A stretch of 64,000 nucleotides of DNA from Archaeoglobus veneficus SNP6. GTDB taxonomy: Archaea > Halobacteriota > Archaeoglobi > Archaeoglobales > Archaeoglobaceae. Positions 1 through 64,000 of this stretch are shown piece by piece; position 1 is the first letter of the stretch; each line of letters opens with the position of its first letter. Location of the stretch: contig NC_015320.1 in assembly GCF_000194625.1 (NCBI RefSeq), forward strand, positions 434,001 through 498,000, given 5' to 3'. The notes under the pieces were generated by a model. That model saw nothing but the letters and a program-made list of their open reading frames with translations. It did not search any database and was not told the DNA's origin. Both the position numbers and the translations under genes were made by a program.

Positions 1-2434
<2,434 letters not shown>

Positions 2435-2448
2435 TCGATGCGTCAGTA

Positions 2449-3930
2449 TTAAGCAGCCTGGGAGTCCTTTTCTTTGAGTGGGGCTTCTACCGGCCCGGTA
2501 AGCAGCGATACTGCCACCATCGCGAAAACCGAGATGGCGAAGCTGAAGAGGCTGAAGTGGGCGGGAAGAGGCGACACAAATTTGTGCCAGTAGCCAAAGA
2601 GCAGCGAAGCTGCGAAGCCGAGGACCATCGATGCAATAGCACCTTCTTTCGTAGCTCTGCGCCAGTACAAACCCAGAAGGATTGGGGCAACAAAGGTTGA
2701 GAGCATTATCCCTATGCCCATCCATATTATGAATGCAAGGAGCTTTGGAGGGTTCAGGGCGAGTAACACGGTTCCCACTGCTGTAACAACTATCGCAATT
2801 CTGCTTACGAATGTAACTTCAGCGTCGCTTGCGGTCTTTTTCAGCACATTTTTGTAGATATCCCACCCGACCGTTGAGCCGATTGTTAGCATCAGCCTGT
2901 CCGTCGTTGACATCACTGCTGCAAGAACAACGACCGCAAAAACAGGGAATATTGCTTCCGGCATCACAGCCTCGAGAGCGGCTATGTACGCGTAGTCAGG
3001 ACTTGGAACCTTAATTATACCTTCCTCGTGCATGGCTCTCGCTGCAAATCCCGTGAGCTTTATGAGGTACATGATTACCGCGTAGATAACGAAAACTACG
3101 AGCGGACTCCACTTGAAGTCCTTCTCATTCTTCGCAGTCAGCACGTTGTTTATCACGTGCGGAGCACTCGCAAGCCCGAAGGAGAGCAGGAAAAAGAACG
3201 AGAGGATGAAGAAAGGAGTCGCAAACGCGTAGCCAGCATAGGGCGGATGCATCTGGGGGTAGAACGGTTCAACCATGTTTGGGTCAATAGATGCAAGCAC
3301 CGAGTTTATGTGCTCTATTCCTCCAGCAGCAGATATTATGAACGGGGCAGTTAGCAGAATACCTGCAATGATTGCCATTCCCTGAACGAAGGTCGTCCAC
3401 GCAACTGCATAAAGCCCGCCGAGAATTACGTACACCACTACTATCGCCGCAGCAACGACCAAAGCGTAGTTTCTCGGGATATCAAAGAGCCACGTCAGGA
3501 CGATTGCTATTGCTGTGTACTGGCCCGTGAGGTAGATTATGCACGTAACAAGGACAACTATGCTTGAGATAGTTCTCACAGCGTTGCTACCGTATCTGTG
3601 TGCTAAAAAATCTTGGACAGTCAGATAGCCGTTTTCTCTTGCTGCAAGCCATATCCTGTAGCCGAAAATGCTTATGGAGAAAGCACACGCGAGGGGAACG
3701 AATATCTGCTCCCATATTGTAGGCCAGCCCGCAGCGAAGCCGAGGCCCGAAACGCCGAGCAGAGTCATGCCGCTCGTCGTTGATGCCATTACGAGCATGA
3801 CGAACATCCAGAAGCCGAGGTTTCTGCCGCCGACTATGTAGTCACTGACGTTCTTTATCTTTCTCGAAGCAACGCATCCGAGCAGCAGCATTGCGGCGAA
3901 GTAAATCGTTACTATTGCCCACTTTATCAT
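2449..3930 (-). CDS. Sodium:solute symporter (SSS family)
   Basis: A 493-residue membrane protein with about 13 hydrophobic segments and the SSS-family N-terminal pattern (SDYIVGGRNLGFW), followed by a Ser/Thr-rich helix (MASTTSGMTLLGVSG) that normally contributes to sodium and substrate binding. It imports a small solute with Na+; the substrate (organic acid, amino acid or vitamin) cannot be told from sequence alone. I chose the ATG at 3930 because it begins directly with the first membrane helix (MIKWAIVTIYFA) and sits in an ATGA overlap with a tiny upstream gene; the 35-residue extension of the longer frame encodes that peptide in another frame. It converges with the DUF460 gene, 14 bases away. 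Confidence 0.9.
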   Translation of the reverse strand: MIKWAIVTIYFAAMLLLGCVASRKIKNVSDYIVGGRNLGFWMFVMLVMASTTSGMTLLGVSGLGFAAGWPTIWEQIFVPLACAFSISIFGYRIWLAARENGYLTVQDFLAHRYGSNAVRTISSIVVLVTCIIYLTGQYTAIAIVLTWLFDIPRNYALVVAAAIVVVYVILGGLYAVAWTTFVQGMAIIAGILLTAPFIISAAGGIEHINSVLASIDPNMVEPFYPQMHPPYAGYAFATPFFILSFFFLLSFGLASAPHVINNVLTAKNEKDFKWSPLVVFVIYAVIMYLIKLTGFAARAMHEEGIIKVPSPDYAYIAALEAVMPEAIFPVFAVVVLAAVMSTTDRLMLTIGSTVGWDIYKNVLKKTASDAEVTFVSRIAIVVTAVGTVLLALNPPKLLAFIIWMGIGIMLSTFVAPILLGLYWRRATKEGAIASMVLGFAASLLFGYWHKFVSPLPAHFSLFSFAISVFAMVAVSLLTGPVEAPLKEKDSQAA

Positions 3931-4031
3931 GGCTTCACCTCTAATCTCTTTGCCCACAGCGATAGCAGCCCGGCTACTACGGCAGGCAATCCGAACGCAA
4001 CTATCAGCGTTTCGACGGGCAGGCCAAACAT
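3927..4031 (-). CDS. 34-residue membrane peptide, likely symporter accessory protein
   Basis: The frame encodes a 34-residue peptide that starts MFGLPVETLIVAFGLP and ends with a basic tail (LWAKRLEVKP). It has one hydrophobic segment of about 20 residues. A purine-rich ribosome-binding sequence (AAAGGTGG) lies about 5 bases before the ATG. Its stop overlaps the symporter start as ATGA, so the two are almost certainly translated together. Short single-helix accessory proteins are known beside SSS-type symporters, and this fits that pattern; the functional claim is inference from position, size and hydrophobicity. Confidence 0.72.
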   Translation of the reverse strand: MFGLPVETLIVAFGLPAVVAGLLSLWAKRLEVKP

Positions 4032-4238
4032 GCAAACCACCTTTGATATGTCAGAGCACGACAAGCACGACAAATGCCTGAATTAAAAATCTTTCGATTT
4101 TAGACAATTATCATAATTAAATAACATTTGATAAAATTTCCTTGTTATGTATGGGTCTCTATTTCGGAGCACCTTTCGGTGTTAGGTCTCGGCGAAGGAA
4201 ACAAAATTTTCTTAAGCCGGTTGCCACAGCAGGGCTAC

Positions 4239-5096
4239 ATGAAAAAGATAGTTGTAATGAGCGGAAAGGGTGGGGTTGGCAAGTCCACCGTTGCAGCAAA
4301 CCTCGCTTTCACGCTGAGTAAAAAGGGTTACAGGACCGGTTTGCTGGATTGCGACATCCATGGTCCCTCAATTCCAAAGCTGCTCGGTCTTGAGGACGTG
4401 AGAGGTGTGGATTCTAAGGAGGGAAAGCTCAAGCCCGTGGAGGTTGACGGTGTTAAGGTTTTCTCAATGGGCTTCATGCTTCCGAGCCGCGACACGCCTG
4501 TTGTTTGGAGGGGGCCTGTGAAACACAAGTTCATTCAGGAGGCTCTGCAAAACGTTGACTGGGGTGAACTCGATTATCTTGTTATCGATCTCCCGCCGGG
4601 CACTGGAGACGAGGTGATAAGCATAGTTCAGGTTGCGAAACCTGAGGGGGCGGTGATAGTCACCACTCCGCAGAGCGTAGCCCTCGAAGATGTCAGGAAG
4701 GCTGTTAACTTCTCAATCCACGTCGGAGTTCCGGTTATAGGCGTCATCGAGAACATGAGTGGGATGCTGTGCCCCCACTGCGGGAAGCCCATAGAGGTCT
4801 TTGGAGCGGGTGGAGGCAAGAAGCTGGCCGAGGAGATGGCTGTGCCGTTTGCGGGCAGCATACCTCTTGACACCACAATATTCAGGAGCGGAGAGGATGG
4901 TAAACCCTTCGTCAGGACAGATTCTCCATCTGCTGAGATTTTCGAGAAAATAGTTGATGAACTGCTCGAGAACATGAAGGCAATCGAAGAGGAGCTGAAG
5001 AAGATTAAGGAGAAGCTCGAGAAAGAAAGCAAGGAGAAAGAGAAGGCTAAAGGTGAAAAAGAGGAGGAAAAGAAGGAAGAGGAGGATGAGAAATGA
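4239..5096 (+). CDS. Mrp/NBP35-type P-loop ATPase (iron-sulfur carrier)
   Basis: A P-loop NTPase of the Mrp/ApbC/NBP35 family, 285 residues from the chosen ATG. The deviant Walker A motif is at the very N-terminus (MSGKGGVGKSTVAANLA), the switch region is LDCDIHGPSIP, and a CxxC pair in MLCPHCGKP would bridge a [4Fe-4S] cluster at the dimer interface. Family role: assembly and transfer of Fe-S clusters. I prefer the ATG at 4239 over the frame opening at 4128 because the Walker A begins a few residues after it. The C-terminal 45 residues are a Lys/Glu-rich tail with no recognised domain. The next gene overlaps by 4 bases, so the pair is an operon. Confidence 0.92.
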   Translation: MKKIVVMSGKGGVGKSTVAANLAFTLSKKGYRTGLLDCDIHGPSIPKLLGLEDVRGVDSKEGKLKPVEVDGVKVFSMGFMLPSRDTPVVWRGPVKHKFIQEALQNVDWGELDYLVIDLPPGTGDEVISIVQVAKPEGAVIVTTPQSVALEDVRKAVNFSIHVGVPVIGVIENMSGMLCPHCGKPIEVFGAGGGKKLAEEMAVPFAGSIPLDTTIFRSGEDGKPFVRTDSPSAEIFEKIVDELLENMKAIEEELKKIKEKLEKESKEKEKAKGEKEEEKKEEEDEK

Positions 5097-5455
5097 GAAT
5101 CTGCATCCCTACTGAGGGAAAAGGAGGACTTGACGACTACGTCTGCCAGCACTTTGGCAGGGCTGCAAGCTTTACAATCTACGACACCGAAACAGGAAGA
5201 GTCGAGGTTATACCGAACACTTCCGAGCACTTCGGAGGAGTGGGTAAACCACCTGAGATAATCGCGAGAGCTAAAGCCGATGTCGTCGTTTGTGGTAATC
5301 TCGGGCCAAAAGCAATCATAATGCTGGAGCAACTGGGGATAAAGGTCTACTCTGGAGCGAGCGGAAGGGTTAAGGACGTCGTGGAGCAGTTTCTGAGCGG
5401 CAGCTTTGCAGAAACGAGTGTAGAATCTGCTTGCAGAGAACACAAACACTTTTGA
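5093..5455 (+). CDS. NifX/NifB C-terminal-like (dinitrogenase FeMo-cofactor fold) protein
   Basis: A 120-residue protein with the NifX/NafY-type fold: MRICIPTEGKGGLDDYVCQH, then FGRAASFTIYD and an Ala/Gly-rich second half with a conserved VVCGNLGPKA stretch. Family members bind iron-sulfur or molybdenum-iron cofactors, but there is no nitrogenase gene nearby, so a general Fe-S chaperone role with the overlapping Mrp ATPase is more likely (inference). A His/Cys-containing tail (CREHKHF) could bind metal. The ATG overlaps the Mrp stop as ATGA. Confidence 0.87.
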   Translation: MRICIPTEGKGGLDDYVCQHFGRAASFTIYDTETGRVEVIPNTSEHFGGVGKPPEIIARAKADVVVCGNLGPKAIIMLEQLGIKVYSGASGRVKDVVEQFLSGSFAETSVESACREHKHF

Positions 5456-5460
5456 ACGAG

Positions 5461-5495
5461 TTCTATTTGTTTTTACCTGATATTTTTATCATAGT
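5461..5495 (+). terminator. T-rich terminator candidate after mrp-nifX
   Basis: Just after the stop codon there are several T-runs (TTTGTTTTTACC, then ATATTTTTATC) on the coding strand. Archaeal RNA polymerase often terminates at such oligo-T tracts without a hairpin. No inverted repeat is evident. Confidence 0.35.
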
Positions 5496-5572
5496 TATTA
5501 AAAAATTGAAAAGACCTTTAATTTCTGGTTGATGGTACAAAGTTTTTTCAACACGGCAGCCTACTTTCGTGA

Positions 5573-7813
5573 GTGCAGGACTCCATCAGAGTAAGTCTGA
5601 GCAGGGAACTGACACTTTTCGACATAACTGTGCTGGGCATTGCCGGAATGATTGGAGCAGGTATATTCGCCCTTACGGGTATAGCTGCAGGGATTGCTGG
5701 CCCGGCAATACTCGTTGCCTTTCTTCTGAACGGCGTTGTGGCCACTCTAACGGGACTTGCATATGCGGAACTCGGCTCATCTTTGCCGGAAGCGGGTGGT
5801 GGATACCTGTGGGTTAGAGAGGCAATGGGCGACTTCTTCGGGTTTCTTGCGGGATGGAGTAGCTGGGCGGCCCACAGTATTGCGTGCTCCCTTTACGCAG
5901 TAACATTCGGTGCATTCTTTTCGGAAGTTGTGGTTCAGATGCTCGGCCTGCATGTTCCCCAGGCGCTGGTATCCAAAGCCTCTGCAATTGCCATCGTCTC
6001 TGCTCTTGCGTACGTAAACTTCCGCGGAGTTAAGGAGAGCGGAAGAATGGGCGGAATCGTAACGCTGCTCAAGATCGCGATACTCCTGCTATTCGTAGTT
6101 TTCGGAATTTACAGAACCCTGTCAAAGCCAGACTGGATTTCGGCCTTCACAACACCGTCCTTTATGCCAAACGGGATGTCTGGAGTGCTTGCAGCCATGG
6201 GTCTGACGTACATAGCCTTCGAGGGCTACGAGATTATAGTTCAGAGCGGGGAGGAGGTTAAGAACCCGGAGAGGAATATACCGAGGGCAATACTGATTTC
6301 CCTCTGGGTAGTGGTGATTATCTACGTTCTCGTGGCGTTCTCGGCTCTTGGAGCTATAGAATCTGACGTTCCGAGCTGGATGTATTTAGGCAGGCTTGCT
6401 GAGTTCAGCATGATAAGAATTGCAGACCAGATAATGCCCTTTGGCTCCATTCTTATAGTTCTTGGAGGTTTAATTTCGACAGTAAGCGCCATGAACGCGA
6501 CGATATACTCTTCATCCCGCGTGGCATTTGCAATGGGGAGGGATAGACTGCTTCCTGCAGTCCTTTCAAAAGTGCACGAGAGGAACAGAACGCCGCATTA
6601 CTCGGTCTTCTTCAGCTATTTGATTATCGCCGTTATGGCTGTCGCACCTATTGAGGCCGTGGCCACCGCTGCGGACATAATGTTCCTTCTCCTGTTTATC
6701 CAGGTCAACCTCGTGCTGATCGTGCTGAGGTACCGCAGACCCGATGTAAGGAGAGCCTTCAGGGTGCCTCTCGTCCCCTACGTTCCGCTGGCAGCGGTGC
6801 TGCTGCAGGCGGTTATAGGGTACTACCTCGTTACCGAACTGAAGCACGGTTCGCTCGTTCTTACGGCTACAGCCTTCTGGATAGTTTTCGGCTACGTGAT
6901 TTACGTTTCATACTCCAGAAAGGAAAGAATTCAGAAACTGAAGGAGGAAGCCAAGACGATTTACGAGGAGAAGCCCATCAGGGAGCCGGAAGGGTTCAAG
7001 ATACTTGTTCCCGTAGCGAATCCAGTTGTAGCGGAGAAGCTCGCGAAGTTTGCAGAAATAATCGCGAAGGAGAGAGATGGGGAGGTCGTACTCCTCAACG
7101 TCGTTATACTTCCTGAGCAGACACCCCTCTCGGCAGCAACCAGATACGCTGAAACGGCCAAGGAGTTTCTGAAGAATGTTATAAAGTCCCTCGACATCCC
7201 TGCAGGAGGTATCGTGAAGATAGGTCACAGAAACGCCGAGGCGATTCTGAACGCCATCGAGGAGGTGAAGCCGGATTTAGTGGTGCTCGGGTGGAGGGGT
7301 AGAACGTTCAGAAAGGACTTCGTCCTGGGAAGCACGATAGACCCCATTTTACTCAGGGCAAAGTGCGACGTTGCTGTGGTGAGATTCGAACCGGGTGAGG
7401 GGTGGAAGAAAATAGAGAGCATCCTGATACCCACGGCTGGCGGGCCTCACGCAGTACTTGCGGCAGAAATTGCGAGAGATCTATCAAAACACGAGAATGC
7501 GAGGATAACTCTGATGTATGTTGGAAAGAATGAGAAAGACAGAAACAGGGCTGAGAAGGCGTTTGAGGAAACTTCCAAGCCGCTTGAAGGGCTGGATGTC
7601 TCGAGGAAATTCGTTGTTTCCTCCAACGCCATAAACGCAATTGCGAGGGAAGCAGGAAATTATAGCTTGGTCATGCTCGGAGCATCCAGCAGGCCATTCC
7701 TCAAGAACTTCCTGCTGGGTGTGTTTCCGGAAAAGGTGGTGAGCAGAACGTCGAAGACTGTGGTGATGACGAGGAAGTGGGTCAGGCTCGTGGATATTAT
7801 AAAGAAGAAGTAA
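5573..7813 (+). CDS. APC-family amino acid permease fused to two UspA domains
   Basis: A 746-residue fusion. Residues about 1-430 form a 12-helix APC permease with the helix-1 motif GMIGAGIFALTGIAAG and the family pattern AFEGYEIIVQSGEEVKNPERN. A charged linker (about 435-480) leads to two universal-stress-protein domains (about 480-600 and 605-735); the first ends with the nucleotide-binding-like GWRGR...DFVLGSTIDPIL. Permease-Usp fusions are common in archaea and are thought to couple transport to nucleotide or energy state. The start is the GTG at 5573. It converges with pdxT, ending 3 bases before that gene's stop. Confidence 0.9.
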   Translation: MQDSIRVSLSRELTLFDITVLGIAGMIGAGIFALTGIAAGIAGPAILVAFLLNGVVATLTGLAYAELGSSLPEAGGGYLWVREAMGDFFGFLAGWSSWAAHSIACSLYAVTFGAFFSEVVVQMLGLHVPQALVSKASAIAIVSALAYVNFRGVKESGRMGGIVTLLKIAILLLFVVFGIYRTLSKPDWISAFTTPSFMPNGMSGVLAAMGLTYIAFEGYEIIVQSGEEVKNPERNIPRAILISLWVVVIIYVLVAFSALGAIESDVPSWMYLGRLAEFSMIRIADQIMPFGSILIVLGGLISTVSAMNATIYSSSRVAFAMGRDRLLPAVLSKVHERNRTPHYSVFFSYLIIAVMAVAPIEAVATAADIMFLLLFIQVNLVLIVLRYRRPDVRRAFRVPLVPYVPLAAVLLQAVIGYYLVTELKHGSLVLTATAFWIVFGYVIYVSYSRKERIQKLKEEAKTIYEEKPIREPEGFKILVPVANPVVAEKLAKFAEIIAKERDGEVVLLNVVILPEQTPLSAATRYAETAKEFLKNVIKSLDIPAGGIVKIGHRNAEAILNAIEEVKPDLVVLGWRGRTFRKDFVLGSTIDPILLRAKCDVAVVRFEPGEGWKKIESILIPTAGGPHAVLAAEIARDLSKHENARITLMYVGKNEKDRNRAEKAFEETSKPLEGLDVSRKFVVSSNAINAIAREAGNYSLVMLGASSRPFLKNFLLGVFPEKVVSRTSKTVVMTRKWVRLVDIIKKK

Positions 7814-7816
7814 CAG

Positions 7817-8410
7817 TTAGATGCTGTACATTCTCAGGAAGTACTCATGAACTCTCGTATCGTTCGTAAGCTCTGGATGGAAAGCCAAGCCGAGAATGTT
7901 GTCCTGCCTCGCTGCAACGATATAGTCTTCAAATGTGGCGAGGACTTCAACGTCTTTACCAGCCTCTGTGATTGCCGGAGCCCTGATGAAAACAGCCTCG
8001 ATTTCACCAATTCCTTTAAAGTGGAGCGGTACCTGAAAGCTCTCCCTCTGCCTTCCGAAGGCGTTCCTCTTAACTCTCACGTCAAGAAGCTTGAGTAACT
8101 TCGTATCGGTCTTTTCAACCTGCTCGTCGCCATACTTTGAGAGAAGAATCAGGCCAGCACATGTTCCCATGACTGGCTTTCCTTCTCTGGCAATCTCAAG
8201 AATCTCGCTGGCTATCGAATCCCTGAATATGAGCCTGCTTATCGTGGTGCTCTCTCCTCCAGGAATTATGACTCCGTCGCATTTCGAGACGACGCCACTT
8301 TTTCTTGTGGCGACTACTTCCCCGTCTATGCCGAGTTTTTTCATCGCAGCTTTTGTTGCGATAACGTGCTCCTCAACGTCGCCCTGAACTCCAACGACGG
8401 CGATCTTCAT
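7817..8410 (-). CDS. pdxT: Pyridoxal 5'-phosphate synthase glutaminase subunit PdxT
   Basis: A class I glutamine amidotransferase of 197 residues. The nucleophile Cys lies in [14 protein letters not shown], the oxyanion-region motif is [12 protein letters not shown], and the His-Glu pair is AFHPELTND. It hydrolyses glutamine and channels ammonia to PdxS for one-step PLP synthesis from ribose 5-phosphate and glyceraldehyde 3-phosphate. It overlaps pdxS by 4 bases (ATGA), so both are made from one message. Confidence 0.97.
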
Positions 8411-9411
8411 AGGCCTCTGTACTGCAACCTTTCTTCCTCGCTGAGCTGGAAAACATCGAGTCCCTTCATCGCTTCGCCTAATCCCTTTGAAATCTCTGCA
8501 ACAACTTCCGGCTCATCGTAGTGCTGCACAGCTTCAACAATCGCCTTTGCATATTCTGGAGGGTTGGACGACTTGAATATGCCCGAGCCAACGAACACGC
8601 CATCAGCCCCAAGTTGCATCATGAATGCCGCGTCTGCTGGCGTCGCAACGCCACCAGCGGCGAAATTAACTACTGGCAGCCTGCCCAGCTCTCTAATCTC
8701 GAGCAGAACCTTATATATACCATCAACGATCTCGCCGAGAGTGCATTCTTCATAAACCACGTCGTTCTTGCTAATCTCACACAATCCCATCTCTTCCCTA
8801 ACGCTGCTCGCAAGCCTGCAGTATGCCTGAGCATACTTTTCCGCAACACTGAACACCCTTGCCTCCTCCATCTGCTGAAGTTCTGCTATCGCCCTGTTAA
8901 TCAGTCTCATGTGTTTGACCGCCTCGACAACATTGCCTGTTCCAGCCTCGCCCTTGGTTCTGATCATTGCTGCCCCTTCCCATATTCTCCTCGCTGCCTC
9001 GCCAAGGCTTCTTGCACCGCAAACAAAAGGTACGACGAACTTGCGCTTGTCTATATGGAAGAAAACGTCTGCTGGCGTGAGAACTTCACTCTCGTCTATC
9101 ATGTCAACTCCCAGAGCTTCGAGTGCCCTTGCTTCAGCAACATGTCCGATTCTGACCTTGGCCATGACGGGAATCGTTACGGCATCCATTATCTCCTGAA
9201 TTATCTTGGGGTCAGCCATCCTTGCAACTCCGCCGGCCTGCCTTATATCGGCCGGAACCTTGTGGAGGGCCATGACCGCAACTGCTCCCGCATCTTCAGC
9301 AATTCCTGCCTGCTCTGCATTCGTGACATCCATTATAACTCCGCCCTTCTGCATCTTTGCAAATCCTCTCTTTATGAGCTCCGTTCCGAATCTGAGCTTT
9401 TCAAGTTCCAT
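8407..9411 (-). CDS. pdxS: Pyridoxal 5'-phosphate synthase subunit PdxS
   Basis: A (beta/alpha)8-barrel of 334 residues, full family length. Hallmarks are [19 protein letters not shown], the catalytic Lys in [13 protein letters not shown], the second Lys in VVEAVKHMR, and the phosphate-binding [13 protein letters not shown] and [12 protein letters not shown]. It forms the PLP synthase with PdxT. The ATG at 9411 is preferred to the GTG at 9420 because a GAGGTGA ribosome-binding sequence lies just upstream at the right distance. Confidence 0.97.
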
Positions 9412-9624
9412 GAGCGTCACCTCTCAGACTTGGTAGACTTTGCTATTTAATAGCTTTGCTGAATCTTAAGCCCAGAATTGAATTCAGAATCTCGATATTA
9501 TGCGTACAGTTGGATAATTCTATAACCAGCAAAATCGACGGAGGGGTTTTGCGAATGTAGCTGGTTACCTCTCCAAAGTCATACCACGGAGAAGTTACGT
9601 GATACGAAAGTGTTAAAAGAATTA

Positions 9625-10878
9625 TTATAGAAACTCTCTCGGATCGGCGATTTCTCCCTTTATCGCTGTAGCGGCAGCGGTAGCGGGAGAGGCGAGGTAT
9701 ATCTCTGCGTTGGGGTTCCCCATTCTGCCCTTGAAGTTCCTGTTCTGCGTTGAAACGCAGACCTCGTTATCTGCAAGTATTCCCATGTGTATTCCGACGC
9801 AGCATGCACAGCCTGGAGGAGCGATCAGCCCGCCAGCCTCGACGATAGTTTTTAGATAGCCCTTTTCGAGGGCCTTCAGGTATATGCTTCTGCTCGCCGG
9901 AGCGACTATCAGCCTTAAGCCCTTCTTTACTTTCCTGCCCTTCAGCATCCTTGCAACTATCTCTATATCGGAAAGCCTGCCGTTGGTGCATGTGCCGACA
10001 AAAACCTGGTCGACATTAACCCCTTCAACTTCGGAAATCGAAGCGATGTTGTCAACGTTGTGTGGTTTGGCAACCACCGGCTCTATATCCGCATCCATGT
10101 GTATTTCCTTCTCATATTCTGCGTCTTCATCGGGCTTTATTTCTCTGAAAGAGTTTTCTCTCCCCATTTCTGCAAGGTAGGCTTTTGTTATATCATCCGA
10201 CTTGAAAAGCCCGGCCTTTGCTCCACACTCTATCGCCATGTTGGCCATCGTGAGTCTGCCATCCATGTACATACCATCAATTGTCTCGCCGTGGAATTCC
10301 AGCGCTTTGTACGTTGCCCCATCAGCCCCAAGCTTGCCTATAACAGTCAGAATGAGATCTTTCGGGTAAACGCCCTTGGGCATCCTGCCATTTATCTCGA
10401 TTCTGAAGGTTTCAGGCACTCTGAACCAGTTTTTGCCCAGAACAACGGCAACGGCTATATCCGTTGAACCCATGCCCGTAGCGAAAGCTCCAAGTGCGCC
10501 ATAGGTGCATGTGTGACTGTCAGCTCCAACAGCCAAATCGCCCGGTTTGATGAACCTCTCAACCATGAGCTGGTGAATTATACCCTCGCCTGGAGGATTG
10601 AAATCAGCTCCAACTTTCTCTGCAAACTCCCTTATGAACTTCTGGTCGTTGCTGAGCTCTTTTCTCGGCGAGGGAGCTGCATGATCAACGAAAAAGTGCG
10701 TTCTGTCCGCTGCTCTGACTTCGAGTCCCATCTCCATAATGCTCCTGATCGCAAGCGGAGCTGTACCATCCTGTAGAGCAATCTGATCAATCCTTGCAAC
10801 AACAATATCGCCAGCGTAAGCATCGCTGCCACTTTTCTCGCTGAATATCTTCTCTGCAATGGTTTTGCCCATGCGCAT
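9625..10878 (-). CDS. leuC: 3-isopropylmalate dehydratase / homoaconitase large subunit
   Basis: An aconitase-family large subunit, 417 residues. The three cluster-ligating cysteines are in FVGTCTNGRLSD and PPGCACC; substrate-binding motifs DSHTCTYGALGAFATGMGSTD and FVDHAAPSP are present. This size is that of the two-subunit LeuCD/HacAB enzymes, which isomerise isopropylmalate or homocitrate; the exact substrate is not decidable here, and the small subunit is not in this neighbourhood. The ATG at 10878 (or 10872) matches the family N-terminus (MGKTIAEKIFSEK); the longer frame runs into the promoter region shared with the divergent gene at 10932. Confidence 0.92.
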   Translation of the reverse strand: MRMGKTIAEKIFSEKSGSDAYAGDIVVARIDQIALQDGTAPLAIRSIMEMGLEVRAADRTHFFVDHAAPSPRKELSNDQKFIREFAEKVGADFNPPGEGIIHQLMVERFIKPGDLAVGADSHTCTYGALGAFATGMGSTDIAVAVVLGKNWFRVPETFRIEINGRMPKGVYPKDLILTVIGKLGADGATYKALEFHGETIDGMYMDGRLTMANMAIECGAKAGLFKSDDITKAYLAEMGRENSFREIKPDEDAEYEKEIHMDADIEPVVAKPHNVDNIASISEVEGVNVDQVFVGTCTNGRLSDIEIVARMLKGRKVKKGLRLIVAPASRSIYLKALEKGYLKTIVEAGGLIAPPGCACCVGIHMGILADNEVCVSTQNRNFKGRMGNPNAEIYLASPATAAATAIKGEIADPREFL

Positions 10879-10931
10879 GGCAAAGCAATGAAACAGATAA
10901 ACTTTTTCCTTCCTGCCGTTCAGCCCGTTCT

Positions 10932-11501
10932 GTGAACTTCGAACCTGACACAGCACTGTTTGCGAGGGTTAACCTTGGAGACAGTTTTGCTAACGTCCCC
11001 CTCGTATGCCGGAAATGCGGGATGTGCTGCGAAAAGCTCAGCCACGTTATATACGATCCGCTGAATGGTGAAATCATTGTTGAAAACATCGAGGAGATCA
11101 AAGAATTTCTTGGCATTCGCTACCACGAAGTTCTTGAGGAACTCGAAAGTCAAATCAAAGGCGTTAACGCTGTGATGGTCAATCCCTGTCCCTTCCTGCA
11201 GGATGGGAGGTGTACTGTTTACCCTGCCCGCCCGGCATCCTGCAGACCCTTCCCGCTCTTCGGCGATCAGGGAATAGGATGTCCTGCCCTTAAAAGATTC
11301 GAGGAACTTTTGAAAGCCTTGGGATGCAAAGAGGCTGAAAGAACGTGTATTCCTCTTGGTCGTGTTAAGAAGGGAAAGCCAGACAGAAATTTCGTTGAAA
11401 AGTTTTTGAACGTTGCGGACAGCGAGGAAATCGAACTCTTCCTTGCCCTGAACCACGTGGAGGTTGAAAACTTTCAGGGGATACGGAATAGTAAGGAATA
11501 A
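10932..11501 (+). CDS. YkgJ-family CxxxCxxCC protein
   Basis: A 189-residue protein of the YkgJ/UPF0153 family, predicted to bind zinc or iron-sulfur. Cysteine clusters are CRKCGMCCEKLS near the N-terminus, then NPCPFLQDGRCTVYPARPASCRPFPL and GIGCPALKRFEE. Biochemical function is unknown for the family. The start is a GTG at 10932. It is divergent from leuC with about 53 bases between the starts, so the two share a promoter region. Confidence 0.85.
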   Translation: MNFEPDTALFARVNLGDSFANVPLVCRKCGMCCEKLSHVIYDPLNGEIIVENIEEIKEFLGIRYHEVLEELESQIKGVNAVMVNPCPFLQDGRCTVYPARPASCRPFPLFGDQGIGCPALKRFEELLKALGCKEAERTCIPLGRVKKGKPDRNFVEKFLNVADSEEIELFLALNHVEVENFQGIRNSKE

Positions 11502-11576
11502 TAAATGTTGAAACCCTGCCCTACAGCAAAGAAGGAAGGAGCGAAAAGAGCAGTTTCTCGGCTATAAGGTGTGGCT

Positions 11577-11588
11577 AATTTTATATAG
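11577..11588 (+). promoter_or_regulatory. TATA box of htpX (leaderless)
   Basis: An A/T-rich box, ATTTTATATAGC, is centred about 26 bases upstream of the htpX ATG, the usual TATA-to-start distance in archaea. No ribosome-binding sequence precedes the ATG, so transcription probably begins at or next to it, giving a leaderless message. Prediction from spacing only. Confidence 0.5.
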
Positions 11589-11609
11589 CTGTGGGACCGT
11601 CGATTTACC

Positions 11610-12500
11610 ATGGCGTGGATAAGGGATACTGGCCTGACCATCAGAATGTTCGCAACCATGGCGCTACTTGCCCTCGTCTATCTTGCATTTCTCAGCATAC
11701 TCTATGCCTACGGAATCGACATAACGTTCATAGCACTCTTTGCAGGCTTTTTCCTCTTCATGCAGTACTACTACTCCGATAAGCTCGTACTCCTTGCAAG
11801 TGGAGCAAGAATTGTGAGCGAAAGCGAGGCCCCAGAACTGTATGCGATGGTTCGCAGGCTTGCAATGAACGCAGGCTTGCCCATGCCAAGGGTTGCAATT
11901 GTCGATTCACCTGTCCCCAACGCGTTCGCAACTGGTAGAAACCCGAAGAATGCTGTCGTTGCCGTCACTACTGGCCTGCTGCGAACTCTCAACCGGGAAG
12001 AGCTCGAAGCTGTGCTCGGCCACGAATTGAGCCACATAAAGAACCGCGATGTAATGGTTTTAACGATTGCAAGCTTCATATCCACGATAGCCTGGTTCAT
12101 AATGCGCTGGGCGATGTTCATGGGAATGTGGGGTGGATACAGCGATAGAAGGGAGAACAACCTTGCACCGCTCGCCATATTCGCGGTCTCGGCAATAGTC
12201 TGGTTCGTGAGCTTTCTGCTCATTAGAGCATTGAGCCGCTACCGTGAGTTTGCGGCCGATGCAGGCAGTGCATTGCTTACGAGAAATCCAAAAGCGTTAA
12301 TCTCTGCTTTGCTGAAAATCAGCGGCAGGATGGACAGGTTAAGTCCAAACACCAAGAAGGAAGTTGAGGGACTCAATGCGTTCTTCATAATTCCTGCGAT
12401 AAGCGGAGAGAGCTTGCTCTCCCTATTCTCAACACATCCACCAATAGAGAAGCGCATAGAAAGGCTGGAGAAACTTTCGAGAGAGTTCGGTCTTTATTAG
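11610..12500 (+). CDS. htpX: M48-family membrane zinc protease HtpX
   Basis: A 296-residue membrane metallopeptidase. Two hydrophobic segments (about 12-32 and 36-55) precede the catalytic domain; the zinc motif HELSH is at residues 138-142 and the third ligand lies in RYREFAADAGSALL. Two further hydrophobic stretches (about 150-170 and 185-205) follow. Family role: membrane protein quality control. It is a single gene with its own apparent leaderless promoter. Confidence 0.94.
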   Translation: MAWIRDTGLTIRMFATMALLALVYLAFLSILYAYGIDITFIALFAGFFLFMQYYYSDKLVLLASGARIVSESEAPELYAMVRRLAMNAGLPMPRVAIVDSPVPNAFATGRNPKNAVVAVTTGLLRTLNREELEAVLGHELSHIKNRDVMVLTIASFISTIAWFIMRWAMFMGMWGGYSDRRENNLAPLAIFAVSAIVWFVSFLLIRALSRYREFAADAGSALLTRNPKALISALLKISGRMDRLSPNTKKEVEGLNAFFIIPAISGESLLSLFSTHPPIEKRIERLEKLSREFGLY

Positions 12501-12578
12501 GGTTTATAATGTACTATATTTATTTAACTTTGCTAAAATTGTAGCAACATTTATTTCCACTTCTTTTTAAGATGTTTT

Positions 12579-13631
12579 ATGCCAAGACTTATGATTGCTG
12601 AACTCCCGCTCATCGTTGAAATCAGCGAGAAAGCGAGGAAAATCGTGGGCGAAGTTCTCGAAAGTCTGGGGATTTCGGCTGCCGTTTTGCTGACTGGCCA
12701 CAAGAGCTACGAACTCGTAGGAGCGAAAATAGAGGAGAGGATTGGTGATAAGATCCTCAACCGCTTCTTCATCGAGAGACCAAGTATGGGGGAGGTGAGG
12801 CGAATTGAGATGAGCCTCAGCTACAGCGATGTTGACTGTGTTATCGGCATTGGGGGAGGAAAGGTTCTCGACGTTGCGAAGGTTCTCGCTTCTGAGATGA
12901 ACGTAACCCTCGTTAACCTGCCGACAGTTGCATCCCACGACGGGATAGCTTCCCCGCTTGCGAGCTTCAAGGAGAACGGAAAGCCTGTCTCGATATCGAC
13001 GAAGCCTCCAACTGCGGTGCTTGCAGACCTCGTAATTCTCAGGCACAGCCCCATCCGATTACTCCGTTCGGGTTTTGGTGACCTTGTTTCAAACGTAACG
13101 GCTGTTAAGGACTGGAAGCTCGCAAAGGAGAAGAAGGGGGATGCGTTCAATGAGGTGGCTGCGAGCATGGCTGTCATGCCCGCAAATTTACTGCTGAACA
13201 GTGACAGGCTCGATCTAAGGGGGAGCGACGTGGAGATGCTCGTAAGGGGGCTTATACTCAGTGGAGTTGCAATAGCAATTGCGGGAAGCAGCAGGCCAGC
13301 AAGCGGGGCAGAGCACAAGTTCAGTCACGCTCTGGACTACTTAGGATATGGAAACGGGACGCACGGCGAACAGGTGGGAATCGGGACGATAATCATGGAG
13401 TACCTTCACGAGAAGCACTATGGAATTGGTGACTGGGAGAGGGTCAAGCAGGCTCTTGAGAAGATTCAGGCTCCCACAACTGCAAAGGAGATAGGCCTGA
13501 CGAGAGAGCAGGTAATAGAAGCACTGATGTACGCTAAAAGAATAAGGAGGAAGAGGTACACGATTCTCGAAGACGTGAACCCCACAAAGGATGAACTTGA
13601 GGTGGTTTTGAACAAGACCGGTGTGGCGTGA
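12579..13631 (+). CDS. egsA: sn-glycerol-1-phosphate dehydrogenase
   Basis: A 350-residue enzyme that reduces dihydroxyacetone phosphate to sn-glycerol-1-phosphate, the first step of archaeal ether-lipid synthesis. The nucleotide site is CVIGIGGGKVLDVAK, followed by LPTVASHDGIASPLAS. The zinc ligands are expected in the GFGDLVSN, EHKFSHALDY and GTHGEQVGIG segments. A TATA-like stretch (TACTATATTTATT, about 12512-12524) lies upstream. The end overlaps a GTG that could start the next gene, so the two are likely one transcript. Confidence 0.96.
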   Translation: MPRLMIAELPLIVEISEKARKIVGEVLESLGISAAVLLTGHKSYELVGAKIEERIGDKILNRFFIERPSMGEVRRIEMSLSYSDVDCVIGIGGGKVLDVAKVLASEMNVTLVNLPTVASHDGIASPLASFKENGKPVSISTKPPTAVLADLVILRHSPIRLLRSGFGDLVSNVTAVKDWKLAKEKKGDAFNEVAASMAVMPANLLLNSDRLDLRGSDVEMLVRGLILSGVAIAIAGSSRPASGAEHKFSHALDYLGYGNGTHGEQVGIGTIIMEYLHEKHYGIGDWERVKQALEKIQAPTTAKEIGLTREQVIEALMYAKRIRRKRYTILEDVNPTKDELEVVLNKTGVA

Positions 13632-13640
13632 ACTCTGTGC

Positions 13641-13647
13641 GGAGGTG
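13641..13647 (+). promoter_or_regulatory. Ribosome-binding site deciding the start of the HhH-GPD-like gene
   Basis: A strong GGAGGTG lies 4 bases before the ATG at 13652. It favours that ATG over the upstream GTG at 13628, which overlaps the egsA stop. Confidence 0.6.
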
Positions 13648-13651
13648 CAGA

Positions 13652-14332
13652 ATGCTTAAGAGGCTCATTGACACGTACATGGCCCTGATCCCTGAACTTC
13701 CGCGCTACTGCGACAGATGCCTCGAAACGAGGAGGTGGAATGGTAGTGTAGTGCTCATGGTTGTCGATGCAGCCTTCACGTCCGTTGGTCTGAACTACTT
13801 TAATGCCGTCGTGCCCAAGGTCATGGAGTTCCGGGATAAATTCGTGAAAACAGGGAACATTACCTGCCTCGAAGAACTGGCGAGGGCTGAAAAAGAGCTA
13901 TTTTCAGTATGGAGAAATGCAAGGTCTGTTAGAGCTGCGATGGAGATCGCAGAAGTGCTTTCAGAATTTGGCGGTGATGATAGAACTGCATTCAGAAGGT
14001 GGGCTGCTGAAGCGAAACTCGAGGAGTGGAGGAAGGATCCGGTGGGAAGGATAAAGGGCGTGGGTATAAACACGTTTCAGTACCTCAGGATGATGGGAGG
14101 CATTGACACCGTTATGCCTGACAAGATTGTAAAGAGGGTAATAAACGGCATACTCGTCAAAGCGGGAGAGGAGCCAGTGACGTCGGACATACCATTTGTA
14201 AAAAAAGTTCACGAGATCGCTGCTATTACTGGTTACAGGCCAATAGAACTCTGTCTGATGACGTGGCTTGTAGAAGAGGGTAAAGACGGGCTGAGGGTTA
14301 AGAAGCACAGCAGGATTCTGGAGGAGATTTAA
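13652..14332 (+). CDS. HhH-GPD-like (DNA glycosylase superfamily) protein
   Basis: A 226-residue mostly helical protein. Near residue 135 it has a helix-hairpin-helix-like segment (RIKGVGINTFQYLRMMGG) followed by an Asp (DTVMPDKIVKRV) where HhH-GPD glycosylases carry their catalytic Asp. No four-Cys iron-sulfur cluster motif is seen. The resemblance to DNA glycosylases is by pattern only; activity is not shown. It lies 20 bases after egsA, probably cotranscribed, though no functional link with lipid synthesis is obvious. Confidence 0.6.
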   Translation: MLKRLIDTYMALIPELPRYCDRCLETRRWNGSVVLMVVDAAFTSVGLNYFNAVVPKVMEFRDKFVKTGNITCLEELARAEKELFSVWRNARSVRAAMEIAEVLSEFGGDDRTAFRRWAAEAKLEEWRKDPVGRIKGVGINTFQYLRMMGGIDTVMPDKIVKRVINGILVKAGEEPVTSDIPFVKKVHEIAAITGYRPIELCLMTWLVEEGKDGLRVKKHSRILEEI

Positions 14333-14363
14333 AAATTTCGAAATATATTGCAATGATTTCGAG

Positions 14364-14382
14364 AATTATTTTTATTTTTTTG
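14364..14382 (+). terminator. T-rich terminator candidate
   Basis: A run of T-rich sequence (ATTATTTTTATTTTTTTG) lies 30-50 bases after the stop of the HhH-GPD-like gene and before the fqo operon, consistent with an archaeal oligo-T terminator. Confidence 0.45.
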
Positions 14383-14565
14383 TTATATCACTTTAGACTA
14401 TAATCAAACTCCGTGAAATTGCCAGGCACGCCAGAGGTTATTGTCTGCAAATTTACAGAAATTCGAGCCACACAACTTAAAACCGAGCGTCAGGAATGTC
14501 TTTGAATTGATAAAAGGTATCTCCACCGGCCACCTGACGGTAGCGGAAGAGTGAAAATAGTAAGA

Positions 14566-14580
14566 TTTATTAATTTAAAT
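14566..14580 (+). promoter_or_regulatory. TATA box of the fqo operon
   Basis: The A/T box TTTATTAATTTAAAT is centred about 25 bases before the fqoJ ATG, predicting initiation at or very near the start codon. The rest of the 264-base gap between 14333 and 14596 shows no gene or clear structure. Confidence 0.5.
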
Positions 14581-14596
14581 CTTTAGATGCCAGCGC

Positions 14597-15067
14597 ATGG
14601 ACATGATAACGTTATCTTTGCTGGCGATGTGCGGTGTTGCTGTACTAACTGCTTTGGCCGCTCTATTAACGAAAGACAACTTCTACGCAGCGCTTTACAT
14701 GTCCGTTACACTGCTCGTCATTGCCGGAGTATATGCGCTTTACAACGTACAACCGGTTTTCATTCTCATTGCCTTCATCTTCGTCGGAGCCGTCGGAGCC
14801 GTTACGGTTGCGCTCGCAGCGACCTACCGTACCTTTGAGCCGAAGCTGAACCTCGACTACGCCTGGGCAATACCCACCATTGTTACAATAGCTGTTTTGG
14901 GCTTTTCTCTGTACAGCTATGTCAGGTACGGTGTTGACGTGGCGTACACCGATGTGGCAGTGGCAGTATTCTCATCGGACTACGTCCTCCTTGCGATGTT
15001 CTTCATATCCCTCGCGATTCTGCTCATGATGTCTGTGGTTAAATTCGTCAGGAGGGAGGGTGCATGA
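14597..15067 (+). CDS. fqoJ: F420H2:quinone oxidoreductase subunit J
   Basis: A 156-residue membrane subunit homologous to complex I NuoJ, with five hydrophobic helices and the characteristic helix-3 AFIFVGAVGAVTVALAA. It is part of the membrane arm that couples electron transfer from F420H2 to the quinone with ion translocation. First gene of the eleven-gene fqo operon; it overlaps fqoK by 4 bases. Confidence 0.9.
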   Translation: MDMITLSLLAMCGVAVLTALAALLTKDNFYAALYMSVTLLVIAGVYALYNVQPVFILIAFIFVGAVGAVTVALAATYRTFEPKLNLDYAWAIPTIVTIAVLGFSLYSYVRYGVDVAYTDVAVAVFSSDYVLLAMFFISLAILLMMSVVKFVRREGA

Positions 15068-15369
15068 TAGCGATAGTCCTCATAGCCTCTGCTGCAATTC
15101 TGCTGATTGGCTACCTTATGGCCATGTCGAGCAGAGACCTTGTTAGACTGCTCATTTCCCTCGAGCTCATGTTTGGAGCGGTTTTTCTTGCGCTGTTTCC
15201 CCTCTTCTCGATACCTGAGCTTTCGACGATTGCTTTTGGAATAGCCGTCCTGACGATCTTCACGAGCGGTGGAGAGCTCATGATTCTCATAGCATCCATG
15301 ATCGTCTTTGACAGGCAGTTGAGGAGCATTTCGACGGATGAGGTTACAGCTGGAGGTGACAGAATATGA
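15064..15369 (+). CDS. fqoK: F420H2:quinone oxidoreductase subunit K
   Basis: A 101-residue, three-helix protein with the NuoK signature: Glu in LLISLELMFGAVFLAL and a second buried Glu in TSGGELMILIASMI, both conserved in the proton path of complex I. Overlaps fqoJ and fqoM by 4 bases each. Confidence 0.92.
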   Translation: MIAIVLIASAAILLIGYLMAMSSRDLVRLLISLELMFGAVFLALFPLFSIPELSTIAFGIAVLTIFTSGGELMILIASMIVFDRQLRSISTDEVTAGGDRI

Positions 15370-16793
15370 TTCTCGAGTTTTTGCTGATCCCCCTGATTGC
15401 AGCGTTTATAACGCCCTTCTTCAGGCCAAAGGCAGCAACGGGTATTTCGACCGTCGCATTTCTGATACCCTTTGGATTTACTCTCTACGGCCTGGCAACG
15501 AACATGGTAGTTGAGGAAAAGCTCATTGACATCGTGAAACCCATAGGAACGTTCTACCTGCTCGGTGATCAGATAGCCTTTGCCTTCGGACTTGCAGTGT
15601 GCATCGTTTCTGCGATGGTTGCCCTCTATTCTCTTCCATACATGGTTCACAGATTCGAGGAGATGAACTACGACGTGGAGCAGGAGTTCAGGAAGTACAT
15701 TTTCCTATACAACCTCTATGCGGCATCGATGCTGTGGCTCGTTTTCAGCGGTAACTTCATTCTGCTGTACATATTCCTTGAAGTTTCCCTCCTTGCGTCG
15801 TTCCTTCTCATCTACATGTACGGTTACGGCAACAGGCGGTGGGTGGCAACCCTGTACTTCATCTGGACACACATAGCCGGTATGCTTGCGCTCATAGGCT
15901 TCCTGATGACAGCCTTCGATAACCAGAGCCTTGCTTTCAACGAAATTGCGAGGATCGGCTTTGTGGCGTGGCTTCTGATATTCCTCGGAATGATAATCAA
16001 GCTTCCCGGCCTGGGTCCGCACATATGGCTTCCGTGGGCTCATGCTGAAGCTCCAACACCTGTTAGTGCCCTCCTGAGCCCGCTCACAGTCGGCCTTGGA
16101 GCGTATGTCATTCTGAGGGTCTACATGATAGACCCGTGGTTCGTTAAGGAATATACGGTTCCAATATTCATTTACGGTGTTGTCTCGAGCATATACGCGG
16201 GCTTTGCGGTATTCAAGCAGAACGACTACAAGCGTTTGCTCGCGTATTCTACAGTTTCGCAGATGGGGTACTGCCTGATTGCCCTCTGCCTGGGAACGTA
16301 CGGGATCATGGGAATCATAATCCAGTACATATCGCACGCGTTCGGAAAGGCAATCCTCTTCATGACCGCAGGTGGAATTATCGCTCTCTACCATGGCCTG
16401 AGAGACATAACGAAGATGGGAGGCATGCACGAATATGTGCCAACAATAAGCAACGCTGCGCTGATAGGCTTCATGAACCTGAGTGGTGTACTTGCGGTCG
16501 GCATGTTCGGCGAGTTCTTCATTCTGAAGGGAATCGTGGACACCATGGGCTTCAACATTCCTGCGATAATTTCAGTGATAGTGGTCTTCATAATATCCGG
16601 TCTTTACAGCTTCTATACCCTCAGGAGGATTTACTACGGCACTCCGAGAGGGTACGAGAAGGCAAGGGTACCAAGGCTGCTTGACATGCCCCTTTACGTT
16701 ATCGGTGTGATTTCAGTGATATTCATCTTCCCGCCGCTTGCACCGCTGCTCCTGAACGCGCTTAAAGTTGGCCTGGGAGGTGTGGTTCCATGA
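15366..16793 (+). CDS. fqoM: F420H2:quinone oxidoreductase subunit M (antiporter-like)
   Basis: A 475-residue antiporter-like membrane subunit of the NuoM type, about 14 helices. The family motif is GLGPHIWLPWAHAEAPTPVSALLS, with the conserved Lys on the preceding helix (GMIIKLPG) and the Glu in YIFLEVSLL. It forms one of three proton channels in the membrane arm. Gene order M before L is the one described for Archaeoglobus fqo. It overlaps fqoL by 4 bases. Confidence 0.9.
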   Translation: MILEFLLIPLIAAFITPFFRPKAATGISTVAFLIPFGFTLYGLATNMVVEEKLIDIVKPIGTFYLLGDQIAFAFGLAVCIVSAMVALYSLPYMVHRFEEMNYDVEQEFRKYIFLYNLYAASMLWLVFSGNFILLYIFLEVSLLASFLLIYMYGYGNRRWVATLYFIWTHIAGMLALIGFLMTAFDNQSLAFNEIARIGFVAWLLIFLGMIIKLPGLGPHIWLPWAHAEAPTPVSALLSPLTVGLGAYVILRVYMIDPWFVKEYTVPIFIYGVVSSIYAGFAVFKQNDYKRLLAYSTVSQMGYCLIALCLGTYGIMGIIIQYISHAFGKAILFMTAGGIIALYHGLRDITKMGGMHEYVPTISNAALIGFMNLSGVLAVGMFGEFFILKGIVDTMGFNIPAIISVIVVFIISGLYSFYTLRRIYYGTPRGYEKARVPRLLDMPLYVIGVISVIFIFPPLAPLLLNALKVGLGGVVP

Positions 16794-18697
16794 TAGAGTA
16801 CGAAATACCCCTCCTCTTCATTGCTCCCGTGCTGTGCAGCCTGCCGATAGCCTTCGCGTGGGTTTACAGCCCTGGGGCTGAATGGGCGAGAAGGCTGCCT
16901 GTGCTTTCAGTCTTCGGACTATTCATATCTCTCGTCATAGCCCTCCACATCCTGTTTGCGTTCCCTGAGGGGCGATATACCATATACTGGCTGCCCGAGT
17001 ACAACATCAACTTCGTGTTTATCTTTGACTACCTGAGCAAGTATATGGGTGCTCTGACGGCATTCATAGCCTTCCTGATCGGCGTTTACGGCCTCGAGTA
17101 CATGAAGCATGACTACAGACTCGGCTGGTACTGGTTCTTCTTCAACATGTTCACCGCTTCGATGCTCCTCGTTGTTTACAGCGACAACCTGATGATGCTC
17201 CTGATAGGATGGGAAGGCCTTGGCCTCGCATCCTGGGGTCTTATTGGTCACTGGTTCAGGGATGACGACGAGATTGCGTACGTTGGTGTTGTGGGCAGAA
17301 AGGTTGGACCATTAAACATGTACTGGCCGCCCAGCTTCGGCGGGTGGAGGGCCATTTCAACGATAAGAGTTGGGGACATGCCGATGTTCTTTGCCATAGC
17401 GGCAATTTATGCTCTCACAGGCAACCTTGACATCTCCCAGATTCACTGGGCGGAGTTGTTCCACAGAATTGGCTACGCGGGAACAATATTACTCGTTATA
17501 TGCTTCCTGATGGGTCCATTCACGAAGTCCGCTCAGCTCCCCTTCAGTGAGTGGCTGATGACGGCCATGACTGGCCCAACTACAGTCAGCGCGTTGCTCC
17601 ACTCGGCAACGATGGTTGCTGCTGGAACGTACCTCTTCATGAGGCTGAGCTGGTACATGCAGCCCTGGAACATGCACCATGTGCCGGGTGTTGAAACGCT
17701 CTACCTGTTCATACTCTTCCTCGGCCTCTGTTCAGCTCTCTATGGTGCAACAGTTGCTACAGGCTGCCTTGAGAGGAAAGTTCTGCTTGCAGCCTCGACA
17801 ATGTCGAGTCTCGGCCTGATGTTTGGATGTGCCGCAGCGAGCTTCTGGGTTGGAAAGCTCGCATTACTCGTTGCATTCTGGTACCTGATAACGCACGCGT
17901 TCGCAAAGGCAACACTCTTCCTCGTTGCCGGCCACCTCATACATGCCACTCACGACAGGTTCTGCAGTGGAGATCTGGAGCTTGCAAAGAAGATGAAAGT
18001 GGCTTTTGCAGCAACGATATTCGCAACTGTAACGCTTGCAGGCATTCCACCGCTCACTGCCTACTGGGTCAAGTCCGCAATGGATGAGGTGCTGCATCAC
18101 TTAGTCCATGAGGTGGGCATGCTGCCCTTAACCATGCTGATTCTGACATCACTCGTCTATGCGGCATTCCTTGCCAAGTTCCTCAGCCTGAACTTCATAA
18201 AAGGTCCGAAGTACCACCTGCACCTCCACGGCGAGAAGCTGATGCCTCTTGCTTACGCAACGATGGTTTCGATGCTGGCAGTACTGCTCTACCTGATTCT
18301 TGCGGGCAAGGAGCATGTTGCAGCCCACTTCGTTGAGATGGGTTATGTACAGTCGTCATTCATGGTTGGTCTGGGAGTTACGGCAACGTATGCGATAGCT
18401 CTCTACAAGCCGAGAATCCAGGCTCTCTCGAAGCTCGGAACCTTCCTGAGTGATAGGATGTATCTGCCATTCCTCAACGACTACATAGTGCCGAAGATCG
18501 GCTGGGCCATTGCATGGCTTGTAGGCTGGGGCAATGCAGCCATCGACTGGTTCTGTCATGTTGGAATTCCAACGGCATTCAACAACCTCTCCAAGAGCAT
18601 AAGGTCGATCCAGGTCGGATATCTCAGGGTTTACATGAAGATAGCTCTCGGCTTTGTGATGCTGGCAATTGTGGTTTCGATGATAGGGTGGTGGTAA
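16790..18697 (+). CDS. fqoL: F420H2:quinone oxidoreductase subunit L (antiporter-like)
   Basis: The largest membrane subunit, 635 residues, NuoL-like: LIGWEGLGLASWGLIGHWF carries the conserved Glu, and FTKSAQLPFSEWLMTAMTGP plus TTVSALLHSATMVAAG carry the Lys and His of the proton path. The C-terminal part is long and hydrophobic as in NuoL, where a lateral helix reaches along the arm. It ends one base before the fqoN start. Confidence 0.92.
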   Translation: MIEYEIPLLFIAPVLCSLPIAFAWVYSPGAEWARRLPVLSVFGLFISLVIALHILFAFPEGRYTIYWLPEYNINFVFIFDYLSKYMGALTAFIAFLIGVYGLEYMKHDYRLGWYWFFFNMFTASMLLVVYSDNLMMLLIGWEGLGLASWGLIGHWFRDDDEIAYVGVVGRKVGPLNMYWPPSFGGWRAISTIRVGDMPMFFAIAAIYALTGNLDISQIHWAELFHRIGYAGTILLVICFLMGPFTKSAQLPFSEWLMTAMTGPTTVSALLHSATMVAAGTYLFMRLSWYMQPWNMHHVPGVETLYLFILFLGLCSALYGATVATGCLERKVLLAASTMSSLGLMFGCAAASFWVGKLALLVAFWYLITHAFAKATLFLVAGHLIHATHDRFCSGDLELAKKMKVAFAATIFATVTLAGIPPLTAYWVKSAMDEVLHHLVHEVGMLPLTMLILTSLVYAAFLAKFLSLNFIKGPKYHLHLHGEKLMPLAYATMVSMLAVLLYLILAGKEHVAAHFVEMGYVQSSFMVGLGVTATYAIALYKPRIQALSKLGTFLSDRMYLPFLNDYIVPKIGWAIAWLVGWGNAAIDWFCHVGIPTAFNNLSKSIRSIQVGYLRVYMKIALGFVMLAIVVSMIGWW

Positions 18698-18698
18698 A

Positions 18699-19922
18699 AT
18701 GGAGCCCATAATAATCGCATCCATACTCCTGCTGACAGTTGGAGCAGCCGTGTCGTTGAAGAGCGTAAAAGGGTCGATACTCGCCTGTGTTGCAGCCCTT
18801 GCAATGACGCTGCTGACACCGAGCATAGATGTGTTTCTCTATGCTCTCTTCGTCGTGGTGATAGCGCTGCTGAACATATCAAGTCTGACAGTCAGACAGA
18901 ACCAGATAACAGGAGTTGATTACTCGCTGGTTGCACTGATAGCTGTGGCGACGGTTTACATCGCGTACACGAACAATCCGGCGTTTATACTTGCAGCATT
19001 CGTCCTGGCGTCGGTTCCAACGTATGTGCTCATTATGGTTGGAGATAGGGCCAACGTGAACGTTGCAATCAAGTACATCACGTTCATGGTTCTCGCGACT
19101 GTGCTCTTTCTTATTGGAGCTCTGCTCCTCGTTTATACGAGCTACTATCCGAACGAAACACTTTACGTCCTCGGCTTCGTAATGCTGATCCTTGGCCTCG
19201 GAATGGAGGTTGGCTGCGCTCCCATGCACGAGTGGGTTCCTGACGTTTTCGCTGCAGCGGACCCACTGCCCCTTTCAGTCATAGCATCCATAACGAAGAT
19301 AGTTCCATTCGTCGCAGCATACAAGATACTGCTTCTGACTGCAAGCCCGCTCTTCTCACAACTTGCAATCTTCATAGCATTTGTGGCGGTAATCTCGATG
19401 TTCACCGGAAACATAGGTGCACTAACTGCGAAGGAAACGAGCAGGATTCTTGCGTACTCGACCGTTGCAAACATGGGTTATGTTCTTGCAACTCTCGTCG
19501 TGCTATCCAACTCTACCTACCTCTACCTTGCCTTTGCCGGAGCGTTGATGCAGCTCATCGTTAACGCTGCTGGTAAGGCTTCGCTGTTCACATCTATAAA
19601 GGTCAACGGAGCATCTACGCCCCTGATGTACCTCATAGCCCTGTCATTCATAGGCCTGCCGCCCCTGATGGGCTTCTGGTCGAAGTTCTTCATCCTGACG
19701 TCTCTCGTCGGGGCAGGCTTCGTCTGGCTCGCGTTCCTGCTCGTGGTTAATTCGGCAATATCGATACCTTACTACCTCAGGGTTGCGAAGAACCTCGCAG
19801 TTCCGACATTTCCTGGCAGGGTTACAACGATAGCACTCGTTGCAAGCGTAATAATGCTCATAACGGTCGTACCGCCGAACTGGTTTGTTGAAATGGCGAG
19901 CACACTTATAGGAGGTGTCTGA
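18699..19922 (+). CDS. fqoN: F420H2:quinone oxidoreductase subunit N (antiporter-like)
   Basis: A 407-residue NuoN-like antiporter subunit. The first helices look compact compared with bacterial NuoN (about 480 residues), so N-terminal helices appear reduced. The core is LGLGMEVGCAPMHEWVPDVF with ILAYSTVANMGYVLATLVV and FIGLPPLMGFWSKFFIL. It is the third ion channel of the arm. Confidence 0.88.
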   Translation: MEPIIIASILLLTVGAAVSLKSVKGSILACVAALAMTLLTPSIDVFLYALFVVVIALLNISSLTVRQNQITGVDYSLVALIAVATVYIAYTNNPAFILAAFVLASVPTYVLIMVGDRANVNVAIKYITFMVLATVLFLIGALLLVYTSYYPNETLYVLGFVMLILGLGMEVGCAPMHEWVPDVFAAADPLPLSVIASITKIVPFVAAYKILLLTASPLFSQLAIFIAFVAVISMFTGNIGALTAKETSRILAYSTVANMGYVLATLVVLSNSTYLYLAFAGALMQLIVNAAGKASLFTSIKVNGASTPLMYLIALSFIGLPPLMGFWSKFFILTSLVGAGFVWLAFLLVVNSAISIPYYLRVAKNLAVPTFPGRVTTIALVASVIMLITVVPPNWFVEMASTLIGGV

Positions 19923-19923
19923 A

Positions 19924-20289
19924 TTGACAGGCATTATGGATAACATAGTCATTGTTGGAATCCTGATCGGCCTCTGCATATTCATCGATGCCGTGATTGT
20001 CTTGCTTGCCAAGACTCTGACTCCCAAGAAGCCAACACCTGTAAAGACGCAGCGCTTCGAGTCCGGTAACATGCCCATCGGTATACCAAAGTACGTGCTG
20101 CCCATGCAGTACGTTGGTTTCCTGATCCTGTTCCTTGGATGCGAGCCTGTAGTAGTTCTTCTGCTGATTCTTGCCCCCCTCAGAACGGCGATTCCGCTCA
20201 TACTCCTTACGCTGCTGATGCTAATTCCGGCCATTGCGTACTCCTACCGGCTTGCATGCGAGGCTGCCTACGGGGGTGAATGTGCATGA
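19924..20289 (+). CDS. fqoA: F420H2:quinone oxidoreductase subunit A
   Basis: A three-helix NuoA homolog of 121 residues, with the conserved loop KTQRFESGNMPIG between helices 1 and 2 near the quinone cavity. Start is uncertain: a GGAGGTG sits 6 bases before a TTG at 19924; the ATG at 19936 is a second candidate and the GTG at 19915 lies inside the fqoN gene. It overlaps fqoBC in ATGA. Confidence 0.87.
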   Translation: MTGIMDNIVIVGILIGLCIFIDAVIVLLAKTLTPKKPTPVKTQRFESGNMPIGIPKYVLPMQYVGFLILFLGCEPVVVLLLILAPLRTAIPLILLTLLMLIPAIAYSYRLACEAAYGGECA

Positions 20290-21374
20290 GCAAGGATGTG
20301 AATATTGAAAGCATCAGGTTTCTCCATTCCGGTCCACTTGCGCCCATAAAGAGGTGGGGTGCAAAGTGGAGTCTGTGGGCCGTACACCTCGTCACGGCAT
20401 GCTGCGGTGTTGAACTTGCTCACACATACGCGAGCGGCTACGATGCGGAGCGCTGGGGCTCGCTGAACTTCGGAATGATGAGGCAGACGAACCTGATAAT
20501 CGTTGAAGGAGCAATTTCGAAGAAGATGGCGAGAGCTCTCCGCATTACCTGGGAGCAGATGCCCGAGCCGAAGTTCGTTATAGTGATGGGTGCGTGCGGT
20601 ATTGAAGGTGGTTTGTTCTGGAACAGCTATCACATAGCCAGGCCATCTGAGATCGTGCCCGTTGATTACTACATTCCCGGATGTCCACCCACACCCGAAG
20701 CGCTGATAAGGGCAATCAGAGCACTTCAGAAGAAGATAGAGAAGGGTGAGGCAAAGACGACTGCGGAATACGCTGAGGTAAAGCTCGAAGATGTACTCGA
20801 AATCAAGGAGGTTAAGGAAAGAAAGCCACCCAAAGCGCCGCTAAAGCTCGCTCCAAAACCTGAGATAAAGATTGAGCCAAAGGAGGTTGACTGGGAGTTT
20901 GGCAACGAGCTCGTGTCCAGGCTGTCTGAAAAGCTCGGCGGGCTTGGAGAAGTCTTCATTACGGGCGTTAACAGGATATATATTAAAACTACGAAGGAGC
21001 GCTTTGTGAGAGTTGCCGAAATACTGAGTGAGGATTTCGACCACGTGAAGTCTGTCAACGTGATTGACCTGATTCACGAGAACAGGTTTGTTATTGAGTA
21101 CACTGTTTCGAGCTACAGCGTTAAGGAGCTTATGTCTGTCCTCGTAACGATTTCAGCGGAAATACCCCGCGATAATCCAAAATTCCCGAGCCTGATAAAC
21201 ATATGGCCTTCTGCCGATTACCAGGAGAGGGAAATGTACGACTTCTTTGGTGTGTGGTTCGAGGGCAACCCGTGGATGGGCAACAAGTTCCTCATCGCTC
21301 CAGAGGTGGAAACGCCCCTCAGGAAGGACTTCAAGATACCTCAGCCGAACTATGTCCTCGGAGGTGAGTCATAA
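20286..21374 (+). CDS. fqoBC: Fused F420H2:quinone oxidoreductase subunits B and C
   Basis: One 362-residue frame carries two complex I peripheral subunits. Residues about 1-150 are NuoB-like, with the N2-cluster cysteines in TACCGVE, GACGIEGGLF and PGCPPTPEALI. A charged linker (about 155-200, Lys/Glu/Pro-rich) joins a NuoC-like domain (about 205-362) ending in WPSADYQEREMYDFFGVWF. The fused protein places the last iron-sulfur cluster next to the quinone site. A B-C fusion is, to my knowledge, also present in Archaeoglobus Fqo. ATG 20286 is preferred over 20280 because of spacing from GGGGGTGA. Confidence 0.9.
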   Translation: MSKDVNIESIRFLHSGPLAPIKRWGAKWSLWAVHLVTACCGVELAHTYASGYDAERWGSLNFGMMRQTNLIIVEGAISKKMARALRITWEQMPEPKFVIVMGACGIEGGLFWNSYHIARPSEIVPVDYYIPGCPPTPEALIRAIRALQKKIEKGEAKTTAEYAEVKLEDVLEIKEVKERKPPKAPLKLAPKPEIKIEPKEVDWEFGNELVSRLSEKLGGLGEVFITGVNRIYIKTTKERFVRVAEILSEDFDHVKSVNVIDLIHENRFVIEYTVSSYSVKELMSVLVTISAEIPRDNPKFPSLINIWPSADYQEREMYDFFGVWFEGNPWMGNKFLIAPEVETPLRKDFKIPQPNYVLGGES

Positions 21375-22679
21375 ATGAGGGAAATATCCCTTAACGTTCC
21401 GGTTGAACCTCCTTTTGAAATGGAGAGTCTTTACCTGCCAGTTCCGCCGGGCCTCGTCGAGGAGACGTACAATAAGGATGAATTCGTGATATTCGTCGGC
21501 CCGCAGCACGGTGGAAGCGGGCACATGAGAATCATAGTCAGACTCAAGGGAGATGTGATCACCGAGGCAATTCCTGACCCAGGATACGTTCACAGAGGAA
21601 TGGAGAAGCTCGCTGAGAACAGACTGTACATCCAGAACATTCCTCTGTTTGAAAGACCGGCTATCATGGACTGCGCGAACTTCAACCTCGGTTATGTAAG
21701 GGCAATTGAGCAAGCTTTGGACATTGAGGTGCCTGAGAGGGCGAGGTATATCAGGACAATTCTCGCCGAACTCTGCAGGATTGGTACTCATTTATACGAT
21801 GCGGGAATCCTTGCGGTCTTCCTTGGCCATACGACGGGCTTCATGTGGCCCTTTGCCATGAGAGAGCTCATATGCGAGGCATTGATGAGAATCTGTGGAG
21901 CCCGTGTAACCGCGTCCTACATCATTCCTGGAGGAGTCAGGAATGACATTGACAGGGGAGTTCTGGAGTACATCCGCGAAGTAACTTTCTTCATCGAGAA
22001 GAAGGCAAGGGATTTTGAGAGGGTGTTCATTAAGAACCCCGTAACCATTGCGAGGATGAAGGATGTCGCGGTTATATCCAAGAAGGAAGCCATAAAATAT
22101 GGCCTCGTTGGCCCGTTTCTGAGAGCGTCAGGCGTTGAGTACGATGTCAGGGCCGTGGAACCGTACGAGGCATACGATGAGCTGAGCTGGGATGTGGTTG
22201 TTGGAGATGACGGCGACTCCTACTCAAGATTCCTGGTTAGAGTTAATGAGATCACCCAGAGCATCAACATAATCAGACAGGCCGTGAGCGCACTCAGAAG
22301 CATGCCTGAAGGAAACGTGATAAGCGCTGACGTTTCGGGCAAGAAAAAGAAGGCTAAGGCCAAGGAGGGCGAAGAAGGTGAGGAAGGTAAAGAGGAAAAG
22401 AAAGGTCTGGACGACGTAAAGGGAGCATTCTTCAGACTTTACGGCAGACTTACCCTTCCATCTGGTGAGTACACAACGCTTACCGAAGCGGCAAGGGGAA
22501 CGGTTCTGTACACCATTGTTAGCGATGGCCAGTCAACGATGCCCTACAGGCTCCGCCTGGTTACTCCTGGCTGGCTGTACCTCAAGGGCTTCATGGAATC
22601 GCTCAAGGGATGCAGGCTTGCTGATTTGCAGGCTGTGTACGGCAGTTTTGGTTACTTCCCGCCGGAGGCGGATAGGTGA
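21375..22679 (+). CDS. fqoD: F420H2:quinone oxidoreductase subunit D
   Basis: A NuoD (49-kDa) homolog, 434 residues, related to [NiFe] hydrogenase large subunits but without nickel ligands. Conserved segments are GPQHGGSGHMRI, DPGYVHRGMEKLAE, LARIGTH-like ELCRIGTHLYDAG, and the C-terminal VYGSFGYFPPEADR. A highly charged insert (about residues 318-340, KKKKAKAKEGEEGEEG and following) interrupts the domain shortly before the C-terminal conserved block. The subunit lines the quinone pocket. Starts one base after the fqoBC stop. Confidence 0.92.
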   Translation: MREISLNVPVEPPFEMESLYLPVPPGLVEETYNKDEFVIFVGPQHGGSGHMRIIVRLKGDVITEAIPDPGYVHRGMEKLAENRLYIQNIPLFERPAIMDCANFNLGYVRAIEQALDIEVPERARYIRTILAELCRIGTHLYDAGILAVFLGHTTGFMWPFAMRELICEALMRICGARVTASYIIPGGVRNDIDRGVLEYIREVTFFIEKKARDFERVFIKNPVTIARMKDVAVISKKEAIKYGLVGPFLRASGVEYDVRAVEPYEAYDELSWDVVVGDDGDSYSRFLVRVNEITQSINIIRQAVSALRSMPEGNVISADVSGKKKKAKAKEGEEGEEGKEEKKGLDDVKGAFFRLYGRLTLPSGEYTTLTEAARGTVLYTIVSDGQSTMPYRLRLVTPGWLYLKGFMESLKGCRLADLQAVYGSFGYFPPEADR

Positions 22680-22691
22680 GGTGGTGAAAGC

Positions 22692-23840
22692 ATGAGCATA
22701 GGCTACAACGAGCTTTTGAACATGTTTAGGGAGAACATGGTTAGCATCCCCCTGCTGACGAAGAAGGTGGCCCTATTCCACTATGGGGGCAACGTGGTTT
22801 ACCTGAACTCGCTTGCCGACGCGTTTGCCAACGTGCCCCTGTTAAACTTCATCGTGGCTTTGCTGTTCTGGAAACCCCTGTTTGCTGTACTCTTCATTCC
22901 AGGGCTTACAGCTATAATGCTGAGTCTGCTGTTCATCATATGGTTTGAGAGGAAGGTTACGGCGAGAGTCCAGTGGAGGTACGGCCCCGTTGAAGTTTCG
23001 AGGAACGTGGGCGGTATAATTCAGCCTCTCGCTGACGGTATGAGGTACTTCTTCCAGGAGGTTATTGTTCACAGAGAAGCACATCGCCCGTACTTCCTGC
23101 AGTTCCCTCTCATCTCTTTCCTGCCCGTCCTGCTGCCGATCCTCGTGATTCCTGCAGGAGCAATATATGCAATTAGAACGCCCTACGCAATACCCGCAGC
23201 CATAGGCCTGATTGCACTCGTTCCAATAATCATCGTTGCCATTGGCTGGGCGTCAAACAGCAAGTATGCGTACATAGGCTCAATGAGAGAGGTGTTCATG
23301 TACTTTGCCTACGAGATTGCACTGATAATTGCAGCCATGGCCATGGTTATTGCCTACGGCAGCTCGGATGCATTCGTGATTGTTGAGAAGCAGTCGCTTG
23401 TTCCCGGCATCGTCCTGAACCCCTTTGCCTGCCTTGCATTCTTCGTCGCAACAGTCATGGCAACTTCGAGGTTCCCCTTTGAGATTCCCGAGGCTGACCA
23501 GGAAGTCGTCTTTGGCCCATTCATAGAGTACACGGGCATTATCTTTGGAGTTGTCATGACTCTCGCCTACGAGAAGCTCTACCTTCTGAGCCTTCTGCTG
23601 AGCATTCTGTTCCTTGGTGGATGGAACGGGCCTCACATCGCATGTCTCGGTGACCTCTCGCCGGCACTATGGCTTTTCCTCAAGACAGTCGGGCTGATGA
23701 TGATCTTCGTATTCTTCAGAACTTTCTACGGGAGGTACAGGCTTGATCAGGCAATAAGGATTGGCTGGAGCTCACTGCTTGCTCTGTCCCTCATATCTCT
23801 CCTCGTGGGGATAGGCATTGGCTTTGCGGGGTGGTTGTAA
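22692..23840 (+). CDS. fqoH: F420H2:quinone oxidoreductase subunit H
   Basis: A 382-residue membrane subunit homologous to NuoH, which anchors the peripheral arm and forms part of the quinone tunnel. Conserved patches: WFERKVTARVQWRYGP and PLADGMRYFFQE in the loop facing the quinone, and SRFPFEIPEADQEVVFGPF. An extra N-terminal stretch (about residues 1-50) precedes the first conserved helix. It is 12 bases after fqoD. Confidence 0.93.
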   Translation: MSIGYNELLNMFRENMVSIPLLTKKVALFHYGGNVVYLNSLADAFANVPLLNFIVALLFWKPLFAVLFIPGLTAIMLSLLFIIWFERKVTARVQWRYGPVEVSRNVGGIIQPLADGMRYFFQEVIVHREAHRPYFLQFPLISFLPVLLPILVIPAGAIYAIRTPYAIPAAIGLIALVPIIIVAIGWASNSKYAYIGSMREVFMYFAYEIALIIAAMAMVIAYGSSDAFVIVEKQSLVPGIVLNPFACLAFFVATVMATSRFPFEIPEADQEVVFGPFIEYTGIIFGVVMTLAYEKLYLLSLLLSILFLGGWNGPHIACLGDLSPALWLFLKTVGLMMIFVFFRTFYGRYRLDQAIRIGWSSLLALSLISLLVGIGIGFAGWL

Positions 23841-24371
23841 ATGCCCGGAGTCTTCAGGATTGAAGTACCTTCTCCGGACTTTCCGAGCAGGGTCAGGCTT
23901 CACCTTGAGGCCTTTGGAATTGGGCTGAGAGAAGCGATAAAGCCGAGCAGGTTAACTGTTCAGTATCCCAGAGAGATCAGAAAGAGGCCTGACAATTTCA
24001 GAGGGATGCTGATATTCGAAATAGACAAGTGCATAAGCTGCTTCCAGTGCGCCTTTGTGTGTCCGGCGAACGCAATAGCAATGAAAAAGGGTCCGGACGG
24101 CAAGTACTATCCTTCAGTAAACTACGCGAAGTGCATATTCTGTCACTTCTGCGCCGACACGTGCCCGAAAGGCGCATGGAAGTCATCGAAATTCATGGAT
24201 GTTGCTTTTCCAACTATTGAAGAGATGCTTCTCACAACAGAAAAGCTCCTCAGACCTCCGAGGGTCGAAAGGGACGACGAGCGTACTGTCGTTTACGAAC
24301 TCAAGGACGGAAACCTTATTATGAAGAAACTCCCGCCGGAGGAGGACATAATAGGCGTGGAGAAAGATTAG
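23841..24371 (+). CDS. fqoI: F420H2:quinone oxidoreductase subunit I (ferredoxin-like)
   Basis: A 176-residue NuoI homolog with two [4Fe-4S] motifs: CISCFQCAFVCPANAI and CIFCHFCADTCPKGAW. It relays electrons from FqoF to the FqoB cluster. It directly abuts fqoH and is followed one base later by fqoF. Confidence 0.94.
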   Translation: MPGVFRIEVPSPDFPSRVRLHLEAFGIGLREAIKPSRLTVQYPREIRKRPDNFRGMLIFEIDKCISCFQCAFVCPANAIAMKKGPDGKYYPSVNYAKCIFCHFCADTCPKGAWKSSKFMDVAFPTIEEMLLTTEKLLRPPRVERDDERTVVYELKDGNLIMKKLPPEEDIIGVEKD

Positions 24372-24372
24372 T

Positions 24373-25368
24373 ATGAGCGGGGAAGCCAAAGGGAAAAAGA
24401 AGGAGAAGCCACCCAAAATCATAGATGCGAAGTACTTTGGCAACCTGAAGGTAGCGGTGATTGATAAGGGTATCTGCAGCCACTGTTCGACATGTGCCAC
24501 TGCATGTCCGGCGAAGGGAATAACCACTGAAGGTGTGATAGACTTCCCTAACTGGGAAGAGGATTGCACAGACTGCGGTTTCTGTATCAGAGTGTGTCCG
24601 AGGTGGGATTACAGACCTCTAAACGGCCTCGGCGAGTACATCGAGATTTTCGCAGCGAAGTCCAACAGGTTCTCCGGCCAGGATGGAGGAATGGTTACTG
24701 AAATTCTCGCGTCTGCAATGGAGATGGGCATCATAGAAGCTGCGGCAGTGGTGAGAAGGGACGAGGAATGGAAGCCTGCAGCTTTCGTTGCTAAAAGCGT
24801 GGAGGAGCTTGTGCAGGCGAGTGGGACGAAGTATAGCTATGCAGACGTGCTTCCCGCCCTGAGGAAAGCAGGGAAGGTTAGCGCGGCCATCGTTGGTACT
24901 CCGTGCATGGTGAGCGGTGCGAGAAAGCTCCAGCAGAACTTTGCAAAGTACAGAAACAATATCAGGCTGGTAGTCGGCCTCTTCTGCACGGAGAACTTCT
25001 ACTACGAGGACCTGAGGAGGTTCCTGGAGTCCAAAGGTATCGACATCTCCAGGGTTGAGAAGATGGACATAAAGAAGGGTAAGTTTATCGTATCACCACA
25101 GGGCGTTAGTTTTCCCGTAAAGGAAATGGACGAAATCGTACCTTCGGGATGTAAGGTCTGCCAGGACTTCGCAGCGGTTGAGAGTGACGTGAGCATCGGC
25201 AGCGTTGGGGCGAGTGATGGATTCTCAGCAGTAATCGTGAGGAGTGAAGTGGCAAAGCAGATTGTTGATTACATCAGGGAGAAGGGCTACGCCACCTTCG
25301 AAGATGCCAAGGTTGAACTGATTGAGAAGCTCGTGAACTTCAAGATTAAGATACACCCGTACCCCTGA
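24373..25368 (+). CDS. fqoF: F420H2-oxidising subunit FqoF (FrhB/FpoF type)
   Basis: The input module of the complex: a 331-residue FrhB-family flavoprotein that oxidises reduced coenzyme F420. An N-terminal extension is Lys-rich, then two ferredoxin motifs CSHCSTCATACPAKGI and CTDCGFCIRVCPRWDY, then the FAD/F420 domain (SGQDGGMVTEILA, VGTPCMVSGARKLQ, VGLFCTENFYYEDLRRFL). Placement as the last gene and absence of NuoE, NuoF and NuoG match the F420H2 type of complex I. Its 3' end overlaps the convergent gene by 23 bases. Confidence 0.94.
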   Translation: MSGEAKGKKKEKPPKIIDAKYFGNLKVAVIDKGICSHCSTCATACPAKGITTEGVIDFPNWEEDCTDCGFCIRVCPRWDYRPLNGLGEYIEIFAAKSNRFSGQDGGMVTEILASAMEMGIIEAAAVVRRDEEWKPAAFVAKSVEELVQASGTKYSYADVLPALRKAGKVSAAIVGTPCMVSGARKLQQNFAKYRNNIRLVVGLFCTENFYYEDLRRFLESKGIDISRVEKMDIKKGKFIVSPQGVSFPVKEMDEIVPSGCKVCQDFAAVESDVSIGSVGASDGFSAVIVRSEVAKQIVDYIREKGYATFEDAKVELIEKLVNFKIKIHPYP

Positions 25369-26509
25369 GTTTTTTGTACCGGGACACAGCTTCTCTGAAC
25401 TTCTTTTCACACTCTCTTACAGTTTTCCCCTCGTAAATGATGTCCTCATCTATTCCCTCGATCTTGCCCAGCAGCCTGTCGGATTCGACATCGGCAACGA
25501 GAGAGCCGTAAAAGCCGTCATAGTAGAAAACCTTTTTCCTGTCTTTCCTTGCATCTATGAAATCCGCTAGCCTTTTATTTTCCTCTCTTTCTAACTCTCT
25601 TATCGCACTCTCTAAGGGAACTTTATCCTCCTTTTCTGCCTCTCTCAGCTTTTTAACCAGGCCAGAACCTCTTGCCCGCTCGAATGGTATCATTCTCACC
25701 CTGAATCCGTAACCTCTACTCCGCAACCACTTTTCCACGGCTTTACAAACAACTTCATCTGAGAATTGCTCATCAACCACTATTACCCACTCCGGCAGCT
25801 CGTCTTCCTTCCCACCATCTATTTCCAGCTGCTTTTTGCTCATTACAGTCCATGTCCAGTTCAAACGGCAGCGCTCGTTCAGATCATCCTGATAGACGTC
25901 AACCGACCACGCATCCTCTCCCGGAGCCACCTCTTCGGGATAGTAAATGTCGAGGGTTTCATACCCCTCCTCCCAGAGCTCATTCAGCGCCCTTCTCATC
26001 TTCTTAGAGGTCATGAATCGCTCAATTGATTCAATGGGATTTACAGCACCTTTGAGGTGTCTTAAATTCCAGATAAACCAGATTTCAGCTTTCGGCCTTT
26101 CATACAGCCTTTCCCCGTACCACTCCCTGAGATCCTCCAGGAACTTTTCGCAGGAGTGTCTTTCGTTTCGCTCCCTGATGTACTTCTGATAGAGGTCGTG
26201 GTACATGAAGACGAGCTTTTCCAGATTTAAGCTATTCAAAAGATTCCTTGCTTCTTCCAGGGTGTCAGTTATTCCCAGGAGTATGCCCCTGCATACCACG
26301 ATGTAAACACTTAAAACACTCTTTGAGCAGTTGCTGCAGAATAGCTCTTCCTTCACGATCTCAATCTCCTCCGCATGGCCAACGCAATCTCCCACGCAGA
26401 ATGATTCCAGCATGTTCTCAAATGCCTTGGTCTGGACGGAGCGGATCTTTTCTCCACATACCGGGCATGTGTACGGCCTGTCAAGGTAGATTGTATCGTA
26501 CATTCCCAT
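25346..26509 (-). CDS. Unknown protein with N-terminal zinc-ribbon cysteines and C-terminal HicB-like domain
   Basis: A 387-residue soluble protein I do not recognise as a whole. The N-terminus has cysteine pairs (TCPVCGEK; CVGDC; CSNCSKS at about residues 15-62), suggesting a zinc-binding region. The middle is rich in Trp and charged residues. The last 60 residues (YYDGFYGSLVADVESDRLLG, then IDEDIIYEGKTVRECEKKF) look like the HicB partial RNase H fold found in antitoxins. No HicA-like partner is adjacent. The end overlaps fqoF on the opposite strand. Function unknown. Confidence 0.72.
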   Translation of the reverse strand: MGMYDTIYLDRPYTCPVCGEKIRSVQTKAFENMLESFCVGDCVGHAEEIEIVKEELFCSNCSKSVLSVYIVVCRGILLGITDTLEEARNLLNSLNLEKLVFMYHDLYQKYIRERNERHSCEKFLEDLREWYGERLYERPKAEIWFIWNLRHLKGAVNPIESIERFMTSKKMRRALNELWEEGYETLDIYYPEEVAPGEDAWSVDVYQDDLNERCRLNWTWTVMSKKQLEIDGGKEDELPEWVIVVDEQFSDEVVCKAVEKWLRSRGYGFRVRMIPFERARGSGLVKKLREAEKEDKVPLESAIRELEREENKRLADFIDARKDRKKVFYYDGFYGSLVADVESDRLLGKIEGIDEDIIYEGKTVRECEKKFREAVSRYKKLRGTGVS

Positions 26510-26643
26510 CTCACGGCCTCCTGATGCCAGATAATCCCGTTAAATCTCCGTTCTTTTTAACGTTTTTGTCCTAATGTGCTTTTCTGGACTCATTCCCCCG
26601 CTTCAAACAAATGAAATACGATGAAATGCGGGCTTACACACTC

Positions 26644-26674
26644 TCTCGTAGCACGGGGAGTGCTAACGACGAGA
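26644..26674 (-). terminator. Hairpin just after mvhD
   Basis: TCTCGT-AGCAC pairs with GTGCT and, after a 4-base bulge, ACGAGA, with a GGGGA loop: an 11-bp interrupted stem, ending 3 bases beyond the mvhD stop. It may be a terminator or 3'-end structure. No long T-run follows it, so termination is not certain. Confidence 0.35.
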
Positions 26675-26677
26675 AAC

Positions 26678-27070
26678 TCAAAGCTTCTTCAACCCTCTGA
26701 TTTTTTCAACGAATTCAGTTAAAATTCTGACGAACCTGTCGTCCTCACTCGCATCAACCCAGTCGAATTTTATCCTTTCCTCCTCAACGCCCACACTTTT
26801 GAGGATTTTCCTGAGCAACAGGTATCTTCCATAGGCTTTGTAGTTGCCAACCTTAAAGTGACATCCACCGGGACGACAGCCGAGTACCAGCACTCCGTCG
26901 GCTCCGCACTTAAAGGCCTTCATAATAAACTCAGGTTCGATCCTTCCGGTACAGGGAACCCTTATTATTCGCACGTTCTCCGGATATTCCTTTCTTGCTC
27001 CACCGGCCCTGTCTGCAGCTTCGTAACTGCAGTGGTAACAGCAAAATGCAATAATTACTGGTTCGCACAT
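26678..27070 (-). CDS. mvhD: MvhD-type [2Fe-2S] electron-transfer subunit
   Basis: A 130-residue homolog of the delta subunit of methyl-viologen-reducing hydrogenase. Cysteines occur as FCCYHCSYEAADRAG, RVPCTGRIEP and LGCRPGGCHFKVGNY, the usual cluster-binding set. MvhD normally docks an electron-input enzyme to HdrA. Here no hydrogenase large or small subunit is nearby, as in sulfate-reducing archaea where HdrA-MvhD pairs serve other donors. The ATG at 27070 overlaps the hdrA end by 16 bases, indicating translational coupling. Confidence 0.92.
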   Translation of the reverse strand: MCEPVIIAFCCYHCSYEAADRAGGARKEYPENVRIIRVPCTGRIEPEFIMKAFKCGADGVLVLGCRPGGCHFKVGNYKAYGRYLLLRKILKSVGVEEERIKFDWVDASEDDRFVRILTEFVEKIRGLKKL

Positions 27071-28965
27071 CCGGTAATCCCCTCTATTTCGGCAAAGATC
27101 TGTTCGGTTGTGTAATGTCTTGCTTTGATTGCCCCCACCGGACAGGCCGGTACGCAAATGCCACACCCTTTGCAGAAGGTCTCATCGATCACGCACACGC
27201 CCCTTTCTTCATCGTATGAGATCGCTCTATACGGACACAGTGCGATGCAGAGCTTACAGCCTGAGCACCTCTCCCCGTCAATAGTACACGCTGTTGGCTC
27301 TATTAAGAGTTTTTCTCCATGACGAAGTTTTGATAGAATCCTGCCAGCAGCCGCCATTGCTTGTTGAACACTCTCTTCTACGCTGCACGGCCCTAAAACT
27401 CCACCTGCCGCCAGTACACCTGAAGATACCTCCACAGGCGACGTTATCAGGTCTGTAACTTCAAGGAAGCCGAATTCATTCAGGCTGAGGTCAAACACTT
27501 CTGCAATTTTTTTGACCTCTGGAGAGGGAGCTATACCGCACATCAGAATAGCCATATCCACGCTCAACTTCTGGTTCCCTCTCTCTCCCGTGTATTCTAT
27601 GGTTACTTTTCCATTGGCGTTATTCACGCTAACCTTGCTTCCAGGCAACCTTCTGTGGAATCTTGCTATCCTGGATATCTCATCGTAAAGTTTCCAGTGC
27701 AGGGGGCTGGGCAGAACAAGGTCGATGTAAATGTGGTGAATTGCACAGTCTGGCAATCGTTCGTGAATTATGTGCGAGTACTTCAGGGCAACGGAACAGC
27801 AAATTTTGGAGCAGTAGCCCAGTTCTTCCCTACTAACACAGTGGATTATCGCTACGGATTTCGGTTCCTGTCCATCGGGCAGCAAAATTTTGCCGCCTGT
27901 GGGGCCATCTCTGGCGAGCACCCTCTCGAATTTTGGGGAAGTATATATCCGGGCTTCATCACGGGCAGGATATACCGAAAATCCCTGTGCAAGTATTACT
28001 GCTCCACACTTTAAACTTATTTCCCGGGCATTATCCTCAAAGTTTATAGCTTCAAAGGCACACGACTCGATACACTTTTGACACCCTCTCGTGTAGAGGC
28101 AATTTTCCCGGTCAATAACAGGCACGTTCGGCAGCACTCCGGGATACGGCAGGTATATTGCTCCTCTCTCCTTCATTCCATACTCATAGTCATTTGCCAC
28201 TCTTACCGGACACGCTTCTGTGCACATACCGCAGCCCACGCATTTATCCGCATCCACATACCTCGGTTTCTGGAGAACCCTTAACAGAAAGTTTCCCAAG
28301 CCACCCTTGGCTTCCAGAACTTCTGCATTGGTGAATACTTCAACGTTAGACCTTCCAAGAACTTCCTGAATTAATGGAGCCATTAGACACTGTGCACAGG
28401 TGAGGTTTGGGGACAGAAGTTCGTAGGTAATCGTTCTTCCACCGATGTGCGGGTTTCTCTCAATAAGGTAAATCGTTCTACGCGTGTCCTCACTCAGGGT
28501 GAGCGCTGCAAGAATACCAGCCACACCCGCGCCAACTATTGCGACATCTAAGTTAGCGTCTATGTACTTCTCCTCCAGGGGTTCGTGATACTCGACTCTG
28601 TTCAGCGCACCCTTCATCAGGTGTATTGCTTTATCTGTTGCCAGATCCGGGTTCTTACTCACCCAGGCGCACTGCTCACGTAAGTTTACGACATGAGTTA
28701 AAAAGGGATTAATTTTCGCCTTTTTGGCTACCTCCTGCAGTGTACTTTCTATCCTCTTTGGGGTGCACGCTCCAAAGACAACGTGTGTGAATCCTGAAAT
28801 TTCTTCTGGCAAGCTGTTCAGGACTTCCGGTATGCATAGCATTGGAACTGTGACAACCCCTTCTACTTCTGCGCTTATAGCTTTAGCAACCCTGTTGAGG
28901 TCTATTTTTTTGCTGATTTCACCTCCACACTCACATAAATAGACTAATTTGCGCTTTTTAACCAT
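27055..28965 (-). CDS. hdrA: Heterodisulfide-reductase-like subunit HdrA
   Basis: A 636-residue iron-sulfur flavoprotein. N-terminal domain (1-135), then the FAD site VAIVGAGVAGILAALTLSE, a Cys-rich region with CVGCGMCTEACP and CQKCIESCAFEAINF, a second nucleotide-binding half, and two C-terminal [4Fe-4S] motifs CSGCKLCIALCPYRAI and CKGCGICVPACPVGAI. HdrA is the electron-bifurcating core of Hdr complexes. HdrB and HdrC are not in this cluster, so the oxidised partner is unknown. It is preceded by the sensor gene (10 bases) and followed by mvhD. Confidence 0.93.
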   Translation of the reverse strand: MVKKRKLVYLCECGGEISKKIDLNRVAKAISAEVEGVVTVPMLCIPEVLNSLPEEISGFTHVVFGACTPKRIESTLQEVAKKAKINPFLTHVVNLREQCAWVSKNPDLATDKAIHLMKGALNRVEYHEPLEEKYIDANLDVAIVGAGVAGILAALTLSEDTRRTIYLIERNPHIGGRTITYELLSPNLTCAQCLMAPLIQEVLGRSNVEVFTNAEVLEAKGGLGNFLLRVLQKPRYVDADKCVGCGMCTEACPVRVANDYEYGMKERGAIYLPYPGVLPNVPVIDRENCLYTRGCQKCIESCAFEAINFEDNAREISLKCGAVILAQGFSVYPARDEARIYTSPKFERVLARDGPTGGKILLPDGQEPKSVAIIHCVSREELGYCSKICCSVALKYSHIIHERLPDCAIHHIYIDLVLPSPLHWKLYDEISRIARFHRRLPGSKVSVNNANGKVTIEYTGERGNQKLSVDMAILMCGIAPSPEVKKIAEVFDLSLNEFGFLEVTDLITSPVEVSSGVLAAGGVLGPCSVEESVQQAMAAAGRILSKLRHGEKLLIEPTACTIDGERCSGCKLCIALCPYRAISYDEERGVCVIDETFCKGCGICVPACPVGAIKARHYTTEQIFAEIEGITGCANQ

Positions 28966-28975
28966 TTTTTATCCC

Positions 28976-31228
28976 TTATTTTTTTGAAGTTAAAGTACTG
29001 TATATTTTCTCTGTTAGTTTGTAAGTTTTTATCTCCTCCTTTCTCATATCATCGAGCTCATCTTTTATCCTCTTTACATGTTCACGTATAATCTCAAAAA
29101 CTTTATCTTTTCCGAGCTCATCTACCAGCTCAAGCGAACCCATTATAACTGCGAGGGGGTTTCTCAGTCTGTCTGCCGAGGACTCAAACTGTTTGAGGTT
29201 GGCTGCAAGCTGCTCAATGGCCTTTTCTCTATCCTTCTCAACCTCGTACGCACTCAGCGCAAAGGCTATGTTACTTGAAAGCTTCTGAAGGAGCTCTATC
29301 TCATCTTCGCTGAAGTCCGAACTTGAGTGAATTGTAATAACACCATGGAGCACGTCGTGTATGAGAGGAATCGATAAAACATACTTGTGCGGTTTGTCCG
29401 TGCAGTGCCTGCAGAGCTTGTCATCCATCTTTAGCTTCATTATCTGCCCATCCAGGGCCTTTGAGATGGATGGGCAGTACTTAATCGCCCTGTTCATGGA
29501 ATCTATGTCGATACCCTTCGATCTTACAGGTTTCAGCTCTTCTTTCCTGCTTCCGAGAGAAGTGAAGACCGCATCATAAATCAGTGAAAGCTTCTCGCAG
29601 ACGGCTTTAAGCACGATTTCTGGATTCCTCTCCCTTGCAACGAGCTCGTTTATTTCTGATAAGACTTTAAGCAGGTTGTTAAGCTTTTCTCTATCCTTCT
29701 CAACCTCGTACGCACTCAGCGCAAAGGCTATGTTACTTGAAAGCTTCTGAAGGAGCTCTATCTCATCTTCGCTGAAGTCCGAACTTGAGTGAATTGTAAT
29801 AACACCATGGAGCACGTCGTGTATGAGAGGAATCGATAAAACATACTTGTGCGGTTTGTCCGTGCAGTGCCTGCAGAGCTTGTCATCCATCTTTAGCTTC
29901 ATTATCTGCCCATCCAGGGCCTTTGAGATGGATGGGCAGTACTTAATCGCCCTGTTCATGGAATCTATGTCGATACCCTTCGATCTTACAGGTTTCAGCT
30001 CTTCTTTCCTGCTTCCGAGAGAAGTGAAGACCGCATCATAAATCAGTGAAAGCTTCTCGCAGACGGCTTTAAGCACGATTTCTGGATTCCTCTCCCTTGC
30101 AACGAGCTCGTTTATTTCTGATAAGACTTTAAGCAGGTTGTTAAGCTCGTATACGTGTTTAATTGCATCGTTAATCCTCTCACCAATCTCAGCAAAAACA
30201 CCAGTAAGCTTTGAAACGTCAATCATCTTCGAAAGGTCTCCATCCCGTATGGCTGTGCACAGGTCCTGTATCTCATGCAGGGTAATATTAATTTGCTTTA
30301 TAGCTTGATTTATATTATTTGTAATTTCTGCGTAAATTCCCGGCATGTCCCATTCAACTTCGCTGAACTTACCCTCTGCAATCTGCTTAACAGCATCTGA
30401 AGTGTTTCTCAAGCCAAGCTCCAGCGCTATTGACATCTCGTTAATCCTCTCACCAATCTCAGCAAAAACACCAGTAAGCTTTGAAACGTCAATCATCTTC
30501 GAAAGGTCTCCATCCCGTATGGCTGTGCACAGGTCCTGTATCTCATGCAGGGTAATATTAATTTGCTTTATAGCTTGATTTATATTATTTGTAATTTCTG
30601 CGTAAATTCCCGGCATGTCCCATTCAACTTCGCTGAACTTACCCTCTGCAATCTGCTTAACAGCATCTGAAATATTCCTCAAACCGAGTTCCAGCACTAT
30701 GTTCAACACGTTCAGCGTTTCTCCTATCTCTCGGAAGTCTTCGTGGAGTTCTGAAGTCCGGAGTGTCTTTGAGAAGTCACCCCTGATTAGCGAGGATATC
30801 ATGTCCATTGTTCTGGTTACGGATTCTTTTACCTCAGTGAAGTCCTCAAGTACCTCTATGACTCCCCATAACTTTCCATTTGAAGCAATTGGTGCATGAT
30901 AAGCGCGTAGATATCGAGTCTCGCCGGATGGTAGAGTAACTTCAACGTATAATTTATCATCCATACAGGCATCTGTCTTCTCTTTGTACAGGTTCAGGGG
31001 GCAGCCCGGCGTTTGGCAGCGGTTGGAGTTAAATACCTCGTAGCACTTTCTCCCTATGAGCTCTTCAACACTGAGTTTCGTCAGCCTGGCACACCCTTTA
31101 CTTGCAAAAACTATCTCACCTTCAGGTGTGACCACGTAGATGGGGACGAATACGTTTTCAATTCCTAAAGCGATCTTATCCGGTTCAATGCTTCCGGAAT
31201 GATTGGGAAGAGTGTTCAACTTTGACAT
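28976..31228 (-). CDS. PAS / poly-HAMP / tandem-GAF sensor protein with kinase-like tail
   Basis: A 750-residue soluble sensor. Residues about 15-130: PAS domain with Cys-rich loop (CYEVFNSNRCQTPGCPLNLY). About 135-355: repeated HAMP-like helices (GDLSKMIDVSKLTGVF, GKFSEVEWDMPGIY). About 362-515 and 516-669: two identical GAF domains, each with Cys motifs (KYCPSIS, KLCRHCTDKP). About 670-735: a dimerisation-type helix with LRNPLAVIMGSLEL but no His before it and no ATPase domain after it. It may sense redox state and act on hdrA-mvhD downstream (inference). ATG 31228 (MSKLNTLPNHSG) is preferred to the frame opening at 31246. Confidence 0.85.
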   Translation of the reverse strand: MSKLNTLPNHSGSIEPDKIALGIENVFVPIYVVTPEGEIVFASKGCARLTKLSVEELIGRKCYEVFNSNRCQTPGCPLNLYKEKTDACMDDKLYVEVTLPSGETRYLRAYHAPIASNGKLWGVIEVLEDFTEVKESVTRTMDMISSLIRGDFSKTLRTSELHEDFREIGETLNVLNIVLELGLRNISDAVKQIAEGKFSEVEWDMPGIYAEITNNINQAIKQINITLHEIQDLCTAIRDGDLSKMIDVSKLTGVFAEIGERINEMSIALELGLRNTSDAVKQIAEGKFSEVEWDMPGIYAEITNNINQAIKQINITLHEIQDLCTAIRDGDLSKMIDVSKLTGVFAEIGERINDAIKHVYELNNLLKVLSEINELVARERNPEIVLKAVCEKLSLIYDAVFTSLGSRKEELKPVRSKGIDIDSMNRAIKYCPSISKALDGQIMKLKMDDKLCRHCTDKPHKYVLSIPLIHDVLHGVITIHSSSDFSEDEIELLQKLSSNIAFALSAYEVEKDREKLNNLLKVLSEINELVARERNPEIVLKAVCEKLSLIYDAVFTSLGSRKEELKPVRSKGIDIDSMNRAIKYCPSISKALDGQIMKLKMDDKLCRHCTDKPHKYVLSIPLIHDVLHGVITIHSSSDFSEDEIELLQKLSSNIAFALSAYEVEKDREKAIEQLAANLKQFESSADRLRNPLAVIMGSLELVDELGKDKVFEIIREHVKRIKDELDDMRKEEIKTYKLTEKIYSTLTSKK
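29222..30145 (-). repeat. 462-bp perfect tandem duplication (GAF domain)
   Basis: Bases 29222-29683 and 29684-30145 read identically, giving two head-to-tail copies of a 154-codon GAF unit inside the sensor gene. No difference was seen when lines were compared by eye. Confidence 0.9.
30168..30671 (-). repeat. Tandem duplication with 270-bp period (HAMP-like unit)
   Basis: Bases 30168-30401 and 30438-30671 (234 bp each) appear identical, separated by a 36-bp stretch. The following bases (after 30671) resemble that 36-bp stretch but have diverged. The unit encodes a HAMP-like helical pair of 78 residues. Confidence 0.88.
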
Positions 31229-31269
31229 TGTTCTGAGTTTAACCAATGAAACTTAAAAACATTAATGGT

Positions 31270-31491
31270 TTATATTCTTATTCGTGCCCTCCAAATGTTG
31301 CCGGTTTTCACGCATTCAAGTATGGTTTTTCCGGTCTTGGCTGCCCATATTTTCAAATCCCTTTCGAAAGTTGGACAGTCTGCCATCACTTTGATTGTGG
31401 TCCCTGGTGGAAGTTTGGTAACTCTTGCGTGAATCTTTAGAATCGGTTGCGGGCACTTCAGCCCCCTCAGATCCATCTCTTCCTCTGCCAC
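31270..31491 (-). CDS. TusA/SirA-family sulfur carrier
   Basis: A 73-residue protein with the TusA signature MDLRGLKCPQPILKI, whose Cys carries persulfide sulfur, and a second Cys in ADCPTFERDLKIW seen in many archaeal members. Family members deliver sulfur in tRNA thiolation, cofactor synthesis or dissimilatory sulfur metabolism. The GTG at 31491 is chosen because GGGGTGA lies 5 bases upstream and the length matches the family; the frame itself is open up to 31581. It is the first gene of the tusA-sensor-hdrA-mvhD run. Confidence 0.87.
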   Translation of the reverse strand: MAEEEMDLRGLKCPQPILKIHARVTKLPPGTTIKVMADCPTFERDLKIWAAKTGKTILECVKTGNIWRARIRI

Positions 31492-31521
31492 GCGTTCACC
31501 CCGCTTTGATTTATTATGGTA

Positions 31522-31535
31522 ATAGTATCTACTAT
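31522..31535. promoter_or_regulatory. Palindromic operator candidate at the tusA promoter
   Basis: The inverted repeat ATAGTA-TC-TACTAT lies between the predicted TATA box and the expected transcription start of tusA. A site in this position would let a dimeric repressor block initiation. The regulator is not known. Confidence 0.5.
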
Positions 31536-31540
31536 CATCA

Positions 31541-31548
31541 TATTTAAG
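31541..31548 (-). promoter_or_regulatory. TATA box of the tusA-sensor-hdrA-mvhD cluster
   Basis: On the minus strand the sequence reads CTTAAATA, about 50 bases upstream of the tusA GTG, predicting initiation near 31520 and a leader of about 30 bases that carries the GGGGTGA ribosome-binding sequence. Confidence 0.5.
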
Positions 31549-31555
31549 AATGTTG

Positions 31556-31670
31556 TTATGAGTTATTAACCGTATGATCATGGATCAGGTTCTGTAACTG
31601 TTCTTCAAGACAGTTCCGCTCAACTTTCCGCCGTGTTACATCAAAAAGCGTAATCTCCCCCAAGTTATTG
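31556..31670 (-). pseudogene. PAS-domain sensor fragment (C-terminal end)
   Basis: The minus strand encodes GEITLFDVTRRKVERN followed by CLEEQLQNLIHDHTV and a stop at 31556. This resembles the PAC end of PAS domains (pattern DITERK-x-E-x-x-L). No start or upstream PAS core is in frame, so it is a relic lying just before the tusA promoter. Confidence 0.45.
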
Positions 31671-31681
31671 CCTCCCACGGT

Positions 31682-31910
31682 TCAGTCTTTGCGATTTTTA
31701 AGGTAAGTCCTGCGGGGTTCTGGAGATGGTTTCGGAGGGGTGTAATCTTCCATTATCACGAAATCAAGACTACCTGCATGATTTCCACACTTTCCTTGCA
31801 GTTTCCGTTAATAGCCTTCCTGCATTCAGCCTCTTCTGTCTCTTCGAGCCTTGCATACGGCATCAGAGTTTTGCCCTTCTTGCAGACAGGCCTTAAACTT
31901 CTGATAAAAA
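31682..31910 (-). pseudogene. Degenerate coding fragment, two frames
   Basis: Two short minus-strand frames look like decayed protein: one reads MPYARLEETEEAECRKAING, the other, shifted, LDFVIMEDYTPPKPSPEP, ending at 31682. They could be parts of one gene split by a frameshift. I do not recognise the product. Confidence 0.3.
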
Positions 31911-31919
31911 AAGCTGGTT

Positions 31920-32132
31920 AGTGCCAACGCTGAAAACATCGTTTACATTGATTGCGATGCCTTCCCGGATTTCGTCAGCCTGAGGGAAGTTATAAACAGC
32001 TACCTGGAAGCTACAAGGTCTGAAGAGACGAAGTACCTTTTTCTCGATGAAGTTACGAACATAGCTGAGTGGTGGAAGGCTGTAAAGTACCTGATCGACG
32101 TCGGAAAACTTTCTGATAGAGCTTTCGGGTGA
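31920..32132 (+). pseudogene. Fragment of a DUF4143-type AAA ATPase
   Basis: An open stretch of 70 codons without a start contains a Walker B-like segment (TKYLFLDEVTNIAEWWKAVK) typical of archaeal AAA ATPases with a DUF4143 domain, then stops at TGA. The Walker A part and the C-terminal two thirds are missing, so it is a relic. Confidence 0.6.
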
Positions 32133-32189
32133 AAGGGTTACTATTTGAACTCTGAGACGGATGCCTTTACGAGTTAGGCGAAGGATTAG

Positions 32190-32474
32190 CTATTCGAATT
32201 GCAAAGTGTGTAAAGCAAAGGGAAATGCAAGTGATTGCATTTTTAACAAAAAAATCCTAACAGATTCGTGACTTATTTCTTCGAATAAAGATAGAAAATC
32301 GCTTGTTTTTCTCAAAGAAAGGCCAAAGAAGTATAATAATGCTGCAAGTATTTTAAGTTCCACATCTTTCCTGTTCCTTCGAAAGACTTTTGTAGACTTG
32401 ACGTAATCTACCAACTGGCTTAGCGCAGGCTGCATAAGTTGTATCTTAGTTATTTATTTTTTGTTATTTTGACA
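32190..32474 (-). mobile_element. Relic of an IS6-like element (N-terminal part of transposase)
   Basis: About 62 codons (start near 32435) match the N-terminus of the transposase at 63.1 kb (LSQLVDYVKSTKVFRRNRKD; LKILAALLYFFGLSLRKTSD), then the similarity breaks off near 32255. The outer end, TGTCAAAATAACAAAAAATA on the minus strand ending at 32474, resembles the right end of the IS at 63120. The catalytic domain is gone. Confidence 0.75.
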
Positions 32475-32647
32475 CTGCCGTATGAGTGAAGTCATAATAA
32501 AACTTAGTTGTATGACAGATTACTTCAAAAGTTGACAGTGGCTTTTTTTAAGATTTCCTGCAACTCGAACGCAGTCTTCAGGTTTTATCTTTAACGAGAC
32601 AAAAGCCGGCTAAAAACTTATTTAAATTTCCAGCAGAACTATGGTTG

Positions 32648-32974
32648 ATGATCAAAGAGAGTTATCAAAAAGCCATTGATGAATTCGTTAGAAGAGTCAG
32701 AAAGTACGGAGATAAGATAGAGAGTATTATCCTCTTTGGCTCGGTTGCAAGAGGTGAAGCGAGAGAGGATTCGGATATTGACATACTGATAATCTCTAAA
32801 GGAGATTCATTCGATATGCAGAAACGGATATCCGAAGTTGTTGTTGAGATTCTGCTAAATACGGGTATATACATATCTGCAAAGGTTATATCTACCGAAG
32901 AATATAATTTAATGAGAAATATAAACTCTTCATTCTTCAGAAACATATCGAAAGAGGGGATTGTAATTGGATGA
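32648..32974 (+). CDS. MNT-type minimal nucleotidyltransferase (antitoxin)
   Basis: A 108-residue protein with the nucleotidyltransferase signature ILFGSVARGEAREDSDIDIL (GSx10DxD). Such proteins pair with HEPN RNases and neutralise them, in studied cases by adding AMP or other nucleotides to the toxin. The ATG at 32648 is used; a TTG lies one codon upstream. The end overlaps the HEPN gene by 8 bases, a typical antitoxin-toxin arrangement. Confidence 0.88.
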   Translation: MIKESYQKAIDEFVRRVRKYGDKIESIILFGSVARGEAREDSDIDILIISKGDSFDMQKRISEVVVEILLNTGIYISAKVISTEEYNLMRNINSSFFRNISKEGIVIG

Positions 32975-33350
32975 AGTTTATCTCCTCCTCGAAAAAGCTG
33001 AATTAAAACTCAACTCAGCTAAAATACTGTTTGAGAACAGAATCTACGATGATGCAATAAGCAGGGCATACTATTGTATGTACTACGCCGCAAAGGCATT
33101 GCTATGCATGAAGGATAAACATCCAAGAACTCATAGAGGCTTGCTATCTCAGTTTGGGCTGGAATTTGTGAAGAAAGGAATAATAGATGAGTACTATGCA
33201 AGGGCAATTACGGTGGCTCAGGAGAGGCGTGAGAGAGCTGACTACGACATATACTATTGCCCATCCAGAGAAGAAGCAGAAGCAATAATCGAAGATGCAG
33301 AAAGATTTTTGGAGAGGATAAAGAAGGCAGTAGAGGAACTGAAGAAGTGA
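32967..33350 (+). CDS. HEPN-domain protein (toxin partner)
   Basis: A 127-residue all-helical HEPN protein. The conserved pattern SRAYYCMYYAAKALLCMKD is the core helix; the C-terminal helix carries DAERFLERIKKAVEEL. The usual RNase motif RxxxxH is not obvious, so catalytic activity is uncertain. Paired with the upstream nucleotidyltransferase as a MNT/HEPN toxin-antitoxin module. Confidence 0.85.
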   Translation: MDEVYLLLEKAELKLNSAKILFENRIYDDAISRAYYCMYYAAKALLCMKDKHPRTHRGLLSQFGLEFVKKGIIDEYYARAITVAQERRERADYDIYYCPSREEAEAIIEDAERFLERIKKAVEELKK

Positions 33351-33955
33351 GCGTTCTTTTATATGGGATACTGCCTCTTTACCGGAAAGTTTGGCGTTCT
33401 GGAATTTTCATCCTTCATCAGCACCAATGAACTGCTGTAGACTTAGCTTTAAAATTAAAAGATCCTCAATATGCATTCAGAATGATGTCATTGTGGTATG
33501 TTGCGTTAGAATGCTTACAGGCTGTCGGAATTAACTCATGAACGGATTTTCCAGGATTGCTGAGGGTACGTGATAGGAGAAATCTGTTGGACTTATGGGC
33601 AAAAAATCAATCAGAACTCCACAGTTTTCACGACGTTCACTCTTTCAATGACTCCTCAATCTACCTCGACTTCCAGCACTGCATAGAAATCTCCTCCAGA
33701 TTTTAGCTGGCTTGCAGCCCCCCTTGCAGCTTTTTCGCACCAGTTATGTGTAAGAGTTTTTGCTGACGCCAGTGTTCCATATCCGTGGCATCCCATGAAT
33801 CCGACAACACCACGTTTCTAAATCTGGGAGAGGAGGAGACAATTGTCCCAAAGCTTTCAAAAAGTTAACAGAGTCGATATCTCTTTTGCAAAGGATCGAG
33901 AAATTCTTGAATGGTAGGTTTAAGATTTTAAGTTGTCCGTCAGAAAACACCGGTC
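33351..33955. other. 600-base stretch with gene debris only
   Basis: No intact gene is visible. On the plus strand near 33440-33535 a fragment reads YAFRMMSLWYVALECLQAVG. On the minus strand 33656-33817 encodes 53 residues in one frame between two stops, including GFMGCHGYGTLASAKTLTHN, of unknown origin; an ATG at 33796 could start a 46-residue peptide. The rest shows no clear feature. Confidence 0.4.
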
Positions 33956-34792
33956 ATGCAAAGACTCAAACTTCTGCTCATGCTGATACTCGCGATACTG
34001 TCAATTTCATCTGCTGCCATTTTGGTTGTTTTAGCCGGATCACCTGGCTCTGTTACGGCATTCTGGAGGCTTGTTTTATCAATACCTGTATTTCTCGCAG
34101 TAAACCGCTCAATAAACATTCCAAAGGACGTGAGGGTGCTCTTCTTCCCAACAACAGCAGGGATAGCTTTGGGCATTCATTTCGTCTCGTGGATGGAGTC
34201 ATTGTTCCATGCATCGGTTGCTGTTAGTACGACCATTGTGTGCACTCATGCACTTTTCTCAGCCATTTTCTCGGCAGCCCTTGGCGAAACACCCCGACCG
34301 AATCAGATTCTTGGAGTAATTATAGCGATCGTAGGCGTTTACTACCTGAGTGGCGCTGACCCATCTTCAGAACCGATAGGAGTAGTTCTTGCCCTGATCG
34401 GAGCGGTTTCCGGTGGTGTTTACTTCACAACTGGCAGGTTTGCAAGAAAAAAGATTGATTTCAGTGCCTACATACTCCTGACATATGCATCGGCTGCGAT
34501 TGTAGCACTGCTCGTTTCCCTCCTCCGCGGCCACCCTCTCTTCGGTTATAGTGCCGAAACCTGGGTGTACTTTCTCCTCCTTGCAATCATTCCCATGACG
34601 CTTGGACACACGCTTATAAATTACATCTTGAGGTACATGAAGGTCGTTCCGATTACCGCAAGCGTAATTGGTGAGTCTGTGGGAGCGACGATTCTCGCAT
34701 ACTTGGTTCTCCATCAATCGCTGCAACCTCAAGCTTACCTCTACATGTTCGTAGTACTGCTCGGCATAGTTCTGGCAATCAGGGGGAGATGA
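33956..34792 (+). CDS. DMT-superfamily transporter (EamA type)
   Basis: A 278-residue protein with ten predicted helices in two EamA repeats. The first repeat contains AGSPGSVTAFWRLVLSIPVF and the second ends LHQSLQPQAYLYMFVVLLGI. Members export metabolites or amino acids; the substrate cannot be assigned. It stands alone between debris and the convergent deacylase gene. Confidence 0.87.
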   Translation: MQRLKLLLMLILAILSISSAAILVVLAGSPGSVTAFWRLVLSIPVFLAVNRSINIPKDVRVLFFPTTAGIALGIHFVSWMESLFHASVAVSTTIVCTHALFSAIFSAALGETPRPNQILGVIIAIVGVYYLSGADPSSEPIGVVLALIGAVSGGVYFTTGRFARKKIDFSAYILLTYASAAIVALLVSLLRGHPLFGYSAETWVYFLLLAIIPMTLGHTLINYILRYMKVVPITASVIGESVGATILAYLVLHQSLQPQAYLYMFVVLLGIVLAIRGR

Positions 34793-34826
34793 TTGGTTAT
34801 TTTCTCCATTGGGGTCGTTTAATCCT

Positions 34827-35285
34827 TCACTTCCTTATCCTCACCACGGCTGCTCCAACCCTTACTATCTCAGAAGGAGAAATCGAAAGCAGATGTCTTT
34901 CATCCCCTCCACCACCATAAACCCTCTCGTTCTTGAGAACCCTCTCGTCAATAAACACTCTGCAGTCATGTCCCACTGGCGGAACGCCACCGGCTGGAAA
35001 CCCTGTCAACTGCAAGACTTCCTCTCTTCTCGCAATTCTTACATTTTTTCCAATCAGCTTTTCGACCCTTTTTAAATCCACCGATGAAGAACCGTCAACA
35101 ATTGCAACTACAGCTTCACCTTCCGCAACAAGAACAACAGACTTTATTATCTCCCTTTTACTGCAGCTCAACTCTTTTGCAGCCTCGTTGACTGTTGAAG
35201 CTTTGCCAACTTCTATAATTTCCGCATCAATACATTCTTCCTTGATATATCTCCTAAGCCACTCCACTCCCTTCATTTTATCCAT
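34827..35285 (-). CDS. YbaK/ProX-type aminoacyl-tRNA deacylase
   Basis: A 152-residue editing-domain protein. The catalytic Lys is in SKREIIKSVVLVAEGE, and the Gly-rich substrate loop is GFPAGGVPPVGH. Family members hydrolyse mischarged tRNA such as Ala- or Cys-tRNA(Pro). The ATG at 35285 (MDKMKGVEWL) or 35276 is used because the longer frame, open to 35387, runs into the end of the neighbouring radical SAM gene. Confidence 0.88.
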   Translation of the reverse strand: MDKMKGVEWLRRYIKEECIDAEIIEVGKASTVNEAAKELSCSKREIIKSVVLVAEGEAVVAIVDGSSSVDLKRVEKLIGKNVRIARREEVLQLTGFPAGGVPPVGHDCRVFIDERVLKNERVYGGGGDERHLLSISPSEIVRVGAAVVRIRK

Positions 35286-35349
35286 CTTGGGAGGTTCTGA
35301 TAAAAGTGTGTCGAAAAGTAGCCAAGTTCTCTGAAACAAGAGGCTCCGC

Positions 35350-36825
35350 TCATGAGAGCAGCTCAGTGAGGCTGGAAGTAATCGCATCCCAGTACCTTTT
35401 GTTTATTATACAGCCCGGATCTGGAGCCTGGAGGTCTCCATAGTATCCAAAAGCCCTGGCTCTGCATCCTCCGCAAATGTTAACGTATTTGCATGTTCCA
35501 CAACCCACAAAGCTCTTTCTGTCCCTTATTTTTTTGAAGACCTCTGAGTTGTGCCAGACCTCCAGAAGGTCATCATGTTTTATATTCCCCACCACCACCG
35601 GAATGAAAACACATGGGGTGATATCACCATTGGGCTGCAACGCACAGTAGAGCCTGCCGGTTCCACAACCACCAACGAACTCTGCCAAAAAACCCAAATC
35701 GCTGTCTCTCTGTCCAAACGTGTCAAAGTGCGTAAGGCTAACCGCAGAAAACTGAGTGCACACCCTGCTGTACTGCGGAGCTGTAGATAGTAAGGAGATC
35801 TCTCTTCAAGGTCTCAGACGCCATTTTTGTAAGCAAATTTCTCTCTCATCTGGAGACAAATCGAGGTCTATTATCTCCTTACCCCTTCCAGTAGGGATGA
35901 AGTTGTAGTGCATAAAGATCTTAGCACCCAGCCTCTCGGCCAGATCCACGATTTCAAAAACCTCTTTTAAGTTATGCTTCGTCACCGTTGTGGCAATTCC
36001 GACAGTAATGCCAGATTCAACAGCATTTTTTATCCCCTGAATAGTTCTCTCAAAGCTCTTCCTCCCCCTGAAAGAATCGTGAGTTTCTGGATTGGCGCCA
36101 TCCAGAGATATCTGGATGAACAGACAGTTTAAATCAACAAGTTTTCTTACATTTTCTCTGGTAAGCAGTGTGCCATTGGTTGCAAGTGAGAAGGCCATAT
36201 CATTATCTCTTATCCTGTCTGCGACTTCAAAGAAGTCCTTCCTCACCAGAGGTTCTCCACCGGACATTGCGACATACGCAACACCAGCATCGCCCATCTT
36301 GTCAACGGCTTTTAGAGCTTCGGCAGTGGTCAGCTCATCTGGCGTGGGTTTAGAGGCGTTCTGGTAGCAATGTTTGCATCTCAAGTTACAGGCATTTGTG
36401 AAGTTCCAGACGATAAGGAATGGTGCGTAGGCTGTAAAGGGTTTTTGCGGGCCATACTTTGCTATCCCCTCTAATACAGACGAGAGTCCTCTTCTCCACA
36501 TCGGGTCTTTGAGATTATGCATAACAATGTCCTTTTCGATATCGAGCTTGGACAGTATGCTATCCAGAATTGCCTTAACCAGTCTGTAGGCGATGTTGCA
36601 CCTCCAGCAAAACTTCACTTCCTCGCCAGCGTATTTCCTCAATGCCAACTCTATCCTCCTTCCGCAGCTGCATCTTGAAGCGCAAAATTTGAGTATTGTC
36701 TTCGAAATTGGATTACCCAGCCATTTCTCTATCAGGTGCCCCATACTCTCTGCTTTATCGCGGGAGGAGGGTTGGTATCCCGATCCAAAATCCACGTATT
36801 TTTGCATAGAGACACCAAAGTTCAT
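35350..36825 (-). pseudogene. Radical SAM/SPASM protein interrupted by an in-frame stop
   Basis: The N-terminal part (to 35806) has the radical SAM motif NACNLRCKHCYQN, the GGEP-like SGGEPLVRKDFFEV and an archaeal N-terminal Cys-rich domain (CASRCSCG, FCWRCN). The C-terminal part (from about 35763) has SPASM cysteines (GCGTGRLYCAL, ITPCVFIP, GCGTCKYVNICGGC). Both lie in the same frame but are separated by TGA at 35806-35808. Reading the short stretch in the neighbouring frame gives a plausible MASETLKR, so two compensating one-base indels are possible. Likely role was maturation of a peptide or cofactor; homologs start near 36744. Confidence 0.8.
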
Positions 36826-36987
36826 TATTATTCTCGATATTTACACCTTTTTGTTGTGGTGTTCCATCAACTCACAATCCAATCTCAATCACACCCTCCA
36901 TATCAAAAACAAACAACTTCTCTACCTTCTAACGGGACATTACCAATTTACTCTAAATTGTAAGTAGAACAATAATGGACAGTAAAG

Positions 36988-37101
36988 TCACTCAACAGTC
37001 ACGCTCTTCGCCAGATTTCTCGGCTTATCTATCTCGCAGCCCCTTTTCTTCGCCGTGTAGTATGCGAGCAACTGCAGGGCGGCTAACCGAACACCAAAAT
37101 C
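36988..37101 (-). pseudogene. 3' end of a glmS gene (relic)
   Basis: The minus strand encodes [20 protein letters not shown] followed by [17 protein letters not shown] and a stop at 36988. This is the C-terminus of glutamine:fructose-6-phosphate aminotransferase (GlmS). Only 37 codons remain; the sequence upstream in that frame hits a stop. It lies antisense to the false N-terminal extension of the rmlA frame, at the border of the glycan island. Confidence 0.85.
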
Positions 37102-37175
37102 TCTTATCTATTAAGCATGGGCTAAGTACCATACGAAAAAATCATATAATGCAAATCTGCTCAAAAAATGTAATG

Positions 37176-38234
37176 ATGAAAGCCTTAATCCTTTCTGGCG
37201 GCCACGGAACTCGCTTACGCCCTCTGACATATTCTCAGCAAAAACAGCTTATCCCAGTTGCAAACAAACCCGTCCTATTTTATGCGATTGAAGATGTAAT
37301 CGAAGCAGGAGTGAAAGAGATAGGAATAATACTTGGGCCCAATAAGGAGCAGGTTATTGAAACCGTCAACTCGGTAGACTGGGATGTTGAAATAGAGTTC
37401 ATCTACCAAGGTGAACCTAAGGGCTTGGCCCATGCAATCTTAGTGGCAGAGGATTTTCTTAGCGATGATAGTTTTGTAATGTACTTAGGCGATAACATAC
37501 TCAGGGATGGGATTGTTGAACATGCAAAGAAGTTTCAAAAACTCAATCCGGACTCTTTAATCCTCCTTACGGAGGTTGAGAATCCTCAGCAGTTTGGTGT
37601 TGCAGAACTCGATGATGAGGGTAGGGTGAAAAGACTGATCGAGAAACCCCGTATCCCACCATCCAACTATGCTTTGGTCGGTATCTACTTCTTCAAACCT
37701 GTGATAATCGAAGCGTGCAAGAGCATTAAGCCGTCATGGCGTAATGAACTTGAAATTACAGATGCAATTCAATGGCTGGTTGAAAATGGCTACAGGGTCG
37801 AAGCATCCATCGTAAAAGGATGGTGGAAGGATACTGGTAAGCCAGAAGACATACTCGAAGCAAATAGGCTCGTTCTGGATGATATCCAGCCGAGAAATGA
37901 AGGCACAGTAGATGAATCATCTAAAATCATGGGAAGAGTTGTCATCGAGACTGGAACAGAAATAAGGAATTCGGTGATTAAGGGACCATGCATTATTGGT
38001 AAGAACTGTGTTATATCCAACTCATACATTGGCCCATACACATCAATAGGCAACAACTGTGAAATCGTGGAAACAGAGATTGAAGATAGCGTTGTGATGG
38101 AGGGAAGTAAGGTGACCAAAGCAGGTAAGATCGTTGAGAGTCTGATAGGCAGGGGCGTTAGAATCAGGGAAAACGATTTGAAACCGAGAGGGTACAGATT
38201 TGTGGTTGGAGACAATTCAGAGGTAGTGCTGTGA
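37176..38234 (+). CDS. rmlA: Glucose-1-phosphate thymidylyltransferase
   Basis: A 352-residue nucleotidyltransferase of the long archaeal/StrD type: N-terminal catalytic domain with LSGGHGTRLRPLTYSQQKQL and VMYLGDNILRDG, and a C-terminal left-handed beta-helix (hexapeptide repeats such as GPCIIGKNCVISNSYIGP). It makes dTDP-glucose from glucose 1-phosphate and dTTP. ATG 37176 (or 37173) is used because the 66 residues upstream are a shadow of the glmS relic. First of the rmlA-B-D genes, overlapping rmlB. Confidence 0.93.
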   Translation: MKALILSGGHGTRLRPLTYSQQKQLIPVANKPVLFYAIEDVIEAGVKEIGIILGPNKEQVIETVNSVDWDVEIEFIYQGEPKGLAHAILVAEDFLSDDSFVMYLGDNILRDGIVEHAKKFQKLNPDSLILLTEVENPQQFGVAELDDEGRVKRLIEKPRIPPSNYALVGIYFFKPVIIEACKSIKPSWRNELEITDAIQWLVENGYRVEASIVKGWWKDTGKPEDILEANRLVLDDIQPRNEGTVDESSKIMGRVVIETGTEIRNSVIKGPCIIGKNCVISNSYIGPYTSIGNNCEIVETEIEDSVVMEGSKVTKAGKIVESLIGRGVRIRENDLKPRGYRFVVGDNSEVVL

Positions 38235-39241
38235 TGAATATGAAACTCCTTGTCACTGGCGGCCTGGGCTTCATTGGCAGCAATTTCATCCGATACATTC
38301 TTAGTAACTATTCTGACGTAGAAGTGATCAACGTTGATGCTTTAAAATACGGATCTAACCCCAACAACCTGAAAGATGTAGAAAACGACGACAGATACAC
38401 TTTCGTAAAGGGAGACATCTCAGATTATGATCTAATATCAAACCTAATCAAGAACGTCTATGCTATCGTGAACTTCGCCGCAGAGACCCATGTCGACAGA
38501 AGCATATCAAATCCATACTCATTCCTTCAAAGCAACGTTGTAGGAGTTTTCACGATTCTCGAGGCCATGAGAAAATGCAATCCCAACGCCAAGCTCGTCC
38601 ATATATCCACGGATGAAGTCTACGGCGACATCCTGCAGGGCTCCTTTAAAGAAGACGATACGTTAAGACCCTCTTCACCTTATTCAGCAAGCAAAGCAGC
38701 AGCAGACATGTTCGTTCTATCCTACGCAAGAACCTACGGCTTGCATGCGATGATTACGAGGTGTACAAACAACTACGGAGCTTACCAATTTCCAGAAAAG
38801 CTCATACCCAAGACAATAATCAGGGCGGCAATGAACATGAAGATCCCCATCTACGGCACCGGCAAGAACGTCAGAGACTGGATATACGTTCTGGATCACT
38901 GCGAAGCCATCAATACAGTCATGCAAAAGGGAAAGAAGGGCGAAATTTATAACATATCCAGCGGAGAGGAGAAGACGAACCTCGAAGTCGTAACCAGAAT
39001 CCTCAGCATCATGGGCAAAGACGAAGACCTGATAGAATTCGTCGAAGACAGACCGGGACATGACATCAGATACAGCCTCGACTCTTCCAAGATAAGAAAC
39101 GAACTCGGCTGGAAACCAAAACACAGCTTCGAAGAAGGGATAAAGGAAACTGTAAACTGGTATTTAGAAAACGAATGGTGGTGGAAGCCTTTAGCCGACG
39201 AAAGAGTTCTTCACCCCACACCATGGAAGTTGAAGTGGTAG
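38234..39241 (+). CDS. rmlB: dTDP-glucose 4,6-dehydratase
   Basis: A 335-residue SDR enzyme with the NAD motif VTGGLGFIGSNFIRY, the DEVYGD catalytic segment, and the YxxxK pair in YSASKAAADMFV. It forms dTDP-4-keto-6-deoxyglucose, the branch point for both rhamnose (RmlC/D) and the FdtA-C products encoded further on. The ATG overlaps the rmlA stop (TGATG). Confidence 0.95.
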   Translation: MNMKLLVTGGLGFIGSNFIRYILSNYSDVEVINVDALKYGSNPNNLKDVENDDRYTFVKGDISDYDLISNLIKNVYAIVNFAAETHVDRSISNPYSFLQSNVVGVFTILEAMRKCNPNAKLVHISTDEVYGDILQGSFKEDDTLRPSSPYSASKAAADMFVLSYARTYGLHAMITRCTNNYGAYQFPEKLIPKTIIRAAMNMKIPIYGTGKNVRDWIYVLDHCEAINTVMQKGKKGEIYNISSGEEKTNLEVVTRILSIMGKDEDLIEFVEDRPGHDIRYSLDSSKIRNELGWKPKHSFEEGIKETVNWYLENEWWWKPLADERVLHPTPWKLKW

Positions 39242-39242
39242 C

Positions 39243-40112
39243 ATGAGGATCTTCATCACAGGTGGAAGTGGTCTGCTCGGCCACAGAATCGCCGAAATTG
39301 CCCTTGAGAAGGGTTACGAGGTTTACTCTGGCTACTGCCACAACCACCCTTCTGCTGGCAAACCCGTAAAAATAGACCTCTCCAACCCGGTATCGATCTT
39401 TGAAACAATAAAGGATGCTAAGCCCGACGTCATAATGCACACCGCAGCCCTAACGAATGTAGATAAATGTGAGAAGGAGAAAGAGCTCGCGTTCAGGATC
39501 AACGTTGAAGGCACAAAAGCAATAGCCGAAGCGGTGAGAAAACTCAACTCGTTCCTAATTTACGTCTCAACGGACTACGTCTTCGATGGCAGGAAAGGAA
39601 TGTACAGAGAAGAAGACGAAACAAACCCAGTAAACTACTACGGCCACACGAAACTTCTCGGCGAACAGTACTGCAAAGACTTCTGTATAGCAAGAACATG
39701 CGTCATCTACGGAGCGAAGCCTGCAAGCGGCAAGGTCAACTTCGTTCTCTGGCTCATCGACAAGCTGAGGAACGGAGAAAAAGTCAGAATAGTAACAGAT
39801 CAGTACATAACTCCCACCTTAAACACGAATCTTGCGAAGATGATGCTCGAGATTGCTGAGAAAGGTCTTAAGGGCGTATTTCACCTGGCAGGAGCTACGC
39901 GAGTTTCGAGATTTGAATTTGCCGAAACACTTGCCGATGTGTTTGGACTCGATAAAACTCTTATAACGCCATCCAAGATGGAAGAGATAAACTGGGTTGC
40001 TGTAAGGCCAAAAGATTCATCCCTCGATACCTCAAAGGCCGTAAAACTGTTGGACGAGAAACCCTATGCGCTTGAGAAGGCTTTGAAGGTGTTAAAAGAA
40101 GAAATGTCTTAG
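39243..40112 (+). CDS. rmlD: dTDP-4-dehydrorhamnose reductase
   Basis: A 289-residue SDR with ITGGSGLLGHRIAE, the YxxxK in YYGHTKLLGEQY, and a substrate-binding DYVFDGRKGMY segment. It reduces dTDP-4-keto-L-rhamnose to dTDP-L-rhamnose. It starts 1 base after rmlB. The rmlC partner is displaced 1.2 kb downstream by toxin-antitoxin genes. Confidence 0.92.
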   Translation: MRIFITGGSGLLGHRIAEIALEKGYEVYSGYCHNHPSAGKPVKIDLSNPVSIFETIKDAKPDVIMHTAALTNVDKCEKEKELAFRINVEGTKAIAEAVRKLNSFLIYVSTDYVFDGRKGMYREEDETNPVNYYGHTKLLGEQYCKDFCIARTCVIYGAKPASGKVNFVLWLIDKLRNGEKVRIVTDQYITPTLNTNLAKMMLEIAEKGLKGVFHLAGATRVSRFEFAETLADVFGLDKTLITPSKMEEINWVAVRPKDSSLDTSKAVKLLDEKPYALEKALKVLKEEMS

Positions 40113-40121
40113 GTGGTAAAA

Positions 40122-40322
40122 ATGCCAAAGATCATCGAAGTAATATATGAGAACGGAGTGTTCAAACCGCTTGAGAAAGTTGATCTGAAGGAGAAGACAA
40201 GAATTAAAATTACGATTGGCGAAGGAAGGAGAGAAGTTATTGAATCCTACAGGGGCGTTTTTGGAAGAGCAGACACTGAAGAGTTAAGAGAATTCGAAGA
40301 GGAGGCGCAGGTACAGTGGTAA
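40122..40322 (+). CDS. AF2212-like (DUF104) antitoxin
   Basis: A 66-residue protein of the DUF104 antitoxin family: PKIIEVIYENGVFKPLEKVD then a basic beta-strand and an acidic C-terminal helix that would wrap the toxin. GGTGG lies just upstream of the ATG at 40122, which is preferred to the GTG at 40113. It directly precedes a broken PIN-domain toxin gene. Confidence 0.85.
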   Translation: MPKIIEVIYENGVFKPLEKVDLKEKTRIKITIGEGRREVIESYRGVFGRADTEELREFEEEAQVQW

Positions 40323-40671
40323 TGGTAGACACGAATGTTTTTACAATTTTCTATTTGAAACAAAACTAACTGATAAAGCAAGCAAAATCTTTGAGCTTGA
40401 GGACCAGCTTTTTACAATCTCCGATAGAGGATACGAGCCATTTATGGAATAACTAACGAAGTTCTTTAATTTGCTGGATGATTTTTACATTACAGTATTA
40501 AGGGATTACCAGAACGTCACCAAAATCTGGGAACTGATGAGGAACTGTAAGCTACTTCCAAACGATGCCTTAATTGCTGCCACATGCAAGCACTATAGAA
40601 TAAGGAAAATAGCTACGTTCGATGGAGATTTTAAAAGGGTTGAGTTTCTGGAAGTAGTGGAGGTTGAATAA
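40323..40671 (+). pseudogene. PIN-domain (VapC) toxin with frameshift and stop
   Basis: The frame begins MVDTNVFTIFYL (the first PIN Asp) and must shift near 40350 to continue as ETKLTDKASKIFELEDQLFT. An in-frame TAA at 40450 breaks it again before LLPNDALIAATCKHYRIRKI and the last acidic ATFDGDFKRVEFLE. The catalytic acidic residues are still readable, but the gene cannot make a whole RNase without recoding. Confidence 0.8.
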
Positions 40672-40716
40672 TGCTTCCTGTAGTCATCAAGCCTTTGAAG
40701 AGGTTTCAGGGGGGTT
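40671..40716 (+). pseudogene. 5' fragment of rmlC
   Basis: ATGCTTCC begins a 12-residue match (MLPVVIKPLKRF) to the N-terminus of the full rmlC at 41353 (MLPGIVVKPLKRF). It then stops. The copy marks where rmlC probably once followed, and shows the toxin-antitoxin genes sit inside a rearranged rml operon. Confidence 0.65.
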
Positions 40717-40764
40717 GAGGTACTTTTCATAAACGTTTTTAAGGTTTAAGAGAGAGGAATAATT

Positions 40765-41013
40765 ATGATCTCAATAAGACAAGAAGTTCGTGAAGAGATT
40801 GTGAAGAGGCTTCTCAACGAGCTCGAATATTACGAAGCTGTTATTGCCAAATTTGAGAAAAAATACAAATGTTCTTTGGATGAGCTGGAAAAGAAAATCG
40901 AAAGAGAAGGTGTGCCTATTGATAACCATGAAATTTGGGAAGACAGCATAGAGTGGAGAAATGCTGTTGAGGAAGTGGAAAAACTAAAAAAGCTCATAGA
41001 GGAGCTGAAATGA
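40765..41013 (+). CDS. Small helical protein, likely antitoxin of a TumE-type toxin
   Basis: An 82-residue acidic/basic helical protein (SIRQEVREEIVKRLLNELEY and a C-terminal coiled-coil-like VEEVEKLKKLIEEL). It overlaps the following TumE-like gene by 4 bases, the usual order of antitoxin then toxin. A TATA-like TTTTTAAGGTTTAAG lies upstream at about 40735-40750. Assignment rests on the neighbour. Confidence 0.65.
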   Translation: MISIRQEVREEIVKRLLNELEYYEAVIAKFEKKYKCSLDELEKKIEREGVPIDNHEIWEDSIEWRNAVEEVEKLKKLIEELK

Positions 41014-41348
41014 CTGAAATCCTTAAAGAAGTTGCAAAGAGATTGCTGGATTACGATTTCGTGTTAAAAGTGGAATTTTTGGGAACGAAGGTCAGGGCCT
41101 ATTTGGTTCATGGATACGTTCTCGATACATATTACAATCAAACGCTTGGAAAATACAGCTATACGCTGATAAAAGATAACAAAAGAATAATCGGATGGGA
41201 TAATGCACCCCATCACATATCCGTAGATACGTATCCAGACCACTTTCACGATGTTGACGGGAAAATTAAGCCATCGTATTTATCTGGAAATCCCTTGAAA
41301 GATTTGGATAAGGTTTTGAATGCTATTGAAAACATAATAAAGAGGTGA
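41010..41348 (+). CDS. TumE/DUF6516-family toxin candidate
   Basis: A 112-residue protein with the DUF6516 pattern: YSYTLIKDNKRIIGWDNAPH, then HISVDTYPDHFHDVDG rich in His and Asp. Family members are RNase-like toxins of TumE/TumA systems. The ATG overlaps the upstream small gene, and rmlC starts 4 bases after its stop. Confidence 0.72.
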   Translation: MTEILKEVAKRLLDYDFVLKVEFLGTKVRAYLVHGYVLDTYYNQTLGKYSYTLIKDNKRIIGWDNAPHHISVDTYPDHFHDVDGKIKPSYLSGNPLKDLDKVLNAIENIIKR

Positions 41349-41352
41349 ACTC

Positions 41353-41850
41353 ATGCTTCCCGGAATCGTTGTAAAACCCTTAAAGAGGTTCGCCGACGAA
41401 AGAGGTTTCTTCACCGAGATAATGCGTAAGGACTGGGAAATATTTGAGGATGAAATAGTTCAGGCTAACCTATCCATCACATACCCCGGAATCGTTAGAG
41501 CGTGGCACAAACACGAAAGGGGGCAAGTTGACTACTTCGTCTGCGTGAAAGGGGCAATCAAGATATGTGCTTACGATGACGAAACTCAAGAGCTGAACGA
41601 AATCGTTTCGACAGGCGAGAATCCCCAGATTGTTAGAGTTCCCGGCCACTACTGGCACGGGTTTAAAGCTGTTGGGAACGAACCAGCAATGCTCGTTTAC
41701 TTTGTTAACAAACTCTACGACTACGAAAATCCAGATGAAGTTAGAAGACCTTGGAACGACCCCACGGTTGTGCCTAAAGTTATAAATGGCAGAGAAGATG
41801 ATCCGAGGTGTGGCAAGCCGTGGGACTGGTTCTACCCACCGCATAAGTAG
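41353..41850 (+). CDS. rmlC: dTDP-4-dehydrorhamnose 3,5-epimerase-like protein
   Basis: A 165-residue cupin of the RmlC family with VKPLKRFADERGFFTEIMRK, the catalytic His in VRAWHKHERGQVDYF and VPGHYWHGFKAVG. It is a little shorter than the usual 180-190 residues, so another 3,5- or 3-epimerase specificity is possible. It supplies the epimerase missing between RmlB and RmlD. A broken copy of its start lies at 40671. Confidence 0.88.
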   Translation: MLPGIVVKPLKRFADERGFFTEIMRKDWEIFEDEIVQANLSITYPGIVRAWHKHERGQVDYFVCVKGAIKICAYDDETQELNEIVSTGENPQIVRVPGHYWHGFKAVGNEPAMLVYFVNKLYDYENPDEVRRPWNDPTVVPKVINGREDDPRCGKPWDWFYPPHK

Positions 41851-41898
41851 GGGCTTCAAGGTTTTGGTCATAGAGTTTATAAAGCCATAACAACACGT

Positions 41899-43443
41899 GT
41901 GGACGTGGGCGATACAGTAGGAGACTCACTGAGAAGAGTGGCAAAAGGTGCGGCTATATTTTTCATCGGCTCGATAGTAGGCTTATTTATTGCATTTATT
42001 GGAAGAATTATTGTAGTAAGATATGTTTCTCCTTCTCAGTTTGGGGTTCTCTCTCTTTCGCTGGTCGTATTCACCATACTGTGCACTATTGCAAGCATGG
42101 GTTTGCCTGAGGGGCTAACAAGGCAGGCATCTTACTTTCTTGGGAAAAAAGACCTCGAGAAGGTAAAAGCCGTATTCGGAGCAGGGATTTATCTGTCCAC
42201 TATATCGGGCCTTCTTGCGGCCGCCGGTCTTTTTGCTTTATCAGACGTACTTGCAGAATTCTTTGGAATGCCGGATGTTTCTTGGACACTCAAAATATTC
42301 TCTTTTGCACTACCGGTAGCAATGCTAAACAGAACACTGGTCTCTATTTTCCGTACCTACGAAAGAGCAGATGTTAAGGTTATTTTCAGCGATTTGTTAC
42401 CCAATACTTTGAGAGTGGCATTTATTGTTGCGATGGTCATTCTCAGCATGTCTTTTTACTGGGTAGTTATGGCCTACTTTTTTTCTATCGTGATTTCAGG
42501 GATTGTTTTTCTTACTTACTCTCTCAGAAATGTTGAATTCAAAACTTCGGAGAGTGTATTTAAATACTTCAAAATTCTAATCTTCTTTTCGTTACCACTT
42601 TTAATTCAATCCATACTTGGGATGCTCATAACCTGGACAGACACACTTATGATAGGTTATTACCTGGCTTCCTCTGATGTCGGTCTTTACAATGGAGCGC
42701 AGCCTCTTGCGGGACTTATGCAGAACTTTCTTGCCTCTGTAAGTTTTCTCTATTTTCCAATTGTCTCGCAACTCTATGCGAGGAATCAACTCAGAGAGAT
42801 GGGAAGAACCTATGCTGTTGTAACAAAATGGTTAATGTCCGCATCGCTGCCAATTTTTCTGGTGCTTTTCTTCTTCCCCGATGCTGTTCTCTGGCTGCTT
42901 TATGGTGAAGCTTACGTTCCAGCAGCTTATGCACTCAGAGCTCTCGCTTTAGGTTTCTTCACTCATGTCATGCTCGGACCAAACGGTTTGACACTGATTG
43001 CAGCGGGAGAGGCAAAGTTTCCCACAATTGCAGGTTTTATTGCAGCAGTTATTAATTTCGTTTTAAACTTAATTCTAATACCTCTATTTGGAATTACTGG
43101 AGCCGCTATTGCTTCAGCCTCAACCTACGCAACTGCGAATGCTATGATTTCGCTTAAACTATACAAAGATTACAAAATACACCCGTTTACAAAGAATTAT
43201 GTTAAGCCTGCCTTTATTTCGTTAGCAGTTGCTCTGCTGATATACCTCATTTCAAAAACCTTGATTCAAGTTGAGGGTTGGATGCTTCCCGTGTTGTTCA
43301 TTCTTTTTGTGGTGATATACCTTCTTTCGCTTCTTTTTACAAGGAGCTTCGACCAGGAGGATGTTATGATTATGCTGTCTATCGAGCAGAGACTTGGTGT
43401 GGATCTGACGTGGGCTAAGAGGGTTTTGAAGAGGTTTGTTTAG
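41899..43443 (+). CDS. Wzx/MurJ-type oligosaccharide flippase
   Basis: A 514-residue membrane protein with about 14 helices, of the MATE/polysaccharide-exporter superfamily. Typical segments are GSIVGLFIAFIGRIIVVRYV (helix 1) and LADVLAEFFG-like loops, with TWTDTLMIGYYLASSDVGLY in the middle. It would flip a lipid-linked oligosaccharide across the membrane for AglB. The start is the GTG at 41899. Its stop overlaps the convergent gene by 4 bases. Confidence 0.87.
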   Translation: MDVGDTVGDSLRRVAKGAAIFFIGSIVGLFIAFIGRIIVVRYVSPSQFGVLSLSLVVFTILCTIASMGLPEGLTRQASYFLGKKDLEKVKAVFGAGIYLSTISGLLAAAGLFALSDVLAEFFGMPDVSWTLKIFSFALPVAMLNRTLVSIFRTYERADVKVIFSDLLPNTLRVAFIVAMVILSMSFYWVVMAYFFSIVISGIVFLTYSLRNVEFKTSESVFKYFKILIFFSLPLLIQSILGMLITWTDTLMIGYYLASSDVGLYNGAQPLAGLMQNFLASVSFLYFPIVSQLYARNQLREMGRTYAVVTKWLMSASLPIFLVLFFFPDAVLWLLYGEAYVPAAYALRALALGFFTHVMLGPNGLTLIAAGEAKFPTIAGFIAAVINFVLNLILIPLFGITGAAIASASTYATANAMISLKLYKDYKIHPFTKNYVKPAFISLAVALLIYLISKTLIQVEGWMLPVLFILFVVIYLLSLLFTRSFDQEDVMIMLSIEQRLGVDLTWAKRVLKRFV

Positions 43444-45006
43444 ATTTTCCGTTTAAACTTCAACTCTTTTATCTTTAACTTTAATCTATCTTCTTCGCTC
43501 TTTTTATCATAGTATGATGGATCTACGTGAACTGGTTGCCTCTTCGCTAGCTCGCTGTTAGGTTCAAATATTTCCATAAGCACTCTGCCATCCATATCGT
43601 TGGGGATAGGTAGGCCGAGGATATGGAGAATGGTTGGAGCTATGTCGTAGATCTTCGCATTTTCTATTTTGTAACCTTTTTTGATGCCAGGACCATAAAC
43701 AAGGAAAATTCCATATATATCATGGAAAGAGCATGGCTCGAATTTTTCAAAAATATTCCCCCTCAGAGCAGGTGAAACAAAAAACCCATTAGGAATTAGT
43801 AAAATTTCCGGCGCAGATTCAACAAACGGACCAGAATAAACTTCATTTTTTCTTAAAATTTTCTTAAAAACTTTTTGTTTATTAAATTCAAGTTCATTTA
43901 AAATTGACATTATTTTGTTGGTGATCTCTTGCTTCTTTCGACTATTTTCATCCCTAACATATATGCCTAACGATTCCGAAGTGGGAATAAAAGCTATTGA
44001 ATTATTGAAATCAATTTTTTCTGGATTGATTTGAACCCTGTTTTGTCTGAAAATAAAGCCGAAAATAGCCTTTGCAATAGGTTTTATTAAGGGCAAAGTT
44101 GCTAATTTAAAAAGGACTTTAGGAATTGAGAGTATCCGAACTTTTTTATGCAATAAATTATTCATAACATGCTCTCCTAAAGTTTCATCTATCTCTGAAG
44201 GATTTTCAACTATTTTGGTTTTTAAGAATCCATACTTCTTGAAAATAATATTTAAATTAATTTTATACGAATAATCTCCAAATCCGTGATCGGACATAAG
44301 GATTAATATTGTATTTTCGTCGATTTGATCTAAAAGCCAACTAAGAAACTCATCCGCAATCTGAAATATTTTTCTGGCTGTTTGCCCTATTTTTGTGTTG
44401 CCCTTGAGTTCTTTCCAAAAATGGTGTGAAATACTATCCGTCAGAGGATATAAATAAAAGTAAAAATCCCATTTTTCATCAATCAACATTTTTTTTGCAG
44501 CTTGTATCTGTTTTTTAGCGGTTTCGACCATATCTTCAATTAATTTAACACCTCTCTTAGATAAATCTGGAACTACTTTGTAGTCTTTTATATACTCTAA
44601 TTTATTACTAGGAAAAATCTCCTTATGAGGGTATAGAAAATCCGAGACCATAATTCCATTAAATCCCTCTGGTGGTGGAAACGACAAAGGGAGACCGATT
44701 ATAACACTCCTTAAGCCCTTTTTAGATAGGATCTCATAAATTGTTTTACATTTAATATCCTCTGATGTATGGAGCTTTAAACGCCCATTTTCAAAGTACA
44801 CAAAATCGAATATCCCGTGTTTTCCTGGATTTTTTCCAGTTGAAAAAGAGACCCATGCCGGACCTGTTATTGGGGGAATTGTTGATTCCAAATATCCCCA
44901 AACCCCATCCTCCATCAACTTCTTAAATGTTGGCAATTCTCCCTCATCTGCCCAGGGCTTAATCAAATCCCAAGTAGCTCCATCTAAACCGATTACAATT
45001 ACTCTC

Positions 45007-45020
<14 letters not shown>
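43440..45020 (-). CDS. Alkaline-phosphatase-superfamily phosphodiesterase
   Basis: A 526-residue type I phosphodiesterase/nucleotide pyrophosphatase homolog. Metal ligands are the Asp in VIGLDGATWDLIKPW, the nucleophile Thr in PPITGPAWVSFSTGKNPG, DSISHHFW, and the late MSDHGFGDYS. It may transfer or remove a phosphate-linked group on a glycan or lipid carrier; the substrate is unknown. It overlaps the upstream glycosyltransferase gene by 14 bases. The gene is A/T-rich compared with the fqo region. Confidence 0.88.
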
Positions 45021-48384
<3,364 letters not shown>

Positions 48385-49029
48385 CCCAAAATCCCTCCCT
48401 CACCATTTTTCTGAATTTCTCATAGTCCCTTATGTAATCCTTTTCATCGTATGGCATTGATGCTAATACCAAAGCTACAGAGTTTGAAGAAAAGTTAACC
48501 AACTCCCTCCAAATCCCTCGTGGAATATACAAGCCATAATGAGGTCTATTGAGAAAAACTTTTTTTCTTGTATAGCCATCGTCTATTATTACTTCAAAAC
48601 TTCCGCTTAATGCTATTATCACCTGTTCTAGTTCTATATGGGCATGTCCGCCTCTAGTTGCACCAGTTGGAACATCATATAAGTAATACACTCTTTTAAT
48701 TTCAAAAGGCACATGCTTACATTCTTCGATAAATGTCAAATTTCCTCTGTAGTCCGTAACTACTGGAAAATCAATCATTCTACATAATCTTATCCTATTG
48801 GTGGACATGCGTTTCCCCCTCTTTTATCGCTACTTATTTTTCTCTCTGCTTTTTTAGTCATTTTCAGCAATATTTAAATGTTATCTGAATTCCAGAGACA
48901 CTATGGACTCACTAAAGCCTAAAAGCCCATAATTGCCTTAAACTCAAATACTGAGGTGGGTATTCCCGATGACCAATGTTCGAATTACTTGTTACGTCGT
49001 TAAGTGGAAGGAGATAACGTGGATAATTA

Positions 49030-50034
49030 TCAATTCTTTAAAGAACGTTCATAACATGGGATTTTTAGAAGTCGTGTATAGGCCTCAACCAATTTATTGA
49101 GTGTGTTTGAATCCGCTGCAATCTTGCATGTAAAGTACCTGAGCACCTGATCATCGTTAAACTTTCTATGCTTCTGTACTTCAGTCCTTCTTTTAATAAT
49201 TCCGCGAATATTTAGAATGATCCAGAGATAAGCTTTGAAGTACTCCTTCAAGAACCATTGCGATCTTGGATAAGATAGAATGATGTATATTGGACTAAAA
49301 ACCGTCATGAGTAATATAACGGGCATAATCTTCAAAAGTGTTTTTGTTGAATAAAAAATCAACATGTTTAGAAGCCTATTTCTGTTAAGATAATATACTC
49401 TCAATTTAGATCTTTCTAAACTTGCTATACCCCCTCCGGCATGCCAGATCAGGGGTTTTTTCAAAGCTTTGGTGGTGTATCCTAAAAGTTTTGCTCTTAA
49501 ATATATAGACACATCCTCATGATACATGAAATATTCTTCAAAAAATGGTAGACCCATCTTTTCTCTATTATACGCAAGTACACAACCCAACCCAAAAAGT
49601 TTGTCACTATCATCACAAGCATTTTTGACATATGTGCCCCAGATACTATGTAATGATTTTTCTAAAAAATCTTCGGAGGTCATAACACCGATAACTGCTA
49701 AATTCGGATCTTTTCTGAACTCTGAAATAACTGCTGATAAAAAGTTTCTGGGAACTTTAACGTCAACATTGGATATTACCACATATCTGCCCCTCGCTCT
49801 TTCTGCTCCTTTATTTGCACCTCCAGCGTAACCATAATTTTTCTCAAGTTCAATTACAGCAATGTTTTGAAATTTATTTTTTATAAATTCTACAGAACCA
49901 TCTGTAGAAGCATTATCGACTAAAATTATTTCGTAATGTTTTTTGTTGAGATCTTGATCTAAATAGCTTTTTATACAATCATCTAAAAATTTTAGTCCAT
50001 TGTAATTAACAATTACTACTGATATCAACACCAT
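49030..50034 (-). CDS. Family 2 glycosyltransferase
   Basis: A 334-residue GT-A enzyme similar to rhamnosyltransferases: VVIVNYNGLKFLDDCIKSYL, VDNASTDGSVEFIK, NYGYAGGANKG, and the acceptor segment FFEEYFMYHEDVSIYLRAK. One or two hydrophobic segments near residues 230-260 could attach it to the membrane. A dTDP-rhamnose or other sugar donor from this locus is plausible but not provable. Confidence 0.9.
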   Translation of the reverse strand: MVLISVVIVNYNGLKFLDDCIKSYLDQDLNKKHYEIILVDNASTDGSVEFIKNKFQNIAVIELEKNYGYAGGANKGAERARGRYVVISNVDVKVPRNFLSAVISEFRKDPNLAVIGVMTSEDFLEKSLHSIWGTYVKNACDDSDKLFGLGCVLAYNREKMGLPFFEEYFMYHEDVSIYLRAKLLGYTTKALKKPLIWHAGGGIASLERSKLRVYYLNRNRLLNMLIFYSTKTLLKIMPVILLMTVFSPIYIILSYPRSQWFLKEYFKAYLWIILNIRGIIKRRTEVQKHRKFNDDQVLRYFTCKIAADSNTLNKLVEAYTRLLKIPCYERSLKN

Positions 50035-50043
50035 TTAGTACAC

Positions 50044-50976
50044 CTATATTTTTTTATCTTGCTTAAGCTTTTTAATACCTATTGCAATCAATTCTTTTTC
50101 AATATTGTATCTGTCTTTATCTTTCGACTCCACGATAAACCATGGTACTTTCACCAGTGGCTCAATTCTTACCCCAGATGGGTGGCCATATACTCTAAGA
50201 GGAATTAACGAATGGATATATTCCCCTATGGCGTTACCGTGGTCGCTGGTAACTACGGTTCTTCCAGGCAATATATTGATTAATTTTTCAACATATGGCA
50301 TGACGAGTTTAAGATTTTTTTTGTATCCCCACCATACTTTTTCTTTACTAATTTTTCCTCTTTCCAATAAGTCCCACACGGTTACATCTCGTGATGTACG
50401 TTCTCCAGTTTGTGTTGAGACTATATGACTTCTGAAACCTTCATCGCCGATATCTCCGAGAGCGATAAAGGGATGGTGGGGTTGCATAAAATGAATTATC
50501 AATCTCTTATCAGGGTACTTCGCTAATGCTTTGAGTGTATATTCGTAGACTGTGGAGGGCAATACTGTGCGATACTGGTCACTCCAGCCTTTATCCCAAA
50601 CGGGAATTATTTTATAGAACTTATCTTTTAGGAATTTATTGACGAAGGGATTTGCTGTAACATAGACTATGTCATTAAACTTACCATCGCCAAAATTTTC
50701 GATGAGAAAGGTGGGGGTATCTGTACCTCTTGAAATTCTATGTTCTAATTTACCTTTTAAGTTTCTTCGTTTAATTTCTTCCTCGAAAATGTCGTATCTA
50801 CAAGCGTCGAGTATGATGAGATTATTCCAGTCCTCGTTTAGAATATATGTTCCATCATTACTTCTGAAAAGTATCTTGCTTAAAATTAATTCAATGAAAC
50901 GGTTCTTCCACCAGTACAAATATCGTCCATTTCTCCATATTGCGGCGAGTGTGTACTTTACGCTTTCAAACCCCAT
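50044..50976 (-). CDS. Sulfatase/alkaline-phosphatase-like protein
   Basis: A 310-residue member of the alkaline phosphatase superfamily. The metal-site Asp is in LIILDACRYDIFEEEIK, the nucleophile position is in RGTDTPTFLIENFG, and the late metal site is VVTSDHGNAIGEY. Related archaeal proteins occur in glycan and archaellum glycosylation loci. It lies 9 bases upstream of the glycosyltransferase gene and is probably in its transcript; substrate unknown. Confidence 0.82.
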   Translation of the reverse strand: MGFESVKYTLAAIWRNGRYLYWWKNRFIELILSKILFRSNDGTYILNEDWNNLIILDACRYDIFEEEIKRRNLKGKLEHRISRGTDTPTFLIENFGDGKFNDIVYVTANPFVNKFLKDKFYKIIPVWDKGWSDQYRTVLPSTVYEYTLKALAKYPDKRLIIHFMQPHHPFIALGDIGDEGFRSHIVSTQTGERTSRDVTVWDLLERGKISKEKVWWGYKKNLKLVMPYVEKLINILPGRTVVTSDHGNAIGEYIHSLIPLRVYGHPSGVRIEPLVKVPWFIVESKDKDRYNIEKELIAIGIKKLKQDKKI

Positions 50977-51119
50977 ACTCTAACCTCTGCACGTTCTTTT
51001 TCAGATGGCGACTTCCAAAAGCTTTAAACACTTTCGTTAGGAACTTATAATATTATTTTTTGATCTGTAGCTTTTAATCTATATCAGATTTTTAAATTAT
51101 TGGTGCTGTCACATCTTCC

Positions 51120-52143
51120 TTGGAAATTAAAAAGGGCAGGGATTTAACCCCACCCATGCAGCTGCAAATACAGATTCCCTTACAGCTAACAATAGACATC
51201 CAGAATAAAAAGATTCCCATTCAGGAGCTGACATCTGCTTTAAGAGGAATTGAAGCGGAAATCCTTGGAAAAGTTCTGGAGGAGATAGACAACCTTCTTA
51301 TTAACTCAATGCAGAAAGGATATGGAAAAAATGATTACCACAAACAGCAGAAGGAGAAGAGAACAATCGTAACGCAGTTGGGAAAAACAACCTTCACTCT
51401 TACAAGTCAGGAACAAATCGACCGGCAAAACTATCTGTCCTTTGTATTGCCTTGTAGAATTCGACGGAAAAAGATTATACCAGCCTGACATAACAGCAAT
51501 AACCATCGATTATGCCATATCCATGAGCTACAGAGATTCAAGGCAAAGAATGGCAGAGTCTCCTTCCCACTCAACGATATGGAGGAGAGTTCAGGAATTG
51601 AGCTATGAATCTAAATTTGAATACGATGACTTTGTATCAGCTGACGGCACAAAGCTCCATGTTAATCCTAAATCTGGTTCAGGAAAGCTCGAAGTAAAGG
51701 TAGTTGCGGGAAAGAGTGTTGCTGTTGGAGTCAACGAGAGCTACAAACAGATGAAGGATAGGCACAGCATCAATGCAGCAATCGTAGGAGATGCTGATAT
51801 AGAGCTGAACCGTTTCAATGAGAGGTAGATAGACTTAATTAGTGTCTGGAGAGAGGTTAACTACAAGCTGTGGTAGCATGGAGTGGAATTAAGCGTCAGG
51901 AAGAAGTGCGTTAACGAAGTTAAGGGAATCCTGCTAAGGCTTAAGAATTCTCTTGATAAGCCTGATTTAAAGAGCAGAATAATTAAAGCGGAGAAAGTTC
52001 TGAATGAATTCGTTGAGGAGATGGAAGAAAAAGGATTCTGGAGAGTTTCAAGGTTCTTCAAAAGGCGTATGAAGAACATACTTTTGTTTGCATACAGGGA
52101 GCTTGAAGGGATAAACATTCCATGGCACAACAACTGGAGGTGA
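51120..52143 (+). pseudogene. Decayed transposase (UPF0236/ISLre2-like)
   Basis: Three pieces of one transposase. The first ends near 51430 and must shift frame to continue as YCLVEFDGKRLYQPDITAIT and SPSHSTIWRRVQEL. In-frame TAG codons at 51826 and about 51874 then interrupt it before the tail (ISVWREVNYKLW, ELEGINIPWHNNW), which itself ends early. The family name is my reading of the motifs; the element is clearly dead. It separates the two leftward glycan operons. Confidence 0.72.
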
Positions 52144-52185
52144 AATTTCAAGTATGATGAAACAGGGCCAAAAATTTCAAAAAAC

Positions 52186-52950
52186 TTATAGTTCTTTATT
52201 TTTGAGTTTGATATTAAATGCTTTAAAATGTGCTATAAACGAGTAGTATGCCGCATTAATGGAGAATGCGAACCCTCCTACACCATCCAAAAAACCCCCT
52301 CGAATGAAAAACCTGTAAATGAATGTCCATAACGGTAGGAATATTAAGTGTGCGACAGTAATTCTTCTACCTTCTTTGAGTATTTGCCTTGCTTCAAGCG
52401 TTGTGTATCTGTTCATTTTATTGATTCTATCTTCTACTGTCTCCATGGGCAAGTGTATAACTGGATTTTTAAGTTTTCCAACTTTTCCATTCACAACAAC
52501 ATGCTCGTGGACTTCTCTGTCAACAACTCTTGCTCGTGATTTCTTGAACAGTCTAAGCTGGTAGTCTGGCCATGTAGTAAACTTGAGTTTAAAACCGAGG
52601 TAATAATTCAAGCGGGGAATTTTGTATCCATCATAGTCGCTATTTTTTATTGCTTCTTTTATCTCATCCGCAAGTTCTTCTGGTATCCTTTCATCTGTAG
52701 CTAAAATAAGCACCCACTCATTTTTAGCTTTAGATATCCCGAATTCCCATTCTTTAGCAAAACCTAAGAAGTCGTGCTGGTACACTTTGGCACCGCATTC
52801 TTTAGCTATATCTACTGTTCTGTCTCTGCTGTATGAATCTATGACAATTATTTCGTCTGCCCATTTTACACTATCTAAGCTATCTTTGATTTCTTTCTCC
52901 GAGTTGTAGCTCAGCATAACCACAGATATTGGCAATTTTTCTGTAATCAT
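52186..52950 (-). CDS. Family 2 glycosyltransferase (WaaE/KdtX-like)
   Basis: A 254-residue GT-A enzyme: SVVMLSYNSEKEIKDSLDSV, ADEIIVIDSYSRDRTVDIAK, LILATDERIPEELADEI, and a WaaE-type DYQLRLFKKSRARVVDREVH followed by a C-terminal hydrophobic helix pair (LIFLPLWTFIYRFFIRGG). It probably adds a sugar to the lipid-linked glycan. It overlaps the acyltransferase gene by 4 bases. Confidence 0.9.
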   Translation of the reverse strand: MITEKLPISVVMLSYNSEKEIKDSLDSVKWADEIIVIDSYSRDRTVDIAKECGAKVYQHDFLGFAKEWEFGISKAKNEWVLILATDERIPEELADEIKEAIKNSDYDGYKIPRLNYYLGFKLKFTTWPDYQLRLFKKSRARVVDREVHEHVVVNGKVGKLKNPVIHLPMETVEDRINKMNRYTTLEARQILKEGRRITVAHLIFLPLWTFIYRFFIRGGFLDGVGGFAFSINAAYYSFIAHFKAFNIKLKNKEL

Positions 52951-53420
52951 GCCTTCCTCCTTTTGTATCTTGCCACTCTCGCCGGATTACCAACAACTAT
53001 TGCATTCGGCGGTACATCTTTTGTAACCACGGCTCCTGCACCTATTATTGCTCCTTTGCCAATCCTTACGCCCGGTAGTATTACAGCACCAGCTCCTATG
53101 GATGCATCATCTTCGACGATAGTCTTCTCCAACTCCCACTCGCCCTTGGCTTGGGGATATTTATCATTGGTGAATATTACACCTGGCCCTATAAACACCC
53201 TGTTGCCTATCTTCACACCGGTAGGAATAAACACAAAAGGACGTATTTTGCATTCATCCCCTATCTCGACTCCCTCTTCTATGTATACAAAAGCATCTAT
53301 CTTGCAATTTTTGCCTATCTTGCATTTGTATAGATTAACTTGATCATAAACAATCGTACCTTCACCAATCTCAGCATCAACAATAATGGAATACCTTTGT
53401 TTCCGCTCCATGATCATCAC
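52947..53420 (-). CDS. Sugar N-acetyltransferase (WbpD-like)
   Basis: A 157-residue left-handed beta-helix acetyltransferase with repeats such as GVEIGDECKIRPFVFIPTGV and the conserved [20 protein letters not shown]. In the WbpB-E-D pathway it acetylates UDP-2-acetamido-3-amino-2,3-dideoxy-glucuronate. Position directly after WbpE- and WbpB-like genes with 4-base overlaps supports this role. Confidence 0.9.
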   Translation of the reverse strand: MMIMERKQRYSIIVDAEIGEGTIVYDQVNLYKCKIGKNCKIDAFVYIEEGVEIGDECKIRPFVFIPTGVKIGNRVFIGPGVIFTNDKYPQAKGEWELEKTIVEDDASIGAGAVILPGVRIGKGAIIGAGAVVTKDVPPNAIVVGNPARVARYKRRKA

Positions 53421-54322
53421 TTTAGCGAATTTATAGCTCTTTCTATCATCTCTACGTTTCTTGCTCCAACTATACTTGAATTAAAATTATTCTTTCCAGT
53501 TTCTATTGCTTTGATAAAGTTCAAAGCTTCTTCTCTGATCGTATTATTGGCTTTGACATCTAATGTTTTTTCATTGTTTTCATAGACTTTTATCTCTTGT
53601 TTTACACATTCTACTAAAGCCGTTCGTTTAGAGCCAACTATCTCGAGTATTCTCCGTCTTATGGGGTTGATCCAGCTCAGATGTATGTTCGCAAATTTTC
53701 CATCACCATATACTGCCTGTATAGAGACTGCTTCATTTAACGTCTCTCTCCTGTATGCTCTACCAACACCAATAAATTCCGTGGGCCACTCCTTTGTAAT
53801 AAAGTTTAGTATGTCCAAAGGATGTGGTAGGAGGTCCCAGAGTACATCTACTCCTTTTATATATGGCATTAGGTGAGTCCATGTCAGGTTAAAATAATAA
53901 ACTTGGCCAAAATATCTATTGTCATATAATTCCTTAATCTTTCTAATAACGTTTGCGAATCTGAAAATGTGTCCAACCTGAAGTATTAGGTTTTCTGCAG
54001 TAGCGATTTCCACGAGTTCATACGCTTCATTGTGGTTTGTAGTCATAGGTTTCTCTACCAGAACATGAACTCCAGATTCTAACGCTTTTTTGGCAATCTC
54101 GTAATGAGTAGAGTTTGGGGAGCAGATGTGGATCCCATCTACTTTCGAAAGCACTCCATTTAATTGATTTAATGCTATGGCTTCGTCTGCAAATTGTTTT
54201 AGTCTACATTCGTTAGTATCGCATAAAACAATCGAATCTATTGCACCCTCATCTTTTAGCGCAATGTATTCTCTTGCAACCTTCGTCCCCCACCGTCCTA
54301 GCCCTATTACACCGATTTTCAT
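53417..54322 (-). CDS. Gfo/Idh/MocA-family sugar 3-dehydrogenase (WbpB-like)
   Basis: A 301-residue NAD-dependent oxidoreductase with VIGLGRWGTKVAREY, the GVHVLVEKPMTTNHNEAY motif whose Lys is catalytic, and a C-terminal dimer domain containing DVLWDLLPHPLDI. It would oxidise C3 of a UDP-GlcNAc-uronate before transamination. It overlaps its neighbours by 4 bases on each side. Confidence 0.9.
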   Translation of the reverse strand: MKIGVIGLGRWGTKVAREYIALKDEGAIDSIVLCDTNECRLKQFADEAIALNQLNGVLSKVDGIHICSPNSTHYEIAKKALESGVHVLVEKPMTTNHNEAYELVEIATAENLILQVGHIFRFANVIRKIKELYDNRYFGQVYYFNLTWTHLMPYIKGVDVLWDLLPHPLDILNFITKEWPTEFIGVGRAYRRETLNEAVSIQAVYGDGKFANIHLSWINPIRRRILEIVGSKRTALVECVKQEIKVYENNEKTLDVKANNTIREEALNFIKAIETGKNNFNSSIVGARNVEMIERAINSLK

Positions 54323-55437
54323 TTGACCACCCTGAAGAAATCTTCTATACAGGTTACAATATACTCGATATCTGTATTACTTAAATTCGGATGCATAGGC
54401 AAACTTAAAACCTCTTTCGCCCATTTTTCGGTGTTGGGAAACATACCTTCGTGGTAACCAATCTTTCTGTACGGCGGTTGTAAGTGGACTGGGATAGGAT
54501 AATGAATGCCGCATTCTACACCTCTGCTCTCCAAGAACTCTTTGAGACTGTCACGATACTGCGTTCTAATGACGTATAGGTGGTATACTGGCTTTATTTT
54601 ACTGCTACATTTCGGTGGGAGAATAATATCCCCCATCCCATCCAGTTTTCTGTTGTATTCTTTGGCGATTCTTCTTCTTGCCTCATTCCACTCTTCAAGA
54701 TATTTTACTTGGATCTTTCCAATTGCAGCGTTCACAGTATTCATTCTTGCTGTGTAGCCTATATATTCATGCAGATATTGATGAGCTTTTGATCTGCCAA
54801 CGTCTCTAAGTGACCTTACTATCTCTGCTATCTCTTCATTGTTTGTGGTAATCATTCCGCCATCTCCGGCCACGGTCATATTTTTAGACGGATAGAATGA
54901 AAACGCCCCAGCATCTCCAAATGAGCCAACTTTTTGACCCCTATACATTGCACCGTGGGCTTGACATGCATCTTCTAAAACTTTTAAGCCGCATTTTTCA
55001 GCAATCTCTAATATTGCATCAATTTCACAAGGATATCCATAAAGATGAACAGGAACAATTGCCTTTACTTTATCTCCGTGTTTTCTCACGGCGTCTTCAA
55101 TTCCTTGAGGATCAATATTGTATGTGTCAATAGATATGTCTACAAATACTGGCTTTGCGTGTAGGTATGCTATTGCATTGGCAGTAGCAATAAATGTGGC
55201 TGAAGTGGTAATTACGTAATCCCCAGATTTTATCCCCATGGCTATTAGAGATAAGTGTAAAGCGGTTGTTCCACTATTCACGGCAATAGCATGGTTAACT
55301 CCCGTAAATTCAGAAAAATAATTCTCGAACTCATTTACACTCTTGCCTTTCAGAAATCTTTCATTTTTAAGAGCGTTTACGGCAGAGTTTATCATTTCCT
55401 CAGTTAGTATTGGTTCCATAAGTGAGATTCGCCTCAT
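54319..55437 (-). CDS. DegT/DnrJ-family sugar aminotransferase (WbpE-like)
   Basis: A 372-residue PLP enzyme with [35 protein letters not shown] and the cofactor Lys in FSFYPSKNMTVAGDGG. It is a paralog of the FdtB-like enzyme. Next to WbpB- and WbpD-like genes it should aminate the 3-keto uronate. First gene of a four-gene leftward operon. A TATA-like GAATTTAATAACC (minus strand, about 55458-55470) lies just upstream. Confidence 0.9.
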   Translation of the reverse strand: MRRISLMEPILTEEMINSAVNALKNERFLKGKSVNEFENYFSEFTGVNHAIAVNSGTTALHLSLIAMGIKSGDYVITTSATFIATANAIAYLHAKPVFVDISIDTYNIDPQGIEDAVRKHGDKVKAIVPVHLYGYPCEIDAILEIAEKCGLKVLEDACQAHGAMYRGQKVGSFGDAGAFSFYPSKNMTVAGDGGMITTNNEEIAEIVRSLRDVGRSKAHQYLHEYIGYTARMNTVNAAIGKIQVKYLEEWNEARRRIAKEYNRKLDGMGDIILPPKCSSKIKPVYHLYVIRTQYRDSLKEFLESRGVECGIHYPIPVHLQPPYRKIGYHEGMFPNTEKWAKEVLSLPMHPNLSNTDIEYIVTCIEDFFRVVK

Positions 55438-55500
55438 GATAGTATGCTAATTTTCTAGGTTATTAAATTCTTTTTCGAGGTCTTCATAAAACAAGGATTC

Positions 55501-55514
55501 CCTTCACGTGAAGG
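55501..55514. promoter_or_regulatory. Perfect 14-bp palindrome CCTTCACGTGAAGG
   Basis: A perfect inverted repeat lies in the 107-base gap between two leftward genes, about 30 bases upstream of the TATA-like box of the wbp-like operon. It could bind a regulator. On the minus strand it could also form a hairpin after the glycosyltransferase gene. Confidence 0.45.
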
Positions 55515-55544
55515 CTGAAGGAATAGTTTACTTTGATTGTTCAG

Positions 55545-56630
55545 TTAAGTCAAACTTAGTTTCAAATAGACTCTTCTTACTTCTTTGGCAACCTCATCCC
55601 AGCTTTTTAGTTTGTCAACTTTGCTTACTTCCCTGCTCACAACGTCTTCTATGAGTCTGACTAAATGACAGACATTAACGGGATGGTCTACACCAAAAAC
55701 ATTTCTGTCATCGATCCACTCTGTCAAAGCCGCTTCGTTGGCGACTATACATGGGGTTTTCGCTGCCAGAGCTTCTGCAACTGCAAGCCCATAAGCTTCA
55801 TGCTTCGAAAGCAGGACGAGAACATCTGCTTTTGCATATTTTTCAATTAACTCTCGTCTGCTTAGATTCTGGTAGAACCGGATACGGTTAAGCACTCCAA
55901 GTCTGTTTGCGAGTCTCACTATATTTTGTTTATAGGGCCCCTTTCCGACTATTTCCAAAATAAACTCACTATCAAGTCTAGCTAAAGCTTCAACCACGTA
56001 GTCTAGGCCTTTGTACTTCTCCAGTCTGCCCACGTAGAGTATAACTTTCTTACTGGAATCTTTGGACTTCTTAATCTTCTCGATGTCCTTGAATTCGTCG
56101 AGATTAACACCATTTGGGATTAAATGAACAATACTTCCATCAACATTAAAATTCTTCAGGACAAGGTTTTTTTCGTATTCAGATACGCATATGATTGCGT
56201 CAGCTTTATCGAATATTTTGCTACCAAGGGGCTTGTAGGGCTTGTGTAGTAGGTTTCTAATAAGGCTATGTCCTTTGCCATGGTAATGTGGAGTAAATAT
56301 AAGTTTGTTCTCTTTCTTTGTCATTGCAGCATGTAGTGCGGGAAAAGCATGGTAGCTATGAGCATGAATGATATTGTATTCTCCGGATGTTCTTTTCAGA
56401 TACCAGTGCAGGCTGGGGGAGAGGTAGTAAGAATCAGAAGGGGCAAGGGACTTGAACCTCCTAACAGTAAATCCTCCTATTTCCTCTATTTTTGCTAATT
56501 TTCCTGTTGGATCTGTTGTTAGAACCTCCACATCGAATTCTTCAACCAGTCTTTTTGATATCTCGTAAACGTGCGTCTCGACCCCGCCTATATGCGGTAG
56601 GAAGCGAGGACATACTTGGGCTATTTTCAT
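55545..56630 (-). CDS. Family 4 glycosyltransferase
   Basis: A 361-residue GT-B enzyme. N-terminal MKIAQVCPRFLPHIGGVETH, middle VILYVGRLEKYKGLDYVVEA, and the donor-binding KHEAYGLAVAEALAAKTPCI (EX7E). The ATG at 56630 matches the family start; the longer frame adds 14 residues from the promoter region. Divergent from the next glycosyltransferase with a 75-base gap. Confidence 0.9.
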   Translation of the reverse strand: MKIAQVCPRFLPHIGGVETHVYEISKRLVEEFDVEVLTTDPTGKLAKIEEIGGFTVRRFKSLAPSDSYYLSPSLHWYLKRTSGEYNIIHAHSYHAFPALHAAMTKKENKLIFTPHYHGKGHSLIRNLLHKPYKPLGSKIFDKADAIICVSEYEKNLVLKNFNVDGSIVHLIPNGVNLDEFKDIEKIKKSKDSSKKVILYVGRLEKYKGLDYVVEALARLDSEFILEIVGKGPYKQNIVRLANRLGVLNRIRFYQNLSRRELIEKYAKADVLVLLSKHEAYGLAVAEALAAKTPCIVANEAALTEWIDDRNVFGVDHPVNVCHLVRLIEDVVSREVSKVDKLKSWDEVAKEVRRVYLKLSLT

Positions 56631-56705
56631 TCTATTATAGTTTTGCCAAGCTGTTATTAAAACGTAACTCAAAAGCTAAATACACAAAACTAAAATCACC
56701 AACAA

Positions 56706-57857
56706 ATGAAACCCAGAACCATTGCAATATTTGGCCCATCAAGACGCTTTCTCTCTGGAATTAGTTACTATACAATCCGCCTTTCCAATGCTCTGGCAGA
56801 ATTTGTTGACGTTAAGGCTGTTTTATTTCGCAACATGCTGCCCAAAAGGCTTTTTCCTGGGTGGAGAAGGGTCGGCGAAGACCTGACGAAACTTGAATTT
56901 AGTGGGAAGGTAAACGTTTACGAAATCCTCGACTGGTACAATCCTTTCACGTGGGTTAAGGCTTACAGCATAGCGAAGCAAACTGATGCGATAGTATTCC
57001 AGTGGTGGACGTCGAGCGTTGCACACATGTATCTTGCAATAGAGCTTCTAAACAAGCTTTCGGGTAAAAAGCCAGTAGTCATGGAGTTTCATGAGGTAGT
57101 AGACCCTCTTGAAGGTTCCATACTGCCAATCAGGATTTACTCACGGATTATGGGGAAATTGATAAGAAAACTTGCCTCTCACTACGTGGTCCACTCCGAA
57201 GAAGACAGAGAGCAGATAAGCAGGATTTACAAAATTCCGAAAGAAAAAATCTCGGTAATTCCTCACGGCATATACGACCACTACGAGAAAGTTGATAACG
57301 CCAAAAAGAGGCTTGGAATTAATGAGGAGTTCGTTATTCTGTTCTTTGGTCTACTCCGCCCATACAAGGGAGTGAAATACCTCCTAAAAGCCTTTGAAAT
57401 GCTGCCTGAAGACATGATAAAAAAATCGAGACTTCTTATTGTTGGAGAGACTTGGGAAGATAGAGAATCAGTAAAGATAGCTGAAGAGTCCTTATACAGG
57501 GATAAAATAACCATCGTCAACCGTTATGTGCCAGATAGTGAAGTTTCACTTTACTTTTCTGCAAGTGACTTGGTTATCCTGCCATATACAAGGGCTTCGC
57601 AGAGTGGAGTTGCGCACATTGCTATGTCTTTTGGCCTGCCAATAATAGCTACGAAGGTGGGGGGGCTGAAAGAAGCGCTTTCAGGTTATGCGGGAACGCA
57701 CTTCATCGAACCAAAGAGCGCTGAAAGTATTGCAAGGACAATAGAAAGAGTTTATGCTGGAAAGTACAAAAACTACCCGCCACCCGAAAATCTCAGATGG
57801 AGTAATGTAGCGAAAAAATGGATACAATTACTGGAATCAATTAGCGCCCGGTTCTGA
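56706..57857 (+). CDS. Family 4 glycosyltransferase
   Basis: A 383-residue GT-B enzyme: IAIFGPSRRFLSGISYYTIR, the middle VILFFGLLRPYKGVKYLLKA, and LPYTRASQSGVAHIAMSFGL in the donor site. It is read towards aglB, 31 bases before it, and probably shares its transcript. Probable role: one sugar addition in lipid-linked oligosaccharide synthesis. Confidence 0.9.
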   Translation: MKPRTIAIFGPSRRFLSGISYYTIRLSNALAEFVDVKAVLFRNMLPKRLFPGWRRVGEDLTKLEFSGKVNVYEILDWYNPFTWVKAYSIAKQTDAIVFQWWTSSVAHMYLAIELLNKLSGKKPVVMEFHEVVDPLEGSILPIRIYSRIMGKLIRKLASHYVVHSEEDREQISRIYKIPKEKISVIPHGIYDHYEKVDNAKKRLGINEEFVILFFGLLRPYKGVKYLLKAFEMLPEDMIKKSRLLIVGETWEDRESVKIAEESLYRDKITIVNRYVPDSEVSLYFSASDLVILPYTRASQSGVAHIAMSFGLPIIATKVGGLKEALSGYAGTHFIEPKSAESIARTIERVYAGKYKNYPPPENLRWSNVAKKWIQLLESISARF

Positions 57858-57888
57858 CAAAAGAAGCCTAAGACTACTACAATTGGTA

Positions 57889-60642
57889 ATGAAAAAATTT
57901 AAATCCACCCTTCTCGCCATTTCTGCGATGACAGGCAAAAATGTTCTGGAGAAAAACTGGCATTGGCTGTTCCTCGGTGTTGCTGCCATAGTAAGTCTGT
58001 ATCTCAGGATTATAAATCCTTGGAATTCTGTTTTCGTTTCCTGGATTGAAGGAGCAAGGTTGAGTGGTAACGATCCCTGGTACTACTTCAGGCTGATTGA
58101 TAGCTGTATACACAATTTTCCCTCAAGAATCTGGTTCGATGCGTTTACGTATTATCCATACGGCACATACCTTCACTTTGGCCCCTTCCTCGTGTATCTG
58201 GGCACTCTGGTTTCGTTCGTAGCTGGAGCAGGCGACGCGGCATCCATCAGGTCAGTGATAGCGTTTATTCCTGCAATCGGTGGAACTCTGCTCGCTTTTC
58301 CTGTATATCTGTTAACCAGAGAGATCTCTGGCAAAAAAGCCGGAGTAATAGCCTCCCTGCTCGTCGTAATAATCCCTGGTCAGCTTATGGCAAGGAGCGT
58401 GCTGGGCTTCAACGACCACCACATATGGGAAGTATTCTGGATGACTTCAACGCTTGCTCTGTTTGCGTATTCGATAAACCTGTGGAGTGGTAGGAGCGCA
58501 AAGGAGAACCTGAGCGATAAATCGAAGCTGCTCGCGCCAGTTCTGACGGGCATCGCTCTCGGTCTTTATCTTGACACGTGGGCCCCAGGCTTTATAGTTG
58601 CACTGATGCTCCTTGTTTATGCATTTTTTGTATTCATTGTTAAGAAATACCTCAAAGCAGAAACCGAAAACCTCGTTTACATCGGCATAATCACGTTCCT
58701 CGTCGCTTCCATCATCTATCTACCATTCTCGTTCGTTTACCACGGGTTAAATACTGTATATTATTCTCCATTCCAGCTAATAATCTTGCTTGGCTCAGCT
58801 CTCGTTCTGGCAATCTTCCATGGCATTGAGATCCTTGAAAAGAGGGGCTACTATTCAAGGCTCGGAATTAAGGAGGATTATGCTTTTCCTGCAACCATTG
58901 CTGTTTCAGCAGCGGTGGTGGTTGGGGCAATAACCGCAGTTTCGCCTGACTTTTTAAATCTACTGACGAGAATTATAGGTGTCGTGCAGCCAAAAGGTGG
59001 CGCTCTAACCATAGCAGAAGTCCAGCCCTTCTTCACAATGGGTGGCGAGTTCAGTCTGGCTCCAGCATGGAGCAACTTCGCCATGACGTTCTTCTTTGCA
59101 ATCCCAGGCATGGTCTACACTGCCTACAGACTCGTTAAGGAAAGAAAGAGCCTTTACCTCCTTGTTCTCGTCTGGGGAGTTGCAATGCTTATCGCTTTAA
59201 CAGGACAGAACAGATTCGCCTACTACTTCGGTGCAGTTTCTGCAGTCTTTGCTGCTGTGATGCTCGAATACTTCCTCAGACTCTACGCAAACTATGCGGT
59301 CGAAAAGAAGTTCACCCGTGTATATGCGCTATCAGTTCTCTGGTTCGCTGCGTTCTTGATCCTGCGTGCGAATCCAGAGTACTTCCTCTTCGCGCTGCTC
59401 CTTCTCGTTCCGGCTCTGGCAGACGCGTTCCTGAATCTTGGCGGTTACGCAACGCGCGAGTGGCCCGATCTGGACAAACTTGTAGATGTTCTGAAGAGGG
59501 CGAAGAACCAGGCGTCCGTGCTGGCAGTTGTTGCGCTGCTGCTATTTTCTGCGCTGGTGCTCGTTTATCCAACCTTCGCCCAGGCGAACATGCAGAGCAA
59601 GTACGCAGGCGGAGGTATCAACAAGGAGTGGTATGACGCGTTAACCTGGATGCGGGAGAACACTCCCGGCAAAGACTTCTACGACGAGTACTACTATGAA
59701 CTCTACGAGCCCGGTAAGCCCGGAGAACCCTATCCTTATCCAGAAGGTACCTACGGAGTCATGAGCTGGTGGGACTACGGGCACTGGATTACTGCTATTG
59801 CTCACCGCATACCAAATGCGAACCCGTTCCAGCAGGGGATAGGTAACAAGTATGCCAATCAGCCAGGAGCAGCACCATTCTTCACAGCATTCAACGAGAG
59901 CTACGCAAATGCCATAGCTGACAGGCTGGGCGTCAAATACGTGATAACGGATGTGGAGATGGCTACCGGCAAGTTCTACGCAATGGCCGTTTGGGCTGAA
60001 GGCTCTCTTGACAGGGCTGGGCAGATGTACTATGCGGGTGTGGGCTACGTCTATCAGACTCCACAGGGCTTGGGAATTGCATTTAACCGCTTTGCCGTTC
60101 CCACAGGGGCGCAGATCATCAGGGTGCTCAACGTGCCCAGCGAGAACTACTACCGCACCATGGAAGCTCGTTTCCACATCTTTGATGGCAACGGCCTGCA
60201 GCACTACCGCATGGTTTACGAGAGCGGTTTCGTCAGCATACGAAGCCCCATGGGATTCGACGAGATGATGTACAGAAATATATACAACAGTGTTTACGCA
60301 AACAGTATCGGTTTGCCGAAGGTCAATGTCACACCAACGGGTTACGTCAAGATATTCGAGTACGTTAAGGGAGCTAAAATAACGGGGAAGGCTCCGGCAG
60401 GAGTGGACGAGGTAACCATAAAGGCAACCGTAACGACTAACCAGAACAGAACCTTCGTGTACGAGCAGAAGGCGAAGGTTGAGAACGGAGTATATGAATT
60501 CATCGTACCCTATGCCCAGAACACAAAGTATCCGGTGAAGGTGTCGGAGTACGTGATAACGGCGGGCAGCGTTACGAAGACGGTATCGATTACTGATGAG
60601 GACGTTGAGAATGGAAAAGTGATTACCCTTGATTTTGTTTAA
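57889..60642 (+). CDS. aglB: Oligosaccharyltransferase AglB (STT3)
   Basis: A 917-residue membrane enzyme that transfers the lipid-linked oligosaccharide to Asn in N-X-S/T sequons. Signs: the N-terminal metal site SGNDPWYYFRLID, the second GFNDHHIWEVFW, the TIAEVQPF (TIXE-like) loop, about 13 helices up to residue 570, and the sequon-recognising GVMSWWDYGHWITAIAHRIP (WWDYG). The C-terminal globular domain ends in a beta-rich module (about 820-917). ATG 57889 is preferred to the TTG two codons upstream. Confidence 0.96.
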   Translation: MKKFKSTLLAISAMTGKNVLEKNWHWLFLGVAAIVSLYLRIINPWNSVFVSWIEGARLSGNDPWYYFRLIDSCIHNFPSRIWFDAFTYYPYGTYLHFGPFLVYLGTLVSFVAGAGDAASIRSVIAFIPAIGGTLLAFPVYLLTREISGKKAGVIASLLVVIIPGQLMARSVLGFNDHHIWEVFWMTSTLALFAYSINLWSGRSAKENLSDKSKLLAPVLTGIALGLYLDTWAPGFIVALMLLVYAFFVFIVKKYLKAETENLVYIGIITFLVASIIYLPFSFVYHGLNTVYYSPFQLIILLGSALVLAIFHGIEILEKRGYYSRLGIKEDYAFPATIAVSAAVVVGAITAVSPDFLNLLTRIIGVVQPKGGALTIAEVQPFFTMGGEFSLAPAWSNFAMTFFFAIPGMVYTAYRLVKERKSLYLLVLVWGVAMLIALTGQNRFAYYFGAVSAVFAAVMLEYFLRLYANYAVEKKFTRVYALSVLWFAAFLILRANPEYFLFALLLLVPALADAFLNLGGYATREWPDLDKLVDVLKRAKNQASVLAVVALLLFSALVLVYPTFAQANMQSKYAGGGINKEWYDALTWMRENTPGKDFYDEYYYELYEPGKPGEPYPYPEGTYGVMSWWDYGHWITAIAHRIPNANPFQQGIGNKYANQPGAAPFFTAFNESYANAIADRLGVKYVITDVEMATGKFYAMAVWAEGSLDRAGQMYYAGVGYVYQTPQGLGIAFNRFAVPTGAQIIRVLNVPSENYYRTMEARFHIFDGNGLQHYRMVYESGFVSIRSPMGFDEMMYRNIYNSVYANSIGLPKVNVTPTGYVKIFEYVKGAKITGKAPAGVDEVTIKATVTTNQNRTFVYEQKAKVENGVYEFIVPYAQNTKYPVKVSEYVITAGSVTKTVSITDEDVENGKVITLDFV

Positions 60643-60880
60643 ATTTAAGTTTAAAAATATAAACGATGATATGAAATAAGTCATGAAAATAAATGAAACT
60701 TAAAATGGGCTGGCAAGTTACTAATTGTAGAGAATTCACAAATTCATAAGATAGTTTGAATAAGAAATTGGAGAAAATCAAGTACATTTAATATAAATAA
60801 ATGTTTAAAATGAGTGATAATGAAGAAAATTATCTACCAATAATAGAAACGTCTTTAAATTGGGGAAATGTGGGCTCTTT
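60643..60880. other. A/T-rich intergenic region
   Basis: The sequence after aglB is A/T-rich with many short stops in every frame. No gene, repeat or clear structure is seen. It leads into a transposase tail. Confidence 0.5.
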
Positions 60881-61039
60881 ATGGACAGAATACACAAGTT
60901 TACGAGGAAATCTGTTGCAAGGTTCGTTTATGCTAACGTACTTCTCATAGCAATCCTTATTCGACTGGGATTCAGGGAAAAGAAAGTTTTGCAAGGCTGG
61001 CTGAGTGGTGAGTTTGCAGACATCCTAACGCGTTTATAA
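60881..61039 (+). pseudogene. C-terminal tail of an IS4-like transposase
   Basis: A 52-codon frame reads MDRIHKFTRKSVARFVYANV then LLIAILIRLGFREKKVLQGW. This resembles the C-terminal end of IS4-type DDE transposases, where a DRI-x-RT stretch is followed by a hydrophobic helix. No catalytic part is present. The family call is by pattern only. Confidence 0.5.
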
Positions 61040-61142
61040 CGCATGTCTACATCTAACTACAGGCTTTTACATCGGCCTGCTAAAAAAGGTTCCAACGTGT
61101 GGTTACCCCAATCTATTTAAGCCCTCTCCACTATTTTTTAAT

Positions 61143-61373
61143 ATGAAATGGATAACAGCACATCCCGAAGTCTGCCACGGAAAACCTGTATTTAAAGGAA
61201 CGAGAATTCTGGTCAGTGACATTCTTGAATTACTTGCTTCTGGAGTCAGCGTTAGAGAAATTCTTGAGGAATATCCGGGGTTAAACGAAGAAATGATTAG
61301 AGAAGCTTTAGAGTATGCAGCTAAACTCATTAAGGGAGAACGCCATGTTAGATTTAAAGTTCCTGTTAGATGA
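61143..61373 (+). CDS. DUF433-family antitoxin
   Basis: A 76-residue DNA-binding antitoxin: ITAHPEVCHGKPVFKGTRIL, VSDILELLASGVSVREILEE and YPGLNEEMIREALEYAAKLI, the standard DUF433 pattern. It overlaps the following DUF5615 toxin gene by 29 bases. Paralogous to the gene at 61904. Confidence 0.9.
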   Translation: MKWITAHPEVCHGKPVFKGTRILVSDILELLASGVSVREILEEYPGLNEEMIREALEYAAKLIKGERHVRFKVPVR

Positions 61374-61704
61374 AAATATTCCTAAATCTGTAAAAAATTT
61401 TCTTGAGCACAGAGGATTTTCAGCAGAATACGTTCCGAAGGGTATAAAGGATCGGGAAGTTGTATCATTGGCAAAAGAAAAGAGAGCAATATTGCTCACG
61501 AGAGATTCTGACTTTGCTAATTCTGTTTTGTACCCACCACATGAATTTTTCGGTATTGTTGTATTTTGTATACACCCGCCTAAGCCAGACAAAATTGTAA
61601 AGGCTTTATCTCTGCTTTTGGAGGAAGTTAAGGACATCGGGGGCAAGTTGTTTGTAGTTGAGGAAGAGGGATTTGTAGTATTTGAAAGTACAGATAAAAA
61701 ATAA
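61345..61704 (+). CDS. DUF5615 PIN-like toxin
   Basis: A 119-residue PIN-like protein with acidic residues in DLKFLLDENIPKSVKNFLEH, GIKDREVVSLAKEKRAILLT and TRDSDFANSVLYP. Expected to be an RNase toxin held by the DUF433 protein. The ATG at 61345 is used; an in-frame start 10 codons upstream lies deep in the antitoxin gene. Confidence 0.88.
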   Translation: MLDLKFLLDENIPKSVKNFLEHRGFSAEYVPKGIKDREVVSLAKEKRAILLTRDSDFANSVLYPPHEFFGIVVFCIHPPKPDKIVKALSLLLEEVKDIGGKLFVVEEEGFVVFESTDKK

Positions 61705-61903
61705 TCAGAACAGATAATTAACTGGCAAGCTGGGTTGGATGTTATTTTCTGAGAACAATCTACTAAGAAATTTTGCCATAAACATACCCAGCACCAATAC
61801 TATTTTCGAAGTTTGCAGCAGGTTGGAAACGAGGAATCTGTAAGTGTTTGATAAACTCCAACTTCAGGCAAACATATATTAAGCATCGGAATGACATTAT
61901 AGC

Positions 61904-62128
61904 ATGTTTGAGAGAATTGAGATTGACACAAAAAAACTGGGTGGTAAACCTGTAATTAAAGGAACAAGAATCCCCATCCACTTGATTCTTGAAATGCTCG
62001 CGGAAGGGATGAGTATTGAAGACATTCTCGGAGAGTACCCCGAGCTTGAGGAGGCAGATGTCAGGGAAGCAGTGAGATATGCATCTTACCTTTTGAGCAG
62101 AGAGGAGCTGCATGAAGTTCCTGCTTGA
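61904..62128 (+). CDS. DUF433-family antitoxin (second copy)
   Basis: A 74-residue paralog: KKLGGKPVIKGTRIPIHLIL, EMLAEGMSIEDILGEYPELE and EADVREAVRYASYLLSREEL. It overlaps the second DUF5615 gene by 17 bases, as the first pair does. Confidence 0.9.
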   Translation: MFERIEIDTKKLGGKPVIKGTRIPIHLILEMLAEGMSIEDILGEYPELEEADVREAVRYASYLLSREELHEVPA

Positions 62129-62441
62129 TGATAATGTTCCTTATAGCGTAAAAAAATGGTTTCAGAAGAAAGGACTTGAGGCGGTTAAGCTGTTTGAAAT
62201 TGGTCTGAAGGGGGCAGATGATGAAACCATCTATAGATACGCTATTGAAAATGGCTTCGCAGTGATAACACTTGATCTGGATTTTGGATATCTATTCCTC
62301 AAATTCCAAAAAGGGACTATAATAGTTCTAAGACCACACAGGTCAATACCAGATGAAATAGTATGCTTATTAGAAAGATCTGTAGAAGTTATACAGGAAA
62401 AAGAAGGTCTAATTGTTGTTAAACCGGACATGTCAAGATAA
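62112..62441 (+). CDS. DUF5615 PIN-like toxin (second copy, 3' end altered by IS)
   Basis: A 109-residue PIN-like protein: MKFLLDDNVPYSVKKWFQKK, IGLKGADDETIYRYAIENGF and VITLDLDFGYLFLKFQKG carry the acidic residues. The last three codons and the stop lie within the left end of the IS that begins at 62431, so the natural C-terminus has probably been replaced. Confidence 0.87.
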   Translation: MKFLLDDNVPYSVKKWFQKKGLEAVKLFEIGLKGADDETIYRYAIENGFAVITLDLDFGYLFLKFQKGTIIVLRPHRSIPDEIVCLLERSVEVIQEKEGLIVVKPDMSR

Positions 62442-63120
62442 ACACCTCCAGTAGTTATAGAAAGCCATAAAGCTCTCTACCCAGCTCTGAACAGAATTAA
62501 AAGAGCTTCTAAACGGAAATCTGTTCCAGAATCTTAACGTCCTATCTTTAAATCTCGAAAAGAACCCTTCAACAGCATTTCTATTACCAAACGTCTCATG
62601 TCTGTATTTCAATCCCAACCTCTTCAAAGCCCACAGATACCAGAACCCCCTATCTACAACGATCTCTGGCTTGTTTTCACAGTGTTTAAGCATCTCTCTT
62701 AAGAAAACGTAAGCTTCAAAGCTTCCTCTTCCTTCTGAAGCCCATATGGCTAAGCATTCTTTAGTATCAACGTCTATAGCAGCCCATACGAAGATTAGCT
62801 TCTTCTCAAGTTTAATTTTTGTTTCATCTATTGCAATAAGTCTTCTTTTCTTCTTTCTTGGAGGTTTTAGAGCTGTTTTAAGCCTATGGTAGTAAATTCT
62901 AACAGATTCGCGGCTTATTTCCTCGAAAAGAGATAGAAAATCGCTTGTCCTTCTTAAAGAGAGACCGAAGAAGTATAATAGAGCTGCTAATATCTTTAAT
63001 TCCACATTTTTCTTGTTCCTCCGAAAGACTTTTGTAGCCTTGACGTAATCTACCAATTGCCTAAGTGTGGGGAGCATATATTGTATTTCTACTATTTATT
63101 TTTTATTGCTATTCTTGACA
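62431..63120 (-). mobile_element. IS6-like insertion sequence, about 690 bp
   Basis: The ends share an 8-bp inverted repeat: TGTCAAGA at 62431-62438 and TCTTGACA at 63113-63120. One transposase gene fills the element. The flanking 8-mers (ACCGGACA left, GCACCTGT right) differ, so no target duplication is visible. A decayed relative lies at 32190-32474. Confidence 0.75.
62433..63077 (-). CDS. IS6-like DDE transposase
   Basis: A 214-residue transposase. The DDE residues are Asp84 (LIAIDETKIKL), Asp142 (EIVVDRGFWYLWA) and Glu170 (NRNAVEGFFSRFKDR). The N-terminal helical part (LVDYVKATKVFRRNKKNVEL) would bind the ends. The gene appears intact; its stop codon overlaps the left inverted repeat. 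Similar in size to the IS6-family transposases of Pyrococcus. Confidence 0.85.
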   Translation of the reverse strand: MLPTLRQLVDYVKATKVFRRNKKNVELKILAALLYFFGLSLRRTSDFLSLFEEISRESVRIYYHRLKTALKPPRKKKRRLIAIDETKIKLEKKLIFVWAAIDVDTKECLAIWASEGRGSFEAYVFLREMLKHCENKPEIVVDRGFWYLWALKRLGLKYRHETFGNRNAVEGFFSRFKDRTLRFWNRFPFRSSFNSVQSWVESFMAFYNYWRCLS

Positions 63121-63185
63121 GCACCTGTTAAACCTACAAAAATTAGAGTTATAAAGCCTTGATTGTTTTTTCATTATATATCTCC

Positions 63186-63385
63186 ATGTTAAAGTTCCAT
63201 TCCGACATAATAGCCAACTCACTGGACATAATTCCGAGATACCACATCTACGAAGTGCGATTCAGATCATTTTATCAACCGTAATTTCTGAAGTTTTCTT
63301 AACTGCTGATAAGCAGCTTGCCGAGATTGCCAAAAACCTTGGAATTGATGCATTTGATGTAGAGAATGAAGAAGACGAAGTTTGA
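63186..63385 (+). pseudogene. PIN-domain fragment
   Basis: A start at 63186 reads MLKFHSDIIANSLDIIPRYH then stops; after a frame change the end of a PIN domain follows (FLTADKQLAEIAKNLGIDAF) to a stop at 63383. The middle is lost, so this is a VapC relic between the IS and the HepT gene. Confidence 0.6.
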
Positions 63386-63415
63386 CAAATATTCCAGGAC
63401 CAATAATATTTCATG

Positions 63416-63823
63416 TTATTCCACAAAACTTTCAGCCGTTTTCACGAGCTTTACGGCAATCCTGTACAGTTCGTCAACAAAATCAAGCGCCTCTTCAACC
63501 CTGCTGAGATCCAGATGGTTGTAGTGGTGAGCTATAGCATTCCTCAGACCGTTAAATCTTCTTAGCGTATCTCCTTCCTCCTCGTTTATAATTCTCTCGT
63601 CTACAAGCTTGGATATGTTTGTGTAATCGTCCTCAACTTCCAGACCCACATCCTTAACAAGCATGGCAACGATGTCCATGACAGCTTCGATGGCAGTCTG
63701 CAGTGAGTAGAGAACAGCCCTTCTGCTGACCTCGTCCTCCATTGCGTGTTCAGCCAGTTCAGACATGAAGATAGTTTCCTTTTCTACCCACTCAAGTTTT
63801 TCCGAGTATCTTTTTCTTCTCAT
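63416..63823 (-). CDS. HepT-like HEPN RNase toxin (DUF86)
   Basis: A 135-residue helical protein with the HEPN RNase motif in GLRNAIAHHYNHLD (RxxxxHxY) and the family pattern AVLYSLQTAIEAVMDIVAML. It pairs with the upstream gene as a HepT/MntA-type module. The first 10 codons overlap that gene by 32 bases, so the start could also be the ATG at 63766. Confidence 0.88.
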   Translation of the reverse strand: MRRKRYSEKLEWVEKETIFMSELAEHAMEDEVSRRAVLYSLQTAIEAVMDIVAMLVKDVGLEVEDDYTNISKLVDERIINEEEGDTLRRFNGLRNAIAHHYNHLDLSRVEEALDFVDELYRIAVKLVKTAESFVE

Positions 63824-64000
63824 TGAGCCATCTCCTCCTGAGTCTGAGTTTTTCTTCTATGCTTTCAAATGAGTTCTCCTTTATTCTGTGCTCCATGTCC
63901 TTCCATATCTTCATCTGCCTGTAGAGGTACAGGTCGAGTTCATCTTTTGAGTATACCTTAACGTGATTTCTCACAATATCCACACGGATGTAAAGTGGGA
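63792..64000 (-). CDS. Probable MntA-type nucleotidyltransferase antitoxin, C-terminal part
   Basis: The frame is open to the right edge, so the N-terminal part with the nucleotidyltransferase motif lies outside. The visible C-terminus (VRNHVKVYSKDELDLYLYRQ, KLRLRRRWLNEKKKILGKT) resembles the tail of MntA proteins that precede HepT. The assignment depends mainly on the adjacent HepT gene. Confidence 0.6.
   Translation of the reverse strand, partial: PLYIRVDIVRNHVKVYSKDELDLYLYRQMKIWKDMEHRIKENSFESIEEKLRLRRRWLNEKKKILGKT

Follow-up and report, generated by a model that had tools for sequence, protein, structure and literature searches.

The described electron-bifurcating assemblies closest to the locus analyzed here are HdrABC-MvhAGD (PDB 5odc) and HdrA2B2C2, the complex to which the HdrA2 protein of Methanosarcina belongs (PMC5296606). 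The closest counterparts on the sensory side are the archaeal non-enzymatic HK-like proteins, which Galperin et al. (2018; PMC5847659) characterize by the formula "HisKA, no HATPase" and a conserved His, and for which response regulator (RR) phosphatase activity is proposed in the same source and no partner appears to be assigned. Long-lasting concerted evolution, in which recurrent gene conversion keeps paralogues more alike within than between species, has been reported in prokaryotes (PMC6053082). Archaeoglobus species reduce sulfite and thiosulfate, and A. veneficus reportedly does not grow on sulfate (PMC8322695).

The tusA-sensor-hdrA-mvhD cassette and its conservation

The window analyzed here is a 64-kb stretch of the Archaeoglobus veneficus SNP6 chromosome, in which tusA, a gene for a PAS-HAMP-GAF sensor, hdrA and mvhD (flpD) follow one another in this order, all on the minus strand (Table 1). 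The chromosome of this heat-loving archaeon is a single contig of 1,901,943 bp. An earlier note on this DNA had proposed the order, strand and spacing of the four genes, and the coordinates agree exactly, with gaps of 41 nt between tusA and the sensor gene and 10 nt between the sensor gene and hdrA, and a 16-nt overlap between hdrA and mvhD; the family assignments made for the four products are likewise confirmed by Pfam. The interval 28976-31491, to which the cluster had been assigned, contains tusA and the sensor gene but not hdrA and mvhD.

Table 1. Features of the cassette, with positions in the 64-kb window.
Feature	Position	Strand	Remarks
tusA promoter region	31492..31561	-	conserved TTAAATAT box
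tusA	31270..31491	-	GTG start, preceded by GGGGTGA; Pfam PF01206
tusA-sensor gap, probable second promoter (ACCATTAATGTTTTTAAG)	31229..31269	-	conserved with the sister MAG
sensor	28976..31228	-	ATG start; Pfam PAS, HAMP_2 x3, GAF x2, weak HisKA
sensor HAMP-pair tandem duplication, 270 bp	30168..30707	-	self-comparison and sister MAG
sensor GAF tandem duplication, 462 bp	29222..30147	-	self-comparison; sister-MAG contig ends
sensor DHp-like C-terminal two-helix domain, D-R-L-R-N-P-L	28979..29239	-	Asp686 at the phospho-His position
hdrA	27055..28965	-	full-length, HdrA2-like; Fer4/FAD domains; split from the MvhD domain
mvhD/flpD	26678..27070	-	Pfam PF02662, 5e-50

The cassette is present in two of the 99 genomes searched, those of A. 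veneficus and of its sister, the congeneric MAG G001 (JARQZL01, Archaeoglobales archaeon INS_M23_B45), and was not found in the other 97 related genomes; in a third congener (76% complete), neither TusA nor an orthologue-level HdrA was detected. Comparison across Archaeoglobi, a check that the earlier note had called for, yielded only these two congeners. Within the pair, the four genes do behave as the conserved unit that had been proposed. Protein identity between the two species is 79-81% for TusA, 77% for HdrA and 79% for MvhD, and in the sensor ranges by region from 65 to 100% (75% in the N-terminal and 88% in the C-terminal part). In all four genes, dN is well below dS (TusA, dS 1.25 and dN 0.10; HdrA, 1.16 and 0.13; MvhD, 0.64 and 0.12; sensor regions, 0.81-1.54 and 0.00-0.22), which indicates purifying selection on each of them.

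DNA homology between the two genomes runs from position 31561, just above the tusA promoter, down to position 26702, inside mvhD. The flanks beyond these ends differ, with the exception of the tail of glmS: both species retain the 3′ end of this gene upstream of tusA. In the window it is a remnant of 96 nt (36985-37080, minus strand) that is 90.6% identical to the MAG, and in the MAG it belongs to a longer reading frame. Given that this tail is shared and the flanks are otherwise different, the cassette has apparently stayed in its original position while the neighborhood was rearranged around it. No tRNA genes that might serve as integration anchors are present in the 64-kb window or in the MAG locus L099.

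Several other features of the flanks deserve mention. Pairs of MNT/HEPN-like genes are located upstream of tusA in both species (window 32645-33350; L099:1016-1704), with opposite gene order and orientation. A short open reading frame beside tusA (32190-32435, minus strand) shows a weak match to IS6-family transposases (E 6e-4) and is probably an insertion-sequence remnant. Just downstream of mvhD, the window encodes (25346-26509, minus strand) a 387-aa protein with CxxC-type motifs near the N-terminus and no match in Pfam or NCBIfam; the corresponding place in the MAG (L100:5275-6612) is occupied by different genes which, judged by eye, encode adenylylsulfate kinase-like and TauE/SafE-type exporter-like proteins.

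The tusA product, the sole member of the TusA family encoded in the A. veneficus genome, contains the CPxP motif (LKCPQPIL) and belongs to the TusA fold family (PF01206, 1.9e-19, 69.7 bits; match to structure 3lvj_C). Genes for TusA relatives at three other loci of Archaeoglobaceae are adjacent to what appears, on inspection by eye, to be a gene for a cysteine desulfurase. Other Archaeoglobaceae (L109-L112: G006, G020, G010, G032; e.g., L110:3121-9082) possess a different conserved TusA-HdrA cluster, which consists of genes for a DsrE-like protein, TusA, FlpD, a 430-aa QmoA-like HdrA and a full HdrA, together with a small unknown protein and an HdrC-like Fe-S protein. The TusA of these clusters has the motif CPGPM, in contrast to CPQPI in the cassette.

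The HdrA protein can be aligned over its full length with PDB 5odc_A and 8rvu. It contains the FAD domain and two ferredoxin domains, with Fer4 pairs present and a 3-residue insertion in the second cluster motif of the inserted ferredoxin, and retains the 5odc residues C386, C399, C403 and C404, which form the HdrA-specific Cys cluster, and K409, the Lys near flavin N5; no residue of the bifurcation site is missing. Its best NCBIfam model is HdrA2, of which HdrA covers positions 4-642 and MvhD positions 647-772 out of 777, so that the two proteins tile the fused model and represent a split HdrA2; MvhD also matches 5odc_D (1.4e-40). In the phylogenetic tree of HdrA, A. veneficus and the MAG form a pair on a branch of 2.15 whose sister group is unsupported (58/69), and accordingly no donor can be named. 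No closer HdrA was found in the genome collection, where full-length matches outside the genus reach at most 34% in a search that detects close relatives only. The lack of HdrB, HdrC and hydrogenase that the earlier note had emphasized holds for the genes adjoining the cassette but not for the genome, given that CCG-domain (HdrB-like) genes are located at chromosomal positions 972632, 1082429, 1403103, 1511359 and 1517930 and genes for hydrogenase large subunits at 124077, 1409163 and 1657378.

The signals between the genes point to two units. Upstream of tusA, a TCATAACAACAT..TTAAATATG block is conserved with the sister MAG, and the TATA-like box of tusA begins 56 nt (A. veneficus) or 53 nt (MAG) before the GTG. 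The sensor gene is preceded by ACCATTAATGTTTTTAAG, an 18-nt TATA-like sequence identical in both species, and TTTTTAAG begins 29-31 nt upstream of the ATG of the sensor gene in each of them; no Shine-Dalgarno sequence precedes this ATG, upstream of which there is an in-frame TTG at 31246. The conserved TATA-like block, combined with the missing Shine-Dalgarno sequence, suggests that tusA probably forms a separate transcript, and ACCATTAATGTTTTTAAG probably is an archaeal promoter that gives rise to a leaderless sensor transcript. By comparison, hdrA is preceded by the ribosome-binding site AAGGGAT, and the Shine-Dalgarno sequence of mvhD, GAGGGGAT, is located inside hdrA; in the MAG, the stop codon of the sensor gene and the start of hdrA overlap, and mvhD follows hdrA with the same overlap as in A. 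veneficus. Two transcripts, one for tusA alone and one for the sensor, hdrA and mvhD together, with read-through possible, are most likely, in place of a single unit under one promoter.

A sensor that lacks the kinase parts

The sensor consists of a Cys-rich PAS domain with C62, C71 and C76, about five HAMP units, two identical GAF domains and a His-less DHp domain. The latter scores just under the Pfam cut-off for HisKA (26.3 bits against 26.9 bits) and contains the motif DRLRNPL, with Asp686 in the place of the phospho-His; no HATPase_c was detected in the Pfam scan, and the protein stops about 60 residues after this motif. With both the HATPase_c domain and the phospho-acceptor His missing, the sensor is not a kinase, and a classical sensor output is not supported.

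The DHp-like domain is common to a wider family, in which the sensor belongs as a HisKA-like protein without HATPase. A search with profile A1 (n=16), in which N, D, R, N and P of the DHp-like motif are invariant, identified the domain in 133 of the 295 genomes of the phylum, in up to 13 copies per genome. All Archaeoglobaceae sensors of this type, collected by a search in which Asp was not a criterion, have Asp at the phospho-His position, and 20 further loci outside Archaeoglobaceae show DHIRNP or DEIRNP wherever the motif was extracted, with no ATPase motif recognized behind it. In many family members, a His follows one residue after the Asp (DHIRNPL); the A. veneficus sensor and many other Archaeoglobaceae members have Arg or Lys at that residue and accordingly no His at all. 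The "conserved His" described by Galperin et al. (2018) may be the His of DHIRNPL.

The cysteines of the GAF domain are a feature of the family as well. Among 32 members, 29 have an equivalent of C609, 22 of C606 and 20 of C544; this set was gathered with an Asp-requiring pattern, so that the invariance of the Asp rests on the other searches. The Cys-rich GAF to which the earlier note had drawn attention thus corresponds to a conserved CxxC pair (the first two of these counts), and a redox or metal site at these cysteines is plausible. The genomic contexts of the family are diverse: members at three loci (L045, L051 and L061) adjoin response-regulator (REC) genes, and none of the members examined outside the cassette adjoins Hdr genes. 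In A. veneficus itself, the gene of a 976-aa paralogue (L102:5358-10338) overlaps by 17 nt a gene for a true histidine kinase with HATPase_c. An AlphaFold model of the GAF2-DHp region, built from the single sequence, had a mean pLDDT of 42.7 and was discarded as too poor.

Tandem duplications within the sensor gene

Two tandem in-frame duplications, not noticed in the earlier note, are present in the sensor gene, and no other tandem repeats of comparable size were found in the 64-kb window. The GAF unit (462 bp, 154 aa, consisting of the GAF domain and linker helices) occurs in two copies that are 100% identical, the maximal exact repeat extending over 464 nt (464/464 identical between the copies). 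The copies of the HAMP unit (270 bp, 90 aa) are 96-97% identical, with the last 234 nt identical; each 90-aa unit contains two GDxS-like HAMP motifs and therefore reads as a HAMP pair. In the sister MAG, the HAMP pair is present in a single copy, so that the HAMP motifs would number five in A. veneficus and three in the sister species. Most simply, the duplication of the pair would be a younger gain in the A. veneficus lineage, with loss in the MAG as the alternative.

The GAF duplication seems to have a different history. The sensor gene of the MAG is split over two contigs, of which the left one ends exactly 127 nt past the first base of the repeat and the right one starts 131 nt before the end of the GAF repeat as defined in A. 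veneficus; the MAG sequence departs 4 nt earlier (GATAGAGA/GACC), which puts its own repeat end at 127 nt. Equal edges of 127 nt are expected where a de Bruijn assembler run with k=127 fails to resolve a tandem repeat. Judging by these contig ends, the GAF duplication is very probably present in the MAG too, with the same edges and with copies that are identical in at least the first and the last 127 nt. The possibility that the GAF repeat is an assembly artefact is disfavored by the 127-nt contig edges of the MAG.

Between the two species, the edge segments of the GAF repeat differ with dS of 1.3-1.5 and a single amino-acid change in 83 codons. Because the copies are identical within the A. 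veneficus genome and diverged to this extent between species, they look homogenized, and the duplication of the GAF unit is apparently old, its copies having been kept identical by recombination since before the species split. Independent duplication in each species is less likely, as the left edge would have to fall on precisely the same base twice, with a microhomology of only 2 nt (AG) at the junction. The exact domain duplications, apparently homogenized across a species split, would provide a compact natural case of the gain of modules by poly-HAMP/GAF sensors.

Possible roles of the sensor and comparison with known systems

The explanation that we consider best, although we give it slightly less than even weight, is that the co-made sensor acts on HdrA-MvhD by contact, with tusA as an adjacent separate unit of a genus-restricted cassette. 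This reading takes the gene order, the coupling signals, the cassette ends, the cofactor ligands of HdrA and the lost kinase parts as they are found in the sequence. Under this scenario, tusA would be read from its own promoter, and a second transcript, probably leaderless, would carry the sensor, a cytoplasmic protein, in translational coupling with a flavin/Fe-S electron hub of the split HdrA2 type (HdrA and MvhD). The Cys-bearing PAS and GAF domains would read the redox or sulfur state, the HAMP stack would relay the signal to the DHp coiled coil that lacks the His, and the sensor would then act by contact with another protein. The simplest candidate is HdrA-MvhD, made together with the sensor, which could in turn plug into HdrBC or hydrogenase modules encoded elsewhere. 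Whole signaling modules would be acquired by the sensor via in-frame duplication, the GAF pair being an old one held identical by recombination, that is, by concerted evolution. If the sensor indeed controls HdrA directly, bifurcation would be regulated at the post-translational level, a route that is not known to have a precedent. The fully specified proposal, in which the catalytically dead, His-free DHp sensor is a regulatory subunit of HdrA-MvhD that senses redox through GAF domains under recurrent intragenic gene conversion, appears doubtful as a whole.

A clearly less probable but serious alternative is that the sensor belongs to a two-component network, where it would dephosphorylate a stand-alone receiver and share the hdrA transcript for co-expression only. 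The A. veneficus sensor has kept the Asn of RNP (H+4) and lost both the His and the acidic residue at +1; in HisKA proteins, Thr or Asn at +4 is required only for the phosphatase activity and the acidic residue at +1 only for the kinase activity (Willett and Kirby, 2012; PMC3510030), and RR phosphatase activity is what Galperin et al. (2018) propose for such proteins. The REC genes next to three family members and the true histidine kinase gene that overlaps the paralogue in A. veneficus fit this possibility as well, whereas no REC gene was recognized in the cassette. Furthermore, no phosphatase precedent is known for Asp at the phospho-His position.

It is unlikely, although conceivable, that the four genes are neighbors without functional coupling, inherited together since the ancestor of the genus, with tusA serving general sulfur transfer. 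The restriction of the cassette to two species, the putative promoter of tusA itself and the association of some TusA relatives elsewhere with an apparent cysteine desulfurase all conform to this explanation, and a general role is plausible for the sole TusA of the genome. However, the four genes have stayed together at dS of about 1.2 while the sequence just outside changed, and the sensor gene, hdrA and mvhD are translationally coupled. For TusA and HdrA, the tie consists of adjacency in two genomes only. The original reading, a single co-transcribed unit in which the sensor matches the TusA sulfur flux to the activity of HdrA-MvhD, is highly improbable: the order of all four genes is conserved and the TusA-FlpD-HdrA linkage recurs in the DsrE-like/TusA/FlpD/HdrA clusters of other Archaeoglobaceae, but the conserved TATA-like block, the missing Shine-Dalgarno sequence before the sensor gene and the CPQPI motif of tusA, as opposed to CPGPM in those clusters, speak against it.

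The hub to which the A. veneficus sensor is translationally coupled is a concrete candidate partner for the HK-like family. Each part of the cassette belongs to a known family; what appears to be new is the combination of genes and a domain pair that seems to have stayed identical through the divergence of the two species, and no description of either was found in the literature, mostly of non-subscription journals.

In the FAD site, the cysteines of the HdrA cluster, the ferredoxin domains and the presence of MvhD, the hub resembles Methanosarcina HdrA2 and HdrABC-MvhAGD. It differs from HdrA2, a single fused protein, in that HdrA and MvhD are encoded by two overlapping genes, and from both HdrA2B2C2 and HdrABC-MvhAGD in that no HdrB/HdrC or hydrogenase genes adjoin the cassette. 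With the HK-like, non-enzymatic proteins that Galperin et al. (2018) describe from Archaeoglobi and Methanomicrobia, the sensor shares the PAS/GAF sensory domains, the HisKA-like dimerization domain and the lack of an ATPase domain, and those proteins are likewise encoded in several copies per genome in the same lineages as the sensor family. The wording there, however, refers to a conserved His, whereas the A. veneficus motif has Asp and no His, and no such protein beside Hdr genes appears to be described there. The soluble HAMP stack behind a PAS domain is reminiscent of Aer2-type poly-HAMP receptors (residues 228-314 of the sensor match the Aer2 model region), but the chemoreceptor tip is missing, and the number of HAMP units differs between A. 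veneficus and the sister MAG by one duplicated pair. Finally, the GAF pair may parallel the listed cases of prokaryotic concerted evolution (PMC6053082): its copies are identical within A. veneficus and divergent from the segments of the sister, where the pair is deduced from contig ends; those cases, however, involve paralogues that are whole genes, whereas in A. veneficus the apparently homogenized units are a domain pair inside one sensor gene.

Follow-up and report, generated by a model that had tools for sequence, protein, structure and literature searches.

How do two neighbouring copies of a signalling domain inside a single archaeal gene come to be identical at every base? The question is raised by a minus-strand sensor gene in the window, as we term the whole 64-kb stretch of Archaeoglobus veneficus DNA analysed here, in which an earlier note had described a perfect 462-bp tandem duplication of a GAF domain. 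Base-by-base comparison of 29222-29683 with 29684-30145 gave 0 mismatches in 462 positions, confirming the duplication itself; the many differences that an exact alignment of the copies might have brought out were not seen. The further description of two head-to-tail copies of 154 codons that agree at silent positions also holds, as every base matches. Of the span proposed for it (29222-30145) the start is correct and the end is not: the exact run at a shift of 462 is 464 bp long, which extends the array by 2 bases to 29222-30147. In reading order copy 1 occupies 29684..30147 (462 bp plus 2 shared bp) and the identical copy 2 occupies 29222..29685, both on the minus strand and both identified from this exact run and from Pfam GAF matches. 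Each unit is in frame and comprises a GAF domain with flanking stretches on both sides, including a linker helix, and Pfam recognizes GAF in two stretches of the protein (GAF_2, E=3.4e-17). At the junction the unit ends in ..GATAGAGA and starts with AGCTTAAC.., and the flanking match there amounts to 2 bp only in the window. The identity holds throughout the repeat, with no divergent edge, and a chance origin for it is excluded. The sensor gene occurs once in the genome of the window, and the GAF unit is found at two places in that genome, both at this locus, which rules out a dispersed donor copy elsewhere. A virus or phage origin was also ruled out, as no match was found in phages at the protein level or in viral contigs.

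The gene is listed as a 756-aa ORF from TTG (28976..31246, minus strand). The ATG at 31228 (MSKLN) is the likelier start, because the ortholog in INS_M23_B45, a MAG of the same genus (hereafter G019), has MSKLN without the six preceding residues. Read from the minus strand, the product is predicted to be a sensor of PAS-HAMP-GAF-GAF-HisKA-like architecture. The PAS domain covers aa 36-138 (30833..31141, minus strand; Pfam PAS_9, E=1.1e-8), Pfam HAMP_2 matches four stretches of the protein, and a HisKA-like tail covers aa 690-734 (29045..29179, minus strand), with Asp692 at the acceptor place, as recognized from a family alignment and a Pfam HisKA match just under the cut-off (E=7.9e-6). Upstream lies a TusA-like gene (31270..31581; Pfam TusA, E=5.3e-19) and downstream an HdrA-like gene (27055..28965; NCBIfam HdrA2/HdrA matches below their cut-offs, and an ortholog in G019), followed by an MvhD/FlpD-like gene (Pfam FlpD, E=5.2e-50) whose ORF is listed at 26678..27166 and whose true start is probably further in. 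All four are encoded on the minus strand and lie 23 and 10 bp apart or overlap. The order TusA, sensor, HdrA is the same in G019, where contig C39 carries the TusA-like gene and the beginning of the sensor, and contig C85 carries the end of the sensor together with an HdrA-like ortholog at the same place (77% identity).

Some match to the sensor was detected in 41 of 55 genomes of the family, but ortholog-level matches besides the window's own were restricted to G019, whose PAS, HAMP and tail parts are 67-96% identical to those of the window's protein. Similarly, an order-wide search with a HAMP-GAF query recovered 2 of 57 genomes at E<=1e-30, namely the window's own and G019. No ortholog was found in a third genome of the genus (G018), which is 76% complete, and in a wider search of contigs the window's protein recovered no relatives and the G019 part recovered G019 itself only. 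The G019 gene is split, with C39 ending and C85 beginning inside the GAF unit. With the boundaries defined in the window, exactly the first 127 bp of the unit stand at the tip of C39 and exactly the last 127 bp at the start of C85. Among the contig tips of this assembly (81 examined, ten masked ones dropped), all three end-to-end overlaps between unmasked tips are of 127 bp and one further pair shares 126 bp; these overlaps make 127 the very probable assembler k for G019. When the sequence of the window is itself laid out as a k=127 graph, breaks fall at 30021 and 29348, in each case 127 bp inside the GAF repeat, and leave repeat pieces of 464 and 252 bp, both smaller than the smallest (2142 bp) of the 43 G019 contigs examined for length. 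None of the G019 contigs contains the middle of the GAF unit. Since the break points of G019 coincide with those of the graph, it very probably carries the same tandem GAF duplication, bounded at the same positions and with ends that are identical, which would place the duplication before the separation of the two species. From these break points we infer that G019 has two or more GAF copies, a number that is read from two contig tips; these fit the same duplication to the base, and the unit middle and the junction lie outside the contigs.

How much change should have accumulated between copies of that age can be gauged from the divergence of the two species. The first part of the GAF unit differs between the window and G019 at 18/123 bases, none of which alters an amino acid (dS 1.3), and its last part at 20/129 (dS 1.6), this comparison covering only about 127 bp at each unit end. 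Corresponding dS values are 0.9 for the tail, 0.8 for the PAS part and 1.16 for HdrA, and the silent divergence of the sensor between the species is near-saturated (dS 0.8-1.6). The copies within the species (0/464) are closer to each other than the orthologs are between species (18/123 and 20/129), at silent sites too. Had the copies predated the split and remained undisturbed, about 67 differences in 462 positions would be expected, against 0 observed, which argues that the GAF copies were homogenised in the window's lineage. As far as the 127-bp ends show, homogenisation appears to have occurred in G019's lineage as well.

A second tandem repeat, absent from the earlier note, is present in the same gene. 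TRF and shift analysis delineate a 270-bp double-HAMP unit of 90 codons in the region 30168-30707, with copy 1 in reading order at 30438..30707 and copy 2 at 30168..30437, both on the minus strand. All 11 differences between these copies are within the first 36 of the 270 bp, and the last 234 bp are identical; the chance of such an arrangement is ~5e-11 if the differences were randomly placed. As a simple duplication would yield identity over all 270 bp, with later mutations scattered, the observed pattern implies that a tract was homogenised after its edge had diverged. The 234-bp core was probably made identical in this way, and the HAMP repeat, with its tract structure of identical core and divergent edge, is internal evidence of conversion-like exchange that is independent of other genomes. 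In G019 the HAMP region runs without a break and contains one unit; a second unit sharing a 234-bp identical core with the first would have led to a break at k=127. Hence the number of HAMP units varies between the species, with 2 in the window's gene and 1 in G019.

Besides the GAF and HAMP repeats, no exact direct repeats of at least 30 bp within 3 kb of each other were found in the window. As genome background we surveyed 20 stretches of 20 kb of the window's genome (400 kb, ~21%) for direct repeats within 3 kb. The longest non-CRISPR repeat in this sample spans 147 bp, and the others are one spanning 64 bp, two of 31-35 bp and a CRISPR-like array. The array has a period of ~68 bp (L126:147-4698, about 665.1-669.7 kb of the genome), and the repeat spanning 64 bp has a spacing of 290 bp, with no long ORF listed over it (L137:18871-19224). 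In G019 two neighbouring pilin-like genes have in common an identical stretch of 83 bp in the signal-peptide region (L093:11095-11827).

A parallel case, brought out by the repeat survey, is present in the same two genomes in the form of neighbouring DUF7289 (pilin-like) genes (L121:2939-4395, about 97.9-99.4 kb of the window's genome; L088:194-1632 in G019). The neighbours have a common 138-bp stretch, with 8 differences in the window's genome and 15 in G019, whereas orthologs differ over the same stretch at 30 (downstream genes) and 39 positions (upstream genes). Before the 138-bp stretch protein identity between the neighbours is only 51/160 and 46/156 (~30%), as against 135/169 and 106/158 between the orthologs. 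This is segment-limited concerted evolution between close direct repeats, and as both pairs are contiguous in their assemblies it stands without the kind of inference needed for the GAF unit.

Based on these observations, we consider it highly probable that the GAF duplication predates the split of the two species and that recombination between its copies has preserved their identity. According to this proposal, a tandem duplication of the GAF unit with its linker helix would have preceded the separation of the window's species from G019, and thereafter the copies would have been kept alike via gene conversion, or via unequal exchange that retained at least two copies. The same process would have acted on the HAMP unit, with incomplete homogenisation and a number that changed between the species. 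The data fit conversion and unequal crossing-over alike, and we infer that recombination of either kind, and not repeated fresh duplication, keeps the copies alike. The earlier note had offered a very recent duplication, active gene conversion and a phase-variable repeat number as explanations; active gene conversion is the best supported of the three, given the G019 signature, the core and edge pattern of the HAMP repeat and the DUF7289 case. A weakness of the proposal is that the gene occurs in only two species, without a third point for comparison.

The alternatives differ mainly in what they make of G019. If the tandem duplication had arisen very recently in the window's lineage only, the copies would have had no time to diverge, and both their full identity, including silent sites, and the clean 2-bp junction would follow. 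Yet the contigs of G019, a species separated from that of the window by a dS of 0.8-1.6, break at both predicted boundaries at exactly the k of 127, and the adjoining HAMP repeat has been homogenised in a manner inexplicable by any single duplication, so that we do not favour this explanation and regard it as very improbable. The signature in G019 could be accommodated if the GAF unit had been duplicated afresh and independently in both lineages at a preferred site, and the difference in HAMP number between the species does point to a gene prone to the gain and loss of units. However, a junction match of 2 bp gives no reason for the same break points to be used twice, and both boundaries agree to the base; we accordingly see little likelihood in recurrent duplication. 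That the second GAF copy is not real, and merely an artefact of assembly, was named at the outset as a possible refutation, and exact long duplications can indeed be assembly errors. The genome of the window is nevertheless a single contig of 1,901,943 bp, and in G019, a different species assembled independently, the contigs break at these boundaries, just where a tandem repeat would break them, which leaves an artefact with a practically negligible chance.

Variation of the repeat number within the strain, causing length or phase variation of the sensor of which one state has been seen, is of a different nature, being compatible with the maintenance of the copies by recombination. Recombination finds good substrates in direct repeats that are perfect over 464 and 234 bp, both units (154 and 90 codons) keep the reading frame, and the HAMP number differs between the species. 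As the GAF and HAMP units are multiples of three, a change in number would alter the length of the protein and not switch the gene off. Against this, the arrangement is seen in one assembly of the species, and we judge such variation to be rather unlikely.

As to what the protein might do, Pfam detects no ATPase domain behind the HisKA-like tail. The tail is of a family widely represented in Archaeoglobaceae; in 30 of 30 members at most 82 residues follow the match, leaving no room for such a domain. These 30 aligned sequences are the window's own and 29 relatives, taken only from loci returned by the family search and from one further G019 contig, with three shorter matches of 33 excluded. 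The conserved His of HisKA-like domains is absent from them; all 30 have an Asp two residues before an LRNP motif, where a kinase has its His. In the window's protein this is Asp692, which corresponds to HisKA profile position 11 (from the Pfam match, in which residue 690 aligns with position 9), a position that we take to be the His in HisKA. Each GAF copy has three cysteines in a CPSI...LCRHC arrangement, identified from the motif positions and their conservation in relatives: C437, C458 and C461 in copy 1 (29864..29938, minus strand) and C591, C612 and C615 in copy 2 (29402..29476, minus strand). Most Archaeoglobaceae relatives retain the CxxC, with its last Cys present in 29/30 aligned sequences and its first in 21/30, and the motif might possibly be a metal or redox site. 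A structure model of the second GAF domain and the tail, computed from the single sequence without an alignment, had a mean pLDDT of 43 and was not used; a sequence search of solved structures recovered only general GAF, HAMP and PAS relatives together with chance-level matches, with the HisKA-like tail unaligned. The domains and the gene neighbours suggest, with much less certainty than attaches to the evolutionary mechanism, a sensor with a redox- or sulphur-related role that would act through contact with other proteins. The product would be a soluble archaeal sensor, comprising a PAS domain, a HAMP stack, two GAF domains and a kinase-less HisKA-like dimer tail, encoded in a TusA-HdrA-MvhD cluster, whose two identical redox- or metal-responsive GAF domains may signal to a partner protein by way of the dimer tail.

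Proteins of related design have been described in archaea. Non-enzymatic histidine-kinase-like proteins ('HisKA, no HATPase') are reported mainly from Archaeoglobi and Methanomicrobia, and share with the window's protein the PAS/GAF sensors, the C-terminal HisKA-like dimer domain and the lack of an ATPase domain, but are described as having a conserved His, whereas the window's protein and its 29 relatives have an Asp at the acceptor place (PMC5847659). RdmS/MsmS, H-box-less MA_type 2 kinases of Methanosarcina acetivorans whose reported redox role has been revised, are likewise archaeal sensors without a classical H-box; unlike the window's protein, which is without an ATPase domain, they are reported to bind and hydrolyse ATP (PMC11784639).

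With regard to the repeats, tandem in-frame units that are homogenised by recombination and vary in number are reminiscent of spider silk and fungal WD-repeat genes, although those are described as arrays of structural or recognition repeats and the present case concerns two globular sensor domains. Most of what is known of gene conversion in archaea comes from polyploid haloarchaea and from methanogens. Prokaryotic paralogs under concerted evolution by gene conversion, such as tuf and mtrA, resemble the present case in that copies within a species are closer than orthologs, at silent sites too, and in that the mtrA copies are tandem (PMC6053082). The cases presented there are, however, whole duplicated genes, with seven archaeal genes from methanogenic species, whereas here two domains lie inside one ORF of a sensor, in a genus of a non-methanogen order (PMC6053082). 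Literature searches, with most subscription journals outside their reach, returned nothing on this gene and nothing on intragenic homogenisation in Archaeoglobales.

The locus provides a compact natural case for measuring gene conversion inside one archaeal gene, with two adjacent repeats, one fully and one partly homogenised, and two species at near-saturated silent divergence. It also carries a warning, in that short-read genomes break or collapse such sensors, so that tandem sensor domains may be under-counted. A more speculative and rather doubtful proposal is that the stack of signalling modules is adjustable, with selection retaining no fewer than two identical GAF domains and perhaps HAMP pairs in variable number. 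If this were true, the dose or symmetry of identical redox-sensing domains would matter for the sensor, and recombination that keeps the domains identical and shifts their number would amount to a slow tuning of the sensor across species, and perhaps within populations.
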